DNA of 64,000 nucleotides from Streptomyces minutiscleroticus (GTDB lineage: Bacteria; Actinomycetota; Actinomycetes; Streptomycetales; Streptomycetaceae). Within the stretch, counting starts at the first letter, position 1; each line of letters starts with the position of its first letter. Shown one piece after another: positions 1-64,000 of the stretch. The DNA lies in NCBI RefSeq assembly GCF_014650875.1, contig NZ_BMVU01000002.1:124001-188000 (forward strand). The letters run 5' to 3'. The translations under genes and the position numbers were made by a program. The notes beneath the pieces are model-generated. The model saw only the letters and a program-made list of their open reading frames with translations. It searched no databases and was not told where the DNA came from.

Positions 1-2689
1 GGGCCTCCCCCGGGCGGGGCGCCTCCTCCGACCGGGGGGCCGGCACGGAACCGGCGGGCGCGGGCGCGGCGCCGTCCTCGGCGGGCGGCGCGGGCGCCAG
101 CAGCTCCATGGTGGTCTCGGGACCGGGCGCCGCGTCCTCGCCGTCCTCGTCCTCGTCGGAGGACGGCCCGCCGGCGTGCGCGCCCGGCTCGTCCGCGGCC
201 GCGCCCGTACGGGCGGCGTCCTCGGCGGAGGCGTCCCCGTGCGCGGCGTCGGCGGGCTCCTCCGTGAAGGAGGCGGCGTCCTCGGTGGCCGCGTCCTCGG
301 TGGCCGCGTTCCCGGTGGCGGGCTGCCCGGCGGCCGGCGCGGCCGTGCCGTCGTCGCCGGCGGCCGGGGTCCCGTCCGGGGCGTCCGGCGTCGGGGCCGC
401 GGTCGCGGCGTCCTCCGCGGACGCCTCCCGCACGGCCTCCTCCGCCGCGGTGATCAGCGGGTCGCGGCCGTCGCGGCCGCGCAGCTCGTTGGAGTTGGCC
501 TCGGCGTCCGCGCCGGGCAGGCCCACCGCGGGGGCGGCGCCGGGGACGGGCGTGGCGGCCGTGGGCACCGGGACCGCGGGGGCCTCGGCGAGCACGGACT
601 CGGGCAGTACGGCGACCGCCGCGATGCCGCCCTGCTTCTGCTCGCGCAGCTGCACCCGTACGCCGTGCCGCTGCGCGAGCCGCGCCACCACGTACAGGCC
701 GAGCCCGAGGCCCTCGCCGCCCTCCTCGTCGAAGGGCTCGTCGGGACCGGCCTCAGCGAGCCGGGCGTTGAGCTTCTCCAGGCGCTCGGCGGTCATGCCG
801 ATGCCCTCGTCCTGTACGGAGAGCATGACCTCGCCGCTCTCCAGCAGCCAGCCGGAGACCTCGACGGGGATGTCGGGCGGGGAGAAGGAGGAGGCGTTCT
901 CCAGGAGTTCGGCCACCAGGTGGCTGACGTCGTCGGCGGCGAAGCCCGCGACGTGCGCGTGCGGCGGCAGGGAGGCGATGCGCACCCGGTCGTACCGCTC
1001 GATCTCGCTGACCGCGGCGCGCACGACGTCGACGAGCGGGACGGGCCCGGCGTGCTGCTGGCCGTGCTCGGCGCCCGCGAGGACCAGCAGGTTCTCGCTG
1101 TGGCGGCGCATCACGGTGGCGAGGTGGTCGAGCTTGAAGAGGGTGGAGAGCCGGTCCGGGTCCTGCTCGCGCTCCTCCAGGCCCTCGATGACGCCGAGCT
1201 GCCGCTCGACCAGGCCGAGGGTGCGCAGCGCGAGGCTGACGAACGTGCCGTGGATGCTGGTCCGCAGCCGCTCCAGGCGGTCCGTCGCCTCGGCGAGGTC
1301 GGCGCGCAGCCGCTCGCGCTCGTCGGCCATGGTCTGCCGCTGGCCGACGAGGTGCTTGCGGTCGCCCTCCAGCGTGGCCAGCCGCTCGTGGAGCGCGAGG
1401 GCGTGCGCGTGCAGCGCGTTGACGGAGCGGACGACCTGGGCGAACTCGTCGTTGCGCCCGGTGAACTTCACCGGTTCCTCGGCGGCCGGGTCGGCGGCGA
1501 GGCGGGCCGAGCCGCGGCGCAGCACGGACAGGGGGCGGGTCAGCGAGCGCGCCATGGCCGTGATCACACCGACGGCCACGAGGGCGAGCGCGCCGAGGAC
1601 GGCGACGCGGATCTCCAGCGCGGTGACGTCGTCGTCGCGCAGCCGGGCCAGGTCCTTGGTGCGCCGGTCGTTCAGGGATGCCTCGACGCCGCGCATCTGC
1701 TCCACGCGGGCGGACAGGGCCGCCTCGACCTTCTCCGCGTTCACGCCGAGGTCGTCACCGGACAGGTCCGGCTCGTCGGTGAGGGTGGCGAGGTACTTCT
1801 CTGCGGTGGTCACCTCGGGGCCGGTGACCGTGGAGTCGTACGAGGCCAGGGCGGTCTTCGGCGCGTTGTCGCGGAAGTCGGCGACGGCGGCGTCGGAGCG
1901 GACGCGGGCCTGCTGGGCGGCGGCGCTGAGCGCGTCGCGCCGCTCGGTCTCGGCGGCCGAGCCGGTGCCGCCCGCGACGGGCAGGCCGGTGAACGGGTCG
2001 ACGGCGGTCTGGGTGGAGCGCGGCACGCTGAGGGCGGCCAGGAGCAGTCCGCGCGCGGCGGCGGCCTGCTGGACCGCCGTGTCGAGGTCGGCGAGCGCGT
2101 GCGCGCCGGAGCCGGCCCGGGGCGGCATCCGCTCCGCCAGGTCCTCGGCGAGCCGGTGCAGCTCGGTGATGGCGGCGGAGTACGCCTCGTGCGTCTCCAG
2201 GGCGCCGCTCTTGCCGGTGAGGGCGGCCCTGCGGACGGCCGCGACGTCGTCGAGGTCGGCGCGGAGCGCGGCGGGGGCGTCCGTGCGCAACTCCTCGACC
2301 TGGCGGTCGACGCGGGCGCTGCGCTGCTCGGAGGGGCCCTCGCCGTCGGGGCGGCCGGCCGCGAGGTAGGAGGTGACCTCGTCGCGCTCGTCGGCGAGCG
2401 AGTGGGCGAGGGTCAGCGCCTGCTGGGTGCGCTCGGCCAGCGTCACCAGGTTCTGGGAGTCGTGGAGGTCCTCCGACGCGGCGAGGACGGCGGGGGCGCC
2501 CGCGCCCGCGACGGCGGCGGCCGCGACGGCCACCGCGACGATGAGCCGGTTGCGCACGTGCTTGGGGCGGCCGGTGCCCGCGGGGTCCGGGGCCGCGGGG
2601 TCCGGCGTGCGCCCCATGGCCCCCGTGGAGGTCGTGGCCGTCTGCCTGCCCTTGCGCCGAGGCCGCTTCATCTGCACCGGTGCTCGCAT
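1..2689 (-). CDS. Nitrate/sulfonate-sensing-domain histidine kinase (CvnA-type), 3' end outside window
   Basis: Sensor kinase of the type that heads Streptomyces 'conservon' operons. From the N-terminus I read a basic segment, a membrane helix (about residues 45-70), a long helical extracellular sensor region of the NIT type, a second helix (ALEIRVAVLGALALVAVGVI), a HAMP region and a GHKL ATPase with N-box ELLENASSFSPP, G1 VQDEGIGM and G2 GLGLGLYVVARLA. There is no SHELRTP H-box; the LDHLATVMRRHSENLL segment fills that place, as in CvnA proteins. A low-complexity Ala/Pro/Glu/Asp tail with tandem ATEDA units follows. The frame stays open to base 1, so the C-terminus and any following cvnB-D genes lie outside. 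The ATG at 2671 is an alternative start. The ligand is unknown. Confidence 0.85.
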   Translation of the reverse strand, partial: MRAPVQMKRPRRKGRQTATTSTGAMGRTPDPAAPDPAGTGRPKHVRNRLIVAVAVAAAAVAGAGAPAVLAASEDLHDSQNLVTLAERTQQALTLAHSLADERDEVTSYLAAGRPDGEGPSEQRSARVDRQVEELRTDAPAALRADLDDVAAVRRAALTGKSGALETHEAYSAAITELHRLAEDLAERMPPRAGSGAHALADLDTAVQQAAAARGLLLAALSVPRSTQTAVDPFTGLPVAGGTGSAAETERRDALSAAAQQARVRSDAAVADFRDNAPKTALASYDSTVTGPEVTTAEKYLATLTDEPDLSGDDLGVNAEKVEAALSARVEQMRGVEASLNDRRTKDLARLRDDDVTALEIRVAVLGALALVAVGVITAMARSLTRPLSVLRRGSARLAADPAAEEPVKFTGRNDEFAQVVRSVNALHAHALALHERLATLEGDRKHLVGQRQTMADERERLRADLAEATDRLERLRTSIHGTFVSLALRTLGLVERQLGVIEGLEEREQDPDRLSTLFKLDHLATVMRRHSENLLVLAGAEHGQQHAGPVPLVDVVRAAVSEIERYDRVRIASLPPHAHVAGFAADDVSHLVAELLENASSFSPPDIPVEVSGWLLESGEVMLSVQDEGIGMTAERLEKLNARLAEAGPDEPFDEEGGEGLGLGLYVVARLAQRHGVRVQLREQKQGGIAAVAVLPESVLAEAPAVPVPTAATPVPGAAPAVGLPGADAEANSNELRGRDGRDPLITAAEEAVREASAEDAATAAPTPDAPDGTPAAGDDGTAAPAAGQPATGNAATEDAATEDAASFTEEPADAAHGDASAEDAARTGAAADEPGAHAGGPSSDEDEDGEDAAPGPETTMELLAPAPPAEDGAAPAPAGSVPAPRSEEAPRPGEA

Positions 2690-3046
2690 TCTTGACTCGT
2701 GTACCCATGGGCCCGGGTGACGTGACGTCAACTGGTGCGTCGTCCTCCCGGTACGGCTCCCGACCCTTCCAGTGCCGGTGGGCAGTGTTCTCGCATCGTC
2801 GGGCCCGCCACCCGAAGGAGTGAACATCGGACGGGAGTTGGCGAGCAAGTTCCTCCGGCCTGTGCCACGCCCGCGTGCGGGGAGCCGGTTGGACCTTCAC
2901 GGCGGGCTTTGGCAGGATGCCCCACCGCCCCCGGCATGAGTAGATCATTTCACTCAAAAGAGGCGGCTGACCTGCTGGCCCCGCCCGCCCGGCAACGGAT
3001 GCGGGGCTTTCGCGGCCGCCGTGGAGGACTCGTGCAGACTGGCCGG
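2690..3046. promoter_or_regulatory. Divergent intergenic region, probably promoters for the kinase and PP2C genes
   Basis: No convincing gene is present in these 357 bases. A perfect 8-bp palindrome TGACGTCA (2723-2730) lies just upstream of the kinase; its minus-strand reading supplies a TTGACG hexamer that could serve as a -35 element. A markedly AT-richer patch lies at about 2940-2958. Promoter assignments are inference only. Confidence 0.35.
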
Positions 3047-3832
3047 ATGCGCACTGAGCTGATCTCGGTACCCGGCGATCCGGCCCGCCCCAACGAGGAC
3101 TACGCGTCGGTCGGACTCCCCGCCTCCGGTCTGGGCGGTTCACTCGTCGTGCTGGACGGGGTCACACCTCCGGCGAGCGCATCCGGATGTCTGCATTCCG
3201 TCCCCTGGTTCACCGCGCGGCTCGGCGGGGCGCTGCACGAACTGTCCCTTTCGCGGAGAGATCTGACACTGGCGCAGGTCCTGGCGCTGGCGATCGGCAG
3301 GACGGCCGACGCGCACCGCGCCACCTGTGACCTTTCTCACCCCCGTACGCCGCAGGCCACGGTCGTGGTCGCGCGCTGGTCGGCGGGGGCGGTGGAGTAT
3401 CTGGTGCTGTCCGACTCGGCGCTGCTGGTCGAGTCCCCCGGGGGCGCGGTGACGGCGGTGCTCGACGACCGGCTCGCCCGGCTGCCCCGCTCCGCCCTGG
3501 CCTCGGAGGCGGCCGTGGACGCGGCGCTGCGCAACAAGGAGGGCGGCTTCTTCACCGCGGCGGCGGACCCGGAGGTGGCCTCCCGCGCGGTGACCGGGAC
3601 CCTGCCCCGGGCGGAGGTGCGCACCCTGACCGCGCTCACCGACGGCGCCGCGCGCTGGGTGGAGCGGTTCGGCGAGGGCGACTGGGCGGACTGCTTCTCC
3701 CTGGTCCGCGAGAAGGGCCCGCGCGCCCTGGTGGACCGCGTGCGGGAGCTGGAACTCGCCGACGCGCGGGGGGCCGCCCCGCGCCGGGGCAAGCCGCACG
3801 ACGACGCGACGGTGGTGTACGCGGAGCTGTGA
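3047..3832 (+). CDS. PP2C-like protein phosphatase domain protein
   Basis: The 261-residue protein carries motifs placed as in the PP2C/PPM family: NEDYASV near the N-terminus, VLDGVTP, a central LTDGAARW, and HDDATVVYAEL at the end, in positions that would supply the metal-binding acidic residues. There is no signal peptide or membrane helix, so it should be cytosolic. The ATG start has no strong ribosome site and may be leaderless; in-frame GTG 3032 and ATG 2999 are alternatives. Its substrate is unknown. Some metal ligands depart from the classical DGxxG pattern, so activity is not assured. It converges with the marR gene. Confidence 0.65.
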   Translation: MRTELISVPGDPARPNEDYASVGLPASGLGGSLVVLDGVTPPASASGCLHSVPWFTARLGGALHELSLSRRDLTLAQVLALAIGRTADAHRATCDLSHPRTPQATVVVARWSAGAVEYLVLSDSALLVESPGGAVTAVLDDRLARLPRSALASEAAVDAALRNKEGGFFTAAADPEVASRAVTGTLPRAEVRTLTALTDGAARWVERFGEGDWADCFSLVREKGPRALVDRVRELELADARGAAPRRGKPHDDATVVYAEL

Positions 3833-3854
3833 GGTCTCTGCCCGGGCGCGCGCC

Positions 3855-4349
3855 CTAGCCCTCCGACTCCCGGTTGAGCTGGTGCAGGAGACGGGCCAGT
3901 TCGGCGACCTCCTCGCGGTCCCAGCCCGCGAGCCGGCTCACGTAGCGCGCCCGGCGGGCCTCGCGGGCGCGGCGGAAGCGGGCCCGCCCCTCCTCGGTGA
4001 GGTGGACCAGCCAGGCGCGGCCGTCGTTGGGGTCGGGCTCGCGGGCGACCAGGCCGAGCTCCTCCAGGGCGCGCAGCTGGCGGGACATGGTCGCCTTGCC
4101 CACGCCGATGTAGGCGGCGAGGTCGGTGGCCCGCTGGCCGCCGCGTTCCTCCAGACGGACGAGCAGGCCGTAGGCGGAGGACTCCAGGTCGGGGTGGACC
4201 TCGCGGACCATCTCGCCCGACGAGGCCCGCGCCCGGCGCAGGAAGACCGTCAGCTCGCGCTCCAGCGCCAGGAACTCCCGGTCCGGCCCGTCCTCTCCCG
4301 GCGTGCCGGAGGCGACGCCGTGCGCCTCGTCGTTTGCGTCCTCGTGCAC
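3855..4349 (-). CDS. MarR-family transcriptional regulator
   Basis: A 164-residue winged-helix regulator. After an acidic N-terminal stretch of about 25 residues come the dimerisation helices, then the HTH (ATDLAAYIGVGKATMSRQLR) and the wing with the family signature DPNDGRAWLVHLTEEG, followed by C-terminal dimer helices. It is transcribed away from the lysozyme gene, with 282 bases between the two starts; by analogy with other divergent MarR genes it may regulate itself and that neighbour (inference). The effector is unknown. Confidence 0.88.
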   Translation of the reverse strand: MHEDANDEAHGVASGTPGEDGPDREFLALERELTVFLRRARASSGEMVREVHPDLESSAYGLLVRLEERGGQRATDLAAYIGVGKATMSRQLRALEELGLVAREPDPNDGRAWLVHLTEEGRARFRRAREARRARYVSRLAGWDREEVAELARLLHQLNRESEG

Positions 4350-4631
4350 GTCAGCACTCCCGGTCCGGTGCCACGGGGCCTGTCCCGGGCATGAAAGTTT
4401 CCGCTTCTGGGCGCCGTTGCCGCAGCTCCGTCAGTATTTCGCAGGATTAGACCAACGGCGGTCCGTGGGACCCCTTCCTTCATGCGTTCTACGTGCGTAG
4501 CTTCTTCAGCAGGGCCCTGCCTGGCATGGTCACGCCACCGTTGTACCGACGGCGTCCCCCCGCTGTCGCCGCGTGCTGCCGCCGGCCCTCTCCCCCCACC
4601 GAGCACCACCGAGATCTTCGGAGGCACGAAG
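4350..4631. promoter_or_regulatory. Divergent marR / lysozyme control region
   Basis: No gene is seen here. A degenerate dre-like sequence, GGATTAGACCA, lies within 4443-4456; it differs at about two positions from the core of the clear dre sites in this window. The lysozyme ribosome site GGAGG is at 4620-4624. MarR operators could lie here but I cannot define one. Confidence 0.3.
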
Positions 4632-5483
4632 ATGTCCGTGCAAAGATCCGGAACGGCCCTCCGCCCCCGCTTCCCCTTTCGGGAAAGGCGCGCGTACGCG
4701 GTGGGAGTCCTGCTCGCGGCGCTGTCCCTGCTGTTCGGTCTGCCGGGCGGCGCCGCCGCCGCGGACGACGGCCCCGCGCGCGGCTCCGCCCACATGGGCA
4801 TGGGCGTGGCGGCCCACGAAAGCCGCCGCGGCGGCGCCCCGGCCGGCCTCGACGCGGTCCAGACCGAGGGTGTGGACGTCAGCAGCCACCAGGGCAACGT
4901 TCCCTGGTCCACGCTGTGGAAGAGCGGCGTGAAGTGGGCCTACGTGAAGGCCACCGAAGGGACCTCCTACAAGAACCCGTACTACAAGCAGCAGTACGGC
5001 GGCGCGTACAAGGCCGGCATGGTGCGCGGCGCGTACCACTTCGCCACGCCGGACAAGTCCTCCGGCGCCGCCCAGGCGAACTACTTCGTGGACAACGGCG
5101 GCGGCTGGTCGGCCGACGGCAGGACGCTCCCGGGCGTGCTCGACATCGAGTGGAACCCCTACGGGGCCACCTGCTTCGGCAAGTCGAAGAGCGCCATGGT
5201 CAGCTGGATCCGTGACTTCCTGAACCGCTACAAGGCCCGGACCGGCCGCGACGCGGTCGTCTACACGGCCACCAACTGGTGGACCACCTGTACCGGCAAC
5301 TACGCGGGCTTCGGCTCCGCCAACCCGCTCTGGATCGCCCGCTACGCCTCCACGCCGGGCCCGCTGCCCGCCGGCTGGAGCGCCCACACGATGTGGCAGT
5401 ACACCTCGACGGGCCCGACGGTCGGCGACCACAACAAGTTCAACGGCCCGCTGGACCGGGTCCACGCGCTCGCCAACGGCTGA
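4632..5483 (+). CDS. Secreted GH25 lysozyme (N-acetylmuramidase)
   Basis: A 283-residue exported muramidase. A basic N-region and hydrophobic core (VGVLLAALSLLFGL) end in an Ala-rich AAA signal-peptidase site near residue 44. The mature part is a GH25 barrel with DVSSHQGN (first catalytic-site Asp), VKATEG, GAYHFA, VLDIEW (Asp/Glu catalytic pair) and a C-terminal MWQYTS strand. It should cleave peptidoglycan outside the cell. The ATG start is supported by GGAGG seven bases upstream; the longer reading frame to 4482 has no such support. No cell-wall-binding repeat is visible. A strong hairpin separates it from convergent lon. Confidence 0.93.
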   Translation: MSVQRSGTALRPRFPFRERRAYAVGVLLAALSLLFGLPGGAAAADDGPARGSAHMGMGVAAHESRRGGAPAGLDAVQTEGVDVSSHQGNVPWSTLWKSGVKWAYVKATEGTSYKNPYYKQQYGGAYKAGMVRGAYHFATPDKSSGAAQANYFVDNGGGWSADGRTLPGVLDIEWNPYGATCFGKSKSAMVSWIRDFLNRYKARTGRDAVVYTATNWWTTCTGNYAGFGSANPLWIARYASTPGPLPAGWSAHTMWQYTSTGPTVGDHNKFNGPLDRVHALANG

Positions 5484-5580
5484 CACGCCCCGCCCGGACG
5501 GGCACCCCCCACCCGCACGACGGACACCGCCGTCCCGCACACGGCGAAGGCCCGGCCGCGTACGGCACCCGTCCGCACAG

Positions 5581-5621
5581 GGCGGAGGCCCGGAACCCAC
5601 GGGGGGTTCCGGGCCTCCGCC
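5581..5621. terminator. Bidirectional hairpin terminator between lysozyme and lon
   Basis: A perfect 18-bp stem (5581-5598 with 5604-5621) with a 5-base loop lies between two convergent genes. It lacks a U-tract, which is normal for Streptomyces terminators. Confidence 0.85.
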
Positions 5622-5639
5622 GGGTCCCGCCGGCGTCCG

Positions 5640-8054
5640 TCACGCCGCCGCCGGGACCGGCACCTCCGCCGGGGCGAGGGCCAGTTCGAGCACCTGGCGG
5701 ACGTCCGTGACGGCGTGGACGTCGAGCTTCTCCAGGACCTCGGCCGGCACGTCGTCCAGGTCGGGCTCGTTGCGCTTGGGGATGATCACCGTGGTGATCC
5801 CGGCCCGGTGCGCGGCGAGCAGCTTCTGCTTCACCCCGCCGATCGGCAGCACCCGTCCGGTCAGCGAGACCTCTCCGGTCATCGCCACGTCGGTGCGGAC
5901 GAGGCGGCCGCTCAGCAGCGACGCCAGGGCGGTCGTCATGGTGACGCCCGCGCTCGGGCCGTCCTTGGGGACCGCGCCCGCCGGGAAGTGGATGTGCACG
6001 CCCCGGTCCTTCAGGTCGCCCACCGGCAGCTCCAGTTCGGCGCCGTGGCTGCGCAGGAAGCTCAGCGCGATCTGCGCCGACTCCTTCATGACGTCGCCGA
6101 GCTGGCCGGTGAGGGTCAGGCCCGCGGCCCCCGTCTCCGGATCGGCCAGGGACGCCTCCACGTAGAGGACGTCGCCGCCCGCGCCGGTGACCGCGAGGCC
6201 CGTGGCCACGCCGGGCACCGCCGTACGGCGCTCGGCCGGGTCCTGGGCGGACTCGGGCACGTGGTGCGGCCGCCCGATGAGCCCGCGCAGGTCGTCCGCG
6301 CCGACCGTGAACGGCAGCTCCTGCTCGCCCAGCTCGTGCCGGGCCGCGACCTTGCGCAGCAGCCGGGCGATGGAGCGCTCCAGGGTGCGCACGCCCGCCT
6401 CGCGGGTGTACTCGCCCGCCAGCTTGCGCAGCGCGTCCTCCTCCAGGGTGACCTCGTCCGCGGCCAGGCCCGCCCGCTCCAGCTGGCGCGGGAGCAGGTG
6501 GTCGCGGGCGATGACGACCTTCTCGTCCTCGGTGTAGCCGTCGAGGCGGACCAGCTCCATGCGGTCGAGGAGCGCCTCGGGGATGGCCTCCAGGACGTTG
6601 GCGGTCGCCAGGAACACCACGTCGCTCAGGTCGAGCTCGACCTCCAGGTAGTGGTCCCGGAAGGTGTGGTTCTGCGCCGGGTCCAGGACCTCCAGGAGGG
6701 CCGCCGCGGGGTCGCCGCGGAAGTCGGAGCCCACCTTGTCGATCTCGTCGAGCAGCACGACCGGGTTCATCGACCCGGCCTCCTTGACCGCGCGGACGAT
6801 GCGGCCGGGCAGCGCGCCGACGTACGTACGGCGGTGGCCGCGGATCTCCGCCTCGTCGCGCACGCCGCCGAGCGCGACGCGGACGAACTTGCGCCCCATC
6901 GCGTGGGCGACGGACTCGCCGAGCGAGGTCTTGCCGACGCCGGGCGGGCCGACGAGGGCGAGCACGGCGCCGCCGCGGCGGCCGCCGACGACGCCGAGGC
7001 CCCGGTCGGAGCGGCGCTTGCGCACCGCCAGGTACTCGGTGATGCGCTCCTTCACGTCCTCCAGGCCCGCGTGCTCGGCGTCGAGCACGGCCTTGGCGCC
7101 CTGGATGTCGTAGGCGTCCTCGGTGCGCTCGTTCCACGGCAGTTCGAGGACGGTGTCGAGCCAGGTGCGGATCCAGGAGCCCTCGGGCGACTGGTCGGAG
7201 GCCCGCTCCAGCTTCTCGACCTCCTTGAGCGCGGCCTCGCGCACCTTCTCGGGCAGGTCGGCGGCCTCGACGCGGGCGCGGTAGTCGTCGGAGGCGTCGG
7301 CGTCGGACTCGCCGTTGAGCTCGCGCAGCTCCTTGCGGACGGCCTCCAGCTGGCGCCGCAGCAGGAACTCGCGCTGCTGCTTGTCGACGCCCTCCTGGAC
7401 GTCCTTGGCGATGGTCTCGGCGACGTCCTGCTCGGCCAGGTGGCGGCGCAGCTGCTCGGTGGCGAGCCTGAGCCGGGCCACCGGGTCGGTGGTCTCCAGC
7501 AGCTCCACCTTCTGGGCGGTGGTCAGGAACGGCGAGTAGCCGGAGTTGTCGGCGAGCGCGGAGACGCCGTCGATGGCCTGGACGCGGTCCACGACCTGCC
7601 AGGCGCCGCGCTTGCGCAGCCAGCTGGTGGCGAGCGCCTTGTACTCCTTCACCAGCTCGGCCACCTGGCCGGGCAGCGGGTCGGGAACGGTCTCGTCGAC
7701 GCGGGTGGTCTCCACCCACAGGGCGGCGCCGGGGCCGGTGGTGCCGGCGCCGATGCGCACGCGGGAGCGGCCGCGGATCAGCGCGCCCGGGTCGCCGTCG
7801 GCCAGGCGTCCCACCTGCTCGACGGTGCCCAGCACGCCGATGCCGCCGTAGGTGCCGTCCACGCGCGGAACAAGGAGCACCGCGGGCTTGCTGCCCCCTG
7901 TGGAGCGGGCGGCGGCCTGGGCTGCCTCCACCGCGGCGCGTACGTCGGAGTCGTTGAGGTCCAGGGGCACGACCATGCCGGGCAGCACGACCTCGTCGTC
8001 GAGCGGCAGCACGGGCAGGGTGTGCGGTGTGAACGCCGTGGACTCAGCAGCCAT
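5640..8054 (-). CDS. lon: ATP-dependent Lon protease
   Basis: An 804-residue Lon of usual length. The N-terminal LON substrate domain begins LPVLPLDDEVVLPGMVVPL. A coiled linker precedes the AAA+ module (Walker A GPPGVGKTS, Walker B VVLLDEID, arginine-finger region) and the C-terminal protease with the Ser-Lys dyad (Ser in KDGPSAGV, Lys in GGVKQKLLAA). It degrades damaged and regulatory proteins in the cytosol. The ATG at 8054 has AAGGGG five bases upstream and is preferred to an in-frame TTG at 8075. An HspR-type operator lies directly upstream, so heat-shock control is likely. Confidence 0.97.
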   Translation of the reverse strand: MAAESTAFTPHTLPVLPLDDEVVLPGMVVPLDLNDSDVRAAVEAAQAAARSTGGSKPAVLLVPRVDGTYGGIGVLGTVEQVGRLADGDPGALIRGRSRVRIGAGTTGPGAALWVETTRVDETVPDPLPGQVAELVKEYKALATSWLRKRGAWQVVDRVQAIDGVSALADNSGYSPFLTTAQKVELLETTDPVARLRLATEQLRRHLAEQDVAETIAKDVQEGVDKQQREFLLRRQLEAVRKELRELNGESDADASDDYRARVEAADLPEKVREAALKEVEKLERASDQSPEGSWIRTWLDTVLELPWNERTEDAYDIQGAKAVLDAEHAGLEDVKERITEYLAVRKRRSDRGLGVVGGRRGGAVLALVGPPGVGKTSLGESVAHAMGRKFVRVALGGVRDEAEIRGHRRTYVGALPGRIVRAVKEAGSMNPVVLLDEIDKVGSDFRGDPAAALLEVLDPAQNHTFRDHYLEVELDLSDVVFLATANVLEAIPEALLDRMELVRLDGYTEDEKVVIARDHLLPRQLERAGLAADEVTLEEDALRKLAGEYTREAGVRTLERSIARLLRKVAARHELGEQELPFTVGADDLRGLIGRPHHVPESAQDPAERRTAVPGVATGLAVTGAGGDVLYVEASLADPETGAAGLTLTGQLGDVMKESAQIALSFLRSHGAELELPVGDLKDRGVHIHFPAGAVPKDGPSAGVTMTTALASLLSGRLVRTDVAMTGEVSLTGRVLPIGGVKQKLLAAHRAGITTVIIPKRNEPDLDDVPAEVLEKLDVHAVTDVRQVLELALAPAEVPVPAAA

Positions 8055-8076
8055 GATTACCCCTTCGGCAGTCAAG

Positions 8077-8095
8077 TTGAGCTATGCCGACTCAA
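8077..8095 (-). promoter_or_regulatory. HAIR operator (HspR site) of lon
   Basis: On the minus strand the sequence reads TTGAGT-N7-GCTCAA, an inverted repeat with one departure from the core of the HAIR consensus CTTGAGT-N7-ACTCAAG bound by HspR. It sits 23 bases upstream of the lon start. HspR repression of lon through HAIR in Streptomyces is established; its operation in this strain is inferred. Confidence 0.85.
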
Positions 8096-8209
8096 TGCTC
8101 GTGAGCCCTTGATTGTTCCCCAAGCCCTGTTCGCTCACAGCGATCACAGGAAACGGCCGGTCACCGAAGGGCGGCGCCTCCGCCGGGCGCGTCGTGCAGG
8201 ATGGCCCGC

Positions 8210-8896
8210 ATGACATCGGCCTACGACACCCCCGTAGTCCTCGATCGCCGCGACGGCCCGTACGGCGAGGTCGTCCTGCGGCGCCACGGGGACCTGCTGC
8301 AGATCATCGCCAACGGCTGCTTCCTGATGGACACCTCCGACGGGCGCTCGGAGCGGCTGCTCGTCGACGCCGCGCTCGGCGCGCTCGGGCCGCTCGACGG
8401 CCGGGACCGCCCGGACGTCCTGATCGGCGGGCTCGGCGTCGGCTTCTCCCTCGCGCACGCGGCGGCCGACGCGCGCTGGGGACGGATCACCGTCGTCGAG
8501 CGGGAGCGCGCCGTGATCGACTGGCACCGGGAGGGCCCGCTGTCCGCACTGTCCGCCGAGGCGCTCGCGGACCCGCGCACGGAGATCGTCGAAGCGGATT
8601 TGCTCGCGCACCTCCGTGAGACGTCCGCCACGTACGACGCGCTCTGCCTGGACATCGACAACGGGCCCGACTGGACCGTCACCGACGGCAACGACGGCCT
8701 GTACGCGCCGGCCGGACTCGCCGACTGCGCCCGGGCGTTGAGGCCCGGCGGAGTGCTCGCGGTGTGGTCGGCGCAGCCCTCGGCGGTTTTCGAAGGAACC
8801 TTGCGGAATGCCGGGTTCCAGCAGGTCCGTACCGAAGAGATCCCCGTTGCCCGGGGCGTTCCCGACGTGGTCCACCTCGCGGTCGTGCCTGGATAG
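8210..8896 (+). CDS. Spermidine-synthase-like class I methyltransferase-fold protein
   Basis: 228 residues with the spermidine/spermine synthase core: a short N-terminal beta region (GEVVLRRHGDLLQIIANG), the nucleotide-binding loop VLIGGLGVGFSLAHA, the acidic strand end ITVVERE, and YDALCLDIDNGPDW in the catalytic-loop position. The usual N-terminal tetramer domain is short. It may transfer aminopropyl groups or be a relative with another substrate. An in-frame ATG lies nine bases upstream (8201); the chosen start has AGGA nearby. Confidence 0.75.
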   Translation: MTSAYDTPVVLDRRDGPYGEVVLRRHGDLLQIIANGCFLMDTSDGRSERLLVDAALGALGPLDGRDRPDVLIGGLGVGFSLAHAAADARWGRITVVERERAVIDWHREGPLSALSAEALADPRTEIVEADLLAHLRETSATYDALCLDIDNGPDWTVTDGNDGLYAPAGLADCARALRPGGVLAVWSAQPSAVFEGTLRNAGFQQVRTEEIPVARGVPDVVHLAVVPG

Positions 8897-9011
8897 CCGA
8901 GCGGTGGTCACTGCCCGTACCCTGCTGACCGGCGCGCGGATCATTCAAGCGTCAATCGCAGTCATGGAATCACCCCCACAGGTTCCGGAAAGCACACAGC
9001 AGGGGCGGGCG

Positions 9012-9749
9012 ATGGAGCAGACACACACCTCCCAGAACGGCACCGCGGCCACGCCTGGCGCCCAGCGCCGGGTACTGGTGGTCGAGGACGATCCGACGAT
9101 CGTCGACGCCATCGCCGCCCGGCTGCGCGCCGAGGGTTTCCTCGTGCAGACGGCCGGCGACGGCCCCGCCGCGGTCGACACCGCCGAGGCCTGGCAGCCC
9201 GACCTGCTGATCCTCGACATCATGCTGCCCGGCTTCGACGGCCTGGAGGTCTGCCGCCGCGTGCAGGCCCAGCGCCCGGTGCCGGTGCTGATGCTCACCG
9301 CGCGCGACGACGAGACGGACATGCTGGTCGGCCTGGGCGTCGGCGCCGACGACTACATGACCAAGCCGTTCTCCATGCGCGAGCTGGCCGCGCGCGTGCA
9401 CGTCCTGCTGCGCCGCGTGGAGCGCGCCGCGCTGGCCGCCTCCACCCCGCGCAGCGGCATCCTGCGCCTGGGCGAACTGGAGATCGACCACGCGCAGCGC
9501 CGGGTCCGGGTGCGCAGCGAGGACGTCCACCTCACGCCCACCGAGTTCGACCTGCTCGTCTGCCTCGCGAACACGCCGCGCGCGGTACTCTCCCGCGAGC
9601 AGCTGCTCGCCGAGGTCTGGGACTGGGCCGACGCCTCCGGGACCCGCACCGTGGACAGCCACATCAAGGCGCTGCGCCGGAAGATCGGCGCCGAGCGCAT
9701 CCGCACGGTGCACGGCGTGGGCTACGCGCTGGAGACCCCGACCCCCTGA
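9012..9749 (+). CDS. OmpR-family response regulator
   Basis: 245 residues: a receiver domain (about 20-135) with the acidic pocket VVEDD, the phospho-acceptor Asp in LLILDIMLPG, switch Thr in MLTARD and Lys in YMTKPFS, then an OmpR-type winged helix (LTPTEFDLLVCLA ... VDSHIKALRRKIG ... VHGVGYAL). It partners the kinase that follows 53 bases later on the same strand. The ATG is preceded by AGGGG at good spacing; an in-frame ATG at 8964 is an alternative. Targets cannot be read from the sequence. Confidence 0.94.
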   Translation: MEQTHTSQNGTAATPGAQRRVLVVEDDPTIVDAIAARLRAEGFLVQTAGDGPAAVDTAEAWQPDLLILDIMLPGFDGLEVCRRVQAQRPVPVLMLTARDDETDMLVGLGVGADDYMTKPFSMRELAARVHVLLRRVERAALAASTPRSGILRLGELEIDHAQRRVRVRSEDVHLTPTEFDLLVCLANTPRAVLSREQLLAEVWDWADASGTRTVDSHIKALRRKIGAERIRTVHGVGYALETPTP

Positions 9750-9802
9750 GCGGGACCGGCGGGACTCCCCCGGGAAGGTCGTCTGCGAAGGGGCTGATGT
9801 GC

Positions 9803-10903
9803 ATGAGCGGTGCCGGTGACACGCGCAGGAGCGCGGGACTCTGGGACGACGTCCGCCCCTTCTCGATCAAGACCAAGCTCGGCACCCTGGTCGTCGTCTC
9901 GGTCTTCATCACCACGGGCCTGCTGATGATCGCGGTGCGCACGAAGACCGAGCTGCGCTTCATCACGGTCTTCTCGATCATCGCCACGCTGCTGATCACC
10001 CAGTTCGTGGCGCACTCGCTGACCGCGCCGCTGGACGAGATGAACACGGTGGCGCGGTCGATCTCGCACGGCGACTACACGCGCCGGGTCAAGGGCGCCG
10101 ACCGCCGCGACGAGCTGGGCGACCTGGCCCAGACGATCAACCGCATGGCCGACGACCTGGAGGCCCAGGACCGCCAGCGCAAGGAACTGGTGGCCAACGT
10201 CTCGCACGAGCTGCGCACCCCCATCGCCGGGCTGAGAGCGGTGCTGGAGAACGTCGTGGACGGCGTCTCGGCCGCCGACCCCGAGACGATGCGCACCGCC
10301 CTGAAGCAGACCGAGCGCCTGGGCCGCCTGGTGGAGACCCTGCTGGACCTCTCCCGCCTCGACAACGGCGTGGTCCCGCTGAAGAAGCGCCGCTTCGAGG
10401 TCTGGCCGTACCTGTCCGGCGTACTGAAGGAGGCCAACATGGTCGCCTCGGCGCGCGGGGGCATCGCCTCGGACTCCGGCCGCCACACCCGCACCGACGT
10501 CCACCTGCACCTGGACGTGACGCCGCCGGAGCTGACGGCCCTCGCCGACCCCGAGCGCATCCACCAGGTCGTCGCCAACCTGATCGACAACGCGGTCAAG
10601 CACAGCCCGCCGCACGGCCGCGTGACGGTCAAGGCCCGCCGCGGCGAGCGGCCGGACTCCCTGGAGCTCGAGGTCCTGGACGAGGGCCCCGGCATACCGC
10701 GGTCCGAGTGGCACCGGGTCTTCGAGCGGTTCAACCGCGGCAGCGTCGGCACGCCGCACGGCCCCGGCAGCGACGGCGGCACGGGCCTCGGCCTGGCGAT
10801 CGCCCGCTGGGCGGTGGATCTGCACGGCGGCCGCATCGGCGTGGCCGAGTCGGAGCGCGGTTGCCGGATTCTGATCACTCTTCCGGGAGAGTCACCGCTC
10901 TGA
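9803..10903 (+). CDS. HAMP-domain sensor histidine kinase
   Basis: 366 residues. Two closely spaced membrane helices (LGTLVVVSVFITTGLLMIAV and ITVFSIIATLLITQFVAHSL) leave almost no extracytoplasmic loop, so it probably senses the membrane or an intramembrane partner. They are followed by HAMP, the HisKA H-box VSHELRTPI, the N-box VANLIDNAVKHS, DEGPGI and GGTGLGLAIARW. It should phosphorylate the regulator encoded just upstream. AAGGGG (9788-9793) fits ATG 9803 better than ATG 9797. Confidence 0.93.
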   Translation: MSGAGDTRRSAGLWDDVRPFSIKTKLGTLVVVSVFITTGLLMIAVRTKTELRFITVFSIIATLLITQFVAHSLTAPLDEMNTVARSISHGDYTRRVKGADRRDELGDLAQTINRMADDLEAQDRQRKELVANVSHELRTPIAGLRAVLENVVDGVSAADPETMRTALKQTERLGRLVETLLDLSRLDNGVVPLKKRRFEVWPYLSGVLKEANMVASARGGIASDSGRHTRTDVHLHLDVTPPELTALADPERIHQVVANLIDNAVKHSPPHGRVTVKARRGERPDSLELEVLDEGPGIPRSEWHRVFERFNRGSVGTPHGPGSDGGTGLGLAIARWAVDLHGGRIGVAESERGCRILITLPGESPL

Positions 10904-11062
10904 TGTTGACGTAGGGTTCGAACCCAGAGCACAAGATCGACTCGTGATGCCCCAGCGGGACACGTGTCATTGCCTCCGGGCCCGCTCCGTACGGGGCGGC
11001 GTCCCACATCGACGTACCCATTCCGATGCGGAACCTCGCTTGTTTCCCGCCATTTCGAGCGG

Positions 11063-11139
11063 CGAAACACGCGTTTCGATGTGACTTACACGACGAAGAC
11101 CGTCCCGGCCTGCACCTCTCGGCCACGGAGGCGTAGCCT
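11063..11139 (+). promoter_or_regulatory. Candidate kgd promoter and inverted repeat
   Basis: Upstream of kgd there is a 6-4-6 inverted repeat CGAAAC-N4-GTTTCG (11063-11078) and a possible promoter CTGCAC (11110-11115), 18-base spacer, TAGCCT (11134-11139). The remainder of the 10904-11189 gap shows no gene. Both assignments are tentative. Confidence 0.35.
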
Positions 11140-11189
11140 TTATTCCCGCTGTCCATCACCTTGTGAAGCGGAAGAGGGCGGTTGCCGCC

Positions 11190-14100
11190 GTGTCGCCACA
11201 GTCCCCCAGTAACTCGAGCTCCCCCAGCCTCGCGCAGGCCGGAGCGTCCACGAACGACGAGCAGGCCGGGAAGAACCCTGCCGCCGCGTTCGGTCCGAAC
11301 GAGTGGCTCGTCGACGAGATCTACCAGCAGTACCTCCAGGATCCGAACTCCGTGGACCGAGCCTGGTGGGACTTCTTCGCCGACTACAAGCCGGGCGGCG
11401 GGTCCGCCTCGGCCCCGGCGGGCAACGCGGCCGCGGGGGCCGCGGACGCCGCCCCGGCGAAGCCCGCCCCCGCGGCTCCGGCCGCGCCGGCCAAGACCGC
11501 TCCCGCCGCCCCCGCAGCGCCTGCGCAGGCCGCCCCGGCCCCCCAGCCCGCCGCCGCGGCCCCGGCCCAGGCGCCCGCTCCGGCGAAGCCCGCCGCGGCG
11601 CCCGCCCCGAAGCCGGCCGCCGCGAAGGCCGCCCCGGCCGCCGAGGCGCCCGAGGGCCCGGAGTACGTCACGCTGCGCGGCCCCGGCGCCGCCGTCGCCA
11701 AGAACATGAACGCCTCGCTGGAGCTGCCCACGGCCACGTCCGTGCGCGCGGTCCCGGTGAAGCTGCTGTTCGACAACCGCATCGTCATCAACAACCACCT
11801 CAAGCGGGCCCGGGGCGGGAAGATCTCCTTCACCCACCTCATCGGCTACGCGATGGTGCAGGCCATCAAGGCCATGCCGTCGATGAACTGGTCGTTCGGC
11901 GAGAAGGACGGCAAGCCGACCCTGGTCAAGCCGGCCCACGTCAACCTCGGCCTGGCCATCGACCTGGTGAAGCCCAACGGTGACCGCCAGCTGGTCGTCG
12001 CGGCCATCAAGAAGGCCGAGACCATGAACTTCTTCGAGTTCTGGCAGGCCTACGAGGACATCGTCCGCCGCGCCCGCGAGGGCAAGCTCACGATGGACGA
12101 CTTCACCGGCGTGACGGTCTCCCTGACCAACCCCGGCGGCCTCGGCACCGTCCACTCCGTGCCCCGCCTGATGCCCGGCCAGTCGGTCATCATGGGCGTC
12201 GGCTCCATGGACTACCCGGCGGAGTTCCAGGGCACCTCCCAGGACACCCTGAACAAGCTCGGCATCTCCAAGGTCATGACGCTCACGTCGACCTACGACC
12301 ACCGGGTCATCCAGGGCGCCGCCTCCGGCGAGTTCCTGCGCATCGTGGCGAACCTGCTGCTCGGCGAGAACGGCTTCTTCGACGAGATCTTCGAGTCGCT
12401 GCGCATCCCCTACGAGCCGGTCCGCTGGCTCAAGGACATCGACGCCAGCCACGACGACGACGTCACCAAGGCCGCCCGCGTCTTCGAGCTGATCCACTCC
12501 TACCGGGTCCGCGGCCACGTCATGGCCGACACCGACCCGCTGGAGTACCGCCAGCGCAAGCACCCCGACCTCGACGTCAACGAGCACGGGCTCACCCTGT
12601 GGGACCTGGAGCGCGAGTTCGCGGTCGGCGGCTTCGCCGGCAAGTCGATGATGAAGCTGCGCGACATCCTCGGCGTGCTGCGCGACTCGTACTGCCGCAC
12701 CACCGGCATCGAGTACATGCACATCCAGGACCCCAAGCAGCGCAAGTGGATCCAGGACCGCGTGGAGCGCCCGCACTCCAAGCCGGAGCGCGAGGAGCAG
12801 CTGCGCATCCTGCGCCGGCTGAACGCGGCGGAGGCCTTCGAGACCTTCCTGCAGACGAAGTACGTCGGCCAGAAGCGCTTCTCCCTGGAGGGCGGCGAGT
12901 CCGTCATCCCGCTGCTCGACGCGGTCCTCGACTCGGCCGCCGAGTCGCGCCTGGACGAGGTCGTCATCGGCATGGCCCACCGCGGCCGCCTGAACGTGCT
13001 GGCCAACATCGTCGGCAAGTCCTACGCCCAGATCTTCCGCGAGTTCGAGGGCAACCTCGACCCGAAGTCGATGCACGGCTCCGGCGACGTGAAGTACCAC
13101 CTGGGCGCCGAGGGCGTCTTCACCGGCCTCGACGGCGAGCAGATCAAGGTTTCGCTGACCGCGAACCCCTCGCACCTGGAGGCGGTCGACCCGGTCCTGG
13201 AGGGCGTCGCCCGCGCCAAGCAGGACATCATCAACAAGGGCGGCACGGACTTCACCGTCCTGCCGGTCGCCCTCCACGGCGACGCGGCCTTCGCCGGCCA
13301 GGGCGTCGTGGCCGAGACGCTGAACATGTCGCAGCTGCGCGGCTACCGCACCGGCGGCACGGTCCACGTCGTCATCAACAACCAGGTCGGCTTCACCGCG
13401 GCCCCCGAGTCCTCGCGTTCGTCCATGTACGCCACGGACGTGGCCCGCATGATCGAGGCCCCGATCTTCCACGTGAACGGCGACGACCCCGAGGCCGTCG
13501 TCCGCGTCGCCCGGCTGGCCTTCGAGTTCCGCCAGGCGTTCAACAAGGACGTGGTGATCGACCTCATCTGCTACCGCCGCCGCGGTCACAACGAGTCGGA
13601 CAACCCGGCCTTCACCCAGCCGCTGATGTACGACCTGATCGACAAGAAGCGCTCGGTGCGCAAGCTCTACACCGAGTCCCTCATCGGCCGGGGCGACATC
13701 ACCCTGGAAGAGGCCGAGCAGGCGCTGCAGGACTACCAGGGCCAGCTGGAAAAGGTCTTCACCGAGGTCCGCGAGGCCACCTCGAACCCGGCCCCGATCG
13801 CGTCGCCCGACCCGCAGGCGGAGTTCCCGGTGGCGGTCAGCACGGCCGTCTCCACCGAGGTCGTCAAGCGGATCGCCGAGTCGCAGGTCAACATCCCCGA
13901 CCACATCACCGTGCACCCGCGCCTGCTGCCGCAGCTGCAGCGCCGCGCGGCGATGGTCGAGGACGGCACCATCGACTGGGGCATGGGCGAGACCCTCGCG
14001 ATCGGCTCCCTGCTCCTGGAGGGCACCCCGGTGCGCCTCTCGGGCCAGGACTCCCGCCGCGGCACCTTCGGCCAGCGCCACGCGGTGCTGATCGACCGCG

Positions 14101-15020
14101 AGACCGGCGAGGACTACACGCCGCTGCTGTACCTCTCCGAGGACCAGGCGCGCTACAACGTCTACGACTCGCTGCTCTCCGAGTACGCGGCGATGGGCTT
14201 CGAGTACGGCTACTCGCTGGCCCGCCCCGACGCGCTCGTCATGTGGGAGGCGCAGTTCGGCGACTTCGTCAACGGCGCGCAGACGGTGGTGGACGAGTTC
14301 ATCTCCTCCGCCGAGCAGAAGTGGGGCCAGACCTCCGGTGTGACCCTGCTGCTCCCGCACGGCTACGAGGGCCAGGGCCCGGACCACTCCTCGGCCCGCC
14401 CGGAGCGGTTCCTGCAGCTGTGCGCGCAGAACAACATGACCGTCGCCATGCCGACCTCCCCGGCGAACTACTTCCACCTCCTGCGGTGGCAGGTGCACAA
14501 CCCGCACCACAAGCCGCTGGTCGTCTTCACCCCGAAGTCGATGCTGCGCCTGAAGGCCGCGGCGTCGAAGGCGGAGGAGTTCACGAGCGGCCAGTTCCGG
14601 CCGGTCATCGGCGACGCGTCGGTGGACCCGGCCGCGGTGAGGAAGGTCGTCTTCTGCGCCGGCAAGGTCTACTACGACCTCGACGCCGAGCGGCAGAAGC
14701 GCGGCGTGACGGACACCGCGATCATCCGCATCGAGCGCCTGTACCCGCTGCCGGGTGCCGAGCTCCAGGCGGAGATCGCGAAGTACCCGAACGCGGAGAA
14801 GTACCTGTGGGCCCAGGAGGAGCCGGCGAACCAGGGTGCCTGGCCGTTCATCGCGCTCAACCTGATCGACCACCTGGACCTGGCGGTCGGCGCCGACGTC
14901 CCGCACGGCGAGCGCCTGCGCCGCATCTCGCGCCCGCACTCGTCGTCCCCGGCCGTGGGCTCGGCGAAGCGGCACCAGGCCGAGCAGGAGCAGCTGGTGC
15001 GTGAGGTGTTCGAGGCCTGA
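11190..15020 (+). CDS. kgd: Multifunctional 2-oxoglutarate decarboxylase / dehydrogenase E1-E2 fusion
   Basis: A 1,276-residue actinobacterial Kgd/SucA fusion acting at the 2-oxoglutarate node of the TCA cycle. An N-terminal SucA-like segment ([20 protein letters not shown]) precedes a roughly 100-residue Ala/Pro/Lys-rich linker, then an E2-like succinyltransferase domain with DHRVIQGA, and a full thiamine-diphosphate E1 ([33 protein letters not shown]). There is no lipoyl domain, as is known for this family, so lipoylated E2 must be supplied in trans. The GTG at 11190 has AGAGGG upstream; GTG 11163 is in frame but lacks a ribosome site. It is not in an operon. Confidence 0.96.
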
Positions 15021-15055
15021 TCCGGCCTCCGGCCCCCGGGCCGGCACCGCGTGAC

Positions 15056-15101
15056 CGAGGGCCCGGCCCCCGAGCGGAGACGCTCGGGGGCCGGGCCCTC
15101 G
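15056..15101 (+). terminator. Terminator of kgd
   Basis: A perfect 21-bp stem (15056-15076 with 15081-15101) closed by a GAGA tetraloop, beginning 36 bases after the kgd stop. No U-tract. Confidence 0.9.
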
Positions 15102-15199
15102 GGCGTTCTCCGGCCGGGCCCGGGCCCGCCGTGCCGGGGCGTCCCCGGGCGGTCCGGGTACGGGCCCGGACCGCCCGGCGCACCGCATATCCTGGCCGT

Positions 15200-15379
15200 A
15201 TGTACTTCACCGACCGAGGCATCGAGGAACTGGAGAAGCGGCGCGGCGAGGAGGAGGTCACCTTCGAGTGGCTCGCCGAACAGCTGCGGACGTTCGTCGA
15301 TCTCAACCCGGACTTCGAGGTGCCGGTGGAACGCCTCGCGACGTGGCTGGCCCGCCTGGACGACGAGGACGACGAGTAG
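15200..15379 (+). CDS. Small acidic DUF6104-type protein
   Basis: A 59-residue protein beginning MYFTDRGIEELEKRRGEEEV and ending in an acidic DDEDDE run. The pattern matches a small protein family common in Streptomyces that I know as DUF6104 (from memory). It is predicted helical, soluble and of unknown function. The leader is short and lacks a clear ribosome site, so it may be leaderless. Confidence 0.8.
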   Translation: MYFTDRGIEELEKRRGEEEVTFEWLAEQLRTFVDLNPDFEVPVERLATWLARLDDEDDE

Positions 15380-15504
15380 GGCCGCCGTACGCGCGGGCGC
15401 GCGTGAGGGCGCGCTCGCGACGGCCACCGTACGCAGGGCCACTGCGCGCACGGGTGCGCACGCACGTACGGACGGGAGCGCGAACGGACCGGCGGGCCGC
15501 CGCG

Positions 15505-16410
15505 TCAGCCGGGGAGCGCCCGTGAGGCGCGGGAGACGCGGGCGAGGCCCAGCGCGCCGTGCGCCAGCAGCAGCGTGCCCGCGGCGGTCCAGCCGGCGCT
15601 CCGGCGGCACACGCCCCAGACCGTGACCGGCACACCGGCCGCGAGGTGGGCGACGGCCAGGGCGCGGTCGTCCGCGCCCACCGCCCGCGCCGCCTCGCGC
15701 ACCCGGTCGGTGCCGCGCGCAGGAGCCGGGCGGCCGCCCGCTTCGGTGCCGCCCTCTTCGGCGCCGGCGTCCCCGTCGGCCGCGCCCCGCCCGGCGGACG
15801 CTCCGGCGTCACGTCCGGCGGCCCGGTCGGCGGGCAGCGCGTGGGGCAGGACGCGGGCGGACTCGTACAGCCGGTCGGCCGGGACGCCGGGGGCGAGACC
15901 GGCGGGGAGGGCCACTCCCACGCGCGTGAGCACGGCGAGCAGACCGCGCAGCCGGGCCCGGGCGTCGGCCGCGGGGTCGGGCCGCGTCAGTCCGTCCAGG
16001 GACTGCATGTCGAGGACCGGGTCCAGACCGAGGCGCGCGGCGAACGTGCGCATGGCCTCGTCCTCGCCGACGGGCGTGCCGTTCGCCAGCCACTCGTAGC
16101 CGACGGAGCGGCGGAAGCCGGAGGCCAGGGTGTACCCGCTGCGCTCCTCGTCCCACCACAGGGCCAGCACGGGGCAGGGGACCGCGACCGCGAGCGCGAC
16201 GGCCCAGCCGCCGACGAAGCGGTCGACGGGCTCGTCGTCGTACGGCAGGGGCCGCCCCTCGGGCACGAGCAGGCTCCAGCCGCGGCCCGCCGGGAGCAGC
16301 AGGACGCGGGTGCGCAGGAGCCGGGCGGCGGGGCCGACGGCCGTCGCTTCCGCTCGGCACAGCAGCAGGGCACCGGATGCCCGGGACGGGCTCCCATCGG
16401 TCGTCGGCAT
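15505..16410 (-). CDS. Conserved hypothetical protein
   Basis: 301 residues that I cannot assign to a named family. The first 150 residues look folded: VLLLPAGRGWSLLVPEGRP, then an Ala/Val-rich hydrophobic stretch VGGWAVALAVAVPCPVLALWW, then EERSGYTLASGF. The middle (about 190-235) is low-complexity Ala/Gly/Asp/Arg, and the tail has another Ala/Gly-rich hydrophobic segment. No catalytic motif is evident. The codon pattern is consistent with coding. Confidence 0.7.
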   Translation of the reverse strand: MPTTDGSPSRASGALLLCRAEATAVGPAARLLRTRVLLLPAGRGWSLLVPEGRPLPYDDEPVDRFVGGWAVALAVAVPCPVLALWWDEERSGYTLASGFRRSVGYEWLANGTPVGEDEAMRTFAARLGLDPVLDMQSLDGLTRPDPAADARARLRGLLAVLTRVGVALPAGLAPGVPADRLYESARVLPHALPADRAAGRDAGASAGRGAADGDAGAEEGGTEAGGRPAPARGTDRVREAARAVGADDRALAVAHLAAGVPVTVWGVCRRSAGWTAAGTLLLAHGALGLARVSRASRALPG

Positions 16411-16669
16411 GGTCCTACGCTAGGGCAGTTCGCCCTGCTTCGCCCGTATCCGAGTCCGATCGTGCGCCACCGCGCCGCCGCGCCGCCACATCCGGTCAGG
16501 CGCCACATCCGGCCAGGCTCCCCCCGACCCGCCCCGAAGCACACCTGGGGGACACACCTGGGGACACCCCTCAGTACGCGCGGAGGCGTCTTCCCGCGCA
16601 CCCGGAGGCCGTTCCCCAGCGCACCCGGCAGACGTCTCCCGTGGCTGTCCACAGCGCTTCCGCCCGCCC

Positions 16670-16720
16670 TTGACTTTCCGGGTCCGCGATATATCGTGTT
16701 TGACACAAGACGCGATATGG
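16670..16720 (+). promoter_or_regulatory. Candidate promoter and PadR-type operator of the DUF4097-padR operon
   Basis: A perfect 10-bp palindrome CGATATATCG (16687-16696) is followed 24 bases later (start to start) by a half-site copy CGCGATATGG (16711-16720). A TTGACT -35 (16670-16675) and TATCGT -10 (16692-16697, 16-base spacer) can be drawn so that the palindrome covers the -10. A second TTGACA lies at 16700-16705. AT-rich dyads overlapping promoters are typical PadR sites, so autoregulation is inferred. Confidence 0.55.
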
Positions 16721-16756
16721 CGCGTCGCGCCCGCTCCGGCCGAGGAGGTCAGCACC

Positions 16757-17770
16757 ATGTCCGAGTGGTCCGTCGCAGAGCCCGGGAAGCTCACGTTCGA
16801 CGACCCCGTGGCGGCCCTCCACGTGCGGATCGTCAACGGCACGGTGAACGTGGTCGGAGTGGACGAGGGTCCCGCCCGTCTGGAGGTCACGGAGCTGGAG
16901 GGGCCCCCGCTGACCGTGACCCGGAAGGACGGCACACTGACGGTGGCGTACGAGGACCTGCCGTGGAGGAACCTCCTCGGCTGGCTCGACCGCAAGGGCC
17001 GGCACCGCAGCGCGACGGTCTCGCTGGCGGTCCCGGCGCACATACCGGTGGAGGTGGGCGTGGTCGGCGCCGCGGCGATGGTCTCGGGCACGGCCGGGCG
17101 GACGGAGGTGAAGGGCGTCACCGGCGACACCACGCTGGTCGGCCTCTCCGGACCCGTACGCGCCACCACCGTCTCCGGGAACCTGGAGGCCCAGGCCCTC
17201 GGCGGCGACCTGCGCTTCCACTCGGTCTCCGGCGACCTGACCGTCGTCGAGTGCGCCGGTTCCACCGTGCGGGCCGACTCGGTGAGCGGGTCGATGATCC
17301 TCGACCTGGACGCCTCGGACGGGCCCACCGACATGAGCCTGACCAGCGTCTCGGGCGAGATCGCGATCCGGCTGCCGCACCCGGCGGACGCGGAGGTGGA
17401 GGTGAACACGGCGAGCGGAGCGGTCTCCAACGCCTTCGAGGACCTGCGGGTCAGCGGCCAGTGGGGGGCCAAGAGGATCACCGGTAGGCTCGGCGCGGGC
17501 AGCGGCCGGCTGAAGGCGACGACCGTGTCCGGGTCGATCGCCCTGCTGCGCCGGCCCCCGTCCGAGGACACCCCCTGGGACGAGCCGGCCCCGTCCACCG
17601 CCCCGGGACCGGTCCCCGGCCCCGACACCCCGTCACCGCGCGTCCCCGGCACCGGGACCGGCGCTCCGTCACCGCGGGACGCGCCGTCGGGGGGCACGGC
17701 CGGCGGGACCCCCGGTCCCGGCGACAGCACGACCCCGCCCCCCGGTACGACCCACGAGAAGGGGCTCTGA
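16757..17770 (+). CDS. DUF4097 beta-solenoid-like (adhesin-type) protein
   Basis: 337 residues. The central 200 residues are short beta-strand repeats, each marked by a (V/A)SG turn (VSGNLEA, VSGDLTV, VSGSMIL, VSGEIAI, ASGAVSN, VSGSIAL), characteristic of the DUF4097 'putative adhesin' family. The last ~70 residues are a Pro/Gly/Thr/Ser-rich disordered tail. There is no signal peptide, so despite the name it is probably cytosolic. GAGGAGG lies eight bases before the ATG. It is translationally coupled to the padR gene, with one base between stop and start. Confidence 0.82.
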   Translation: MSEWSVAEPGKLTFDDPVAALHVRIVNGTVNVVGVDEGPARLEVTELEGPPLTVTRKDGTLTVAYEDLPWRNLLGWLDRKGRHRSATVSLAVPAHIPVEVGVVGAAAMVSGTAGRTEVKGVTGDTTLVGLSGPVRATTVSGNLEAQALGGDLRFHSVSGDLTVVECAGSTVRADSVSGSMILDLDASDGPTDMSLTSVSGEIAIRLPHPADAEVEVNTASGAVSNAFEDLRVSGQWGAKRITGRLGAGSGRLKATTVSGSIALLRRPPSEDTPWDEPAPSTAPGPVPGPDTPSPRVPGTGTGAPSPRDAPSGGTAGGTPGPGDSTTPPPGTTHEKGL

Positions 17771-17771
17771 C

Positions 17772-18836
17772 ATGCCTCCCGTCTTCGCCCACGGCCGCCT
17801 GCGGCTGTACCTGCTCAAACTGCTGGACGAGGCCCCGCGCCACGGCTACGAGGTGATCCGGCTCCTGGAGGAGCGCTTCCAGGGGCTGTACGCGCCCTCG
17901 GCCGGCACCGTGTACCCCCGCCTCGCCAAGCTGGAGGCGGAGGGCCTGGTCACGCACACCTCCGAGGGCGGCCGCAAGGTGTACGCGATCACCGACGCGG
18001 GCCGTGCCGAACTGGCCGACCGCAGCGGCGAGCTGGCCGACCTGGAGCTGGAGATCCGCGAGTCGGTCGCGGAGCTGGCGGCGGAGATCCGGGCCGACGT
18101 CCGGGGCGCCGCGGGCGATCTGCGGCGCGAGATGCGGGCGGCGGCGGACGAGGCGCGCGACGGCGCGGCGGGCGGCGGCGACAAGGGACGGCGGGGCGAG
18201 CACGAGCGCTTCCCCGGGGACTTCGCGGGGTACGCGGACAGCGACTCCTGGCGTGCCGCGAAGGAGGAGATGCGCCGGGTCAGGCAGGAGTGGAAGGAGC
18301 AGACCCGGCGGGCCAAGGACGAGAGCCGGCGGGCGCGCGAGGAGGCCCAGCGGGCCCGCCGCCAGGCCAAGGAGGCCCAGGAGAGGGCACGGGCCCAGGC
18401 CCAGGAGGAGCTGCAGCGGGTCGCCCGGCGCGTGCAGGAGCAGGTGCAGGACCACTTCGCCCGGGGCGACTGGCCGACGGGGCTGCGGGAGGGCCTGTCC
18501 GAACTGGCCAAGGAGTTCGGGGACTTCGGCAGGGCGGCCGGGAAGGACTTCGGGTTCGGGCGCCAGGGGACGGCTCCGGCGCCGGAGCCGGAGTACACGG
18601 TCACGCGCGAGGACTTCCCCGCCGGCTACGAACCCTCGTGGGCGCACGAGGAGTCGACCGGTGACCCGGCGCGCGACCTGGACCGCCTCCTGGACCGCTT
18701 CCGCGACGACATCAGGGACACGGCCCGCGACCACGGCGTGTCGGAGGAGCAGCTGCGCGAGGCCCGGCGCCATCTGTCGACGGCGGCGGCCCACATAGGG
18801 GCGGCCCTGCGCACACCGCGTACGCCCGGGAACTGA
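17772..18836 (+). CDS. PadR-family regulator with long coiled-coil extension
   Basis: 354 residues, about three times a minimal PadR. Residues 1-75 form the winged helix (LRLYLLKLLDEAPRHGYEVI ... YAPSAGTVYPRLAKLEAEGL ... YAITDAGRAEL). The rest is charged, mostly helical and coiled-coil-like, with Arg/Glu/Ala-rich runs around residues 165-230, then a partly disordered tail. It likely represses its own operon through the CGATATATCG-type dyad upstream. The role of the long helical part is unknown; it could oligomerise or bind the DUF4097 partner (inference). Confidence 0.88.
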   Translation: MPPVFAHGRLRLYLLKLLDEAPRHGYEVIRLLEERFQGLYAPSAGTVYPRLAKLEAEGLVTHTSEGGRKVYAITDAGRAELADRSGELADLELEIRESVAELAAEIRADVRGAAGDLRREMRAAADEARDGAAGGGDKGRRGEHERFPGDFAGYADSDSWRAAKEEMRRVRQEWKEQTRRAKDESRRAREEAQRARRQAKEAQERARAQAQEELQRVARRVQEQVQDHFARGDWPTGLREGLSELAKEFGDFGRAAGKDFGFGRQGTAPAPEPEYTVTREDFPAGYEPSWAHEESTGDPARDLDRLLDRFRDDIRDTARDHGVSEEQLREARRHLSTAAAHIGAALRTPRTPGN

Positions 18837-18860
18837 GTACGGCGGGCGCCCGGCGCGCAG

Positions 18861-18895
18861 GGTGTGTCCGGCGGCCACGGACCACCGGACACACC
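18861..18895. terminator. Hairpin between convergent padR and oxidoreductase genes
   Basis: An 11-bp perfect stem (18861-18871 with 18885-18895) and 13-base loop lie 24 bases past the padR stop and could serve both strands. Confidence 0.65.
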
Positions 18896-18962
18896 GGGGC
18901 GCGGACCACCGGGCACCGGGCCGGGCAGCGGTCCGGACATCGGGCAGCCGGTCCGGCCCGGG

Positions 18963-19928
18963 TCACGAAGCCGTCAGCACGATCTTGCCGAACTGGCCGC
19001 CCGACTCCATCCGCTCGAAGCCCTCGCGGGCGCGGTCCAGCGGAAGCACCTCGTCGACGACGGGGCGTACGCCGGTCGCGGCGCAGAAGGACAGGAGGTC
19101 CTCCAGCTCGTCCTTGGTGCCCATGGTGGAACCGACCACCTTGAGTTCGAGGAAGAAGATGCGGGTCAGCTCGGCGTGCGAGGGGCGGTCGCCGCTGGTG
19201 GCACCCGAGATCACCAGGGTGCCGCCGGGCCGCAGGGACTTCACCGAGTGCGACCAGGTGGCGGCGCCGACCGTCTCGATGACGGCGTCCACGCGCTGCG
19301 GCAGCCGGGCGCCGGGCTCGAAGGCGTCCGCCGCGCCCAGTTCGACGGCGCGCTCGCGCTTGGCCTCGTCGCGGCTGGTCGCGAAGACCCGCAGCCCCGC
19401 CGCCTTCCCGAGCACGATCGCCGCCGTGGCGACACCGCCGCCCGCGCCCTGGACGAGGACCGAGTCGCCGGGCCGCACGCCCGCGTTGGTGAAGAGCATG
19501 CGGTACGCGGTGAGCCAGGCGGTGGGCAGGCAGGCGGCCTCCTCGAAGGAGAGCTCCCGGGGCTTGGGCAGGACGTTCCAGGTGGGCACGGAGACCTGCT
19601 CGGCGAAGGTGCCCTGGTACCGCTCGGTGAGGATGGAGCGCGGCTCCCGGGGGCCGACCCCGTGGCCGGACTGCCCGATGACGGAGTGCAGGACGACCTC
19701 GTTGCCGTCCTCGTCGGTCCCGGCGGCGTCGCAGCCGAGGATCATCGGCAGTCTGTCCTGCGAGAGACCGACCCCGCGCAGCGACCAGAGGTCGTGGTGG
19801 TTCAGGGAAGCGGCTCTGACGTTCACCGTGGTCCAGCCCGGGCGGGCCACGGGGGCGGGACGCTCCCCCAGCTCCAGTCCGTTCAGCGGCTGGTCACGGT
19901 CGATGCGGGCGGCGTAGGCAGCGAACAT
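18963..19928 (-). CDS. Zinc-type alcohol dehydrogenase / quinone oxidoreductase family protein
   Basis: 321 residues of the medium-chain dehydrogenase/reductase superfamily. The N-terminal GroES-like domain contains NVRAASLNHHDLWSLRG and LGCDAAGT. The NAD(P)-binding domain has VLVQGAGGGVATAAIVLGK, close to the family AxGGVG fingerprint. The four-cysteine structural zinc lobe is absent, which favours a zinc-independent quinone-oxidoreductase-like enzyme. The substrate is unknown. Confidence 0.85.
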   Translation of the reverse strand: MFAAYAARIDRDQPLNGLELGERPAPVARPGWTTVNVRAASLNHHDLWSLRGVGLSQDRLPMILGCDAAGTDEDGNEVVLHSVIGQSGHGVGPREPRSILTERYQGTFAEQVSVPTWNVLPKPRELSFEEAACLPTAWLTAYRMLFTNAGVRPGDSVLVQGAGGGVATAAIVLGKAAGLRVFATSRDEAKRERAVELGAADAFEPGARLPQRVDAVIETVGAATWSHSVKSLRPGGTLVISGATSGDRPSHAELTRIFFLELKVVGSTMGTKDELEDLLSFCAATGVRPVVDEVLPLDRAREGFERMESGGQFGKIVLTAS

Positions 19929-20269
19929 GCCCCGACCCTAGGACCGCGTCCGGCCCGAAGGAACCGCGCCTCGCTGTGACACGCGTCCCCCGGACCCGTA
20001 CCCCTGGCTCCGGCTCGGGGCAAGCGGTGCCGCCACCGCACCACGCGGGCCACCTGCGGAACAGCGGGGCTCCCCCGCCGTTCCGTACACGGCGGGGGAG
20101 CCCCGTTCACGTCGCACACGCGCCCGTCCGGCACCGCGCGCCGGGCGGCCGGTCCGGTGGATCCACCCCTCGTCACCGTGCGACCGCCTCGCCCCGCCGC
20201 GCCACCGTCCGCCGGCACGGCGCCGACGGGTGCCCGCGAACGGCTCGCGGACACCCGTCGGCCTGCGGC
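19929..20269. terminator. Intergenic region with two terminator hairpins after malic enzyme
   Basis: No gene is seen in these 341 bases. Going leftward from the malic enzyme stop there is an 18-bp stem with one mismatch (20222-20239 with 20245-20262), then a perfect 16-bp stem (20065-20080 with 20090-20105, loop 9). Together they form a tandem terminator for the minus-strand gene. The remaining sequence upstream of the oxidoreductase probably holds its promoter. Confidence 0.75.
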
Positions 20270-21514
20270 TCAGCGCCGGGCCACGCCCTCCGCCCGGGCC
20301 GCCGCGGCCACCGCCGCGGTGACCGCGGGGGCCACGCGCTCGTCGAACGGCGACGGGATGACGTAGTCGGCGGCGAGGTCGTCGCCGACGACCGCGGCCA
20401 GCGCCTCGGCCGCCGCGATCTTCATCGTCTCCGTGATCCGGGAGGCCCGGACCTGCAGCGCCCCGGCGAAGATGCCGGGGAAGGCCAGGACGTTGTTGAT
20501 CTGGTTCGGGAAGTCGGACCGCCCGGTGGCGACCACGGCCGCGTACTTGTGGGCGACCTCGGGGTGCACCTCGGGGTTGGGGTTGGCCATGGCGAAGACG
20601 AACGCGCCCTCGGCCATCGAGGCCACCGCGGCCTCCGGCACCGTGCCGCCGGAGACGCCGATGAAGACGTCGGCGCCCGCCAGCGCGGACTCCAGCGAAC
20701 CGGTCAGCCCGGCCTTGTTCGTGATCGACGCCAGCTCCCGCTTGACCGGGGTCAGGTCCTCCCGGTCGGCCGAGACGATGCCCTTGCGGTCCGCGACCGC
20801 CACGTCGCCGATCCCGGCCTCGATCAGGAACTTGGCGATGGCCACGCCGGCCGCGCCCGCGCCCGAGATCACGCCCCGCAGGTCGCCCAGCGAGCGCCCG
20901 GTGAGCCGCGCGGCGTTGCGCAGGGCCGCCAGCGTGACGACGGCCGTACCGTGCTGGTCGTCGTGGAAGACCGGGATGTCCAGGCGCTCCTGGAGCCGGC
21001 GCTCGATCTCGAAGCAGCGCGGCGCCGAGATGTCCTCCAGGTTGACGCCGCCGAAGGAGGGCGCGAGCCGGGACACGGTGTCGACGATCTCGTCGACCCC
21101 CGTGCAGTCCAGCGCGATCGGCACCGCGTCCACGCCGCCGAACTGCTTGAACAGGATCGCCTTGCCCTCCATCACGGGGAGCGAGGCCTCCGGGCCGATG
21201 TCGCCGAGTCCGAGGACGGCGGTGCCGTCGGTCACGACGGCGACCACCGACGACTTCCAGGTGTAGTCGTGGACGAGTTCGGGCTGCTCCGCGATGGCGC
21301 TGCACACCTTCGCGACGCCCGGGGTGTACGCCAGGGACAGGTCGTCCTTGTCCCGGACCGGCACCGTGGCCTTCACGGCCATCTTGCCGCCGCGGTGCAG
21401 GGCGAACGCCGGGTCGAAGGTGAGCGCGTCGCTCCCGGGGGATTCGGCCGACTCCGCTTCGCCGTCGTGGCCCGTACTGCTGTCGCTGCGAGGATTGACG
21501 ATCTCCGCTGCCAC
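20270..21514 (-). CDS. Malic enzyme (malate dehydrogenase, decarboxylating)
   Basis: 414 residues, the short bacterial malic enzyme without a phosphotransacetylase domain. Visible are LAYTPGVAKVC (active-site Tyr region), PVMEGKAILFKQFGG, the metal motif VFHDDQHGTA, the dinucleotide loop ISGAGAAGVAIAKFL and AMANPNPEV. It converts malate to pyruvate and CO2, linking the TCA cycle to pyruvate and to reducing power for lipid synthesis. NAD versus NADP use cannot be settled by eye. The GTG start has AAGGGG eight bases upstream. Confidence 0.94.
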   Translation of the reverse strand: MAAEIVNPRSDSSTGHDGEAESAESPGSDALTFDPAFALHRGGKMAVKATVPVRDKDDLSLAYTPGVAKVCSAIAEQPELVHDYTWKSSVVAVVTDGTAVLGLGDIGPEASLPVMEGKAILFKQFGGVDAVPIALDCTGVDEIVDTVSRLAPSFGGVNLEDISAPRCFEIERRLQERLDIPVFHDDQHGTAVVTLAALRNAARLTGRSLGDLRGVISGAGAAGVAIAKFLIEAGIGDVAVADRKGIVSADREDLTPVKRELASITNKAGLTGSLESALAGADVFIGVSGGTVPEAAVASMAEGAFVFAMANPNPEVHPEVAHKYAAVVATGRSDFPNQINNVLAFPGIFAGALQVRASRITETMKIAAAEALAAVVGDDLAADYVIPSPFDERVAPAVTAAVAAAARAEGVARR

Positions 21515-22055
21515 TTGTCTTACCCCTTAAGTCTTAAAGGTTGAGGGTGTCCACTCCTGGTGAGGGGTGGGCGGGCACCGCACAGGACCCTGACTGGCTG
21601 GTACGCACGGGTCCCTGCGCGACGGGCGCGCCGCACACGCGCCCTGAGCCCCGGATGAGGGGTGTAAGGAACTTTTCTACCGGACGGACGCCGCCCCGGA
21701 CGAGTCCGTGGCGCGAAGGCCGCGCGGCGGTGACATGACTCATAGTCGAATATGCGGACAAGGCCCCGGGAAACGCCGGGCCGCCGCGAGCGCGAGGAAA
21801 CGCGTGGCCCGCATCGTGAGATGCGCCGGAGATCTTCCGGCCGGAGCGGGAGGTACCCGCACAAGATCCGGCCGCGCGGGCCGGTCTCCGCGCGGATCGG
21901 GGGCCGCCCGTTATCCGATTTTGACATGACCGGCACCCTGAGGGGCGCCGTCCGAATGGCAAGATGCCGTCAACACACGAGGTCGCGACACCCGATGGTG
22001 TGTGTTCTCGTCGACCCATCGGCTGCTTTCCGTTCATCCGCCGGAGGAATCCACC
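21515..22055. promoter_or_regulatory. Divergent region between malic enzyme and the amino-acid ABC operon
   Basis: 541 bases with no gene I can support. Next to malic enzyme lies an imperfect dyad CCTTAAGTCTTAAAGG (21525-21540) overlapping its leader. Farther right are AT-richer patches at about 21733-21757 and 21910-21930; the latter includes TTGACA (21921-21926), but no good -10 follows at 16-18 bases. The ABC operon ribosome site GGAGGA is at 22043-22048. Confidence 0.4.
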
Positions 22056-23012
22056 ATGACCGCACGCCTCATCCGTCGCACGACCGCCACCCGTTCCCGG
22101 ACAGCAGTGGTCGGCGCGCTCGCGGTCGCCGGCGCCCTGCTGCTGTCCGGATGCGGCGACCAGACGAAGAACGACAAGAAGGACTCGGGCAGCGCGGCGG
22201 ACTCCGCGCCGCTGGCCGACAAGCTGCCGCAGGCGATCCGGGACGCGGGCGTCATCAAGGTCGGCTCCGACATCGCGTACGCGCCGGTCGAGTTCAAGGA
22301 CAAGTCCGGCAAGACCGTCGGCATCGACCCCGACCTCGCGGACGCGATGGGCAAGCAGCTCGGGGTGAGGTTCGAGTTCGAGAACGGCACCTTCGACACG
22401 CTGCTGACGGGTCTGCGCTCCAAGCGCTACGACATCGCCATGTCGGCCATGACGGACACCAAGGACCGCCAGGAGGGCGTCGACTCCGACACCGGCAAGA
22501 AGGTCGGCGAGGGCGTCGACTTCGTCGACTACTTCACCGCGGGTGTCTCGATCTACACCAGGAAGGGCGACGACCAGTCCATCAAGACCTGGGACGACCT
22601 GTGCGGCAAGAAGGTCGTGGTGCAGCGCGGCACCGTCTCGCACGACCTCGCCAAGGAGCAGGCCGAGAAGTGTCCCAAGGGCGAGACCCTCTCCATCGAG
22701 GCCTTCGACAACGACCAGCAGGCCCAGACGCGGCTGCGCGCGGGCGGTGCCGACGCCGGCTCCTCCGACTTCCCGGTCGCCGCGTACGCGGTGAAGACCT
22801 CGGGCGGCGGCAAGGACTTCGAGCTGGTCGGCGAGCAGGTCGAGGCGGCGCCGTACGGCATCGCGGTGGCCAAGTCCAACACCCAGCTGCGGGACGCCCT
22901 GAAGGCCGCGCTCGACGCGGTCATCGAGGACGGCTCGTACGGCAAGGTCATCGCCAAGTGGGGCGTCGAGGCGGGCGCGGTCGACGAGGCCACGATCAAC
23001 GGCGGCAAGTGA
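22056..23012 (+). CDS. Amino-acid ABC transporter substrate-binding lipoprotein
   Basis: 318 residues. A basic N-terminus, hydrophobic core and lipobox LLSGC (Cys near residue 33) indicate lipid anchoring outside the membrane. The mature protein is a type-2 periplasmic-binding fold of the SBP_bac_3 family (VIKVGSDIAYAPVEFKDKSG, IDPDLADAMGKQLG, DTLLTGLRSKRYDIAMSAMT), which usually binds polar amino acids. It is first in an operon with a permease and an ATPase, suggesting glutamate, glutamine or a similar solute (inference). GGAGGA sits seven bases before the ATG. Confidence 0.9.
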   Translation: MTARLIRRTTATRSRTAVVGALAVAGALLLSGCGDQTKNDKKDSGSAADSAPLADKLPQAIRDAGVIKVGSDIAYAPVEFKDKSGKTVGIDPDLADAMGKQLGVRFEFENGTFDTLLTGLRSKRYDIAMSAMTDTKDRQEGVDSDTGKKVGEGVDFVDYFTAGVSIYTRKGDDQSIKTWDDLCGKKVVVQRGTVSHDLAKEQAEKCPKGETLSIEAFDNDQQAQTRLRAGGADAGSSDFPVAAYAVKTSGGGKDFELVGEQVEAAPYGIAVAKSNTQLRDALKAALDAVIEDGSYGKVIAKWGVEAGAVDEATINGGK

Positions 23013-23053
23013 CCGCACGCGGACCCTCCCCCAGCCGCTGAAAGGCACCATCC

Positions 23054-23992
23054 GTGACTGTTGACATAGACAAGACGGACCGGCCGGACGCCGCACCGCC
23101 CGCCGGACCGGAGGCCATCAAGGCCGTTCCGGTCCGGCACTACGGGCGGTACGTCGCGGCGGTCGTCGCCCTCGCGGTCCTCGCCTCGATCGTCTACGCC
23201 TTCGCCCAGGGCAAGATCAACTGGCAGGCCGTCCCCGACTACTTCTTCGACGACCGCATCCTCAAGGGCGTCGGGCAGACGCTCCTGCTGACGGTCCTGT
23301 CGATGCTGATCGGCATCGTCGGCGGCATCCTGCTGGCGGTCATGCGCCTGTCGAGGAACCCGGTGACGTCGTCCATCGCCTGGTTCTACATCTGGTTCTT
23401 CCGGGGCACGCCGGTCCTGGTGCAGCTCGTGGTCTGGTTCAACCTGGGCCTGGTCTTCGAGTACATCAACCTCGGCCCGATCTACAAGGACTACTGGTCC
23501 AGCTTCATGACGCCGCTGCTGACGGCGCTGCTGGGCCTGGGCCTGAACGAGGCCGCGTACATGGCCGAGATCTGCCGCGCCGGCCTGCTCTCGGTCGACG
23601 AGGGCCAGACCGAGGCCAGCCACGCGCTCGGCATGAGCCACTCCAAGACGCTGCGCCGCATCGTCATCCCGCAGGCCATGCGCGTCATCGTGCCCCCGAC
23701 GGGCAACGAGGTCATCAACATGCTCAAGACGACCTCGCTGGTGTCGGTGGTCCAGTTCTACGAGCTGTTCCGCTACGCCCAGGACATCGGGCAGACCTCG
23801 GGCGCGCCCGTGGAGATGTACTTCCTGGCCGCCGCCTGGTACCTGATCCTCACCTCGGTCCTGAGCGTCGGGCAGTACTACGTCGAGCGGTACTACGCAC
23901 GCGGCTCCAGCCGCCAGCTGCCGCCCACCCCGTGGCAGAAGGTCAGAGCCAACCTGACGTCCTTCTCGAACCGGAAGGGGGCCGCCGCATGA
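23054..23992 (+). CDS. Polar amino-acid ABC transporter permease
   Basis: 312 residues with a ~35-residue cytosolic N-terminus, one extra helix ([19 protein letters not shown]), then the HisM/GlnP permease core and coupling-helix EAA loop ([20 protein letters not shown]). A single permease gene suggests a homodimeric channel. GTG start; its stop overlaps the ATPase start as ATGA. Confidence 0.92.
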
Positions 23993-24786
23993 CCGCCGAG
24001 ACCACCGAGCCCGCCGGGACCGGCCCGACCGCCATGGTCAAGGCCGAGGGCGTCCACAAGTCCTTCGGTCCCGTCGAGGTCCTCAAGGGCATCGACCTGG
24101 AGGTGAGGTCCGGCGAGGTGTTCTGCCTGATCGGCCCCTCCGGCTCCGGCAAGTCCACCTTCCTGAGGTGCATCAACCACCTCGAGAAGATCAACGCCGG
24201 ACGTCTCTACGTCGACGGCGAGCTGGTCGGCTACCGCCAGAAGGGCGACAGGCTGTACGAGCTGAAGGACAGCGAGGTCGCCCTGAAGCGCCGGGACATC
24301 GGCATGGTCTTCCAGCGCTTCAACCTCTTCCCGCACATGACGGCGATCGAGAACGTCATGGAGGCACCGGTCCAGGTCAAGGGCGTGAGCAAGGCCGAGG
24401 CACGGGAGCGCGCGGGCCGGCTCCTGGAGCGCGTGGGCCTGGCCGACAAGGCGGGCAACTACCCCTCGCAGCTCTCCGGCGGCCAGCAGCAGCGCGTGGC
24501 GATCGCCCGCGCGCTCGCGATGGACCCCAAGCTGATGCTGTTCGACGAGCCGACCTCGGCCCTCGACCCGGAGCTGGTCGGCGACGTCCTCGACGTCATG
24601 CGCGACCTCGCCGAGTCGGGCATGACGATGGTCGTCGTCACCCACGAGATGGGCTTCGCCCGCGAGGTCGGCGACAGCCTGGTCTTCATGGACGGCGGCG
24701 TGGTCGTCGAGTCCGGCAGCCCCCGCGAGGTGCTGACGAACCCGCAGCACGAGCGGACGCAGTCGTTCCTGTCGAAGGTGCTGTAG
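23989..24786 (+). CDS. Polar amino-acid ABC transporter ATP-binding protein
   Basis: 265 residues of the GlnQ/HisP class: Walker [11 protein letters not shown]-loop [11 protein letters not shown], signature [15 protein letters not shown], Walker [15 protein letters not shown], and switch His in VVTHEMGFA. The ATG overlaps the permease stop and has GGAAGGGG upstream, so it is translationally coupled. It energises uptake with the two preceding gene products. Confidence 0.95.
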
Positions 24787-24812
24787 CGCGGCGGGGCGTG
24801 CGGACGCGGAAG

Positions 24813-24841
24813 GGGGCGGTACGGGATGTCCGTGCCGCCCC
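24813..24841 (+). terminator. Terminator of the amino-acid ABC operon
   Basis: A 12-bp stem with one G-U pair (24813-24824 with 24830-24841) and a 5-base loop lies 27 bases past the ATPase stop. Shortly after, a 17-base unit beginning CGTCCGCCCTCG occurs twice (about 24855-24900), with no obvious role. Confidence 0.7.
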
Positions 24842-24901
24842 TTCGCCGTACCGCCGTCCGCCCTCGCGGGCACCGCTGCTCGTCCGCCCTCGCGGGCGCC
24901 G

Positions 24902-25660
24902 CTACTTGAGCGCGAGGACCAGCGCGTCCGCGGGCGAGCGCCAGACCGTGCGGGCCTCGCCGAAGCCCTTCTCCCGCAGCACGCGCACGTGCCAGTCGGC
25001 GGAGGGGGTGTCCCCGTCGGCGTGCTCCCCGTAGATCTCGAACCGGCGGGCCGTCGGCTCGGCGAGCAGCGGGTCGCGCGCGGCCAGCGCCCACCAGTCG
25101 GCCCAGTCCAGCGCGCCCGCCTTCCTGGCCTCGTCCATGCGCGCGTGCCGCTGCGCGCGCTCGGCGGCGTTGATCCGGGGCGTGGACTCGTCGATCATGT
25201 GGTCCGCGTTCATGAACACACCGCCGTCGCGGACCAGCTCCGCGACCCGACCGTAGAGGACCGCGAGGGGTTCGCTGTGCAGCCAGTGGAGGGCGGTCGC
25301 GGTGAGGACGGCGTCGTAGGAGTCGTACGGCAGGGCCGACGTCCAGCCGGGGTCCGTGAGGTCCGCGGTGACGAAGGAGACCCGGTCGTCGCCCGCGAAG
25401 GTGCCCTCCGCGATCGTCAGCAGCGCGGGGTCGAGGTCGACCCCGGTGCTCGTGGCCCCCGGGAGGCGGTCGAGCAGCCGCGCCGTGATGCTGCCGGTGC
25501 CGCAGGCCAGGTCCAGGACGCGCGGGGCCGGGCCCACCAGCGCCTCCACCATGTCGAGCATCACCCGGAAGCGCTCCTCGCGGTCCGGCATGTACCACTC
25601 CTGCTGGCGGTCCCAGCTCTCCTGCCATGCCTGCCAGTCGGCCCCGGTCGTGGTCGTCAT
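24902..25660 (-). CDS. Class I SAM-dependent methyltransferase
   Basis: 252 residues with methyltransferase motif I VLDLACGTGSITARLL, the acidic loop GVDLDPALL, motif II YDAVLTATALHWL and motif III VRDGGVFMNADHM. The HWL element recalls trans-aconitate/UbiE-type small-molecule methyltransferases. The substrate is not predictable. The ATG at 25660 has AGGGG upstream; the open frame continues to 25708 without a ribosome site. Confidence 0.88.
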   Translation of the reverse strand: MTTTTGADWQAWQESWDRQQEWYMPDREERFRVMLDMVEALVGPAPRVLDLACGTGSITARLLDRLPGATSTGVDLDPALLTIAEGTFAGDDRVSFVTADLTDPGWTSALPYDSYDAVLTATALHWLHSEPLAVLYGRVAELVRDGGVFMNADHMIDESTPRINAAERAQRHARMDEARKAGALDWADWWALAARDPLLAEPTARRFEIYGEHADGDTPSADWHVRVLREKGFGEARTVWRSPADALVLALK

Positions 25661-25759
25661 GACACCCCTCACCCTTTGTCGTGCGTAATACCCTGGATGG
25701 ACAGCCATCTGTTACGTGTCCGCACGCACGACCATAGAGCGCCCTCGTAAGGACTACAA

Positions 25760-26389
25760 GTGGAACTGGCCTATTACTCGGACTACGCCGTACGTCTCGT
25801 CAACAGCGAGGAGCCGGCCCGGGGCAAGGACTCACTCACCTCGGTCGACGCGGTCCGTGACCTCTTCGGGGGCAACTCGTCCGCGGCGCGGCGCGCCACG
25901 GACGCGGACGTGACGCGCTTCCGCTCGGTGCGCGCCCGGCTGCGCGCGGTCTTCGAGGCGGCGGACGCCGACGACGAGACCCTCGCCGTGGACCTGCTGA
26001 ACTCCCTCCTCCTGGAGTTCCCGGTGAGCCCGCAGATCTCCGGGCACGACTTCCGCGACGACGACGGCCGTCCGCTGTGGCACATGCACCTGGCGGACCA
26101 CCCCTCCAACGCGACCGCGGGCTACGCCGCCATCGCCGCCATGGGACTGGCCTTCCACCTCACCGAGTACGGCGTGGACCGCCTGGGCCTGTGCGAGGCG
26201 GCGCCGTGCCGCAACGCCTACCTGGACACCTCCACCAACCGCTCCCGGCGCTACTGCTCGGACCGCTGCGCCACCCGCGCCAACGTGGCGGCCTACCGCG
26301 CCCGCAAACGCCTGGAGGCCGACCGGTCGGACAGGACCGGCCGCACGGCGGACAGCGCCCAGCGCAGCACGGCCAGCGGCGAGCGCTGA
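25760..26389 (+). CDS. CGNR-type zinc finger / ABATE-domain regulator
   Basis: 209 residues. The N-terminal ~140 residues match the ABATE-domain layout (YYSDYAVRLVNSEEP, VTRFRSVRARLRAVFEAAD). The C-terminal zinc ribbon is CEAAPCRNAYLDTSTN then RYCSDRCATRANVAAYRARK, a CGNR variant in which CATR replaces CGNR. Such proteins are presumed DNA-binding regulators. GTG start with AAGGA upstream. Its last 97 bases overlap the 3' end of convergent sodX. Confidence 0.85.
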   Translation: MELAYYSDYAVRLVNSEEPARGKDSLTSVDAVRDLFGGNSSAARRATDADVTRFRSVRARLRAVFEAADADDETLAVDLLNSLLLEFPVSPQISGHDFRDDDGRPLWHMHLADHPSNATAGYAAIAAMGLAFHLTEYGVDRLGLCEAAPCRNAYLDTSTNRSRRYCSDRCATRANVAAYRARKRLEADRSDRTGRTADSAQRSTASGER

Positions 26390-26727
26390 TCGGCCCGGCG
26401 CGGGCGGAAACGGGCCCGCACCTTGGCCAGCACCAGGTCCTGGGGGACGGTGCCGTAGTCCGTGCTGTCGCCGCCCGCGTAGGCGTTGTCCCCCAGCACC
26501 CACCAGCCGCCCTCGCGCCGCTCGGCGGCCCGCTTGACGACCAGCAGGTCCTGCTGGAACGGATGGCGCAGGACGATCACGTCACCGGGTTTGACCCGGG
26601 CCCCGTACTGCACGACGAGCCGGTCCCCGTGGTGCAGCGTGGGCACCATCGACGGACCCGTCACCTCGGCCGTGCCCAGCGGAACGAGGGCCCTCCCCCG
26701 TTCGGTCTCCTGCGGCAGCTCCGGCAT
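26293..26727 (-). CDS. sodX: Nickel-type superoxide dismutase maturation protease
   Basis: 144 residues of the S26 signal-peptidase fold without a membrane anchor. The catalytic Ser lies in TGPSMVPTL and the general-base Lys in LLVVKRAAERR; WVLGDNAYAGGDSTDYG is the conserved C-terminal box. It should remove the 14-residue propeptide of SodN to free the nickel-binding His, and lies divergently beside sodN as usual. The ATG at 26727 has GGGGAGG at proper spacing; a longer frame reaches 26871 but would overlap the sodN control region. Confidence 0.93.
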   Translation of the reverse strand: MPELPQETERGRALVPLGTAEVTGPSMVPTLHHGDRLVVQYGARVKPGDVIVLRHPFQQDLLVVKRAAERREGGWWVLGDNAYAGGDSTDYGTVPQDLVLAKVRARFRPRRADQRSPLAVLRWALSAVRPVLSDRSASRRLRAR

Positions 26728-26873
26728 CACCGGCACCTCCCCGGTCCTCTCCTCCACCAGTCCCAGTCTCACCCCGGACTTTTGTCCTAAGCCCATGGGG
26801 GCACCCGCGAAAACAGGTCGCCCACGGAGTAATGTCCCACCTGAGAAGACGATCACGAGGAAGGACAGCACCC
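26728..26873. promoter_or_regulatory. Divergent sodX-sodN promoter region
   Basis: A possible sodN -10 element TAATGT lies at 26830-26835, leaving a ~32-base leader that contains the strong ribosome site GAGGAAGGA just upstream of the ATG. The -35 is poor. No TGCAA-N5-TTGCA Nur box was seen. Confidence 0.4.
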
Positions 26874-27269
26874 ATGCTCTCCCGCCTGTTTGCCCCCAAG
26901 GTCACGGTCAGCGCCCACTGCGACCTGCCGTGCGGCGTGTACGACCCGGCCCAGGCCCGCATCGAGGCGGAGTCGGTGAAGGCCGTGCAGGAGAAGATGG
27001 CCGCCAACGACGACCCGCACTTCCAGACGCGCGCCACCATCATCAAGGAGCAGCGCGCCGAGCTGGCCAAGCACCACGTCTCCGTGCTGTGGAGCGACTA
27101 CTTCAAGGCTCCGCACTTCGAGAAGTACCCGGAGCTGCACCAGCTGGTCAACGACACCCTGAAGGCCCTCTCGGCCGCCAAGGCGTCGAAGGACCCGGCC
27201 ACGGGCCAGAAGGCCCTGGACTACATCGCCCAGATCGACAAGATCTTCTGGGAGACCAAGAAGGCCTGA
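26874..27269 (+). CDS. sodN: Nickel-containing superoxide dismutase
   Basis: 131 residues: a 14-residue propeptide (MLSRLFAPKVTVSA) followed by HCDLPCGVYDP, the nickel hook in which mature His1, Cys2 and Cys6 bind nickel. The mature length of 117 matches known NiSODs, and the remainder is a four-helix bundle forming hexamers. It dismutes superoxide in the cytosol and needs SodX cleavage and nickel. In S. coelicolor the sodN 3' UTR yields a small RNA silencing the iron SOD; the 3' region here may do the same. Confidence 0.98.
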   Translation: MLSRLFAPKVTVSAHCDLPCGVYDPAQARIEAESVKAVQEKMAANDDPHFQTRATIIKEQRAELAKHHVSVLWSDYFKAPHFEKYPELHQLVNDTLKALSAAKASKDPATGQKALDYIAQIDKIFWETKKA

Positions 27270-27616
27270 CCGGTCTTCCGGCCCTGTTCCGGAGGACCCG
27301 CGGGCGCCTGCCGTCCGCGGCGTCGTCCGCCCGCACCCGGCCCCCCGGCCCCGCCGCACGGCGCGACCGGGGGGCCTGGTGCGTGGTCCGCCCGTCCGCT
27401 CCGGCCGGGCGCCCTCCCGGCCGGTCCCCGCGGCCGTGCCGCCGCACCGTCCCGGCCGCACCACCGTCGTCCTCGCCCCCGCCGCGCTCCGCCGCCCCGG
27501 CCACGCCGCCGTCGCAGGCGTGCACCGCCGCCCGGGCCGCACCACTCCGACGGCCGTTCCCGGCCGAAGTCCTGCGGGAAGCCGGGGCTTCACGCGACAT
27601 GCGCCCAGAGCTTCCT
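27270..27616 (+). ncRNA. sodN 3' UTR with terminator, candidate s-SodF-like sRNA source
   Basis: 347 bases without a gene. A GC hairpin with outer arms GGCCCCCCGG (27339-27348) and CCGGGGGGCC (27367-27376) would end a 3' UTR of about 107 bases after sodN, matching the known organisation in which a ~90-nt RNA processed from the sodN 3' UTR represses sodF. I cannot test pairing because sodF is not in the window. The right part (27377-27616) is GC-rich and featureless. Confidence 0.45.
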
Positions 27617-27970
27617 TCACGCCTTCTTCGGACCGCCGTCCCCGGGCGCCTCCGGATGCTGCTCCACGACGGGCTCCGGCCCGCCCTCGCGGCCCGGTCC
27701 GGCGCTCCGGCCCCGGTCGTTCCCGCCTCCGGACGGCGCGCCGTCCCCGCGCCCGGGCATCCGCCGGTGGCTGCGCCCGTGCCGGCCGTGCGCGGCCTCG
27801 TGCCGGGACCGGCCCGCCTCCGAGCCGTCGGTCTCGTAGGCCGCGCACTCGGGGTCGCCACAGGGTCCGGGGCCCCACACGGGCACGTACGCGCCCAGGG
27901 TCTTGCGCCTGGTGACGACCGTCGGGACGGCCCGGCCGCAGGTGGGACAGACGTGCTTGTCAGTGCCCAT
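27617..27970 (-). CDS. Small zinc-ribbon-like hypothetical protein
   Basis: 117 residues. The N-terminal 45 residues hold two cysteine pairs, CPTCGRAV and CGDPECAAYE, spaced to bind one zinc, with TRRKTLGAYVPVWGPGPC between them. The rest is a Gly/Arg/His/Pro-rich disordered tail ending GGPKKA. No homologous function is recognised. It lies downstream of the prenyl synthase on the same strand but is separated from it by a hairpin. Confidence 0.65.
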   Translation of the reverse strand: MGTDKHVCPTCGRAVPTVVTRRKTLGAYVPVWGPGPCGDPECAAYETDGSEAGRSRHEAAHGRHGRSHRRMPGRGDGAPSGGGNDRGRSAGPGREGGPEPVVEQHPEAPGDGGPKKA

Positions 27971-28049
27971 GTCCCCAGAGTAGGGCGGGACACGGGGACC
28001 CGACAGCCGAGCCCGCGGACGGCCCGCGCCGGCGCGGCGGTCAGGGGGA

Positions 28050-28082
28050 CGGGCCCCGCACACCAGGGGTGTGCGGGGCCCG
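28050..28082. terminator. Hairpin terminator after the polyprenyl synthase
   Basis: A perfect 15-bp stem (28050-28064 with 28068-28082) with a 3-base loop, about 150 bases past the minus-strand stop. The rest of 27971-28233 shows nothing else. Confidence 0.7.
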
Positions 28083-28233
28083 CGGGACCGGAGTCCGTGA
28101 TCGCGCGCCGCCGTCGGACACCACGCGACCCCGGACGCTCCGGCGTTCGGGGCACGGCGGCCGCCGCCTCCCGGTCCCGGTGGCGGCCCCGCGCGTCCGC
28201 ACGGCTGCCGCCACCGGGCGCCACCGCCGCGCG

Positions 28234-29409
28234 CTACGCGCTGCGCCGGGTGACGAACTCCGCCAGCGCCAGCAGGCCGCCGGCCGCCTCCGGGTCCGGC
28301 ACCGCCAGGGACAGGTGGTGCAGGGCCCGCGCCATGCGGTCGGCCGCTTGGACCTGCGCCCAGTCGCGGCCTCCCGCCCGCTCGACGGCGAGGACGGTCC
28401 GCTCCAGGTCGCCCTCCGCGTACGGCGCGCCGTACAGCTCGGCCAGTTCGTCGCCGGCCGCGGTGCCGGAGGTGAGCGCGGCCACGACCGGCAGGGACTT
28501 CTTGCGGACCATCAGGTCGGCCCCGGCCGGTTTGCCGGTGCGCCGCGGATCGCCCCAGATGCCGATCACGTCGTCGATGAGCTGGAAGGCGAGCCCGGCC
28601 TCCCGGCCGAACGCGTCCAGCGCCTCGACGTCGTCGTCGCCCGCCCCCGCGTACAGCGCGCCCACCGCGCAGGCGCACCCGAGCAGCGCTCCCGTCTTGG
28701 CCTCCGCCGTGTCCAGGCACTCGTCGAGGGTGACCTCGTCGGGCCTGCGCCGCTCCATGGCGGTGTCGACCTGCTGTCCCGCGCACAGTTCGACGACGCA
28801 GGCGGCGATCCGGGCGGCGGCGGCCCGGGCCTCCGGGTGCGGGTCCTCGGCGAGCATCTGCTGCGCCAGTGCCTGCAGCGCGTCCCCCGCGAGGATCGCG
28901 TCGGCGTCGCCGAACACGCTCCACACGGTGGGCCGGTGTCTGCGGGTGGCGTCCCGGTCCATGACGTCGTCGTGCAGCAGCGTGAAGTTGTGGATCAGCT
29001 CCACCGCCGCCGCGGCCCGAACGGCCGCGCCGTGGCTCCCGCCGAGCGCCCGCGTGGCGGCCAGCACCAGCGCGGGCCGGACGGCCTTCCCCGCGTTGCC
29101 CTCCGCGGGGGTGCCGTCCGCGTGCTCCCAGCCGAAGTGGTACCGGGCGATCCGCCGCAGCGGGGCGGGCAGGGTCGCCACGGCCCTGCGCAGCTCGGGG
29201 TCGACCGACGCCCGGGCCGCTTCGAGGAGACCCTCGGCCTCCTGTTCGTCGAACGGTGCGGGCCGCTCCGTGGGCTTCCTCCCGTCGTCGGTTCCCGGTT
29301 CCCCGCCCGGGTCCCTGGGCCCGGCCGGGGCCCGGCCGTCGACCGGGCCCCGCCTCCGGGCGGCCGGGACCGGGCCGTGCTTCGTCTCCGTCGTCGTGAA
29401 CTCACCCAT
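28234..29409 (-). CDS. Polyprenyl (geranylgeranyl-type) diphosphate synthase with disordered N-terminus
   Basis: 391 residues. The first ~50 are Gly/Pro/Arg/Asp-rich and disordered. Then comes the all-helical trans-isoprenyl synthase core: GKAVRPALVL, first Asp-rich motif DDVMD (about 147-151), RRHRPT, and second motif DDVIGIWGD (about 279-287). It condenses isopentenyl diphosphate with allylic diphosphates; product length is not certain. It lies 114 bases downstream of the encapsulin on the same strand. In family 2B encapsulin loci such enzymes are cargo and a disordered N-terminus directs loading, so this extension is the likely targeting region. GAGGA precedes the ATG. Confidence 0.92.
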   Translation of the reverse strand: MGEFTTTETKHGPVPAARRRGPVDGRAPAGPRDPGGEPGTDDGRKPTERPAPFDEQEAEGLLEAARASVDPELRRAVATLPAPLRRIARYHFGWEHADGTPAEGNAGKAVRPALVLAATRALGGSHGAAVRAAAAVELIHNFTLLHDDVMDRDATRRHRPTVWSVFGDADAILAGDALQALAQQMLAEDPHPEARAAAARIAACVVELCAGQQVDTAMERRRPDEVTLDECLDTAEAKTGALLGCACAVGALYAGAGDDDVEALDAFGREAGLAFQLIDDVIGIWGDPRRTGKPAGADLMVRKKSLPVVAALTSGTAAGDELAELYGAPYAEGDLERTVLAVERAGGRDWAQVQAADRMARALHHLSLAVPDPEAAGGLLALAEFVTRRSA

Positions 29410-29523
29410 GGTGTTCCTCGGAGAGTCGGCGGACGGTGGCGCTTCCGCTGCCGCTGGGCGCATACCCGGTCGGTCTACCCGTCCGGGCCGGAGGGGACAC
29501 GGCGGGCCGGCGCCCGCGGGGCG

Positions 29524-30927
29524 TCACCAACGGCCGATCTCGACGTTCTCGAGGACTCCCAGCGCGTCCGGCACCAGTACGGCGGCCGAGTAGTAGGTCG
29601 TCACGAGGTACGACATGATCGCCTGCTCGCTGATGCCCATGAAGCGGACGGAGAGGCTGGGCTCGATCTCGTCGGGGATGCCCGTCTGGTGCAGGCCGAT
29701 GACCCCCTGGTCGGCCTCTCCCGTTCGCATGCAGATGATCGAGGTGGTCCTGGCGTCGCTCACCGGGATCTTGCTGCACGGGAAGATCGGCACTCCGCGC
29801 CAGGTCGGGATGCGGTTGCCGTTGATGTCGACGGTCTCGGGCACCAGTCCGCGCTTGTTGAGCTCGCGCCCGAACGCGGCGATCGCGCGCGGGTGGGCGA
29901 GGAACAGCTTGGACCCGCGCCGCCTGCTGAGCAGTTCGTCCATGTCGTCGGGGCCCGGCACCCCGTCGTGGGGCTGGATGCGCTGGTCGTACTCGCAGTT
30001 GTGGAGCAGCCCGAACTCGCTGTTGTTGATCAGCTCGTGCTCCTGGCGCTCCTTCAGCGCCTCCACGGTGAGCCGCAACTGCTGTTCCGTCTGGTTCATG
30101 GGCTGGTTGTAGAGGTCGGCCACGCGGGTGTGGACGCGGAGCACGGTCTGGGCGACGCTCAGCTCGTACTGCCGGGGCGCCGACTCGTAGTCGACGAACG
30201 TGCCGGGGATGTCCGGCTCGCCGGCGTGGCCGGCGGACAGGTCGATCGCCTTCTCGCCGTACTTGTTGGTGCGCTGCTGCGGCACCGAGCGCAGGTGCTG
30301 GAAGTGCTCGCGCAGGGCGTCGGAGCGCTCCGCGACCTGCTCGATGTGGGTCCGGGGCAGAGCCAGCACCGTACAGGCGGTGGCGGCCCGGGCCGAGTAC
30401 TCCCAGATGGCCTCGGAGTCGAGGACCGCCTGCTCGCCGAAGTACGCGCCGTCGGCGAGCACCCCGAGGACGGAGTCGTCGCCGTAGGGCCCCGTGCCGA
30501 CCTTCTCGACCCTGCCGTGCGCGAGCAGGAACACCTCGTCGGCCTGGCTGCCGAAGGCGGCCAGCAGTTCGCCCGGGGCGAACTCGCGCTGCTCGCAACG
30601 GGCGGCCAGTTCCTGGAGCACCTCCTCGTCCTCGAAGCCGCGCAGGGCCGGGAGTTCACCCAGCTCGGCGGGGATCACCTCGACACGGTCGCCGGTCTTC
30701 ACGAACGTGACGCGGCCGTCGCCCACCGCGTAGGTGAGCCTCCTGTTGACCCGGTAGGTCCCGCCCTGCACGTTCACCCACGGCAGCATGCGCAGCAGCC
30801 AGCGCGAGCTGATCTCCTGCATCTGCGGCACGGACTTGGTGGTCGTGGCCAGATTCCGCGCGGCGGATGTGCCAAGACTCTTCTGCGGCCGGTCCCCGTC
30901 CGTACGGATCTCTTCGCCTACCGACAT
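29524..30927 (-). CDS. eshB: Family 2B encapsulin shell protein with cyclic-nucleotide-binding domain (EshA/EshB type)
   Basis: 467 residues. An HK97-fold shell protein is interrupted at about residues 90-210 by a Crp-like cyclic-nucleotide-binding domain with phosphate-binding cassette [11 protein letters not shown] and Arg in [13 protein letters not shown]. The flanking N-terminal arm and large C-terminal region ([13 protein letters not shown] ... [20 protein letters not shown] ... [19 protein letters not shown]) match the S. griseus EshA family, reclassified as family 2B encapsulins. It should assemble a nanocompartment enclosing the adjacent prenyl synthase, with the cNMP domain outside. 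GGGAGGGC precedes the ATG. The symbol follows the S. coelicolor paralogue and is tentative. Confidence 0.9.
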
Positions 30928-31222
30928 GAAATGCCCTCCCGATCGTGCATTGAACTGCGCGGACAACACTTCCAGCACGTAGGGTGACAACGCCATTACA
31001 CGAATGAGCGGGAATGAACGCGCGGCGCACTGGGCATTTTGTGGGCACTTTCCGGCGGCGGGCCCGAGGCCGGGGCGGTGCGCGCCGCGGGTCCTGACCA
31101 CTGTCCGCGGGCGGCTCCCCTCCACCGTGCGCACGCCTTGTTTCAGCTTCCACGCGCCCGGTAAAAGGCTGCGGTACGAGGCGGCCGCGTCCGGCGGCCG
31201 GCGCGGCCCGCAAGGAGGCGGC
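30928..31222. promoter_or_regulatory. Divergent encapsulin / amidase control region
   Basis: 295 bases, AT-richer near the encapsulin side (30930-31060) as expected for a promoter, but I could not fit a clear hexamer pair. The amidase ribosome site AAGGAGG is at 31212-31218. Confidence 0.3.
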
Positions 31223-31813
31223 GTGGCCCCACCCATGTCCGCGAGCAGATTCCTGGCCAGACTCAAGGCCGAGGGGCTCACCGTCGTCGAGGTCGGCGAC
31301 TGGGAGACCCACAACCGCAACCACAAGGGCCCCTGGGGCCCTGTCCACGGCGTGATGATCCACCACACGGTGACCTCCGGGAGCGCGCGGACCGTCGCGC
31401 TCTGCCGGGACGGGTACGACTCGCTCCCCGGCCCGCTGTGCCACGGCGTGATCACCAAGGACGGCCGGGTCCACCTGGTCGGATACGGCCGTGCCAACCA
31501 CGCGGGCCTCGGCGACGACGACGTCCTGCGCGCGGTGATCGCCGAGAAGGGCCTGCCGCCGGACAACGAGGCGAACACCGACGGCAACCGGCACTTCTAC
31601 GGCTTCGAGTGCGAGAACCTCGGCGACGGCGAGGACCCGTGGCCTGCGGCGCAGCTGGACGCCGTCGTGAGGGCGTCGGCCGCGGTCTGCCGCCACCACG
31701 GCTGGACGGAGCGCTCGGTCATCGGCCACCTGGAGTGGCAGCCGGGCAAGGTGGACCCGCGCGGGTTCACCATGAAGTCGCTGCGCGAGCGGATCGCCAA
31801 ACGCCTGCAGTGA
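31223..31813 (+). CDS. N-acetylmuramoyl-L-alanine amidase (Amidase_2/PGRP fold), no signal peptide
   Basis: 196 residues with the zinc amidase layout: [11 protein letters not shown] (first His ligand), [23 protein letters not shown], then [14 protein letters not shown] (second His and further ligand region). It would cleave the amide between muramic acid and stem peptide. No signal peptide or membrane helix is visible, as in phage endolysins, so how it reaches the wall is unclear. GTG start close behind AAGGAGG; ATG 31235 is an alternative. Confidence 0.87.
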
Positions 31814-31844
31814 CCCCGGGGCGACCGGGCGGGCGTGGGAACAG

Positions 31845-32822
31845 ATGACCGACAATGTCCGGGTGACCGGCCCCGACGCCCCCGAGACGCCCGCCACCGC
31901 CGCCCTGCGGCCGCGGCTGCCGTCGCCGTTGCACGAGGCTCCTGACGAGCGCTTCGCCCGGCACGGCGTCCGCCTGCTGCTCAAGCGGGACGACCTGATC
32001 CACCCGGAGCTGACGGGCAACAAGTGGCGCAAACTCGCCCCCAACCTCGACGCGGCGGCGGGCCGTACGCTGCTGACCTTCGGCGGCGCCTGGTCCAACC
32101 ATCTGCGCGCCACCGCCGCGGCCGGGCGCCTGCTCGGCCTCCCGACGGTCGGTGTGGTCCGCGGCGAGGAACTGGCCGCCCGGCCGCTCAACCCCTCGCT
32201 CGCCCGGTGCGCGGCCGACGGCATGCGCCTGCACTTCGCCGACCGGGCCGCGTACCGCCGCAAGACCGAGCCGGACACCCTGGCGGCGCTCCTGCGCGCG
32301 GCCGGCGCCGAGGACGCGTACGTCGTCCCCGAGGGCGGCAGCAACGCCCCCGCCGTGCGCGGCTGTACGGCGCTCGGTCAGGAGCTGCGGGACCGGGCGG
32401 ACGTGGCCGCGGTGGCCTGCGGCACCGGCGGCACGCTCGCCGGCCTGGCCGCGGGGCTCGGGCCCGGCCGGCGCGCCGTCGGCGTCCCGGTCCTCAAGGG
32501 CGGCTTCCTGGGCGGGGAGGTCCGGGCGCTGCAACGGAAGGCGTTCGGCGGCCCCCGGGGCGAGTGGTCCCTCGACGACCGCTTCCACTTCGGCGGCTAC
32601 GCCCGGGTCCCCGCCGGGCTGGAGGCGTTCGCCGCGGACTTCGAGGACCGCCACGGGCTGCCCGTCGAGCGCCTGTACGTCGCCAAGCTGCTGTACGGGC
32701 TGCTGACGATGACCGAGGAGGGCGCGTTCCCGCCCGGCACGGTGCTCGCGGCGGTCGTCACCGGCCGGCCCTTCGACGGGGACGCCCCCGCGGGGACCCC
32801 TCAGACCGCCGTCTCGCGGTAG
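31845..32822 (+). CDS. PLP-dependent D-cysteine desulfhydrase / ACC deaminase family protein
   Basis: 325 residues of fold type II PLP enzymes. RLLLKRDDLIHPELTGNKWRKL contains the Schiff-base Lys (NKWRKL); FGGAWSNHLRATAAA, VPEGGSNAPAVRG and ACGTGGTLAGLAAGL bind phosphate. The family includes D-cysteine desulfhydrase and 1-aminocyclopropane-1-carboxylate deaminase; the substrate cannot be decided by eye. It starts 31 bases after the amidase and may be cotranscribed. Its 3' end overlaps the convergent antiporter gene by 22 bases. Confidence 0.88.
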   Translation: MTDNVRVTGPDAPETPATAALRPRLPSPLHEAPDERFARHGVRLLLKRDDLIHPELTGNKWRKLAPNLDAAAGRTLLTFGGAWSNHLRATAAAGRLLGLPTVGVVRGEELAARPLNPSLARCAADGMRLHFADRAAYRRKTEPDTLAALLRAAGAEDAYVVPEGGSNAPAVRGCTALGQELRDRADVAAVACGTGGTLAGLAAGLGPGRRAVGVPVLKGGFLGGEVRALQRKAFGGPRGEWSLDDRFHFGGYARVPAGLEAFAADFEDRHGLPVERLYVAKLLYGLLTMTEEGAFPPGTVLAAVVTGRPFDGDAPAGTPQTAVSR

Positions 32823-34402
32823 GCCGCCGCCTCCTCCAGGTCCAGCCGCCGCAGCAGGGTGCGCAGCATCTCGTCGTCGATGTAGCGGCCGTTGCGCAGC
32901 CGGACGAAGACCTCGCGCTCGGCGCCGATCATCTCGCGCGACAGCCGCCGGTAGGTGTCGTCGACGGTCTCGCCGGTCACCGGGTTCACCGCGCCCAGCC
33001 GCTCCCAGACGGCGTTGCGGCGCCGCTCCAGGACCGCGCGCAGCCGGTCGGCGAGCGGCGGCGGCAGGGCGTTGCGCTCGTCGTCGAGCAGGTCGGCCAG
33101 GCGCTTCTCGGCGGCCCGGGACGCCTGCGCCTGGGCGTTGGCCTCCGCGAGCGTCTCCGCCTGCGGGTCCCGGCCCGGCAGCCTCAGCAGCCGGATCAGC
33201 GGGGGCAGGGAGAGCCCCTGCACGACGAGCGTGCCGATCACGGTCGTGAAGGTCAGGAAGAGCACCATGTTGCGCTCGGGGAACGCCCCCTCGCCGCCGT
33301 GCAGGGTCAGCGGGATCGAGAAGGCGATGGCGAGGGAGACCACGCCGCGCATCCCGGCCCAGCCGATCACGAACGGCGCCTTCCAGGTGGGGTTGTCCTC
33401 CCGCTCCCTGATCCGCGCCGAGAAGAACCGGGGCAGGAAGGTGGCCGGATACACCCAGGCGAACCGGGACGCCACGACGGCCAGGAAGACGACGACGGCG
33501 TACCAGGCGGCGCGGGGCCCCTCGTACTCCCCGAGTCCCCTCAGGACGACCGGCAGCTGCAGGCCGATCAGCGCGAAGACCGCGGACTCCAGGACGAACG
33601 CGACCATCTTCCACACCGCCCCCTCCTGCAGCCGGGTCGCGAAGTCGACCTCGTAGGCGCGGTGCCCCAGGTAGAGCGCGACGACGACCACGGCCAGCAC
33701 GCCGGAGGCGTGCACCTGCTCGGCCACCGCGTAGGCGACGAACGGGATCAGCAGGGAGAGGGTGTTCTGCAGCAGCGCCTCGCGCAGGCGGGTGCGCAGC
33801 CAGTGGATCGGGACCATCAGGACGAGCCCGACGCCGACGCCGCCGACCGCCGCGACCAGGAACTCGCCGACGCCGCCCGCCCAGGTCGCGCCCTCGCCGA
33901 CCGCGGCGGCGAGGGCCACCTTGTAGGCGGTGATCGCGGTGGCGTCGTTCACCAGGGACTCGCCCTGGAGGATCGTGGTGATCCGGGAGGGCAGCCCGAC
34001 CCTGCGCGCGACCGCCGTGGCCGCCACCGCGTCGGGCGGCGCCACCACCGCGCCCAGCACCAGCGCCGCGGTGAGCGGCAGCCCGGGCACGACCAGATGG
34101 GCCACGTACCCGACGGTCAGCGTCGCGAACAGCACGTACCCGACCGACAGCAGCGCCACGGGGCGCAGCTGGGCGCGCAGGTCGAGGTAGGAGCTGTCGG
34201 TGGCCGCCGTGTACAGCAGCGGGGGGAGCAGCAGCGGCAGCACCACCCCGGGGTCCAGGGCGTACTCGGGCACCCCGGGGACGTACGAGACGACCAGGCC
34301 CACCGTGACCAGCAGCAGCGGCGCGGGGACCGGGGTGCGCCGGGCCGCGCCGGCGACGGCCGCGCTGCCCGCGATCAGCAGCAGCAATGGCATCACATGC
34401 AT
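32801..34402 (-). CDS. CPA1-family Na+/H+ antiporter
   Basis: 533 residues. About twelve membrane helices fill residues 1-410, including VVAPPDAVAATAVARR with the ion-site acid, LVNDATAITAYKVAL and GWAGMRGVVSLAIAFSIPL, all typical of bacterial CPA1/NhaP exchangers. A soluble helical C-terminal tail (about 420-533) carries regulatory-looking charged helices. It should exchange Na+ or K+ for H+. AAGGAGG lies rather far (12 bases) before the ATG, so the exact start is not secure. Confidence 0.93.
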   Translation of the reverse strand: MHVMPLLLLIAGSAAVAGAARRTPVPAPLLLVTVGLVVSYVPGVPEYALDPGVVLPLLLPPLLYTAATDSSYLDLRAQLRPVALLSVGYVLFATLTVGYVAHLVVPGLPLTAALVLGAVVAPPDAVAATAVARRVGLPSRITTILQGESLVNDATAITAYKVALAAAVGEGATWAGGVGEFLVAAVGGVGVGLVLMVPIHWLRTRLREALLQNTLSLLIPFVAYAVAEQVHASGVLAVVVVALYLGHRAYEVDFATRLQEGAVWKMVAFVLESAVFALIGLQLPVVLRGLGEYEGPRAAWYAVVVFLAVVASRFAWVYPATFLPRFFSARIREREDNPTWKAPFVIGWAGMRGVVSLAIAFSIPLTLHGGEGAFPERNMVLFLTFTTVIGTLVVQGLSLPPLIRLLRLPGRDPQAETLAEANAQAQASRAAEKRLADLLDDERNALPPPLADRLRAVLERRRNAVWERLGAVNPVTGETVDDTYRRLSREMIGAEREVFVRLRNGRYIDDEMLRTLLRRLDLEEAAAYRETAV

Positions 34403-34464
34403 CGTCCGGTCCCGCCTCCTTCTGGGCGGGACTCCTCGTGCCCGCCCGTCGTAACCTGACAATC

Positions 34465-34725
34465 ATGAAACAGTGCACGCACACCGACGCGCTGCCGGCC
34501 GTCGATCCCGAGCCTCTCAGCGACACCTGCCGGGAGTGCCAGGAGGCCGGAACCCATCCGGTGCAGCTGCGGCTGTGCCTGGAGTGCGGTCATGTCGGCT
34601 GCTGCGACTCCTCGCCGCTGCAGCACGCGACGGAGCACTACAAGCAGACGGGGCACCCGGTGATGCGCACCTTCGAGCCGGGCGAGGACTGGCGCTGGTG
34701 CTTCGTCGACCACGTCCTCGTGTGA
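34465..34725 (+). CDS. UBP-type zinc finger protein
   Basis: 86 residues forming a single ZnF-UBP domain: CTHTD, TCRECQEAGTH, LRLCLECGHVGCCDSS, HATEHYKQTGHPV and WCFVDH. The Cys/His pattern is as in ubiquitin-binding deubiquitinase fingers, but here it stands alone in a bacterium lacking ubiquitin, so its ligand is unknown. It is divergent from the antiporter gene with 62 bases between starts. Confidence 0.9.
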   Translation: MKQCTHTDALPAVDPEPLSDTCRECQEAGTHPVQLRLCLECGHVGCCDSSPLQHATEHYKQTGHPVMRTFEPGEDWRWCFVDHVLV

Positions 34726-34740
34726 CCCCGCGGCGGCGCG

Positions 34741-34765
34741 GTTCGACGGTCTGACCCCTGGGTAC
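34741..34765 (+). promoter_or_regulatory. SigB/SigH-type promoter upstream of the anti-sigma-sigH operon
   Basis: GTTC (34741-34744), a 15-base spacer and GGGTAC (34760-34765) match the GTTT-N14-16-GGGTA(C/T) consensus of the Streptomyces SigB/F/H group, predicting autoregulation. A separate TACTAT (34835-34840) could be a -10 of a second promoter. Confidence 0.65.
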
Positions 34766-34970
34766 GTCAACCCGGCGCGCGCTCTTCCCAATTGGGCCCG
34801 CGGACCCCCTAGCCACTGTGCGTGTTCGTGTGTTTACTATGAGTGACAGCAAGGGGCTGGGGTCCCGGGGACAGGGAGCTTGGCAGCGCGATAGCGTCAC
34901 CGCTGAACCAATGACCCGTGCCTTGGGGGCGTCGGCCCCCTGGATAGCTTGTACCACCTTGGAGGTGAGG

Positions 34971-35384
34971 GTGTCCCAGATCGCAGGCGAGCCCGCGACC
35001 CAGGACTTCGTGGAAGTCCGGCTGCCGGCTGCGGGTGCCTACCTGTCGGTGCTGCGGACGGCCACGGCCGGCCTCGCGGCCCGTTTGGACTTCACCCTCG
35101 ACGAGATCGAGGACCTGCGCATCGCCGTGGACGAGGCCTGCGCGATCCTGCTGCAGCAGGCCGTGCCCGGCTCGGTGCTCAGCTGCGTCTTCCGGCTCGT
35201 CGACGATTCGCTCGAAGTGACGGTCTCGGCCCCGACCACCGACGGTCACGCCCCCTCGCGGGACACCTTCGCCTGGACCGTCCTGTCGGCCCTGGCCGGC
35301 AAGGTGTCCTCCTCGGTCGCCGAGGACAGGACCGTCGCGATCAGCCTCTACAAACAGCGTGGCGCCGGCCCCGGGCCGGCGTGA
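34971..35384 (+). CDS. rshA: Anti-sigma factor of SigH (RsbW-like kinase)
   Basis: 137 residues with a GHKL/RsbW fold: DEIEDLRIAVDEACAILL is the N-box region, and TFAWTVLSALAGKVSSSV stands where the G2 box lies. It should bind and hold SigH, and be released when an anti-anti-sigma factor takes over. GGAGG precedes the GTG start; translation is directly followed by sigH. The counterpart is called UshX/PrsH in S. coelicolor and RshA in S. griseus. Confidence 0.87.
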   Translation: MSQIAGEPATQDFVEVRLPAAGAYLSVLRTATAGLAARLDFTLDEIEDLRIAVDEACAILLQQAVPGSVLSCVFRLVDDSLEVTVSAPTTDGHAPSRDTFAWTVLSALAGKVSSSVAEDRTVAISLYKQRGAGPGPA

Positions 35385-35401
35385 GGAACGGGGACGGGCC
35401 G

Positions 35402-36586
35402 GTGCGGGACGAAGAGAGCGACACGCGGGAGCTTCCCGCCGGAGAAGACAGCGGCCGCGGCGGGCCGCCGCGGCCGGCGGAAGGTGTCGACGGCATTCCC
35501 GAGCAGCAGGCCCGGCCGCATCCCGAGGGGGGCTCCTCGGCGGCCGCGGCGCACGGGACGGAGCCGCTCGACGGGAGCGGCGGGGCGCCCGCCGTCCGTC
35601 ACGACGGACGGCGGGTCCATCGGGGCACACGCCCGAGGTCATCCGGGACGGCGTCCGGTGCGGTGCCCTCGGAAGGTGACGGGGCCTCCCCCGCTCACGG
35701 CAGGCCATCCACGCGGACGACGGCGTCGGCGGGGAAGGAGCCGGGAGCTCGGGGAAGGGTGACGGGCGGGACTATGAGCGAGCAGCACGAGCGGAATGCC
35801 GAGCAGGGCGCCTCCGGCGCACAGCACGACCCCCAGAACCGCAGCGGGGCCCGGGCGATGTTCGTCCGGCTGCGCACCCTGGAGCCGACCAGCGCCGAGT
35901 ACGCGAAGCTGCGCAACCAACTGGTCCAGATGCATCTGCCGCTCGTCGAGCACCTCGCGCGCCGCTTCCGCAACCGCGGCGAGCCGCTGGACGACCTCAC
36001 ACAGGTCGCCACCATCGGCCTGATCAAGTCGGTCGACCGGTTCGACCCGGAGCGGGGCGTGGAGTTCTCCACGTACGCGACGCCCACGGTGGTCGGCGAG
36101 ATCAAGCGGCACTTCCGCGACAAGGGCTGGGCGGTGCGCGTGCCGCGCCGGCTGCAGGAGCTGCGCCTGGCGCTCACCACCGCGACGGCGGAGCTCTCGC
36201 AGCTGCACGGCCGCTCCCCCACCGTGCACGAGCTCGCGGAGAAGCTGTCGATCTCCGAGGAGGAGGTCCTGGAGGGCCTGGAGTCGGCGAACGCCTACTC
36301 CACGCTGTCCCTGGACGTGCCCGACACCGACGACGAGTCCCCGGCCGTGGCGGACACGCTGGGCGCCGAGGACGAGGCGCTGGAGGGCGTGGAGTACCGC
36401 GAGTCGCTCAAGCCCCTGCTGGAGGGGCTGGCGCCGCGCGAGAAGCGCATCCTGCTGCTGCGGTTCTTCGCGAACATGACGCAGTCACAGATCGCCCAGG
36501 AGGTCGGCATCTCGCAGATGCACGTCTCCAGACTTCTCGCGCGCACGCTGGCGCAGCTGCGCGAGAAGCTCCTCGTCGACGAGTGA
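35402..36586 (+). CDS. sigH: SigB-family stress/development sigma factor SigH
   Basis: 394 residues from this GTG. The first ~125 are Gly/Pro/Glu/Arg-rich and unstructured, then a complete group 3 sigma factor: region 2 (LVEHLARRFRNRGEPLDDL, GLIKSVDRFDPERGVEFSTY), region 3 and region 4 (LAPREKRILLLRFFANMTQS, GISQMHVSRLLARTLAQL). In-frame GTG 35381, overlapping the anti-sigma stop as GTGA, and ATG 35774 (270 residues, SEQHERN) are plausible additional starts. Several SigH forms from multiple starts and processing are known in S. coelicolor. It directs osmotic-stress and aerial-development transcription. Confidence 0.92.
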   Translation: MRDEESDTRELPAGEDSGRGGPPRPAEGVDGIPEQQARPHPEGGSSAAAAHGTEPLDGSGGAPAVRHDGRRVHRGTRPRSSGTASGAVPSEGDGASPAHGRPSTRTTASAGKEPGARGRVTGGTMSEQHERNAEQGASGAQHDPQNRSGARAMFVRLRTLEPTSAEYAKLRNQLVQMHLPLVEHLARRFRNRGEPLDDLTQVATIGLIKSVDRFDPERGVEFSTYATPTVVGEIKRHFRDKGWAVRVPRRLQELRLALTTATAELSQLHGRSPTVHELAEKLSISEEEVLEGLESANAYSTLSLDVPDTDDESPAVADTLGAEDEALEGVEYRESLKPLLEGLAPREKRILLLRFFANMTQSQIAQEVGISQMHVSRLLARTLAQLREKLLVDE

Positions 36587-36619
36587 GACGCCGGCGGCCC
36601 GCTCGCCGCCGCGGCCGCC

Positions 36620-37096
36620 TCACGTGCGGCCGGCGGCCTTCGGGTGCTCCGGGCCCTGCTCCTCGCCGGGGCGCCGGATGCCGAGGGCGCGGGTCGTCGC
36701 GGGATTCACCAGCAGCACCAGTGCGGTGACCGCGACCACGGCCAGCACGATGCCGCCCGGGATGGCGACGCTGTCGGCCTGGAGCAGCGTCCAGGCCACC
36801 GGCAGCGCCATGATCTGCGTGATGATCGCGGGGCCCCGGCTCCAGCTCTTCCGCCGCAGCAGGCCGCTCGCGGCGAGCAGCGGCAGCAGCGCGAGCACGA
36901 CCAGCGTGACGCCGCCCGTGACGGCCTGTTCCCGGTCCTCCGACCCTCCGGCCAGTCCCGACACCAGCAGCCAGATCCCGGCGACGGCCAGGACCAGGCC
37001 CTCAAGACCCGTGAGCGCCGCCGCGGCGGTCAGCCGGCCGGGGCGCGGGCCGGTCTCGTCGTCGGTTTCCGGGGTGGGGTTCTGCTCAGGGCTCAC
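36620..37096 (-). CDS. Four-helix integral membrane protein
   Basis: 158 residues. After a polar N-terminus (PEQNPTPETDDETGPRPG) come four membrane helices: ALTGLEGLVLAVAGIWLLVS, GGVTLVVLALLPLLAASGLL, IITQIMALPVAWTLLQ and GIVLAVVAVTALVLLV, then a short charged tail. It is conserved in type but of unknown function. A TACCCT hexamer (complement of 37104-37109) lies just before the GTG, so the message may be leaderless. Confidence 0.78.
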   Translation of the reverse strand: MSPEQNPTPETDDETGPRPGRLTAAAALTGLEGLVLAVAGIWLLVSGLAGGSEDREQAVTGGVTLVVLALLPLLAASGLLRRKSWSRGPAIITQIMALPVAWTLLQADSVAIPGGIVLAVVAVTALVLLVNPATTRALGIRRPGEEQGPEHPKAAGRT

Positions 37097-37254
37097 CCCT
37101 GCAGGGTAGCCCTCGGCCCGCGCCCTCCGGCCGCCCCGGGTGGCGCCGGTCCGCGCCCGGCGGTCGCCCCGGGTGGCGAAGGCCACGTCCGCGCTCCCCT
37201 CTGATCCCCGATGCGGTCTGGGCCGGGTACCGCTCGGTAGGTACGCTGCTTCGC

Positions 37255-38223
37255 ATGCGTGCACTTCTCGTGGTCAATCCGGCAGCAACCACCACAAGCG
37301 CACGCACACGTGACGTCTTGATCCACGCGCTGGCGAGCGAGATGAAGCTCGAGGCGGTCAGCACCGAGTACCGCGGGCACGCCCGGGACCTCGGCCGGCA
37401 GGCCGCGGAGAGCGACGACATCGACCTGGTCGTGGCCCTGGGCGGGGACGGCACGGTCAACGAGGTGGCCAACGGCCTGCTGCACCGCGGCCCCGACCCC
37501 GACCGCCTGCCCCGCCTCGCCGTGGTCCCCGGCGGTTCCACCAACGTCTTCGCCCGCGCCCTGGGCCTGCCGAACCAGCCCGTGGAGGCGACCGGCGCCC
37601 TGCTGGACGCGCTGCGCGAGGGCCGGGAGCGCACGGTGGGCCTCGGCCTGGCCGCCGGCACCCCGGGCACCGAGGACGAGTCGGTGCCCTCCCGCTGGTT
37701 CACCTTCTGCGCCGGCCTCGGCTTCGACGCCGGTGTGATCGGCAGAGTGGAGCAGCAGCGCGAGCGGGGCAGACGCTCCACGCACGCGCTGTACGTGCGC
37801 CAGGTCGTGCGGCAGTTCCTCGGCGAGGAGCACCGCAGACACGGAATGATCACCTTGGAGCGGCCCGGTGAGGATCCGGTGACCGATCTGGTGCTGTCGA
37901 TAGTCTGCAACACCTCGCCCTGGACGTTTCTCGGCAATCGTCCGGTGTACGCGTCGCCTAAGGCCTCGTTCGATACCGGGCTCGACGTACTCGGTCTCAG
38001 CCGCATGTCGACCGCCGCGGTTGCCCGGTATGCAACCCAGTTGCTCACTTCGTCCCCCGAGCGCGGACCCCACGGCAAGCATGCGGTCACCCTGCACGAC
38101 TTGACGGACTTCACCTTGCATTCGAAGGTGCCGCTGCCGCTTCAGATGGACGGCGACCACCTCGGACTGCGCACGAGCGTGACGTTCACAGGCGTACGCC
38201 GTGCACTGCGTGTGATTGTGTGA
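37255..38223 (+). CDS. Diacylglycerol/lipid kinase family protein
   Basis: 322 residues of the DagK catalytic family: VVNPAATT at the N-terminus, nucleotide loop VVALGGDGTVNEVANGL, PGGSTNVFARALGLP, and a C-terminal beta sandwich. It likely phosphorylates a lipid with ATP at the inner membrane face. TAGGTA just upstream (37238-37243) could act as -10 for a leaderless message. The lipid substrate is uncertain. Confidence 0.92.
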   Translation: MRALLVVNPAATTTSARTRDVLIHALASEMKLEAVSTEYRGHARDLGRQAAESDDIDLVVALGGDGTVNEVANGLLHRGPDPDRLPRLAVVPGGSTNVFARALGLPNQPVEATGALLDALREGRERTVGLGLAAGTPGTEDESVPSRWFTFCAGLGFDAGVIGRVEQQRERGRRSTHALYVRQVVRQFLGEEHRRHGMITLERPGEDPVTDLVLSIVCNTSPWTFLGNRPVYASPKASFDTGLDVLGLSRMSTAAVARYATQLLTSSPERGPHGKHAVTLHDLTDFTLHSKVPLPLQMDGDHLGLRTSVTFTGVRRALRVIV

Positions 38224-38541
38224 GCGGAAGCGCAGAAAATCCTTCCACTCGAACGTTTAGGCCAGGATCCACCCCACGGAAGTACGGCTGTGACCTACTC
38301 GACACCGAGGAATCAAAAAAAACTTTCCGGAAGGGGTTGTATCCGTCGCTGAGGTTTGCGAGTCTCTACGTGGCGCTCGGGACGGCCCGCACCATCGGCC
38401 CCACAGAGAGCCCGAACCCCTCCTCAATCTTCAGGACCACGCCAGGAAGCCTGGCGCTCGGCCCTTCACTTGTTGAGGGATTCGTGAAAGCGTTCACATT
38501 CACAAGCAATCTGCATGTAATACCAAGGAGAGGTAGCAGCC
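38224..38541 (+). promoter_or_regulatory. AT-rich control region of wblE
   Basis: 318 bases without a gene, notably AT-rich for this chromosome, including an A8-A9 tract at about 38314-38322. Close to the gene TTCACA (38493-38498), a 17-base spacer and TGTAAT (38516-38521) form a possible promoter, but the leader would be very short. I looked for a SigR motif (GGAAT-N18-GTT) and found only badly spaced matches. The ribosome site AGGAGAGG precedes the ATG. Confidence 0.4.
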
Positions 38542-38799
38542 ATGGACTGGCGTCACAACGCCGTTTGCCGCGAGGAAGACCCCGAGCTCTTCTTCCCCAT
38601 CGGCAACACCGGTCCTGCGCTGCTGCAGATCGAGGAAGCCAAGGCCGTCTGCCGCCGCTGCCCGGTGATCGAGCAGTGTCTGCAGTGGGCGCTCGAGTCC
38701 GGCCAGGACTCCGGCGTCTGGGGTGGCCTCAGCGAGGACGAGCGCCGCGCCATGAAGCGCCGCGCCGCCCGCAACCGGGCCCGTCAGGCCTCCGCCTGA
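38542..38799 (+). CDS. wblE: WhiB-family iron-sulfur regulator WblE
   Basis: 85 residues with the four cluster-ligand cysteines C9, C37, C40 and C46 (CRRCPVIEQC), the GVWGGLS turn and a basic C-terminal RRAMKRRAARNRARQ segment that contacts DNA or sigma factor. It has the short WblE/WhiB1-like architecture of a protein abundant in Streptomyces. It should hold a [4Fe-4S] cluster sensitive to oxygen or nitric oxide and act with the principal sigma factor. Confidence 0.95.
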   Translation: MDWRHNAVCREEDPELFFPIGNTGPALLQIEEAKAVCRRCPVIEQCLQWALESGQDSGVWGGLSEDERRAMKRRAARNRARQASA

Positions 38800-38908
38800 C
38801 ACCCACCCCACAGCGAGCCTGAGCTTGGCGGCGCGTACAGCGCGTACGCAACTCCCGCCCCCGAGCCGCAGCGCGCAGTACCCCCGATGCGCTTAGCACG
38901 AGCACGGT

Positions 38909-38938
38909 GAGCCCCGGACCGGTGACGGTCCGGGGCTC
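38909..38938 (+). terminator. Terminator of wblE
   Basis: A perfect 13-bp stem (38909-38921 with 38926-38938) with a GTGA tetraloop and a short T-rich tail (CTTGCTGT). Confidence 0.85.
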
Positions 38939-39009
38939 CTTGCTGTACGGGGCCCGTCACTGTGCGCGGCCGGCCGGCGGCCGACCCCGGGGAGGTCCGC
39001 CCCAGGGGT

Positions 39010-40476
39010 CTACTTCTCGGCGCGGACCGGGATGTCCAGGACGACCCGGGTGCCGCGGTCCGGGGCCGGCACCATGTCGAAGGCGCCGCCCAGCTCGCCC
39101 TCGACCAGGGTCCGCACGATCTGCAGGCCCAGGTTGCCCGAGCGGTGCGGGTCGAAGCCCTCGGGCAGGCCGACGCCGTCGTCCTGGACGGTGACCAGCA
39201 GGCGGGCCTCCTTGGGGCTGCCGCCGCGGACCGCCGAGACCTCGACGGTGCCGGTGTCGCCGGTGCGGAAGCCGTGCTCCAGGGCGTTCTGCAGGATCTC
39301 GGTCAGGACCATGGACAGCGGGGTGGCGACCTCGGCGTCGAGAATGCCGAAGCGGCCGGAGCGACGGCCCGTCACCTTTCCGGGTGAGATCTCGGCGACC
39401 ATGGCGAGCACACGGTCGGCGATCTCGTCGAACTCCACGCGCTCGTCCAGGTTCTGGGACAGCGTCTCGTGGACGATCGCGATGGAGCCGACCCGGCGCA
39501 CGGCCTCCTCCAGCGCCTCGCGCCCGCGCTCGGACTCGATGCGGCGGGCCTGGAGGCGCAGCAGCGCGGCGACCGTCTGCAGGTTGTTCTTCACCCGGTG
39601 GTGGATCTCCCGGATGGTCGCGTCCTTGGTGATCAACTCGCGCTCGCGGCGGCGCAGTTCGGTGACGTCGCGGAGGAGCACCAGCGAACCGATGCGCACG
39701 CCCTTGGGCTTGAGGGGGATGGCGCGCAGCTGGATCACGCCGTCGTTGCCCTCGATCTCGAACTCGCGGGGCGCCCAGCCGCTGGCGACCTTGGCCAGCG
39801 CCTCGTCCACCGGGCCGCGGGAGGGCGCGAGTTCGGCGGTCGTGACGCCGAGGTTGTGCCCGACGAGGTCGGCGGCGAGGCCGAGGCGGTGGTAGGCGGA
39901 CAGCGCGTTGGGCGAGGCGTACTGGACGATGCCGTCGGCGTCGACCCGGATCAGGCCGTCGCCCACGCGGGGCGAGGCGTCCATGTCGACCTGCTGGTCG
40001 GGGAAGGGGAAGGCGCCCGCCGCGATCATCTGCGCGAGGTCGGAGGCGCTCTGCAGGTACGTGAGTTCGAGGCGGCTCGGGGTGCGGACGGTGAGGAGGT
40101 TGGTGTTGCGGGCGATGACGCCGAGGACCCGGCCGTTGCGGCGCACCGGGATGGACTCGACGCGGACGGGCACCTCCTCGCGCCACTCCGGGTCGCCCTC
40201 GCGCACGATGCGGCCCTCGTCCAGGGCGGCGTCGAGCATCGGCCGGCGGCCGCGCGGGACCAGGTGGCCGACCATGTCGTCCTGGTACGAGGTGGGCCCG
40301 GTGTTGGGGCGCATCTGGGCCACGGAGACGTACCGGGTGCCGTCGCGCGTGGGGACCCACAGGACGAGGTCGGCGAAGGACAGGTCGGAGAGCAGCTGCC
40401 ACTCCGAGACCAGCAGATGGAGCCATTCGAGGTCGGAGGCGTCGAGGGCCGTGTGCTGGCGTACGAGTTCGTTCAT
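39010..40476 (-). CDS. pdtaS: PdtaS-type sensor histidine kinase (HWE/HisKA_2)
   Basis: 488 residues, soluble. An N-terminal GAF domain (about 1-145) and a PAS domain (about 160-265, DGLIRVDADGIVQYASPNAL) precede the HisKA_2 box REIHHRVKNNLQTVAALL with its phospho-His and a GHKL ATPase (TEILQNALEHGF, VQDDGVGLPEGF, NLGLQIVRTL). This layout is that of PdtaS, which phosphorylates the ANTAR-domain regulator PdtaR; no such partner lies adjacent. ATG 40485 is an alternative. A TACGCT hexamer a few bases upstream suggests a near-leaderless message. Confidence 0.93.
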   Translation of the reverse strand: MNELVRQHTALDASDLEWLHLLVSEWQLLSDLSFADLVLWVPTRDGTRYVSVAQMRPNTGPTSYQDDMVGHLVPRGRRPMLDAALDEGRIVREGDPEWREEVPVRVESIPVRRNGRVLGVIARNTNLLTVRTPSRLELTYLQSASDLAQMIAAGAFPFPDQQVDMDASPRVGDGLIRVDADGIVQYASPNALSAYHRLGLAADLVGHNLGVTTAELAPSRGPVDEALAKVASGWAPREFEIEGNDGVIQLRAIPLKPKGVRIGSLVLLRDVTELRRRERELITKDATIREIHHRVKNNLQTVAALLRLQARRIESERGREALEEAVRRVGSIAIVHETLSQNLDERVEFDEIADRVLAMVAEISPGKVTGRRSGRFGILDAEVATPLSMVLTEILQNALEHGFRTGDTGTVEVSAVRGGSPKEARLLVTVQDDGVGLPEGFDPHRSGNLGLQIVRTLVEGELGGAFDMVPAPDRGTRVVLDIPVRAEK

Positions 40477-40791
40477 GGAGGGCACGGGTGCGAGCGTACC
40501 CGGGGGGTCCGGCAGGACCCGACATCGATGGTGCCCGGAGGGGGTGGAGGGGCGGCGCCGAGGGCCCCGGAAGCACCCGCGGGCCGCGGCGCCTGGGAGG
40601 GACCCTCAACCCTCCCGGCACCGCAGCCCGGAGCAACAACGGCCGTGGGGTGTGCGGTCCCGGTCGGCCGATGGACGAGGAGCCGGCGCAGTCAGGGCAG
40701 AGAGCCCCGGTTCCTCGGTCCGCCTTCCTGTGCGGGGAAGACGGAGGTCTGGTCGTTCGGCGGATCTGTGCTTCGACGTCCTGCTCACGAT

Positions 40792-40807
40792 TGTGGACTA
40801 GACCATT
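40792..40807. promoter_or_regulatory. Orphan DasR-responsive element (dre)
   Basis: TGTGGACTAGACCATT matches the dre palindrome ACTGGTCTAGACCAGT closely in its core TGGNCTAGACCA. It lies 316 bases upstream of the pdtaS-type gene and 388 bases upstream of nagB, so its target is not obvious. Confidence 0.75.
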
Positions 40808-41111
40808 CTCCGCTGTCCATGCGTTGGAGGATGTTTGTTGTTGTCCCTTTGCCCGCCGCGCTTCCCCCATGGTCCCCGGCACCGCACACGCCGGTCAACC
40901 GTCCGGGCGCCCCGGCATTTCCTTCGCAGCCTAGCCATGACGGGGGTACCCGTGCGGGGCCTTCCGGATGAACCCCGCGGGCGGCCGGACGCTTTTCCCA
41001 CGCCGTCCGTACCGACCGGCGCGCGGTGGCCCGTGGGGGTGTGCGCCGGTCCGTCCGCGCGGACGCCTGCGGGCGCGCACCGGTCTGCCCCGGCGGGAGG
41101 CACTCTGATAG

Positions 41112-41127
41112 ATTGGTCTATACCACA
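41112..41127 (+). promoter_or_regulatory. dre operator of nagB
   Basis: ATTGGTCTATACCACA, a near-perfect dre, 68 bases upstream of the nagB start. DasR repression of nagB relieved by glucosamine-6-phosphate is established in S. coelicolor. Confidence 0.9.
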
Positions 41128-41194
41128 TAGTCTCCCCCACCAGTCCGTTCCCGGTCCGGGCCCTCGGACCGCCCTCCAGATCGGCAGGCCCAGC

Positions 41195-41980
41195 GTGGAA
41201 GTTGTCATCGTCCCGGACGCCGAGGCGGGCGGCGAGCTCGTCGCCACGGCCATGGCGCAGCTGCTCGGGCGCAAGCCCGCCGCCCTGCTCGGTGTGGCCA
41301 CCGGCTCCACTCCCCTGCCCGTCTACCGGGCCCTGGCGGCGCAGGTGGCCGCGGGCCGGGCGGACGTCTCCCGGGCCCGGATCGCCCAGCTCGACGAGTA
41401 CGTGGGCCTGCCCCCGGAGCACCCCGAGTCCTACCGGTCCGTGCTCGCCCGCGAGGTGCTGGAGCCGCTCGGGCTGGGCCTGGAGGCGTTCATGGGACCG
41501 GACGGCACGGCGACGGACGTGCAGGCGGCCTGCGAGGCCTACGACCGGGCGCTGGCCGCGGCCGGCGGCGTGGACCTGCAGCTGCTGGGCATCGGCACCG
41601 ACGGCCACATCGGCTTCAACGAACCCTGCTCGTCGCTGGCCTCGCGCACCCGCATCAAGACGCTCACCGAGCAGACCCGGATCGACAACGCACGGTTCTT
41701 CGACGGCGACATCTCCCAGGTGCCGCACCACGTGATCACCCAGGGCATCGGCACCATCCTGGAGGCACGCCACCTGGTGCTGCTGGCCACCGGCGAGGGC
41801 AAGGCCGACGCCGTCGCCGCGACCGTGGAGGGCCCCGTCGCCGCGATCTGCCCCGCCTCCGCGCTGCAGCTGCACCCGCACGCCACGATCGTGGCCGACG
41901 AGGCCGCCGCCTCGAAGCTCAAGCTCGCGGACTACTTCCGCCACACCTACGCCAACAAGCCGGAGTGGCAGGGCATCTAG
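41195..41980 (+). CDS. nagB: Glucosamine-6-phosphate deaminase
   Basis: 261 residues, the standard NagB length. Motifs are GVATGSTPLPVYRAL (phosphate loop), IAQLDEYVGLP with the catalytic Asp, GIGTDGHIGFNEP with the ring-opening His, and ASRTRIKTL. It converts glucosamine-6-phosphate to fructose-6-phosphate and ammonia, the last committed step of GlcNAc use. The GTG start lacks a strong ribosome site. DasR controls it through the dre upstream. Confidence 0.96.
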   Translation: MEVVIVPDAEAGGELVATAMAQLLGRKPAALLGVATGSTPLPVYRALAAQVAAGRADVSRARIAQLDEYVGLPPEHPESYRSVLAREVLEPLGLGLEAFMGPDGTATDVQAACEAYDRALAAAGGVDLQLLGIGTDGHIGFNEPCSSLASRTRIKTLTEQTRIDNARFFDGDISQVPHHVITQGIGTILEARHLVLLATGEGKADAVAATVEGPVAAICPASALQLHPHATIVADEAAASKLKLADYFRHTYANKPEWQGI

Positions 41981-42170
41981 TGCCGTGACCGGAAAGGTCC
42001 GCCGCGGGCTCGCGGCGTCCGGTGCGGTGCGTCGCGAGGCGGAGGACCGCCCTCGTACCGGGACGTGCTCGGATGGCTCCGACAACGCGGCGCGGGCGTC
42101 CCCTGCTCGAGGAGCCAGGGGAAGTGCCGTGCCGGACGCCGCGAGCCGGTGGACCTCTCCGGTCACGGCA
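41981..42170. repeat. Long inverted repeat between nagB and the GH3 gene
   Basis: A ~50-base arm starting immediately after the nagB stop (41981-42030, TGCCGTGACCGGAAAGGTCC...) recurs inverted at 42124-42170 with only a few mismatches and a 2-base gap. The 93-base interval between arms is GC-rich with shorter internal pairings. The result is an extended foldback of about 190 bases, far larger than the other terminators in this window. It could be an unusual bidirectional terminator or a MITE-like element. Confidence 0.75.
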
Positions 42171-42195
42171 CCAGGCGCCCGCCGGCGAACGTGGC

Positions 42196-42234
42196 GAAGT
42201 GCCGGGCCCCGGGAAGCGGGGAACCCGGCACTTC
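42196..42234 (-). terminator. Terminator of the das-GH3 operon
   Basis: Hairpin with outer arms GAAGTGCCGGG and CCCGGCACTTC and an inner CCCCG/CGGGG pairing, 27 bases past the GH3 stop on the minus strand. Confidence 0.75.
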
Positions 42235-42260
42235 CGTGTTCCAGGGGGCGGTCCCGCGGG

Positions 42261-43760
42261 TCAGCCGCCCGCGATGACCTCCGCCGCCGCCAGGCCGCAG
42301 ACCCGGGCCGCGCCGTGGGTGGCGATGTGCAGCGCGCCGCGGGGCGGTGCCTGCGGCACGCCCATCTCGACCACGACCGTGTCGGGCCGGGCGGCGAGCA
42401 GGGTGTCCAGGGCCCGGGCCATCCAGGGGTGGCGGTGCTCGTCGCGGACCACGGCGACCACCCGGCGCCGGCCGGCCGCCGCGAGGGCCGCGGCTCCCGC
42501 GTCCTCGCCGGAGAAGCCGCCCGTCTCCGTGCCCGGCAGCAGGCGCCCGAGCTCCGCCCCGACGCCCCACGGGGTCTCCTCGCCGACCGCGATGTTGGCG
42601 ACGGGGGTGAGGGCGGCGACGTACGGGGCCTCGGACGGGGGCTCGTACGGCTGCTCCGGGCGCGTCACCGTGAGCGCGCGGCGCGCGGCGACCAGCCCGA
42701 TGTCCTCGCCGGAGGCCGCCACCGGCGCGGCCGCGGCGCCGGAGCGCGCCGAGACCGTCCAGGACGCCAGGGCCCGCACCCGGGCCGCCGCGTCCGCCAG
42801 GCGCTCCTCCGGCAGGTCGCCGGAGCGGACCGCCGCGACGAGCGCGTCCCGCAGCCGCAGGACGGTGGCCTCGTCCGCGAGGCCGCCGCCGACGCAGATC
42901 GCGTCCGCACCGGCGGCGAGCGCGAGGACGCTGCCCCGCTCGATGCCGTAGGTGCCCGCGATCGCGTTCATCTCCATGCCGTCGGTGACGATCAGGCCGT
43001 CGTAGCCCAGCTCCTCGCGGAGCAGGCCGGTGAGGATGCGGCGGGACAGGGTCGCGGGGCGGTCCGGGTCGAGGGCCGGGACCAGGATGTGGGCGCTCAT
43101 GACCGCGCGCGTGCCCGCCTCGATCGCCGCGCGGAACGGGACCAGCTCACGGGAGCGCAGCACGTCGGCGTCCGCGTCGATGCGGGGCAGCGCGTGGTGG
43201 GAGTCGACCGCGGTGTCGCCGTGGCCGGGGAAGTGCTTGGTGCAGGCGGCGACCCCGGCGGACTGCAGCCCGGTGACGTAGGCGGCGGTGTGCCGGGCGG
43301 CCAGGTCCGCGTCGGCGCCGAAGGACCGCACGCCGATGACCGGGTTGGCCGGGTCGGAGTTGATGTCGGCGGAGGGCGCCCAGTCGAACGTGACGCCGCA
43401 CTCGGCGAGGCGGCGTCCGAGGGCGTGGGCCACCTCGCGGGTCAGGGCGGTGTCGTCCACGGCGCCGAGCGCGTGGTTGCCCGGGTAGGAGGAGCCCGCC
43501 CGCACCTCCAGGCGCGTGACGTCGCCGCCCTCCTCGTCGATGGCGACCAGGACGTCCTCGCGCTCCACGCGCAGCTGGGCGGTGAGCGCGGCGAGCTGCT
43601 CGGGCGAGGCGATGTTGCGGCCGAACAGGCCGACCGAGGCGAGGCCCTCGCCCAGCCGGCGCAGCAGCCAGTCGGGGGCGGTGGTGCCGGTGAAACCGGG
43701 CTGGAGGACGGCGAGCGCGTCGCGGGTCAGGGTGTCGGCGGGCGAGGCGGTGGTGGTCAT
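42261..43760 (-). CDS. GH3 beta-N-acetylglucosaminidase (NagZ-like)
   Basis: 499 residues. The GH3 barrel carries LFGRNIASPEQL, VAIDEEGGDVTRLE, the NagZ signature TKHFPGHGDTAVDSHHALP (Asp-His dyad loop) and LIVTDGMEMNAIAG with the catalytic nucleophile Asp. A C-terminal alpha/beta sandwich completes the two-domain form. No signal peptide is visible, so it likely works inside the cell on imported chitosugars or recycled wall fragments. It starts 10 bases after dasC and belongs to the das operon. Confidence 0.93.
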   Translation of the reverse strand: MTTTASPADTLTRDALAVLQPGFTGTTAPDWLLRRLGEGLASVGLFGRNIASPEQLAALTAQLRVEREDVLVAIDEEGGDVTRLEVRAGSSYPGNHALGAVDDTALTREVAHALGRRLAECGVTFDWAPSADINSDPANPVIGVRSFGADADLAARHTAAYVTGLQSAGVAACTKHFPGHGDTAVDSHHALPRIDADADVLRSRELVPFRAAIEAGTRAVMSAHILVPALDPDRPATLSRRILTGLLREELGYDGLIVTDGMEMNAIAGTYGIERGSVLALAAGADAICVGGGLADEATVLRLRDALVAAVRSGDLPEERLADAAARVRALASWTVSARSGAAAAPVAASGEDIGLVAARRALTVTRPEQPYEPPSEAPYVAALTPVANIAVGEETPWGVGAELGRLLPGTETGGFSGEDAGAAALAAAGRRRVVAVVRDEHRHPWMARALDTLLAARPDTVVVEMGVPQAPPRGALHIATHGAARVCGLAAAEVIAGG

Positions 43761-43769
43761 CGGATGGCG

Positions 43770-44600
43770 TTATCCCTTCACGGCGCCGGTGGTCAGTCCG
43801 CTGACGGCCTTGCGCTGCAGGAAGACGAAGAGGACCAGGATGGGGAGGGCGAACAGGGAGGCGGCGGCCATCGTGGCGCCCCAGTCGTCGCCGAAGGTCG
43901 TCTGGAAGCTGGACAGCCACAGCGGCAGCGTCTGCTTCTCGACGCCCTTGTTGAGGATCAGGACCAGCGGGAACTCGTTCCAGGCGGTGATGAACCCGAA
44001 GAGCGAGGTGGCCATCAGGCCGGGCGCGAGCAGCGGGAAGATCACCCGGACGAAGGCCTGGCCGCGGGTGCAGCCGTCCACCATGGCCGACTCCTCCAGC
44101 TCCTTGGGCACGGCGGCGACGTAGCCCCGCAGCGTCAGGATCGTGAAGGGGAGCACCATGATCATGTAGAAGACGGTGAGCGGGACGAGGCTGTCGAGCA
44201 TCTCCGCGTCCCGGACGATCATGTAGATCGCGATGACCATGACCTCCCAGGGGGCCATCTGCGCGATCATGAACGTGAGCAGGAAGCCGCGTCGTCCCCT
44301 GAACCGCATCCGGGCCAGCGCGAAGGACGCCAGCAGGGCGATGACCAGGGCGAAGAGCACCGCCAGGATCGTCACCGTCAGCGAGTTGCCGACCAGCGTC
44401 CAGAAGTGGTCGGCGTCGACGGCCTTCGCGAAGTGGCCGAAGGTGACGTCGGTCGGGAAGAAGACCGGGTCCTCGGTGACGATGTCGCCGGTCGGCTTCA
44501 GGGCCGTGGCGAACATCCAGTAGACGGGGAAGGCGAAGACGACGAAGAGGACGGCGGCGGTCGCGTTGGGCCAGAGCCGGCCGATCAGGGAGCGCTTCAC
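43770..44600 (-). CDS. dasC: Chitobiose ABC transporter permease DasC
   Basis: 276 residues with six membrane helices of the MalG type and the EAA coupling loop (ELEESAMVDGCTRGQAFVRV). It pairs with DasB to form the channel for (GlcNAc)2. The GTG start overlaps the dasB stop as GTGA, so the two are translationally coupled. As usual for this system no ATPase gene is adjacent; the shared ATPase MsiK is encoded elsewhere. Confidence 0.95.
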   Translation of the reverse strand: MKRSLIGRLWPNATAAVLFVVFAFPVYWMFATALKPTGDIVTEDPVFFPTDVTFGHFAKAVDADHFWTLVGNSLTVTILAVLFALVIALLASFALARMRFRGRRGFLLTFMIAQMAPWEVMVIAIYMIVRDAEMLDSLVPLTVFYMIMVLPFTILTLRGYVAAVPKELEESAMVDGCTRGQAFVRVIFPLLAPGLMATSLFGFITAWNEFPLVLILNKGVEKQTLPLWLSSFQTTFGDDWGATMAAASLFALPILVLFVFLQRKAVSGLTTGAVKG

Positions 44601-45589
44601 AGCTCGTCCTCCTCTTGCTTGAGCACGGTGCGCAGGTAGTAGGCGGTCAGGCCGAGCAGGATGAGGATCGTCAGGAACGAGATCGCCGAGCCCATGCCGT
44701 AGTGCTGGTTGCCGGGACCCTCGACGAAGGCGTAGATCGGCAGGGTCTCGGTGAGCCGGTCGGGGCCGCCCGCGTTGATCGCGAAGATCTGCGGGAAGGC
44801 CTTGAAGACCCAGATGACCTCCAGGAAGGTCGTGGCCCACAGGAACGGCCGCAGGAACGGGAAGGTCACCGAGGTGAAGCCCGTCCAGGCGCCGGCGCCG
44901 TCCAGGGAGGCCGCCTCGTACAGCTCCTTGGGGATGGTGGTCGTGGCCGCGTACAGGTTGATCGCCACGAACGGGACGGACTGCCAGACGATCAGCAGGG
45001 TGATCACCGAGAACGTGGACAGCTGGGAGCCGAACCAGTTGTAGTCGGCCATCGCGTGCCAGCCGAGCGCGTCCAGGATCCAGTTCACCACGCCGAAGCG
45101 CTGGGCGAACAGCCACTGGTAGACGGTCGTCGCGGCGATGACCGGCATCGCCCAGGCGAGCACCAGGCCGAGCATCAGCAGCAGCCGCATGCCCTTGCCG
45201 AGCCGGGCGAGGAGCAGTCCGACGAGGGTGCCGAGCACCATGATCAGGGCGACGTTGACGGCGGTGAAGACCACCGACCGCTGGACGACCTTCCAGAAGT
45301 CGGAGCTGCCGAGGACCTCGGTGTAGTTGTCGACGCCGTTCCACTCGGTCAGGTGGAGGATGAGCTGGCGCGGGTTGAGGTTCTGGAACGACAACAGGCC
45401 GTTCTTGACCAGCGGCCAGCCGAGCAGCACCACGGTGGCGAGCAGGGCGGGCAGCAGGAGCAGATAGGGGGCGGGGACGCCGCGGCGTCTGCCCGCCGGG
45501 CCGCCGGCCGCGGGGCCGGGGGGTGCCGGGTCGGTCTTGCGGACGACGGGCGCCGGGGCCGTGTCCGTGCGTTCGGTCTGCACTGACAT
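44597..45589 (-). CDS. dasB: Chitobiose ABC transporter permease DasB
   Basis: 330 residues, MalF-type, with a ~35-residue cytosolic Pro/Ala/Gly-rich N-terminus, six main membrane helices and the coupling loop ELYEAASLDGAGAWTGFTSV. It follows dasA by 83 bases and overlaps dasC by four. Confidence 0.95.
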   Translation of the reverse strand: MSVQTERTDTAPAPVVRKTDPAPPGPAAGGPAGRRRGVPAPYLLLLPALLATVVLLGWPLVKNGLLSFQNLNPRQLILHLTEWNGVDNYTEVLGSSDFWKVVQRSVVFTAVNVALIMVLGTLVGLLLARLGKGMRLLLMLGLVLAWAMPVIAATTVYQWLFAQRFGVVNWILDALGWHAMADYNWFGSQLSTFSVITLLIVWQSVPFVAINLYAATTTIPKELYEAASLDGAGAWTGFTSVTFPFLRPFLWATTFLEVIWVFKAFPQIFAINAGGPDRLTETLPIYAFVEGPGNQHYGMGSAISFLTILILLGLTAYYLRTVLKQEEDEL

Positions 45590-45672
45590 GCTCGCCTATT
45601 CTTCCGATTCGCCGTGGGGCCGCCGGACCGCCGGGGGACGGACGGTCACGGTCGTCCCCCGGCGGGCGGTGC

Positions 45673-46947
45673 TCAGTTCTGCTGCGCGAGCCGCTTGTTG
45701 ATCTCGGCCTCGACCTGCTTGGCCGCGGCGGCCGGCGACTTCCCGTTGAGGACCGCGGTCATGTACGTCTTGATCGGGTTCGGGGTGTTCTCCACGGCGG
45801 CCCACTCCGGGATCAGCGGCGTGGTGCCGCCCTGCGCCGCGGCCGGGGCGGCGGCCTCGGCGACCTCGTTGCCGTCCAGGTTCGAGTTCAGCGACTCCTT
45901 GTTCGGGATGACGCCGTTCTCCTTGGCGAGGGCGCCCTCGAACTTGTCGGACAGGGCCAGGTTCAGGAACTCCTTGGCGAGCTCCTGCTTCTCGCTGCCC
46001 GCGGCCACCGCGAAGTTGGAGCCGCCGAGGAAGACGCCCTCGGGCTTGCCGGCCGTCTCACCGGGGATGGTGAAGTAGCCGATGTTCTTCTCGATGTCCT
46101 TGTTGGCGGCGATGGCCGTGCCGGCCTCCCAGCCCATGCCGATGAAGGCGCCCACGTTCCCCTTGGCGAAGACCTCGGCCTGCTGCGGGGTGGCCTCGTC
46201 CTTGTCCTTGGGGGCCTTCGAGAAGGACTGGTACTTCTTGTAGATCTCCATGGCCTTCGCGACCTTGGGGTCGCCGAGGTTGGAGACGTACTTGTCGCCC
46301 TCCTTCTTGACCAGGTCGGCACCCTGGCCGATGGTCAGGCCGTCGAAGAAGTACCAGTTCTGGCCGGGCAGGTACAGGGGCTCGGCGTCGGTCTTCTTCC
46401 CGATGGTCTCCAGGGCGTCGAAGAACTCGTCGCGGGTCTTCGGGGTCTCCTTGATGCCGGCGTCGGCCCAGACCTTCTTGTTGTAGATGACGACGCGGTT
46501 GGCGAAGTACCAGGGGGCCGCGTACTGCTTGCCCTCGTACACGGCGGACTCGTTGAGGTTCTCGGCCCAGTCCTTGCCGACGCCCTTCCTGAGGTCGCTC
46601 AGGTCGGCGAGGCCGCCGGTGGCCGCGTACGCGGGGGTCTGGGTGTTGCCGACCTCGATGACGTCCGGGGGGTTGGACTCGGAGAGGGCGGTGGTGATCT
46701 TCTGCTGGATGCCCTCCCACTTCTGGGTCTCGAACTTCAGCTTGGCGCCGGTCTTCTTCTCGAAGGCGGCCGTCAGGTCCTTGGTCCAGTTCGGCGGGGT
46801 GGAGCCGTCCATGGCCCAGACGGTCAGGGTCTGCCCCTTGAAGCCGTCGGCCCCCGCTCCGGTACCCTCTCCGTCGTCACCGCCGCACGCGGCGACCGTC
46901 AACACCATGCCAGCGACACCGATGGCCGCGATGAGCCTGCGCTTCAC
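45673..46947 (-). CDS. dasA: Chitobiose-binding lipoprotein DasA
   Basis: 424 residues. The signal sequence ends in lipobox VAAC (Cys near 21) followed by GGDDGEG. The mature protein is a family-1 sugar-binding fold (LTVWAMDGSTPPNWTKDLTA, PDVIEVGNTQTPAYAATGGL). It delivers N,N'-diacetylchitobiose to DasBC in S. coelicolor. GTG start with a GAGGAGA ribosome site. It is divergent from dasR with dre sites between, so it is under direct DasR control. Confidence 0.95.
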   Translation of the reverse strand: MKRRLIAAIGVAGMVLTVAACGGDDGEGTGAGADGFKGQTLTVWAMDGSTPPNWTKDLTAAFEKKTGAKLKFETQKWEGIQQKITTALSESNPPDVIEVGNTQTPAYAATGGLADLSDLRKGVGKDWAENLNESAVYEGKQYAAPWYFANRVVIYNKKVWADAGIKETPKTRDEFFDALETIGKKTDAEPLYLPGQNWYFFDGLTIGQGADLVKKEGDKYVSNLGDPKVAKAMEIYKKYQSFSKAPKDKDEATPQQAEVFAKGNVGAFIGMGWEAGTAIAANKDIEKNIGYFTIPGETAGKPEGVFLGGSNFAVAAGSEKQELAKEFLNLALSDKFEGALAKENGVIPNKESLNSNLDGNEVAEAAAPAAAQGGTTPLIPEWAAVENTPNPIKTYMTAVLNGKSPAAAAKQVEAEINKRLAQQN

Positions 46948-47035
46948 GTCATTCTCCTCAAGGGATGCCGGCGACCCCCCTGCCCTCCGCGGTGACTGAC
47001 GCCGAGTACTGCCCGTGGGGCCGGGTCTGATCCTC

Positions 47036-47051
47036 AGTGGTGTAGACCAGT
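47036..47051 (-). promoter_or_regulatory. dre operator of dasA
   Basis: AGTGGTGTAGACCAGT, one mismatch from a perfect dre core, 89 bases upstream of the dasA start. Confidence 0.9.
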
Positions 47052-47162
47052 ACGGGGAGCTTGGCCTAGACCTAAACGGGTGTCAAGGGTCAACAAGTGG
47101 GCCACAGGCGTCCGTTACGGGACCTACATACGCAGGGAACTTTCACTTCTCTCGCCGCATAA

Positions 47163-48143
<981 letters not shown>

Positions 48144-48274
48144 GGAGCCGCCCTGCGGCGGACCCGCCCGGTCGCTTGGCGGAACAAGGGAGTTCGGCAC
48201 CGCGCGCGGTGTAGCGCCCCTCCCCTTCCTGCTCTACGGTCCTCCCGTCATCGCATGGACGGGAGGACGGCCCG

Positions 48275-50422
48275 GTGCGCACCGCGAACGTTCGAACCAT
48301 CGTCGTCTGGACCCTCGTCGCGCTGGTCGGCGCCGCGGGCTGGTCCGTGCTCGCACTCTCCCGGGGCGAGGACGTCTCGGCCGCCTGGACGGTCGCGGCC
48401 GCCCTGGGCTCGTACGCCATCGCCTACCGCTTCTACTCCCGGTTCGTCGCGAACCGGGTGCTCAGGGTCGACGGGACCCGGGCCACGCCCGCGGAGCGGC
48501 TGGACAACGGCATCGACTTCCACCCCACCGACCGCCGGGTGCTGCTCGGTCACCACTTCGCCGCGATCGCGGGCGCCGGGCCGCTGGTCGGCCCCGTGCT
48601 GGCCGCGCAGATGGGCTACCTGCCCGGCACCCTCTGGATCGTCGCGGGCGTGATCTTCGCGGGCGCCGTGCAGGACATGGTGGTGCTGTTCTTCTCCACG
48701 CGGCGCGACGGGCGCTCACTGGGGCAGATGGCGCGGGAGGAGATCGGGCCGTTCGGCGGCGCGGCGGCCCTGCTCGCCGCCTTCGTCATCATGATCGTCC
48801 TGCTCGGGGTGCTCGCGCTGGTCGTCGTCAACGCGCTCGCCGAGTCGCCGTGGGGCACCTTCTCCCTCGCGATGACGGTCCCGATCGCCCTGTTCATGGG
48901 CTTCTGGCTGCGGGTGCTGCGGCCCGGCCGGGTCGTGGAGGTCTCGCTGATCGGCATGGCGCTGCTGCTGCTCGCGCTGGTGGCGGGCCGCCGGGTGGCC
49001 GAGTCCTCGTGGGCGGACGCCTTCACCCTCGCGCCCTCGACCCTGGTGATCTGGCTGGTGGCGTACGGGTTCGTCGCCTCGGTCCTGCCGGTGTGGATGC
49101 TGCTCGCGCCCCGCGACTACCTCTCCACCTTCCTGAAGATCGGCACCATCGCGCTGCTGGCGCTCGGCGTCGTCGTCACGCTGCCGACGCTGCGGATGCC
49201 TGCGGTCACGGACTTCGCGACCCGCGGGGACGGGCCGGTCTTCGCGGGTTCGCTCTTCCCGTTCGTCTTCATCACGATCGCCTGCGGGGCCCTGTCCGGC
49301 TTCCACGCGCTGATCTCCTCCGGCACGACGCCGAAGATGATCCAGAAGGAGACGCAGGTCCGGATGATCGGGTACGGCTCCATGCTGATGGAGTCGTCGG
49401 TCGCGGTCATGGCCCTGATCGCCGCCTCGGTCATCGACCCCGGCCTGTACTTCGCGATGAACGCGCCGGCCGGTGTCATCGGGGACACCGTGCAGAACGC
49501 CTCCCAGGTGGTGGGCGGCTGGGGCTACACGATCACGCCGGAGCAGCTGGCCGCCGCCGCGCGCGGCGTGGAGGAGGCCTCGCTGCTGTCCCGCACCGGC
49601 GGGGCGCCCACGCTCGCGGTCGGCGTCTCGGAGATCTTCTCCCAGGTCACGGGGGACGGTCTGCGCGCGTTCTGGTACCACTTCGCGATCATGTTCGAGG
49701 CGCTGTTCATCCTCACCGCGCTGGACGCAGGCACCCGCGTGGGCCGCTTCATGCTCCAGGACATGCTGGGCAACGCCTACCGGCCGTTCAAGGACGTGAG
49801 CTGGAGGCCGGGTCTGGTCCTCACCAGCGCGCTGGTCACCGGCCTGTGGGGCTACTTCCTGTGGGTGGGCGTGCACGAGCCGCTCGGCGGGATCAACCAG
49901 CTCTTCCCGGTCTTCGGCATCTCCAACCAGCTGCTCGCGGCGGTGGCCCTGACCGTGTGCACCACCCTGCTGGTGAAGTCCGGCCGGCTGAAGTGGGCCT
50001 GGGTGACCGGGGTCCCGCTGCTCTGGGACGTCACGGTGACCCTCACCGCGAGCTGGCAGAAGGTGTTCTCCACCGATCCGCGCGTGGGCTTCTTCGAGCA
50101 GCGCCGGGTCTACCGGGCGGCGATCGAGGAGGGGAGGGTCCTGCCTCCCGCGAAGAGCATGGCCGACATGCACACCGTGGTCACCAACTCCACGGTCGAC
50201 GGCGTGCTCTCCGCGGTGCTCGCCCTGCTCGTCGTGGTCGTGGTCCTGGACGCCGCCCGGGTGTGCGTGCGGCACGTGCGCCGTCCCGCCCTGTCCACGC
50301 TCAGCGAGGCGCCGTACACCGAGTCGCGGCTCGTCGCCCCGGCCGGGCTGGTCGCGACCCGCGAGGAGAGGGAAGCGGAGAGGAGGGCACGGGATGCCGT
50401 CGGCAGTGTCCCGCGTGATTAG
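48275..50422 (+). CDS. cstA: CstA/BtsT-family carbon-starvation transporter
   Basis: 715 residues with about 16 membrane helices. Family features are the N-terminal ID(F)HPTDRRVLLGHHFAAIAG box, VGPVLAAQMGYLPG, SGFHALISSGTTPKMI and the C-terminal GINQLFPVFGISNQLLAAVAL. Related proteins import pyruvate or peptides during starvation. Starts GTG. It is followed by an overlapping ybdD-type gene. Confidence 0.93.
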   Translation: MRTANVRTIVVWTLVALVGAAGWSVLALSRGEDVSAAWTVAAALGSYAIAYRFYSRFVANRVLRVDGTRATPAERLDNGIDFHPTDRRVLLGHHFAAIAGAGPLVGPVLAAQMGYLPGTLWIVAGVIFAGAVQDMVVLFFSTRRDGRSLGQMAREEIGPFGGAAALLAAFVIMIVLLGVLALVVVNALAESPWGTFSLAMTVPIALFMGFWLRVLRPGRVVEVSLIGMALLLLALVAGRRVAESSWADAFTLAPSTLVIWLVAYGFVASVLPVWMLLAPRDYLSTFLKIGTIALLALGVVVTLPTLRMPAVTDFATRGDGPVFAGSLFPFVFITIACGALSGFHALISSGTTPKMIQKETQVRMIGYGSMLMESSVAVMALIAASVIDPGLYFAMNAPAGVIGDTVQNASQVVGGWGYTITPEQLAAAARGVEEASLLSRTGGAPTLAVGVSEIFSQVTGDGLRAFWYHFAIMFEALFILTALDAGTRVGRFMLQDMLGNAYRPFKDVSWRPGLVLTSALVTGLWGYFLWVGVHEPLGGINQLFPVFGISNQLLAAVALTVCTTLLVKSGRLKWAWVTGVPLLWDVTVTLTASWQKVFSTDPRVGFFEQRRVYRAAIEEGRVLPPAKSMADMHTVVTNSTVDGVLSAVLALLVVVVVLDAARVCVRHVRRPALSTLSEAPYTESRLVAPAGLVATREEREAERRARDAVGSVPRD

Positions 50423-50603
50423 GGCCCTGCGCTGGGTGCGCTGGTACCTGCGCGAGCTCACGGACGAGTCCGCGTACGACCGCTACCGCGCCCACCTGCG
50501 CGCACGGCACCCCGGGGCGGCCGTCCCCACGCGCAGGGAGTTCGAGCGCCTGCGCGCGGAGCGGCAGCGGAAGGACCCCCGGCAGGGCTTCCGGTGCTGC
50601 TGA
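50394..50603 (+). CDS. YbdD/YjiX-family small protein
   Basis: 69 residues, beginning inside the cstA 3' end (29-base overlap in another frame). The helical core RWVRWYLRELTDESAYDRYRAH and the basic tail ending GFRCC are typical. It accompanies CstA/BtsT transporters across bacteria and is presumed an accessory factor. Confidence 0.9.
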   Translation: MPSAVSRVIRALRWVRWYLRELTDESAYDRYRAHLRARHPGAAVPTRREFERLRAERQRKDPRQGFRCC

Positions 50604-50699
50604 GGGACCGATATGCGGACGGGGGGTTCCGCTGGTGCAGCACGTCCCCTAAATTTCCTGCGCGTTACACCAGGTGATCACGAGGGGACGGAGACGACG

Positions 50700-50969
50700 A
50701 TGTCAGACGCACCGGAAGCGAGCGGAGCGGTGGTGACCCCCGTACGGGTCGTCATCGGCCTCTGCCTCGTCGCACCGTTCGTCGCGATGCTGTGGGTGGG
50801 GTCGTACGCGAAGGTCGAGCCGACCCTCATCGGCATCCCGTTCTTCTACTGGTACCAGATGCTGTGGGTGCTCATCTCCACCGCGCTGACCATGGTCGCG
50901 TACAAGCTGTGGCAGCGTGACCGGCGCTCCCGCACCCGCTCCGGCGAGAACGGGGGGGCCGACAGGTGA
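50700..50969 (+). CDS. DUF3311 two-helix membrane protein
   Basis: 89 residues with two membrane helices (VIGLCLVAPFVAMLWVG; FFYWYQMLWVLISTALTMVA) and a basic C-terminal tail. The FYWYQ element is typical of the small partner encoded before solute:sodium symporters. Its stop overlaps the symporter start by four bases (GTGA). Confidence 0.9.
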   Translation: MSDAPEASGAVVTPVRVVIGLCLVAPFVAMLWVGSYAKVEPTLIGIPFFYWYQMLWVLISTALTMVAYKLWQRDRRSRTRSGENGGADR

Positions 50970-52594
50970 AGGACGGCGTGAACGGCGTCGCACTCGCCGT
51001 CTTCATCCTCTTCTTCCTGGCCGTCACGGTCATGGGCTTCCTGGCCGCGCGCTGGCGCAGGGCCGAGAACGAGCACAGCCTGGACGAGTGGGGCCTGGGC
51101 GGCCGGTCGTTCGGCACCTGGGTGACCTGGTTCCTGCTCGGCGGCGACCTCTACACGGCGTACACCTTCGTGGCCGTGCCGGCGGCGATCTACGCGGCGG
51201 GCGCGTCGGGCTTCTTCGCGGTGCCCTACACGATCCTCGTCTACCCGCTGATCTTCACCTTCCTGCCGCGCCTGTGGTCGGTGTCGCACAAGCACGGCTA
51301 CGTCACCACCTCCGACTTCGTCCGCGGCCGCTTCGGCTCCAAGGGCCTGTCCCTGGCCGTCGCCCTGACGGGCCTGCTCGCCACCATGCCCTACATCGCG
51401 CTCCAGCTGGTCGGCATCCAGGCCGTCCTCGACGTGATGGGCGTCGGCGGCGGCGAGGACACCAACTGGTTCGTCAAGGACCTGCCGCTGCTCATCGCCT
51501 TCGGCGTGCTGGCCGCGTACACGTACTCGTCCGGGCTGCGGGCCCCCGCGCTGATCGCCTTCGTGAAGGACACCCTGATCTACATCGTGATCGCGGTGGC
51601 CATCGTCTACATCCCGATCAAGCTCGGCGGCTTCGACGACATCTTCGCCAAGGCGGGCGAGGCCTTCGGTCGGACCAACCCGGCGACCGGTGCGCCGCGC
51701 GGCTCCCTGGCGCCGAACGAACCGGGGCAGTGGACCTACGCGACCCTGGCCCTCGGCTCGGCGCTGGCGCTGTTCATGTACCCGCACTCGATCACGGCGA
51801 CGCTGTCCAGCCGCAGCCGCGAGGTGATCCGCCGCAACACCACGATCCTGCCGCTGTACTCGCTGATGCTCGGCCTCCTGGGGATGCTCGGCTTCATGGC
51901 GATCGCGGCCGGCGTCAAGGTGGACAACGGCCAGCTCGCCATCCCGCAGCTGTTCGAGAACATGTTCCCGGACTGGTTCGCGGGCGTGGCGTTCGCCGCC
52001 ATCGGCATCGGCGCGCTGGTCCCCGCGGCCATCATGTCCATCGCCGCGGCGAACCTGTTCACCCGCAACATCTACAAGGACTTCCTCAGGCCGGACGCCA
52101 CGCCCGAGCAGGAGACGAAGGTCTCCAAGCTGGTCTCGCTGCTGGTGAAGGTGGGCGCGCTCGTCTTCGTCCTGACCATGGACAAGACGGTCGCGATCAA
52201 CTTCCAGCTGCTCGGCGGCATCTGGATCCTGCAGACCTTCCCGGCGCTGGTCGGCGGCCTGTTCACGCGCTGGTTCCACCGCTGGGCGCTGATCGCGGGC
52301 TGGGCGGTCGGCATGGTCTACGGCACCCTCGCCGCGTACGGCGTGGCCTCGCCCACCCAGAAGCACTTCGGCGGCTCCTCGGCCGAGATCCCGGGCATCG
52401 GCGAGATCGGCTACATCGGCCTGACGGCGTTCGTGCTGAACGTGCTCGTCACCGTGGTGCTGACCTTCGTCCTGCGGGCGGTCAAGGCGCCCGACGGCGT
52501 CGACGAGACGCGGCCGGAGGACTACACGGCGGACGCGGGCGACCCGGGCGTCCAGGTGGAGCTGCCGCCGGCGACGGCGGGGACGTCGCACTGA
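50966..52594 (+). CDS. Solute:sodium symporter (SSF, MctP/monocarboxylate type)
   Basis: 542 residues with about 13 membrane helices. The GLGGRSFGTWVTWFLLGGDLYTA start, YVTTSDFVRGRFGS, and LFMYPHSITATLSSRSREVIRRN mark the family of monocarboxylate or organic-acid uptake carriers. Translationally coupled to the DUF3311 gene. With cstA upstream it suggests a small module for pyruvate, lactate or acetate uptake (inference). Confidence 0.9.
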   Translation: MKDGVNGVALAVFILFFLAVTVMGFLAARWRRAENEHSLDEWGLGGRSFGTWVTWFLLGGDLYTAYTFVAVPAAIYAAGASGFFAVPYTILVYPLIFTFLPRLWSVSHKHGYVTTSDFVRGRFGSKGLSLAVALTGLLATMPYIALQLVGIQAVLDVMGVGGGEDTNWFVKDLPLLIAFGVLAAYTYSSGLRAPALIAFVKDTLIYIVIAVAIVYIPIKLGGFDDIFAKAGEAFGRTNPATGAPRGSLAPNEPGQWTYATLALGSALALFMYPHSITATLSSRSREVIRRNTTILPLYSLMLGLLGMLGFMAIAAGVKVDNGQLAIPQLFENMFPDWFAGVAFAAIGIGALVPAAIMSIAAANLFTRNIYKDFLRPDATPEQETKVSKLVSLLVKVGALVFVLTMDKTVAINFQLLGGIWILQTFPALVGGLFTRWFHRWALIAGWAVGMVYGTLAAYGVASPTQKHFGGSSAEIPGIGEIGYIGLTAFVLNVLVTVVLTFVLRAVKAPDGVDETRPEDYTADAGDPGVQVELPPATAGTSH

Positions 52595-52629
52595 TCGGTC
52601 CCCGGGGGGGCGACCCCGCGCACGTCCTG

Positions 52630-52656
52630 CGGGCCGCCGGGAAAACCGGCGGCCCG
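52630..52656 (+). terminator. Terminator of the symporter gene
   Basis: An 11-bp perfect stem (52630-52640 with 52646-52656) with a GAAAA loop, 35 bases past the stop. Confidence 0.75.
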
Positions 52657-52685
52657 TCGCCGTCGCCCCGGGCACACTGCGGGGC

Positions 52686-53192
52686 ATGGACATCGTGATC
52701 AGGCGGGCGGAGCCCGGGGAGTACGCGGAGGTCGGGGAGATCACCGCGCGGGCGTACCTCGACGACGGACTGCTCGACTTCGGGGAGAGCGACGCGTACC
52801 TGGACGAGCTGCGCGACGCGGCCGGGCGCGCCGCGGCGGCCGAGGTGCTGGTGGCCGTGGCGGACGGGCGCGTCCTCGGCGGGGTGACCTTCGTGCCCTC
52901 CGGCGGGCCCCTGGCCGACATCGCCGGGCCCGGCGAGGCGGAGGTACGGATGCCGGCCGTGGCGGCCCGCGCGCGGGGCCGCGGCGCGGGCGAGGCCCTG
53001 GTGCGCGCCTGCGTCGACCGGGCCCGGGCCACGCCCGGCTGCGTGCGGCTGGTGCTGTCCACGCAGCGCACCATGCGCGCCGCCCACCGGATATACGCCC
53101 GGCTCGGCTTCGTCCGCACCCCGGAGCGCGACTGGAACCCGCTCCCGGACCTGGACGACATCCGGCTGCTCACCTACGCGCTGACGCTCTGA
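52686..53192 (+). CDS. GNAT-family N-acetyltransferase
   Basis: 168 residues: IVIRRAEPGEYAEVGEITAR at the N-terminus, the central strand VLGGVTFVPSGG, and the acetyl-CoA loop VRMPAVAARARGRGAGEALV (R-x-x-G-x-G/A pattern), then the C-terminal YARLGFVRTPERDW. The acetyl acceptor is unknown. Confidence 0.9.
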   Translation: MDIVIRRAEPGEYAEVGEITARAYLDDGLLDFGESDAYLDELRDAAGRAAAAEVLVAVADGRVLGGVTFVPSGGPLADIAGPGEAEVRMPAVAARARGRGAGEALVRACVDRARATPGCVRLVLSTQRTMRAAHRIYARLGFVRTPERDWNPLPDLDDIRLLTYALTL

Positions 53193-53229
53193 CACCCGGT
53201 GGCCGACGGCCGGTCACGGGCACGCGCGG

Positions 53230-53275
53230 CACAACATCTGGGGGTGCTTCCGCCAGGGGCCACAACATGTATGCT
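53230..53275 (+). promoter_or_regulatory. Paired NrdR boxes and nrdAB promoter
   Basis: CACAACATCTGGGG (53230-53243) and CACAACATGTATGC (53261-53274) are two copies of a NrdR-box-like sequence exactly 31 bases apart, about three helical turns as expected for NrdR pairs. The second overlaps a good -10, TATGCT (53270-53275), so bound NrdR would block transcription. Confidence 0.65.
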
Positions 53276-53395
53276 CGTGCTCGCTGTCGCCGCAGGGGAA
53301 TCCGGTGCGAATCCGGAACTGTCCCGCAACGGTGTACTTGTGCGCACCCGTCCTTTCGGGTGCGCACCGGTCCAGTCCGAGTACCTGCCGACGGT
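53276..53395 (+). ncRNA. Cobalamin (adenosyl-B12) riboswitch
   Basis: Conserved elements occur in order: GGGGAATCCGGTGCGAATCC then GGAACTGTCCCGCAACGGTG (53295-53333), a variable 11-bp hairpin (53340-53350 with 53357-53367), and the B12 box CAGTCCGAGTACCTGCC (53373-53389). It lies in the nrdA leader, as in S. coelicolor, where adenosylcobalamin shuts off the class Ia operon when the B12-dependent class II enzyme can work. Confidence 0.95.
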
Positions 53396-53409
53396 GCGCC
53401 CGGCCGTCC

Positions 53410-53435
53410 GGCCCGGGCGCCATGACGTCCGGGCC
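53410..53435 (+). terminator. Probable riboswitch expression-platform hairpin
   Basis: GGCCCGG (53410-53416) pairs with CCGGGCC (53429-53435) just beyond the B12 box, suggesting transcription attenuation. Confidence 0.5.
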
Positions 53436-53548
53436 TCGTGGAATGGGCCGGTGGACGCGGCGCGCCGTGCTCGCAGCCCGCACACAGGCGCGCCCGTGTG
53501 CTCCGTACCCCGCTCCCGGGCCCCGTGCCGAGCGAGGGAGAGCACCAC

Positions 53549-55945
53549 GTGACCATCGCGCCAGCCGATCCGGCTCCGGCGGCCACGGCCGCGCCGCAGG
53601 ACAGAACCGACGGACCGGGGGCCGCGCTGCTGCGGACCCTGACCGGGCTGACCGCCGACCTCCCCGACACCGACCCCGGCCGGGTCGCCGCCGCCGCGCT
53701 GCGCGGCCGGTCGGCGCACGCGGACGAGGCCGAGCTGCGGGAACTGGCCACGGAGGCCGCCGCGGGCCTGATCGCGGAGGACCCGGCGTACGCGCGGCTG
53801 GCCGCCCGCCTGCTGACGGTCTCGATCGCCGAGGAGGCCGCCTCGCAGGGCGTGCGCTCCTTCACCGGCTCGATCGCGGCCGGGCACCGCGAGGGCCTGA
53901 TCGCCGACCGCACGGCCGCGTTCGTCCGGCGGCACGCGGACCGCCTCGACGCGCTGGTGGACGCCGCGCTCGCCGAGGGCGCCGACGACCGCTTCGGGTA
54001 CTTCGGGCTGCGCACCCTGCACAGCCGCTACCTGCTGCGGCACCCCGTCACCCGCCGGGTCGTGGAGACCCCGCAGCACTTCCTGCTGCGCGTCGCCGCC
54101 GGGCTGGCGAAGGACGACGGCGCGGTGGCCGCGGACGAGGTGGCCGCCCTGTACGGGCTGATGAGCCGGCTCGACTACCTGCCCTCCTCCCCCACCCTGT
54201 TCAACTCCGGCACCCGCCACCCGCAGATGTCGTCCTGCTACCTGCTGGACTCCCCGCTGGACGAGCTGGACTCGATCTACGAGCGCTACCGGCAGGTGGC
54301 GCGCCTGTCGAAGCACGCGGGCGGCATCGGCATCTCCTACAGCCGCGTCCGCGCCCGGGGCTCGTTGATCCGCGGCACGAACGGGCACTCCAACGGCATC
54401 GTCCCGTTCCTGAACACCCTCGACGCCTCGGTCGCCGCCGTGAACCAGGGCGGGCGCCGCAAGGGCGCCGCGGCAATCTACCTGGAGACCTGGCACTCCG
54501 ACGTCGAGGAGTTCCTGGAGCTGCGCGACAACACCGGCGAGGACGCCCGGCGCACGCACAACCTGAACCTCGCGCACTGGATCCCGGACGAGTTCATGCG
54601 CCGGGTGGAGCGGGACGAGCCCTGGTCGCTGTTCTCGCCCTCGGACGTGCCGGAGCTGACCGACCTGTGGGGCGCGGAGTTCGACGCCGCCTACCGCCGG
54701 GCCGAGGCGGCGGGCCTGGCGAGGAAGACCCTGCCGGCGCGCGAGCTGTACGGCCGGATGATGCGCACCCTCGCCCAGACCGGCAACGGCTGGATGACCT
54801 TCAAGGACGCGGCCAACCGCACCGCCAACCAGACGGCCGAGCCGGGCCACGTCGTGCACTCCTCCAACCTCTGCACGGAGATCCTGGAGGTCACGGACGA
54901 CGGGGAGACGGCCGTGTGCAACCTGGGCTCGGTCAACCTGGGCGCGTTCGTCGACCCGGCGGCCGGCGGCCTCGACTGGGAGCGGCTCGACGCGGCCGTC
55001 CGCACGGCCGTGACCTTCCTGGACCGGGTCGTCGACGTCAACTACTACCCCACCGAGGAGGCCGCCCGGTCCAACGCGCGCTGGCGCCCGGTCGGCCTCG
55101 GCGCGATGGGCCTGCAGGACGTGTTCTTCAGGCTGCGGCTGCCCTTCGACTCCCCCGGGGCCAAGGACCTGTCGACCCGGATCGCCGAGCGCGTGATGCT
55201 CGCCGCCTACGAGGCCTCCGCCGACCTGGCCGAGGCCGCCGGGCCCCTGCCCGCCTGGGAGAGGACCCGCAGCGCCCGGGGCGTGCTGCACCCCGACCAC
55301 TACGGCGTCGAACCGTTCTGGCCCGAGCGCTGGGCGGCCCTGCGCGAGCGCGTCGCCTCCGTCGGCCTGCGCAACGCGCTGCTGCTGGCCATCGCCCCCA
55401 CGGCCACCATCGCCTCGATCGCCGGCGTCTACGAGTGCATCGAGCCGCAGGTCTCCAACCTCTTCAAGCGCGAGACCCTGTCCGGGGAGTTCCTCCAGGT
55501 CAACTCCTACCTCGTCGAGGACCTCAAGCGGCTCGGCGTGTGGGACGCGCGGACCCGCGAGGCGCTGCGCGAGGCGAACGGCTCGGTGCAGGGCCTCGCC
55601 TGGATCCCCGAGGACCTGCGCAGGCTCTACCGCACGGCGTGGGAGCTGCCCCAGCGCGCCCTGATCGACCTGGCGGCGGCGCGCACCCCGTACCTGGACC
55701 AGGCGCAGTCGCTGAACCTGTTCCTGGAGACGCCGACCATCGGCAAGCTCTCCTCGATGTACGCCTACGCCTGGAAGTCGGGCCTGAAGACGACGTACTA
55801 CCTGCGCTCGCGCCCCGCGACGCGCATCGCCCGCGCCGCGCAGGCGCAGAGCCGCACCCCTGACCCCGTCCGGCAGCCGGCCGCCGACCCCGGCGCCGTC
55901 GCCTGCTCCCTTGAGAACCCCGAGTCCTGCGAGGCCTGCCAGTGA
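53549..55945 (+). CDS. nrdA: Class Ia ribonucleotide reductase large subunit
   Basis: 798 residues. Active-site elements are SSCYLLD, SSNLCTEILE with the thiyl-radical Cys, VCNLGSVNLG, APTATIASIAGVYE, the radical-path Tyr pair in KTTYYLRS, and a C-terminal redox pair in ESCEACQ. I see no VxKRDG motif of an N-terminal ATP cone, so the allosteric activity site may be absent or degenerate. GTG start with GAGGGAG upstream. Stop and nrdB start overlap by one base (TGATG). Confidence 0.96.
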   Translation: MTIAPADPAPAATAAPQDRTDGPGAALLRTLTGLTADLPDTDPGRVAAAALRGRSAHADEAELRELATEAAAGLIAEDPAYARLAARLLTVSIAEEAASQGVRSFTGSIAAGHREGLIADRTAAFVRRHADRLDALVDAALAEGADDRFGYFGLRTLHSRYLLRHPVTRRVVETPQHFLLRVAAGLAKDDGAVAADEVAALYGLMSRLDYLPSSPTLFNSGTRHPQMSSCYLLDSPLDELDSIYERYRQVARLSKHAGGIGISYSRVRARGSLIRGTNGHSNGIVPFLNTLDASVAAVNQGGRRKGAAAIYLETWHSDVEEFLELRDNTGEDARRTHNLNLAHWIPDEFMRRVERDEPWSLFSPSDVPELTDLWGAEFDAAYRRAEAAGLARKTLPARELYGRMMRTLAQTGNGWMTFKDAANRTANQTAEPGHVVHSSNLCTEILEVTDDGETAVCNLGSVNLGAFVDPAAGGLDWERLDAAVRTAVTFLDRVVDVNYYPTEEAARSNARWRPVGLGAMGLQDVFFRLRLPFDSPGAKDLSTRIAERVMLAAYEASADLAEAAGPLPAWERTRSARGVLHPDHYGVEPFWPERWAALRERVASVGLRNALLLAIAPTATIASIAGVYECIEPQVSNLFKRETLSGEFLQVNSYLVEDLKRLGVWDARTREALREANGSVQGLAWIPEDLRRLYRTAWELPQRALIDLAAARTPYLDQAQSLNLFLETPTIGKLSSMYAYAWKSGLKTTYYLRSRPATRIARAAQAQSRTPDPVRQPAADPGAVACSLENPESCEACQ

Positions 55946-56994
55946 TGACCACCGCACCGTCCGCCGCCGCCCGGCACACCACCACGACCGGCACGAAGAA
56001 CCTGCTCGACCCGGGCTTCGAGCTGACCCTGCGCCCCATGCGCTACCCGGACTTCTACGACCGCTACCGGGACGCGATCAAGAACACCTGGACCGTGGAG
56101 GAGGTCGACCTCCACTCGGACGTCGCCGACCTCGCCAGGCTCACGCCCGAGGAGCAGCACCTCATCGGCCGCCTCGTCGCCTTCTTCGCGACGGGCGACT
56201 CGATCGTGGCGAACAACCTAGTGCTCACCCTCTACAAGCACATCAACTCCCCCGAGGCGCGGCTGTACCTGAGCCGCCAGCTCTTCGAGGAGGCCGTGCA
56301 CGTCCAGTTCTACCTGACGCTCCTGGACACCTACCTGCCCGACCCGGACGACCGGGCCGCCGCGTTCGCCGCCGTGGAGAACATCCCGTCCATCCGCGAG
56401 AAGGCGGAGTTCTGCTTCCGCTGGATGGATTCGGTGGAGGAGATCGACCGGCTGGAGACGAGGGCCGACCGGCGCCGCTTCCTGCTCAACCTCGTCTGCT
56501 TCGCGGCCTGCATCGAGGGGCTGTTCTTCTACGGGGCCTTCGCGTACGTCTACTGGTTCCGCAGCCGGGGCCTGCTGCACGGCCTGGCCACCGGCACCAA
56601 CTGGGTCTTCCGCGACGAGACGATGCACATGTCCTTCGCCTTCGACGTGGTGGACACGGTGCGCAAGGAGGAGCCGGAGCTCTTCGACGACACGCTGGAG
56701 CGGCAGGTCACGGACATGCTGCGGGAGGCCGTCGAGGCCGAGCTGCAGTTCGCCCGCGACCTGTGCGGCGACGGCCTCCCGGGGATGAACACCGACTCGA
56801 TGCGGCAGTACCTGGAGTGCGTGGCCGACCAGCGCCTGACGCGCCTGGGCTTCGCTCCGGTGTACGGCTCCGAGAACCCCTTCTCCTTCATGGAGCTGCA
56901 GGGGGTTCAGGAGCTCACCAACTTCTTCGAGCGGCGCGTGTCGGCGTACCAGGTGGCGGTGGAGGGGACGGTCGGCTTCGACGAGGACTTCTGA
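55945..56994 (+). CDS. nrdB: Class Ia ribonucleotide reductase small subunit
   Basis: 349 residues of ferritin-like fold. Iron ligands and the radical Tyr are in place: FEEAVHVQFY gives Glu, His three later and Tyr seven later, as in E. coli Glu115/His118/Tyr122; FRDETMHMSF supplies the second Glu/His pair. The C-terminal GFDEDF tail should dock on NrdA. GTG 55942 is an alternative start. It is translationally coupled to nrdA. A small minus-strand gene overlaps its last 88 bases. Confidence 0.96.
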   Translation: MTTAPSAAARHTTTTGTKNLLDPGFELTLRPMRYPDFYDRYRDAIKNTWTVEEVDLHSDVADLARLTPEEQHLIGRLVAFFATGDSIVANNLVLTLYKHINSPEARLYLSRQLFEEAVHVQFYLTLLDTYLPDPDDRAAAFAAVENIPSIREKAEFCFRWMDSVEEIDRLETRADRRRFLLNLVCFAACIEGLFFYGAFAYVYWFRSRGLLHGLATGTNWVFRDETMHMSFAFDVVDTVRKEEPELFDDTLERQVTDMLREAVEAELQFARDLCGDGLPGMNTDSMRQYLECVADQRLTRLGFAPVYGSENPFSFMELQGVQELTNFFERRVSAYQVAVEGTVGFDEDF

Positions 56995-57209
56995 TCCCGC
57001 CGGGGGCCCTGGCGGAGGTCCCGCCGGGGCTCCCGTCCGGAGGGGCTGGGGGCCGCGGCGGTCTCCGCCGGGGCCTTCCGGGCCGCCTCCCGCAGCTGCC
57101 GGTCGACGCGGCGCTCGTGGACGTGCCCGATCAGCGAGGGCAGGGCCAGGACCAGGAAGACTCCGAGAACGGTCAGGGTGTCGGTCAGTGCGGTCACGGT
57201 TGCGTCCAT
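56907..57209 (-). CDS. Small single-helix membrane protein antisense to the nrdB 3' end
   Basis: 100 residues: one N-terminal membrane helix (LTDTLTVLGVFLVLALPSLI), then GHVHERRVDRQLREAARK and a Pro/Ser/Arg-rich tail. The helix followed by a charged amphipathic segment looks protein-like, whereas the last ~30 residues, encoded opposite nrdB, may be incidental. An in-frame GTG at 57218 is an alternative start. I do not recognise the family; a true gene is likely but not proven. Confidence 0.5.
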   Translation of the reverse strand: MDATVTALTDTLTVLGVFLVLALPSLIGHVHERRVDRQLREAARKAPAETAAAPSPSGREPRRDLRQGPRRDQKSSSKPTVPSTATWYADTRRSKKLVSS

Positions 57210-57302
57210 GCCGTCCACTGTCGCGCCGTACGCCCGCCGAGGTCAGTGGCAGGACTGCCGTACGCCCTCGAATTACTGCCAGTTCCGCGGCACACTGGCG
57301 GC

Positions 57303-58265
57303 ATGCTGAAGAACGTGGCGGCCGTCCTGCTGGACGGCGTGCACCCCTTCGAACTCGGCGTCGTCTGCGAGGTGTTCGGCCTCGACCGCAGCGACGAGGG
57401 CCTGCCGGTCTACGACTTCGCGGTCGCCTCGGCGGAGGGCCCGACACTGAACACCCACGCGGGCTTCACCCTGCGGACCGAGCACGGCCTGGAGCGGCTG
57501 GAGTCGGCCGACCTCATCGCCGTGCCGGCCGGCGAGTCCTACGTGGGCCGCGACTACCCCGAGGAGCTGCTCGACGCGCTGCGCCGGGCCGTCGACCGCG
57601 GCACCCGGATCCTCAGCGTCTGCTCGGGCGTCTTCGTGCTGGGCGCCGCCGGGCTGCTGGACGGGCGGCGCTGCGCGGTGCACTGGCGCCACGCGGACGA
57701 ACTGGCCCGCCGCCATCCGCGGGCCGTCGTCGAGCCGGACGTGCTGTACGTGGACGAGGACCCGGTGATCACCTCCGCGGGCACGGCGGCGGGCATCGAC
57801 GCCTGCCTGCACATCCTGCGCAAGGAGCACGGCCCGCTGGTCGCCAACGCCGTCGCGCGCCGCATGGTGGTGCCGCCGCACCGCGACGGCGGCCAGGCCC
57901 AGTACATCGAGCGGCCGCTGCCGCGCTCGCAGTGCGACACCGTCGGCGAGGTCCTCGTCTGGATGGAGCGCCACCTGGACGAGGACGTCACCGTCGAGCA
58001 GCTCGCGGCGCGGGCGCACATGTCGCCGCGCACCTTCGCCCGCCGCTTCCAGCAGGAGACGGGCACCACGCCCTACCGCTGGATCCTGCGCCAGCGGGTG
58101 CTGCTGGCCCAGCAGCTGCTGGAGGCCACGGACGAGACGATGGACGCGATCGCGGGCCGCACCGGCTTCGGCAACGCGGCCGCGCTGCGCCATCAGTTCG
58201 TCCGCTCCCTGGGCACGACCCCGCACGCCTACCGCCGCACGTTCCGGGGCCCGCAGGCGGCCTGA
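57303..58265 (+). CDS. nrdS: GlxA-family AraC-type regulator (NrdS)
   Basis: 320 residues. The N-terminal DJ-1/PfpI-like domain (about 1-180) contains VAAVLLDGVHPFELGVVCEV and ILSVCSGVFVLGAAGLLDG with the nucleophile-elbow Cys. The C-terminal domain has two AraC HTHs (VTVEQLAARAHMSPRTFARR ... MDAIAGRTGFGNAAALRHQF). In S. coelicolor the third gene of nrdABS encodes such a protein; its role there is not essential or clear. It lies 308 bases after nrdB here. Confidence 0.88.
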   Translation: MLKNVAAVLLDGVHPFELGVVCEVFGLDRSDEGLPVYDFAVASAEGPTLNTHAGFTLRTEHGLERLESADLIAVPAGESYVGRDYPEELLDALRRAVDRGTRILSVCSGVFVLGAAGLLDGRRCAVHWRHADELARRHPRAVVEPDVLYVDEDPVITSAGTAAGIDACLHILRKEHGPLVANAVARRMVVPPHRDGGQAQYIERPLPRSQCDTVGEVLVWMERHLDEDVTVEQLAARAHMSPRTFARRFQQETGTTPYRWILRQRVLLAQQLLEATDETMDAIAGRTGFGNAAALRHQFVRSLGTTPHAYRRTFRGPQAA

Positions 58266-58344
58266 GACCCCGGACCGTCCCGGGACGGCCGAGCCGGGCG
58301 GCCGGACTGTCGAGCCGGGCCCACCGGGCCGGGCCGGACGGCCG

Positions 58345-59721
58345 CTAGCGCGGCACGGCCCTCAGCAGCAGCCGCTTCGGCCGCAGCGTGATGCCGACCC
58401 GCGTGACGTCCTCGGAGCGCGGCACCTGCTCGAAGCGCCATCTCCGCGCCACCGCCGCGGTGATGAGCGACAACTGGGCCATCGAGAAGTGGTCGCTGGG
58501 GCACTTCCGGTTTCCCACGCTGAAGGGGCTCATGGCGTATTTCGGAACGTCCTGGGCGCGTTCCGGAAGCCATCGGTCGGGGTCGAACTCCAGATTCCTC
58601 TCGTACGACCGCGGATCGCGCTGGATCGCGTACGGGCTGTACACGATGTCGGCCCCGGCGGGGATGCGGTACCCGCCCAGTTCCGTGTCGGTCGTGGCGC
58701 GCCGGGTGAGGATCCATACGGCGGGCCGCACCCGCATCGCCTCGACGACGACGTTGTTCGTGTGCGTCAGCTTCCCGATGTCGTCGAATGCCACCGGCCG
58801 GCCCCCCGCGACCGATTCGACCTCCTCGCTGACCCGCTCGCCGTGCTCCGGGTGCTCGGCGAGCGCGTGCAGGATCCACATGACGGTGGAGGCGACGGTC
58901 TCGCTGCCCGGCGTGACGATGGCGACCACCTGGTCGTGGATCTCCTGCTCGCCGATCGGGTTCCCGTCGTCGTCCTCCGCCTCCAGCAGGGCCGTCAGCA
59001 GGTCGTCCGGCCTCAGCCCCGAGGCCCGGCGCTCGGCGACGATCTCGTCGACGAGCCGGTGCAGATCGGCGAGCGCGCGGTCGAACCGCCGGTTGGCGGG
59101 CAGCGGCAGCCGGTACAGCGGCCCGCAGGAGAGCACCATGCGCCGGTACATCCCGCGGAAGACGGTGGCCAGGGCGACGCTCAGCCGCTCGGCCCGCTCG
59201 TCCATGAAGTCGCCGCGCAGCAGGCAGCGGGCGGTGATGCGCACGGCGACGCGGAACGACTCCGCCGTGCAGTCGACCGTGTCGCCCGGCCGCCAGCGCC
59301 CGGCGAGGGCGTGCGCCTCCTCCTCCATGACCGCCGCGTAGCCGGGTATGGCGTCGAGCCGGAAGGCGGGCTGGATGGTGCGCCGCTGCCTGCGGTGCGT
59401 GGGCCCGTTGTTGGTGGCGACGCCCTGCTTGCCGAGGAGTCCTTCGAGGGCCTCCCAGAGCGGGCCGCCGACGATGTAGTCGGGGCTGGTCAGCAGGGCC
59501 CCGGTGAGAGCGGGCGTGGTGACGGCGTACACCGTCTTGGGGCCGAGGCGCAGGCGGACGACGTCGCCGTGGTCGCGCAGTCCGGACAGGAAGCCCAGGG
59601 GATCTCGCGCCAGTTTCCAGCCGTGGCCGAGCCCGGGCAGCCCGCCCGTCACCGGCGAGGGGGTGCGCGGGGCGGGGGTGCCGGTCGCCGTGACGGGCCG
59701 GGAGGAGGACTCGACGCTCAT
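58345..59721 (-). CDS. cyp170A1: Cytochrome P450 CYP170A1-type (albaflavenone synthase)
   Basis: 458 residues. The haem loop [13 protein letters not shown] supplies the Cys ligand, EAMR is the K-helix ExxR, and [10 protein letters not shown] is the I-helix. It oxidises epi-isozizaene twice to albaflavenols and albaflavenone. CYP170A1 of S. coelicolor is also a moonlighting farnesene synthase with its own Asp-rich motif; the segment [17 protein letters not shown] here resembles such a region. The start overlaps the stop of the terpene synthase gene (ATGA), so expression is coupled. Confidence 0.94.
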
Positions 59722-60800
59722 CGTTCACCTGCCTGGTCGCTGACGTACGGGGGTGTGGAGCGGTCGTCCCAGGAGTCGACCCGGTACCGGCCGGATTCGT
59801 GGTGGAACCAGTACACGGAACTGAACCAGTTCCGCATGTTGCCCAGACAGGCCCGCACGGCGCGGCCCAGTCTTCCTCCGGCCGTGCTTCCGTCGTCGAG
59901 CGCTACGGCGAGGCGTAACACCTCTTTCTCGGCGGCCAGGAATTCGGTGATGCATTTCCCGATCCGGCCGCGCATGTCCGTGACGGCCTCTTCGAGCGTC
60001 ATTCCCTCGTGCCGGACGAGGCTGATGCCGAGATTGTGGAATTCGTCGCCCGCTATCTCCTTCGGGAGCGAGCACAGGTCGTTGTACCAGGCGGCGAAAT
60101 CCTGGCAGAGCAGACCGGCCCGCCGATAGGACGGATCCTTCAGGACCCGGTCCGGCAGTTCGCATTCCGCGCTGGGTTCCAGGAGGTCGAGCCAGATCCA
60201 GTGCGCGAAGGTGTGCCGCCGCAGTTCGAGGTATTCCTCGACGTCCGGCACGACGCCGGTCGTGCGGTTCGCGAACTCGCGGTCGTAGGCCTCGATCACC
60301 GCGTGGAAGTGCCGGGCGAACCGCGCGTTCCAGTCGTCGCCGAGGTAGGAGTACAGCCGCGCCACGCTGTCCGAGAAGCCCGCGACCAGCGGGTCCTCGT
60401 GGTGCAGATGGGAAAGCGGTGCGTCCAGGGCCGCGTGCAGCTCGTCCCTGAGCCGGCTCCAGGCGGCCGGCCGGCCGTGGATCACGTCACGGTCGTGGCG
60501 GTCGTCCCAGACGAAGAACCACGCGCTGTAGTCCGCTATCGCCTGCAGGACGTCGTCGGGCGCGCCTATGTAGTAGCCCGCCATCAGGTCGGTGTAGCAC
60601 AATCCGTCGGCATATGCCTCCACGGTGCCGGACGACATGATCTGTTTTTCCAGGAGCCACGCCCTCGTTTTCTCCTGAAGCCGTGGCCAGTAGGGATGGA
60701 GTCGACGGGGAAACCCGGTCTCGATCACCGGGAGGGAGAGCGCCGGTGGGACTTCGACCGCCGCCTGTGTCGATGTGGTGCCGGATGGGAAAGCTGGCAC
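59718..60800 (-). CDS. epi-Isozizaene synthase (class I sesquiterpene cyclase)
   Basis: 360 residues. The first metal motif WDDRHDRD begins at about residue 99, the same position as Asp99 of S. coelicolor EIZS. The NSE motif is NDLCSLPKE, and the C-terminal RY pair is in [18 protein letters not shown]. It cyclises farnesyl diphosphate to epi-isozizaene, the albaflavenone precursor. GAGGGG lies six bases before GTG 60800; an in-frame TTG at 60806 is less likely. Confidence 0.95.
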
Positions 60801-61030
60801 GAACAACCCCTCTCAGCCGCCTGTCGGCGTCACACCCTTCCCTGTGCCGGGCGTGCGCCGTGGTGCGTATCCCCGCACTTCCCATTCAGCACGACAACTG
60901 ACTGTTTGGGGAACAGATTTGCATCGCTCACTACCCCCCAATGCTGACTACTTCCCCTTGCGCGACTGCTTCCGGATCGTTCGGACCCGGTCGATGCGCA
61001 CAAAGGATCGACTGACTGATGCGCACACGA
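60801..61030 (-). promoter_or_regulatory. Upstream region of the albaflavenone operon
   Basis: Of the 306 bases between the terpene synthase and def, this part has lower GC than its surroundings (60890-61020), as expected of a promoter. I could not fit a confident hexamer pair. A short GACTGACTGATG run lies near 61010-61022. Confidence 0.35.
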
Positions 61031-61066
61031 ACGACGCCCGGCCGGGAGAGTCCGGCCGGGCGTCGT
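61031..61066 (-). terminator. Terminator of def
   Basis: A perfect 15-bp stem (61031-61045 with 61052-61066), loop GAGAGT, 40 bases past the def stop. Confidence 0.85.
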
Positions 61067-61106
61067 GGAGATGTGAGGGGCCTGCGGCCCGTCCGCGCGG
61101 GTGCGC

Positions 61107-61757
61107 TCAGTCGTTGGGGACGACGGGGTAGCGCGGCTCGCTCTCGGCCATCTGCCGCAGCGCGTCCTTGCGCTCGCGCTTGGAGAGGCGGTCGATGTAG
61201 AGGGAGCCGTAGAGGTGGTCCGTCTCGTGCTGGAGGCAGCGCGCGAAGTAGCCCGTGCCCCGCACCTTGATCGGGTTGCCCTTCTCGTCCTGCCCGGTGA
61301 CCTCGGCGTAGTCGGGGCGGGCCAGCGACGCGTACGCGCCCGGCACGGACAGGCAGCCCTCGTTGCTGTCGTCCAGCCGGCGTCTGTCGGCGGGCAGCTC
61401 GACCAGCCTGGGGTTGCAGACCACGCCCACGTGCCGGACGCCCTCGTCGTCCTGGCAGTCGTAGACGAAGACCTTCAGGTCGACGCCGATCTGGTTGGCG
61501 GCCAGGCCCACGCCCTCGGCGGTGCGCTGGCTGGCGAACATGTCGTCGACGAGCTTCGCCAGCTCGTCGTCGAACTCGGTGACGTCCCTGGTCTCCTTGT
61601 GCAGCACGGGGTTGCCGACGACCGTGATGGGCCGCGAGGTGCCGCGCTCGCGGTAGGCCGCCTCGCGCTTCTCGGTGTCCTCGGTGTCGATGACGTAACC
61701 GTCGTCGTCCACGGGGAGCACGCCCGCGTGCTGCTGATCGGTGTCCTGCTGCGCCAT
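61107..61757 (-). CDS. def: Peptide deformylase
   Basis: 216 residues with the three deformylase motifs: [18 protein letters not shown] (metal Cys) and HETDHLYG (HExxH-like with HETDH). A ~45-residue polar N-terminal extension ([18 protein letters not shown]) is longer than in E. coli. It removes the formyl group from nascent proteins in the cytosol. Confidence 0.95.
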
Positions 61758-61822
61758 GACCGACGTACGCCTTCCTGAACCGGACCGGGGGTGATCGTGC
61801 GGGTACAGCCTACGACCAGCGG

Positions 61823-62803
61823 TCAGCAGACCTCTTCCAGATCCCGCCAGTCACGGGAGTCCGGGCTGTCCGCGACCCAGCCGTCCAGCAGCCCGCGCAC
61901 CAGCGAGGCGGGCGCGGCCAGGCCGCACTCGCGCTCGGGCACCCACAGCTGCCCGTCCGTGCGGTGGCCGAGCGGCCCGGGGTGTCCCGGCTCGCTGTGG
62001 TCGTGCGGGTCGAGGTGCTCGCCGTCGCCCTCGTCGGACGGCATCCGCGACTCCGAGCACAGCCGGCACAGCAGCCGTACGGAGGAGGACCAGTCCTCGG
62101 CCGCGAAGCCCGCGTCGGCCGCCAGCCTCTCCAGCGCGTCCCGGTCCTCCTCGGTGGCCGCCTCCAGGAGCACCACCCAGGTCGGCACGGGCGAGGGGGC
62201 CCACAGCTCGATCTCGTCGAAGACGGGGTAGGTGTGCCCGGCCGCGGTCGTCCGCTCGCCGTGCGGCACCCCGTCGTGCAGCACGACCTCGCCCCAGCGC
62301 CGCCCGGAGGACGGCAGCGGGATCGACAGCACCTCCACCCGGGCCGGGTCGAGGCGCCGGCCCCAGACGACCTCGGCCTCGCCCTCGGGCGACAGCCGCA
62401 CGGCCGCGCTGCCCAGGTGCATCCCGGCCGGCTCGCCGGAGTCGGCCGCCCCGCCGGGCACCCGCAGTCCGTACGCCTGCCAGGCCCGGCGGGCCAGCGG
62501 CCAGTCCTGCAGGGCGGTGGCGGCGATGCCGACGTTCCACCAGTCCGGCGCCCCGGTCTCGCGGTCGAGCAGGGCGACGGCGCGCAGGCCCGCGGCGCGC
62601 GCCTGCTCCCAGTCGTGCCGGAACTTGTGCAGCAGGGCGAGGTTGAACCACGACTCGGACAGCCAGGGCTCCAGGTCCGCGGCGCGGGTGAGCAGGGCTC
62701 CCGCGTCCTCGTACCGGCCGTCGCCGATGAGCGTGAACGCGCGGTCCGTGGCCTGCCGCCACGAGGCGGAGGGCCGGTGCCGTCCCTTGCCGAAGATCCT
62801 CAC
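61823..62803 (-). CDS. TPR-containing hypothetical protein
   Basis: 326 residues. The N-terminal ~110 residues form tetratricopeptide-like helices ([60 protein letters not shown]). The rest is a mixed domain with two Cys in LLCRLCSES and a His/Asp-rich [13 protein letters not shown] segment that might bind metal. Function unknown. GTG start; the frame extends to 62917 without a ribosome site. Confidence 0.8.
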
Positions 62804-62920
62804 GATTCCCGCCTGCCAGTTCGTCGGAGAGCGTGCAGCCTCGGGCCGGACTGTGCCCCCTTGTGTCCTGTCCCTCGCATCCAACCACGGACGGTCCCGG
62901 GGCCGCTCATTACCCATGGG

Positions 62921-64000
62921 TTACCCCGTCCGGGGCAGGGTCAGACCGCCCCGCGCCACCACGCGGGCCAGCGACTCCACGACCTCCGGCTGGTAGTCGC
63001 GGGCGGTGGCCAGGCGCAGCTCCTCCAGCGCGCGCAGCGATCCGGCGGGCCCGGCGGCCCGCGCCTTCTCCTCGTAGGCGTTGACGGCCCGCACGACACG
63101 GGCGCTGACCGGCTGCTCGCGGTAGGGGTCGGCCTGCCGCTCCACCACCACGGCGACCTCGGCGTCCACCCCGGTCTGGCGCACCACCGCCCCGCCGAGC
63201 AGGGCGATCCGCCGCTGCCGCGCCGGATCGAGGGCGGCGGTGGCGCCCTCGGGCACGGGATCGACCAGTGAGAGCTGCCCGATGTCGTGCATCAGCGCCG
63301 CGTACTCCAGGACGGTCAGCTCGGGCTCGGACAGGCCCAGGTCGCGTCCGACGGCCCGGCTGAGCGCGGCCACGCGGTGGGCGTGGCCCGCGGGCGTGTA
63401 CCCGGCGATCTCGGTGGCCCGCGCGAGGGAGGCGATGGTCTGCCGGTAGGTGGCGCGCACGGCCGTGCAGCGCCGGAAGGCCAGCTGGGTGAGGAGCAGC
63501 GGCAGGGAGAACAGGGGCAGGGCCCACAGCCCGGCCACGGCGACGGCCGGGGCCATCACGGCTCCGGTCGCGCACACCGCGGACCCGATGCCGAGCACGG
63601 CCCGCAGCTCGTCGCGGAGCAGCGGGCCGAGGGGCCAGCCGGTGCGGGCGCGCGCCAGGACGGCGGCGAGCAGGGCGTCGCACAGCACGGTGAGCGCGAG
63701 CAGGGCGACGAGGAACACGGCGTACCAGGGGCCGTCCTCCCGCGGCAGCGCGCCGCGCGCGTGCAGGGGCTGGAAGCAGAACGCGGCGAACGCGGTGGTC
63801 AGCACGCGCCGGGCCAGATGGTCGGCGCAGGGCCCGCGGCCCGAGGAGACGTGCGGGACGCAGCCGGCGAGCGCGGCGGCGGTCACGACCGCCACGACCT
63901 GGGGGGCGCCGTGGTGCGTGGGGTGCCCGGCGTCCGCGCCGAGGAGCGCGTAGGCGAGGGCGCCGGCCGCGCCGAGGGGCGCGGCCTCGCGTCCGCCGCC
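62921..64000 (-). CDS. Membrane HD-domain (HD-GYP-like) phosphohydrolase, 5' end outside window
   Basis: Partial; open to the window edge, so the start is missing. At least four membrane helices occupy the N-terminal part (for example AVFLVALLALTVLCDALLAAV). A cytosolic HD domain follows: GHAHRVAALSRAVGRDLGLS and EYAALMHDIGQLSLVDPV with the HD metal pair. It resembles HD-GYP phosphodiesterases, but a clear GYP motif was not found, so cyclic-di-GMP hydrolysis is uncertain. Confidence 0.8.
   Translation of the reverse strand, partial: GGGREAAPLGAAGALAYALLGADAGHPTHHGAPQVVAVVTAAALAGCVPHVSSGRGPCADHLARRVLTTAFAAFCFQPLHARGALPREDGPWYAVFLVALLALTVLCDALLAAVLARARTGWPLGPLLRDELRAVLGIGSAVCATGAVMAPAVAVAGLWALPLFSLPLLLTQLAFRRCTAVRATYRQTIASLARATEIAGYTPAGHAHRVAALSRAVGRDLGLSEPELTVLEYAALMHDIGQLSLVDPVPEGATAALDPARQRRIALLGGAVVRQTGVDAEVAVVVERQADPYREQPVSARVVRAVNAYEEKARAAGPAGSLRALEELRLATARDYQPEVVESLARVVARGGLTLPRTG

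Follow-up and report, generated by a model that had tools for sequence, protein, structure and literature searches.

Encapsulin operons in which a shell gene stands beside a prenyl synthase gene form an already known class, of which about 900 have been published (PMC8346489). In the passages of that paper available to us, the encapsulin-linked synthases are described as carrying a disordered N-terminus of 50-100 residues, for which those passages report no motif, and GPTGLGTSAAR is given as the motif of terpene-cyclase cargo. For Family 2B shells, the available passages of PMC12407261 place the CNB-type domain over the two-fold pores, report that it was shown to bind no cyclic nucleotide, and propose a luminal loop as a candidate cargo site. 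They also describe how, in Streptomyces lydicus, the shell protein Enc2 (RRRK at diagnostic motif 1) self-assembles alone and Enc1 (TVWK) does not. As for S. coelicolor, excerpts of two further papers describe eshB (SCO5249) as a putative cyclic-nucleotide-binding protein that is up-regulated in development (PMC3878966) and list SCO5250 among the isoprenoid genes (PMC7494193).

We analysed a stretch of 64,000 nucleotides from Streptomyces minutiscleroticus (hereafter, the window), which encodes a Family 2B shell protein and an adjacent prenyl synthase with a disordered N-terminus. The pair is an ordinary and widespread instance of the class. Its use lies in two testable corrections, one on the N-terminus of the synthase and the other on the phosphate-binding cassette of the inserted domain.

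A Family 2B shell gene followed by a prenyl synthase gene

The features of the pair are listed in Table 1. GGGAGG precedes the ATG of the shell gene and GAGGA that of the synthase gene, which lies downstream of the former after a gap of exactly 114 bases (29523-29410) in which we found no terminator-like site. A scan for sigma-70 promoters gave no match, which says little for Streptomyces. The region upstream of the shell gene (window 30928-31087) is strongly conserved in 103 dereplicated synthase-linked loci, including a block around CGTGTAAT, and is probably the promoter region.

Table 1. Features of the shell-synthase pair, in window coordinates.
Feature	Coordinates	Strand	Evidence
Shell gene, Family 2B encapsulin, 467 aa	29524..30927	(-)	HK97 fold with CNB-like domain inserted in the E-loop; NF041163, PF19307, PF00027, solved shells
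Shell N-arm, residues 17-32, near-invariant	30832..30879	(-)	Mean entropy 0.14 bits (170 dereplicated synthase-linked shells), lowest among the regions compared
CNB-like insertion, shell residues about 89-210, degenerate phosphate-binding cassette	30298..30663	(-)	PF00027 at residues 114-201; Crp and protein kinase G alignments; conservation
Synthase gene, polyprenyl (probably geranylgeranyl) diphosphate synthase, 391 aa, candidate cargo	28234..29409	(-)	NF041169, PF00348, fold 3nf2
Disordered N-terminal extension of the synthase, residues 1-52: tip MGEFTTTETKHGPVP, then Gly/Pro/Arg/Asp-rich linker	29254..29409	(-)	Low pLDDT, first helix at 53; tip conserved in relatives

Among the NCBI curated models, the shell protein matches NF041163 ('family 2B encapsulin nanocompartment shell protein') with 780.8 bits for a cut-off of 400, and residues 60-390 of the synthase match NF041169 ('family 2 encapsulin nanocompartment cargo protein polyprenyl transferase') with 483.1 bits for a cut-off of 450. 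Pfam identifies on the shell both PF19307 (SrpI-like shell, residues 216-466, 459.4 bits) and PF00027 (cNMP, 61.7 bits). The model of Family 2A shells scores 363.4, less than its cut-off of 380, and an internal CNB-fold domain is what sets 2B apart from 2A. The solved Family 2B shells 9bhu, 9bje, and 9bix align over nearly the whole protein, and the best solved-shell match (residues 13-467, E 3.4e-197) excludes chance. A structure model of the full shell was poor (pTM 0.37) and was left out of the analysis. In the AlphaFold2 model of the synthase, residues 1-50 have block-mean pLDDT values of 34-55, the first helix starts at residue 53, and most blocks of the core exceed 95. Together with the ORF coordinates and the conserved pairing described below, these results bear out the earlier note where it read the region as an EshA-type Family 2B shell with an inserted cNMP-type domain and, 114 bases downstream, a prenyl synthase that is a linked candidate cargo and whose disordered first 50 residues or so lie outside the catalytic fold.

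By analogy with its solved relatives, the shell protein would form a closed icosahedral particle of 60 copies (T = 1). At diagnostic motif 1 it reads SRRRG, which is like Enc2 of S. lydicus and unlike Enc1.

The pair is frequent in Streptomyces and several of its neighbours recur

The synthase exceeds the cut-off of the cargo model in 227 of the 295 Streptomyces genomes searched and in 145 of the 197 genomes drawn from the order, whereas no control genome passed the cut-off of either the synthase or the Family 2B shell. The latter was above its cut-off in 59 of 61 Streptomyces genomes. A single such shell was found in the genome of the window, and a two-component shell was rejected for this genome on that count.

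We then considered 80 relatives of the synthase in loci from named genomes, keeping in mind that loci overlap between searches (e.g., L116 and L135 are one place, as are L139 and L191). In 77 of them the shell gene directly precedes the synthase gene on the same strand, one of these loci being cut by the end of a contig. Two of the others are at contig ends (L026 and L073), and the last (L081) has a shell remnant. In this locus of Streptomyces sp. ODS25 (L081:4706-4918), the shell gene is reduced to its start and end, its centre is gone, and the synthase frame is open to the stop, making it a natural case of a synthase without an adjoining shell.

Around the pair, we scanned ten ORFs at 24.9-34.5 kb, the pair included. 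The neighbours encode an amidase, a PLP enzyme, a Na/H exchanger, a nickel SOD and its protease, a CGNR regulator, a methyltransferase, and a short ORF without match; no terpenoid gene was found among these scanned ORFs. Many of these neighbours recur in the 80 relatives, of which 61 have loci that span at least 11,000 bases: all 61 contain the PLP enzyme, 59 the exchanger, 52 the amidase, 49 the short ORF, and 16 SodN. The frame that follows the synthase (window 27617-28045, minus strand) has a zinc-ribbon-like stretch, CPTCGRA. It matches nothing in Pfam or NCBIfam and is present in 65 of the 80 loci. Farther away, 28 kb from the pair, a terpene synthase (59718-60806) and a cytochrome P450 (58345-59721) are encoded on the minus strand. 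We take this second pair (58345-60806) to resemble the epi-isozizaene/albaflavenone pair of S. coelicolor.

An intact synthase core behind a variable linker and a conserved tip

The fold of the synthase core is closest to 3nf2 (TM 0.81 by query length, 44% identity), and the core matches PF00348. Its catalytic motifs are intact: in an alignment of 53 synthases, neither D147-D148-x-x-D151 (the first Asp-rich motif) nor D279-D280-x-x-G283 varies, and Phe142, five residues ahead of the first Asp-rich motif, is likewise invariant. An aromatic residue at five positions before the first Asp-rich motif is a mark of C20 synthases. Once enclosed, the synthase would condense IPP with an allylic diphosphate, and GGPP would be the likeliest product.

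The extension that precedes this core has about 52 residues in the window, which is within the published range. More than 18 residues precede the core in 100 of the 169 shell-linked synthases, with starts picked by a rule that assigned too short a start to some synthases of the long clade in which no ribosome site was recognised. Among these 100, 60 start with M[GAS]E (52 after dereplication), including the synthase of the window. The extensions of the 52 dereplicated proteins vary between 20 and 175 residues. Conservation is concentrated at the tip, with Thr6 in 87%, Glu7 in 75%, Phe4 in 67%, and Met5 in 65% of them, and no position past residue 12 exceeds 35%. A pattern for the residues around 6-10 matched 33 of the 52 rows, whereas 500 shuffles gave 0.27 matching rows on average and never more than 2. 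This control favours the pattern, which was written after viewing the sequences and applied to rows already chosen for their M[GAS]E start. In the window's clade, conservation is thus higher in the tip peptide than in the linker that follows, and the tip is the likely route by which cargo would be loaded in this clade. The third positions of codons 3-6 of the tip are nearly fixed in the same 52 synthases, so RNA-level selection or shared descent may account for the conservation of the tip.

A sub-clade of shell-linked synthases almost lacks the N-terminus

In the tree of 172 synthases, the 40 rows that cannot exceed 18 N-terminal residues, when start codons are counted only after the shell stop or within 12 bases before it, are all in one clade of 58 (SH-aLRT 87). 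The sister clade of 107 (SH-aLRT 85) contains the synthase of the window and none of the 40; both support values are under the 95 mark. The clade of 58 also includes rows that are possibly longer, such as L100 (58 aa) and L133 (27 aa). In L116, L137, L138, L139, L140, and L141, an in-frame stop lies 9-14 codons before the synthase core and the shell gene still adjoins. The 60 loci classed as short-N out of 179 are not a frequency, since the set took in loci chosen for their short open frames and the 60 include some loci of the long clade with 19-30 residues.

Judging from these sequences, shell-linked synthases do not all have the long disordered N-terminus. A related sub-clade, in which shell and synthase genes follow the same order, does without residues 1-50, and the N-terminus would thus be no general requirement, unless those synthases load otherwise or not at all. 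Published as a mark of encapsulin-linked synthases, the long N-terminus is missing in many of them, and natural long/short pairs therefore offer a direct test of synthase loading. Both the tip peptide and the short-N sub-clade may be undescribed, as far as the available passages of the literature go (including PMC12407261, PMC8346489, PMC3878966, PMC7494193, PMC3610822, and PMC13170358).

We searched the shell for positions that best separate the partners of long-N and short-N synthases. The luminal loop was absent from the top 25, and no co-varying dock was found on this account; the best positions (e.g., 292, 196, 131, 312, and 197) are in the inserted domain and elsewhere. The N-arm of the shell reads LGTSAAR, resembling GPTGLGTSAAR, and cargo may imitate the N-arm of the shell itself.

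A probable compartment and its candidate cargo

Taken as a whole, the locus probably encodes a Family 2B nanocompartment with a trans-prenyl diphosphate synthase as its cargo, loaded by the tip peptide, and with a CNB-like domain that is a lid or binds another ligand. Uptake of the synthase would take place as the shell assembles, and the short tip peptide of the flexible N-terminus would be the most likely route. We put forward a more detailed reading only tentatively, and think it rather unlikely to be right in all its parts. In it, a tip peptide (M-G/A/S-E-F-x-T-E-x-K-Q-like) on a freely varying linker would load the synthase, one Streptomyces sub-clade would have lost the linker together with most of the signal and would dock another way, and the inserted domain, with its invariant Trp where an Arg is expected, would sense a ligand that is not a cyclic nucleotide.

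Enclosure of the synthase can be doubted. It might be co-transcribed with the shell and remain cytosolic or docked outside, its N-terminus having another purpose or none. This would fit the sub-clade almost without N-terminus beside the shell, the one synthase (L081) that is apparently maintained with no more than a shell remnant upstream, and the available literature passages, which contain no experiment on the loading of the synthase. However, the near-universal pairing of shell and synthase is harder to account for in this way, as is a dedicated tip peptide placed before a variable linker as cargo would have it, and we regard a synthase left outside as an unlikely, if serious, alternative to the tip-loaded compartment.

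It is quite improbable that products of genes located elsewhere, for instance the terpene cyclases of the window genome, belong to the true cargo and that the adjacent synthase is just one client among them. There is one shell above the cut-off in this genome, yet a 2-MIB-synthase-like cyclase also exceeds a cargo cut-off (433.1 vs 400), and a geosmin-synthase-like protein scores 1110.6, below its cut-off of 1200. However, the former lacks the GPTGLGT motif in its N-terminus, and the latter has only GPAGLGTAG, placed between its domains, with no C-terminal copy. We rejected these cyclases as cargo, the expected motif being missing or partial. The gene of the 2-MIB-synthase-like cyclase (L245:4173-5384, contig C3 of the window genome) adjoins a methyltransferase and has no Family 2B shell near it. 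That of the geosmin-synthase-like protein is at L246:3359-5575 (contig C47), and the only shell of the genome is the synthase-linked one.

The inserted domain and cyclic nucleotides

The earlier note had also regarded the phosphate-binding cassette of the inserted domain (FGEQAVL and the Arg of SARAAT) as intact and proposed that a cyclic nucleotide gates the compartment. Neither proposal stands, given the register of the cassette and, for gating, the absence of binding stated in the available passages of PMC12407261. Arg180, the Arg of SARAAT, is 5-6 residues past the canonical Arg column in three alignments. When HMMER is used to align the domain with a solved cGMP-dependent protein kinase, the canonical Arg falls between Ala173 and Ile174, and Arg180 is opposite a later Lys. 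When MAFFT and hhalign are used with 12 Streptomyces Crp proteins, the Crp Arg falls on Ile174, Trp175 is an extra residue, and Arg180 is opposite a Thr. A cassette with a five-residue insertion, in which Arg180 would be the phosphate-binding residue, was rejected by the Crp alignment.

The nucleotide site is degenerate across the synthase-linked shells. At the canonical Arg column (174), Arg is present in 4 of the 170 dereplicated shells, the others having mostly Ile, Val, or Thr, and any Arg or Lys at 172-177 is found in 5. Trp175 is present in all 170 and Arg180 in 169 (175 of 176 before dereplication), which suggests that these residues have a role, perhaps structural, perhaps in binding another ligand. 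The canonical Glu of FGE is kept in the window, and of the 176 synthase-linked shells, 71 have Glu and 105 have Asp at this position; the long/short split of these shells in the residue counts was set by synthase identity (74%) and not by the tree. Position 180 in 42 other shells is Arg (22), Thr (12), or Lys (8).

Gating by cAMP or cGMP on the inserted domain is very unlikely, for even if the PF00027 match, the FGE motif of the window, and the near-constant Arg180 speak for it, and even if the Thr of 9bhu at the place of Arg180 means that a negative binding result on that shell need not transfer, Arg180 is out of register, the canonical column is almost devoid of Arg, Trp175 is invariant, Glu alternates with Asp, and binding is reported as absent in Family 2B (PMC12407261, in the passages available). 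The Pfam name alone is thus no ground for assuming gating, the phosphate-binding Arg column being non-basic in nearly all the synthase-linked shells examined. If placed as in the solved relatives, the CNB-like domains would be outside, over the two-fold pores, where they would act as a structural lid or bind some ligand other than cAMP or cGMP.

Comparison with known systems

The locus is closest to the synthase-linked Family 2B encapsulins (NF041163 and NF041169; PMC8346489, in the passages available), with which it shares the shell type, the inserted domain, the adjacent synthase, and the disorder of the synthase N-terminus, and from which no class-defining difference separates it. The polyprenyl synthetase 3nf2 of S. 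coelicolor shares the fold of the catalytic core, and its match begins at residue 59 of the window synthase, leaving the N-terminus uncovered. The window shell gene is presumably the counterpart of eshB (SCO5249), given that sodN and the terpene synthase/P450 pair are in the same region in the gene order of S. coelicolor. Both would encode proteins of the Esh kind, likened here by gene order. Among the solved shells, 9bhu matches residues 13-467 of the window shell with 658.9 bits and has a Thr at the place of Arg180. We take it to be the 2-MIB shell of S. griseus, whose linked cargo would be a terpene cyclase. The shells 9bje and 9bix were assigned to S. lydicus by a motif match. According to the available passages of PMC12407261, the S. 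lydicus shell, which is of the same family, has two components, whereas the window genome has one shell above the cut-off, and the S. lydicus cargo is a putative xylulose kinase system, whereas the candidate cargo in the window is a prenyl synthase.
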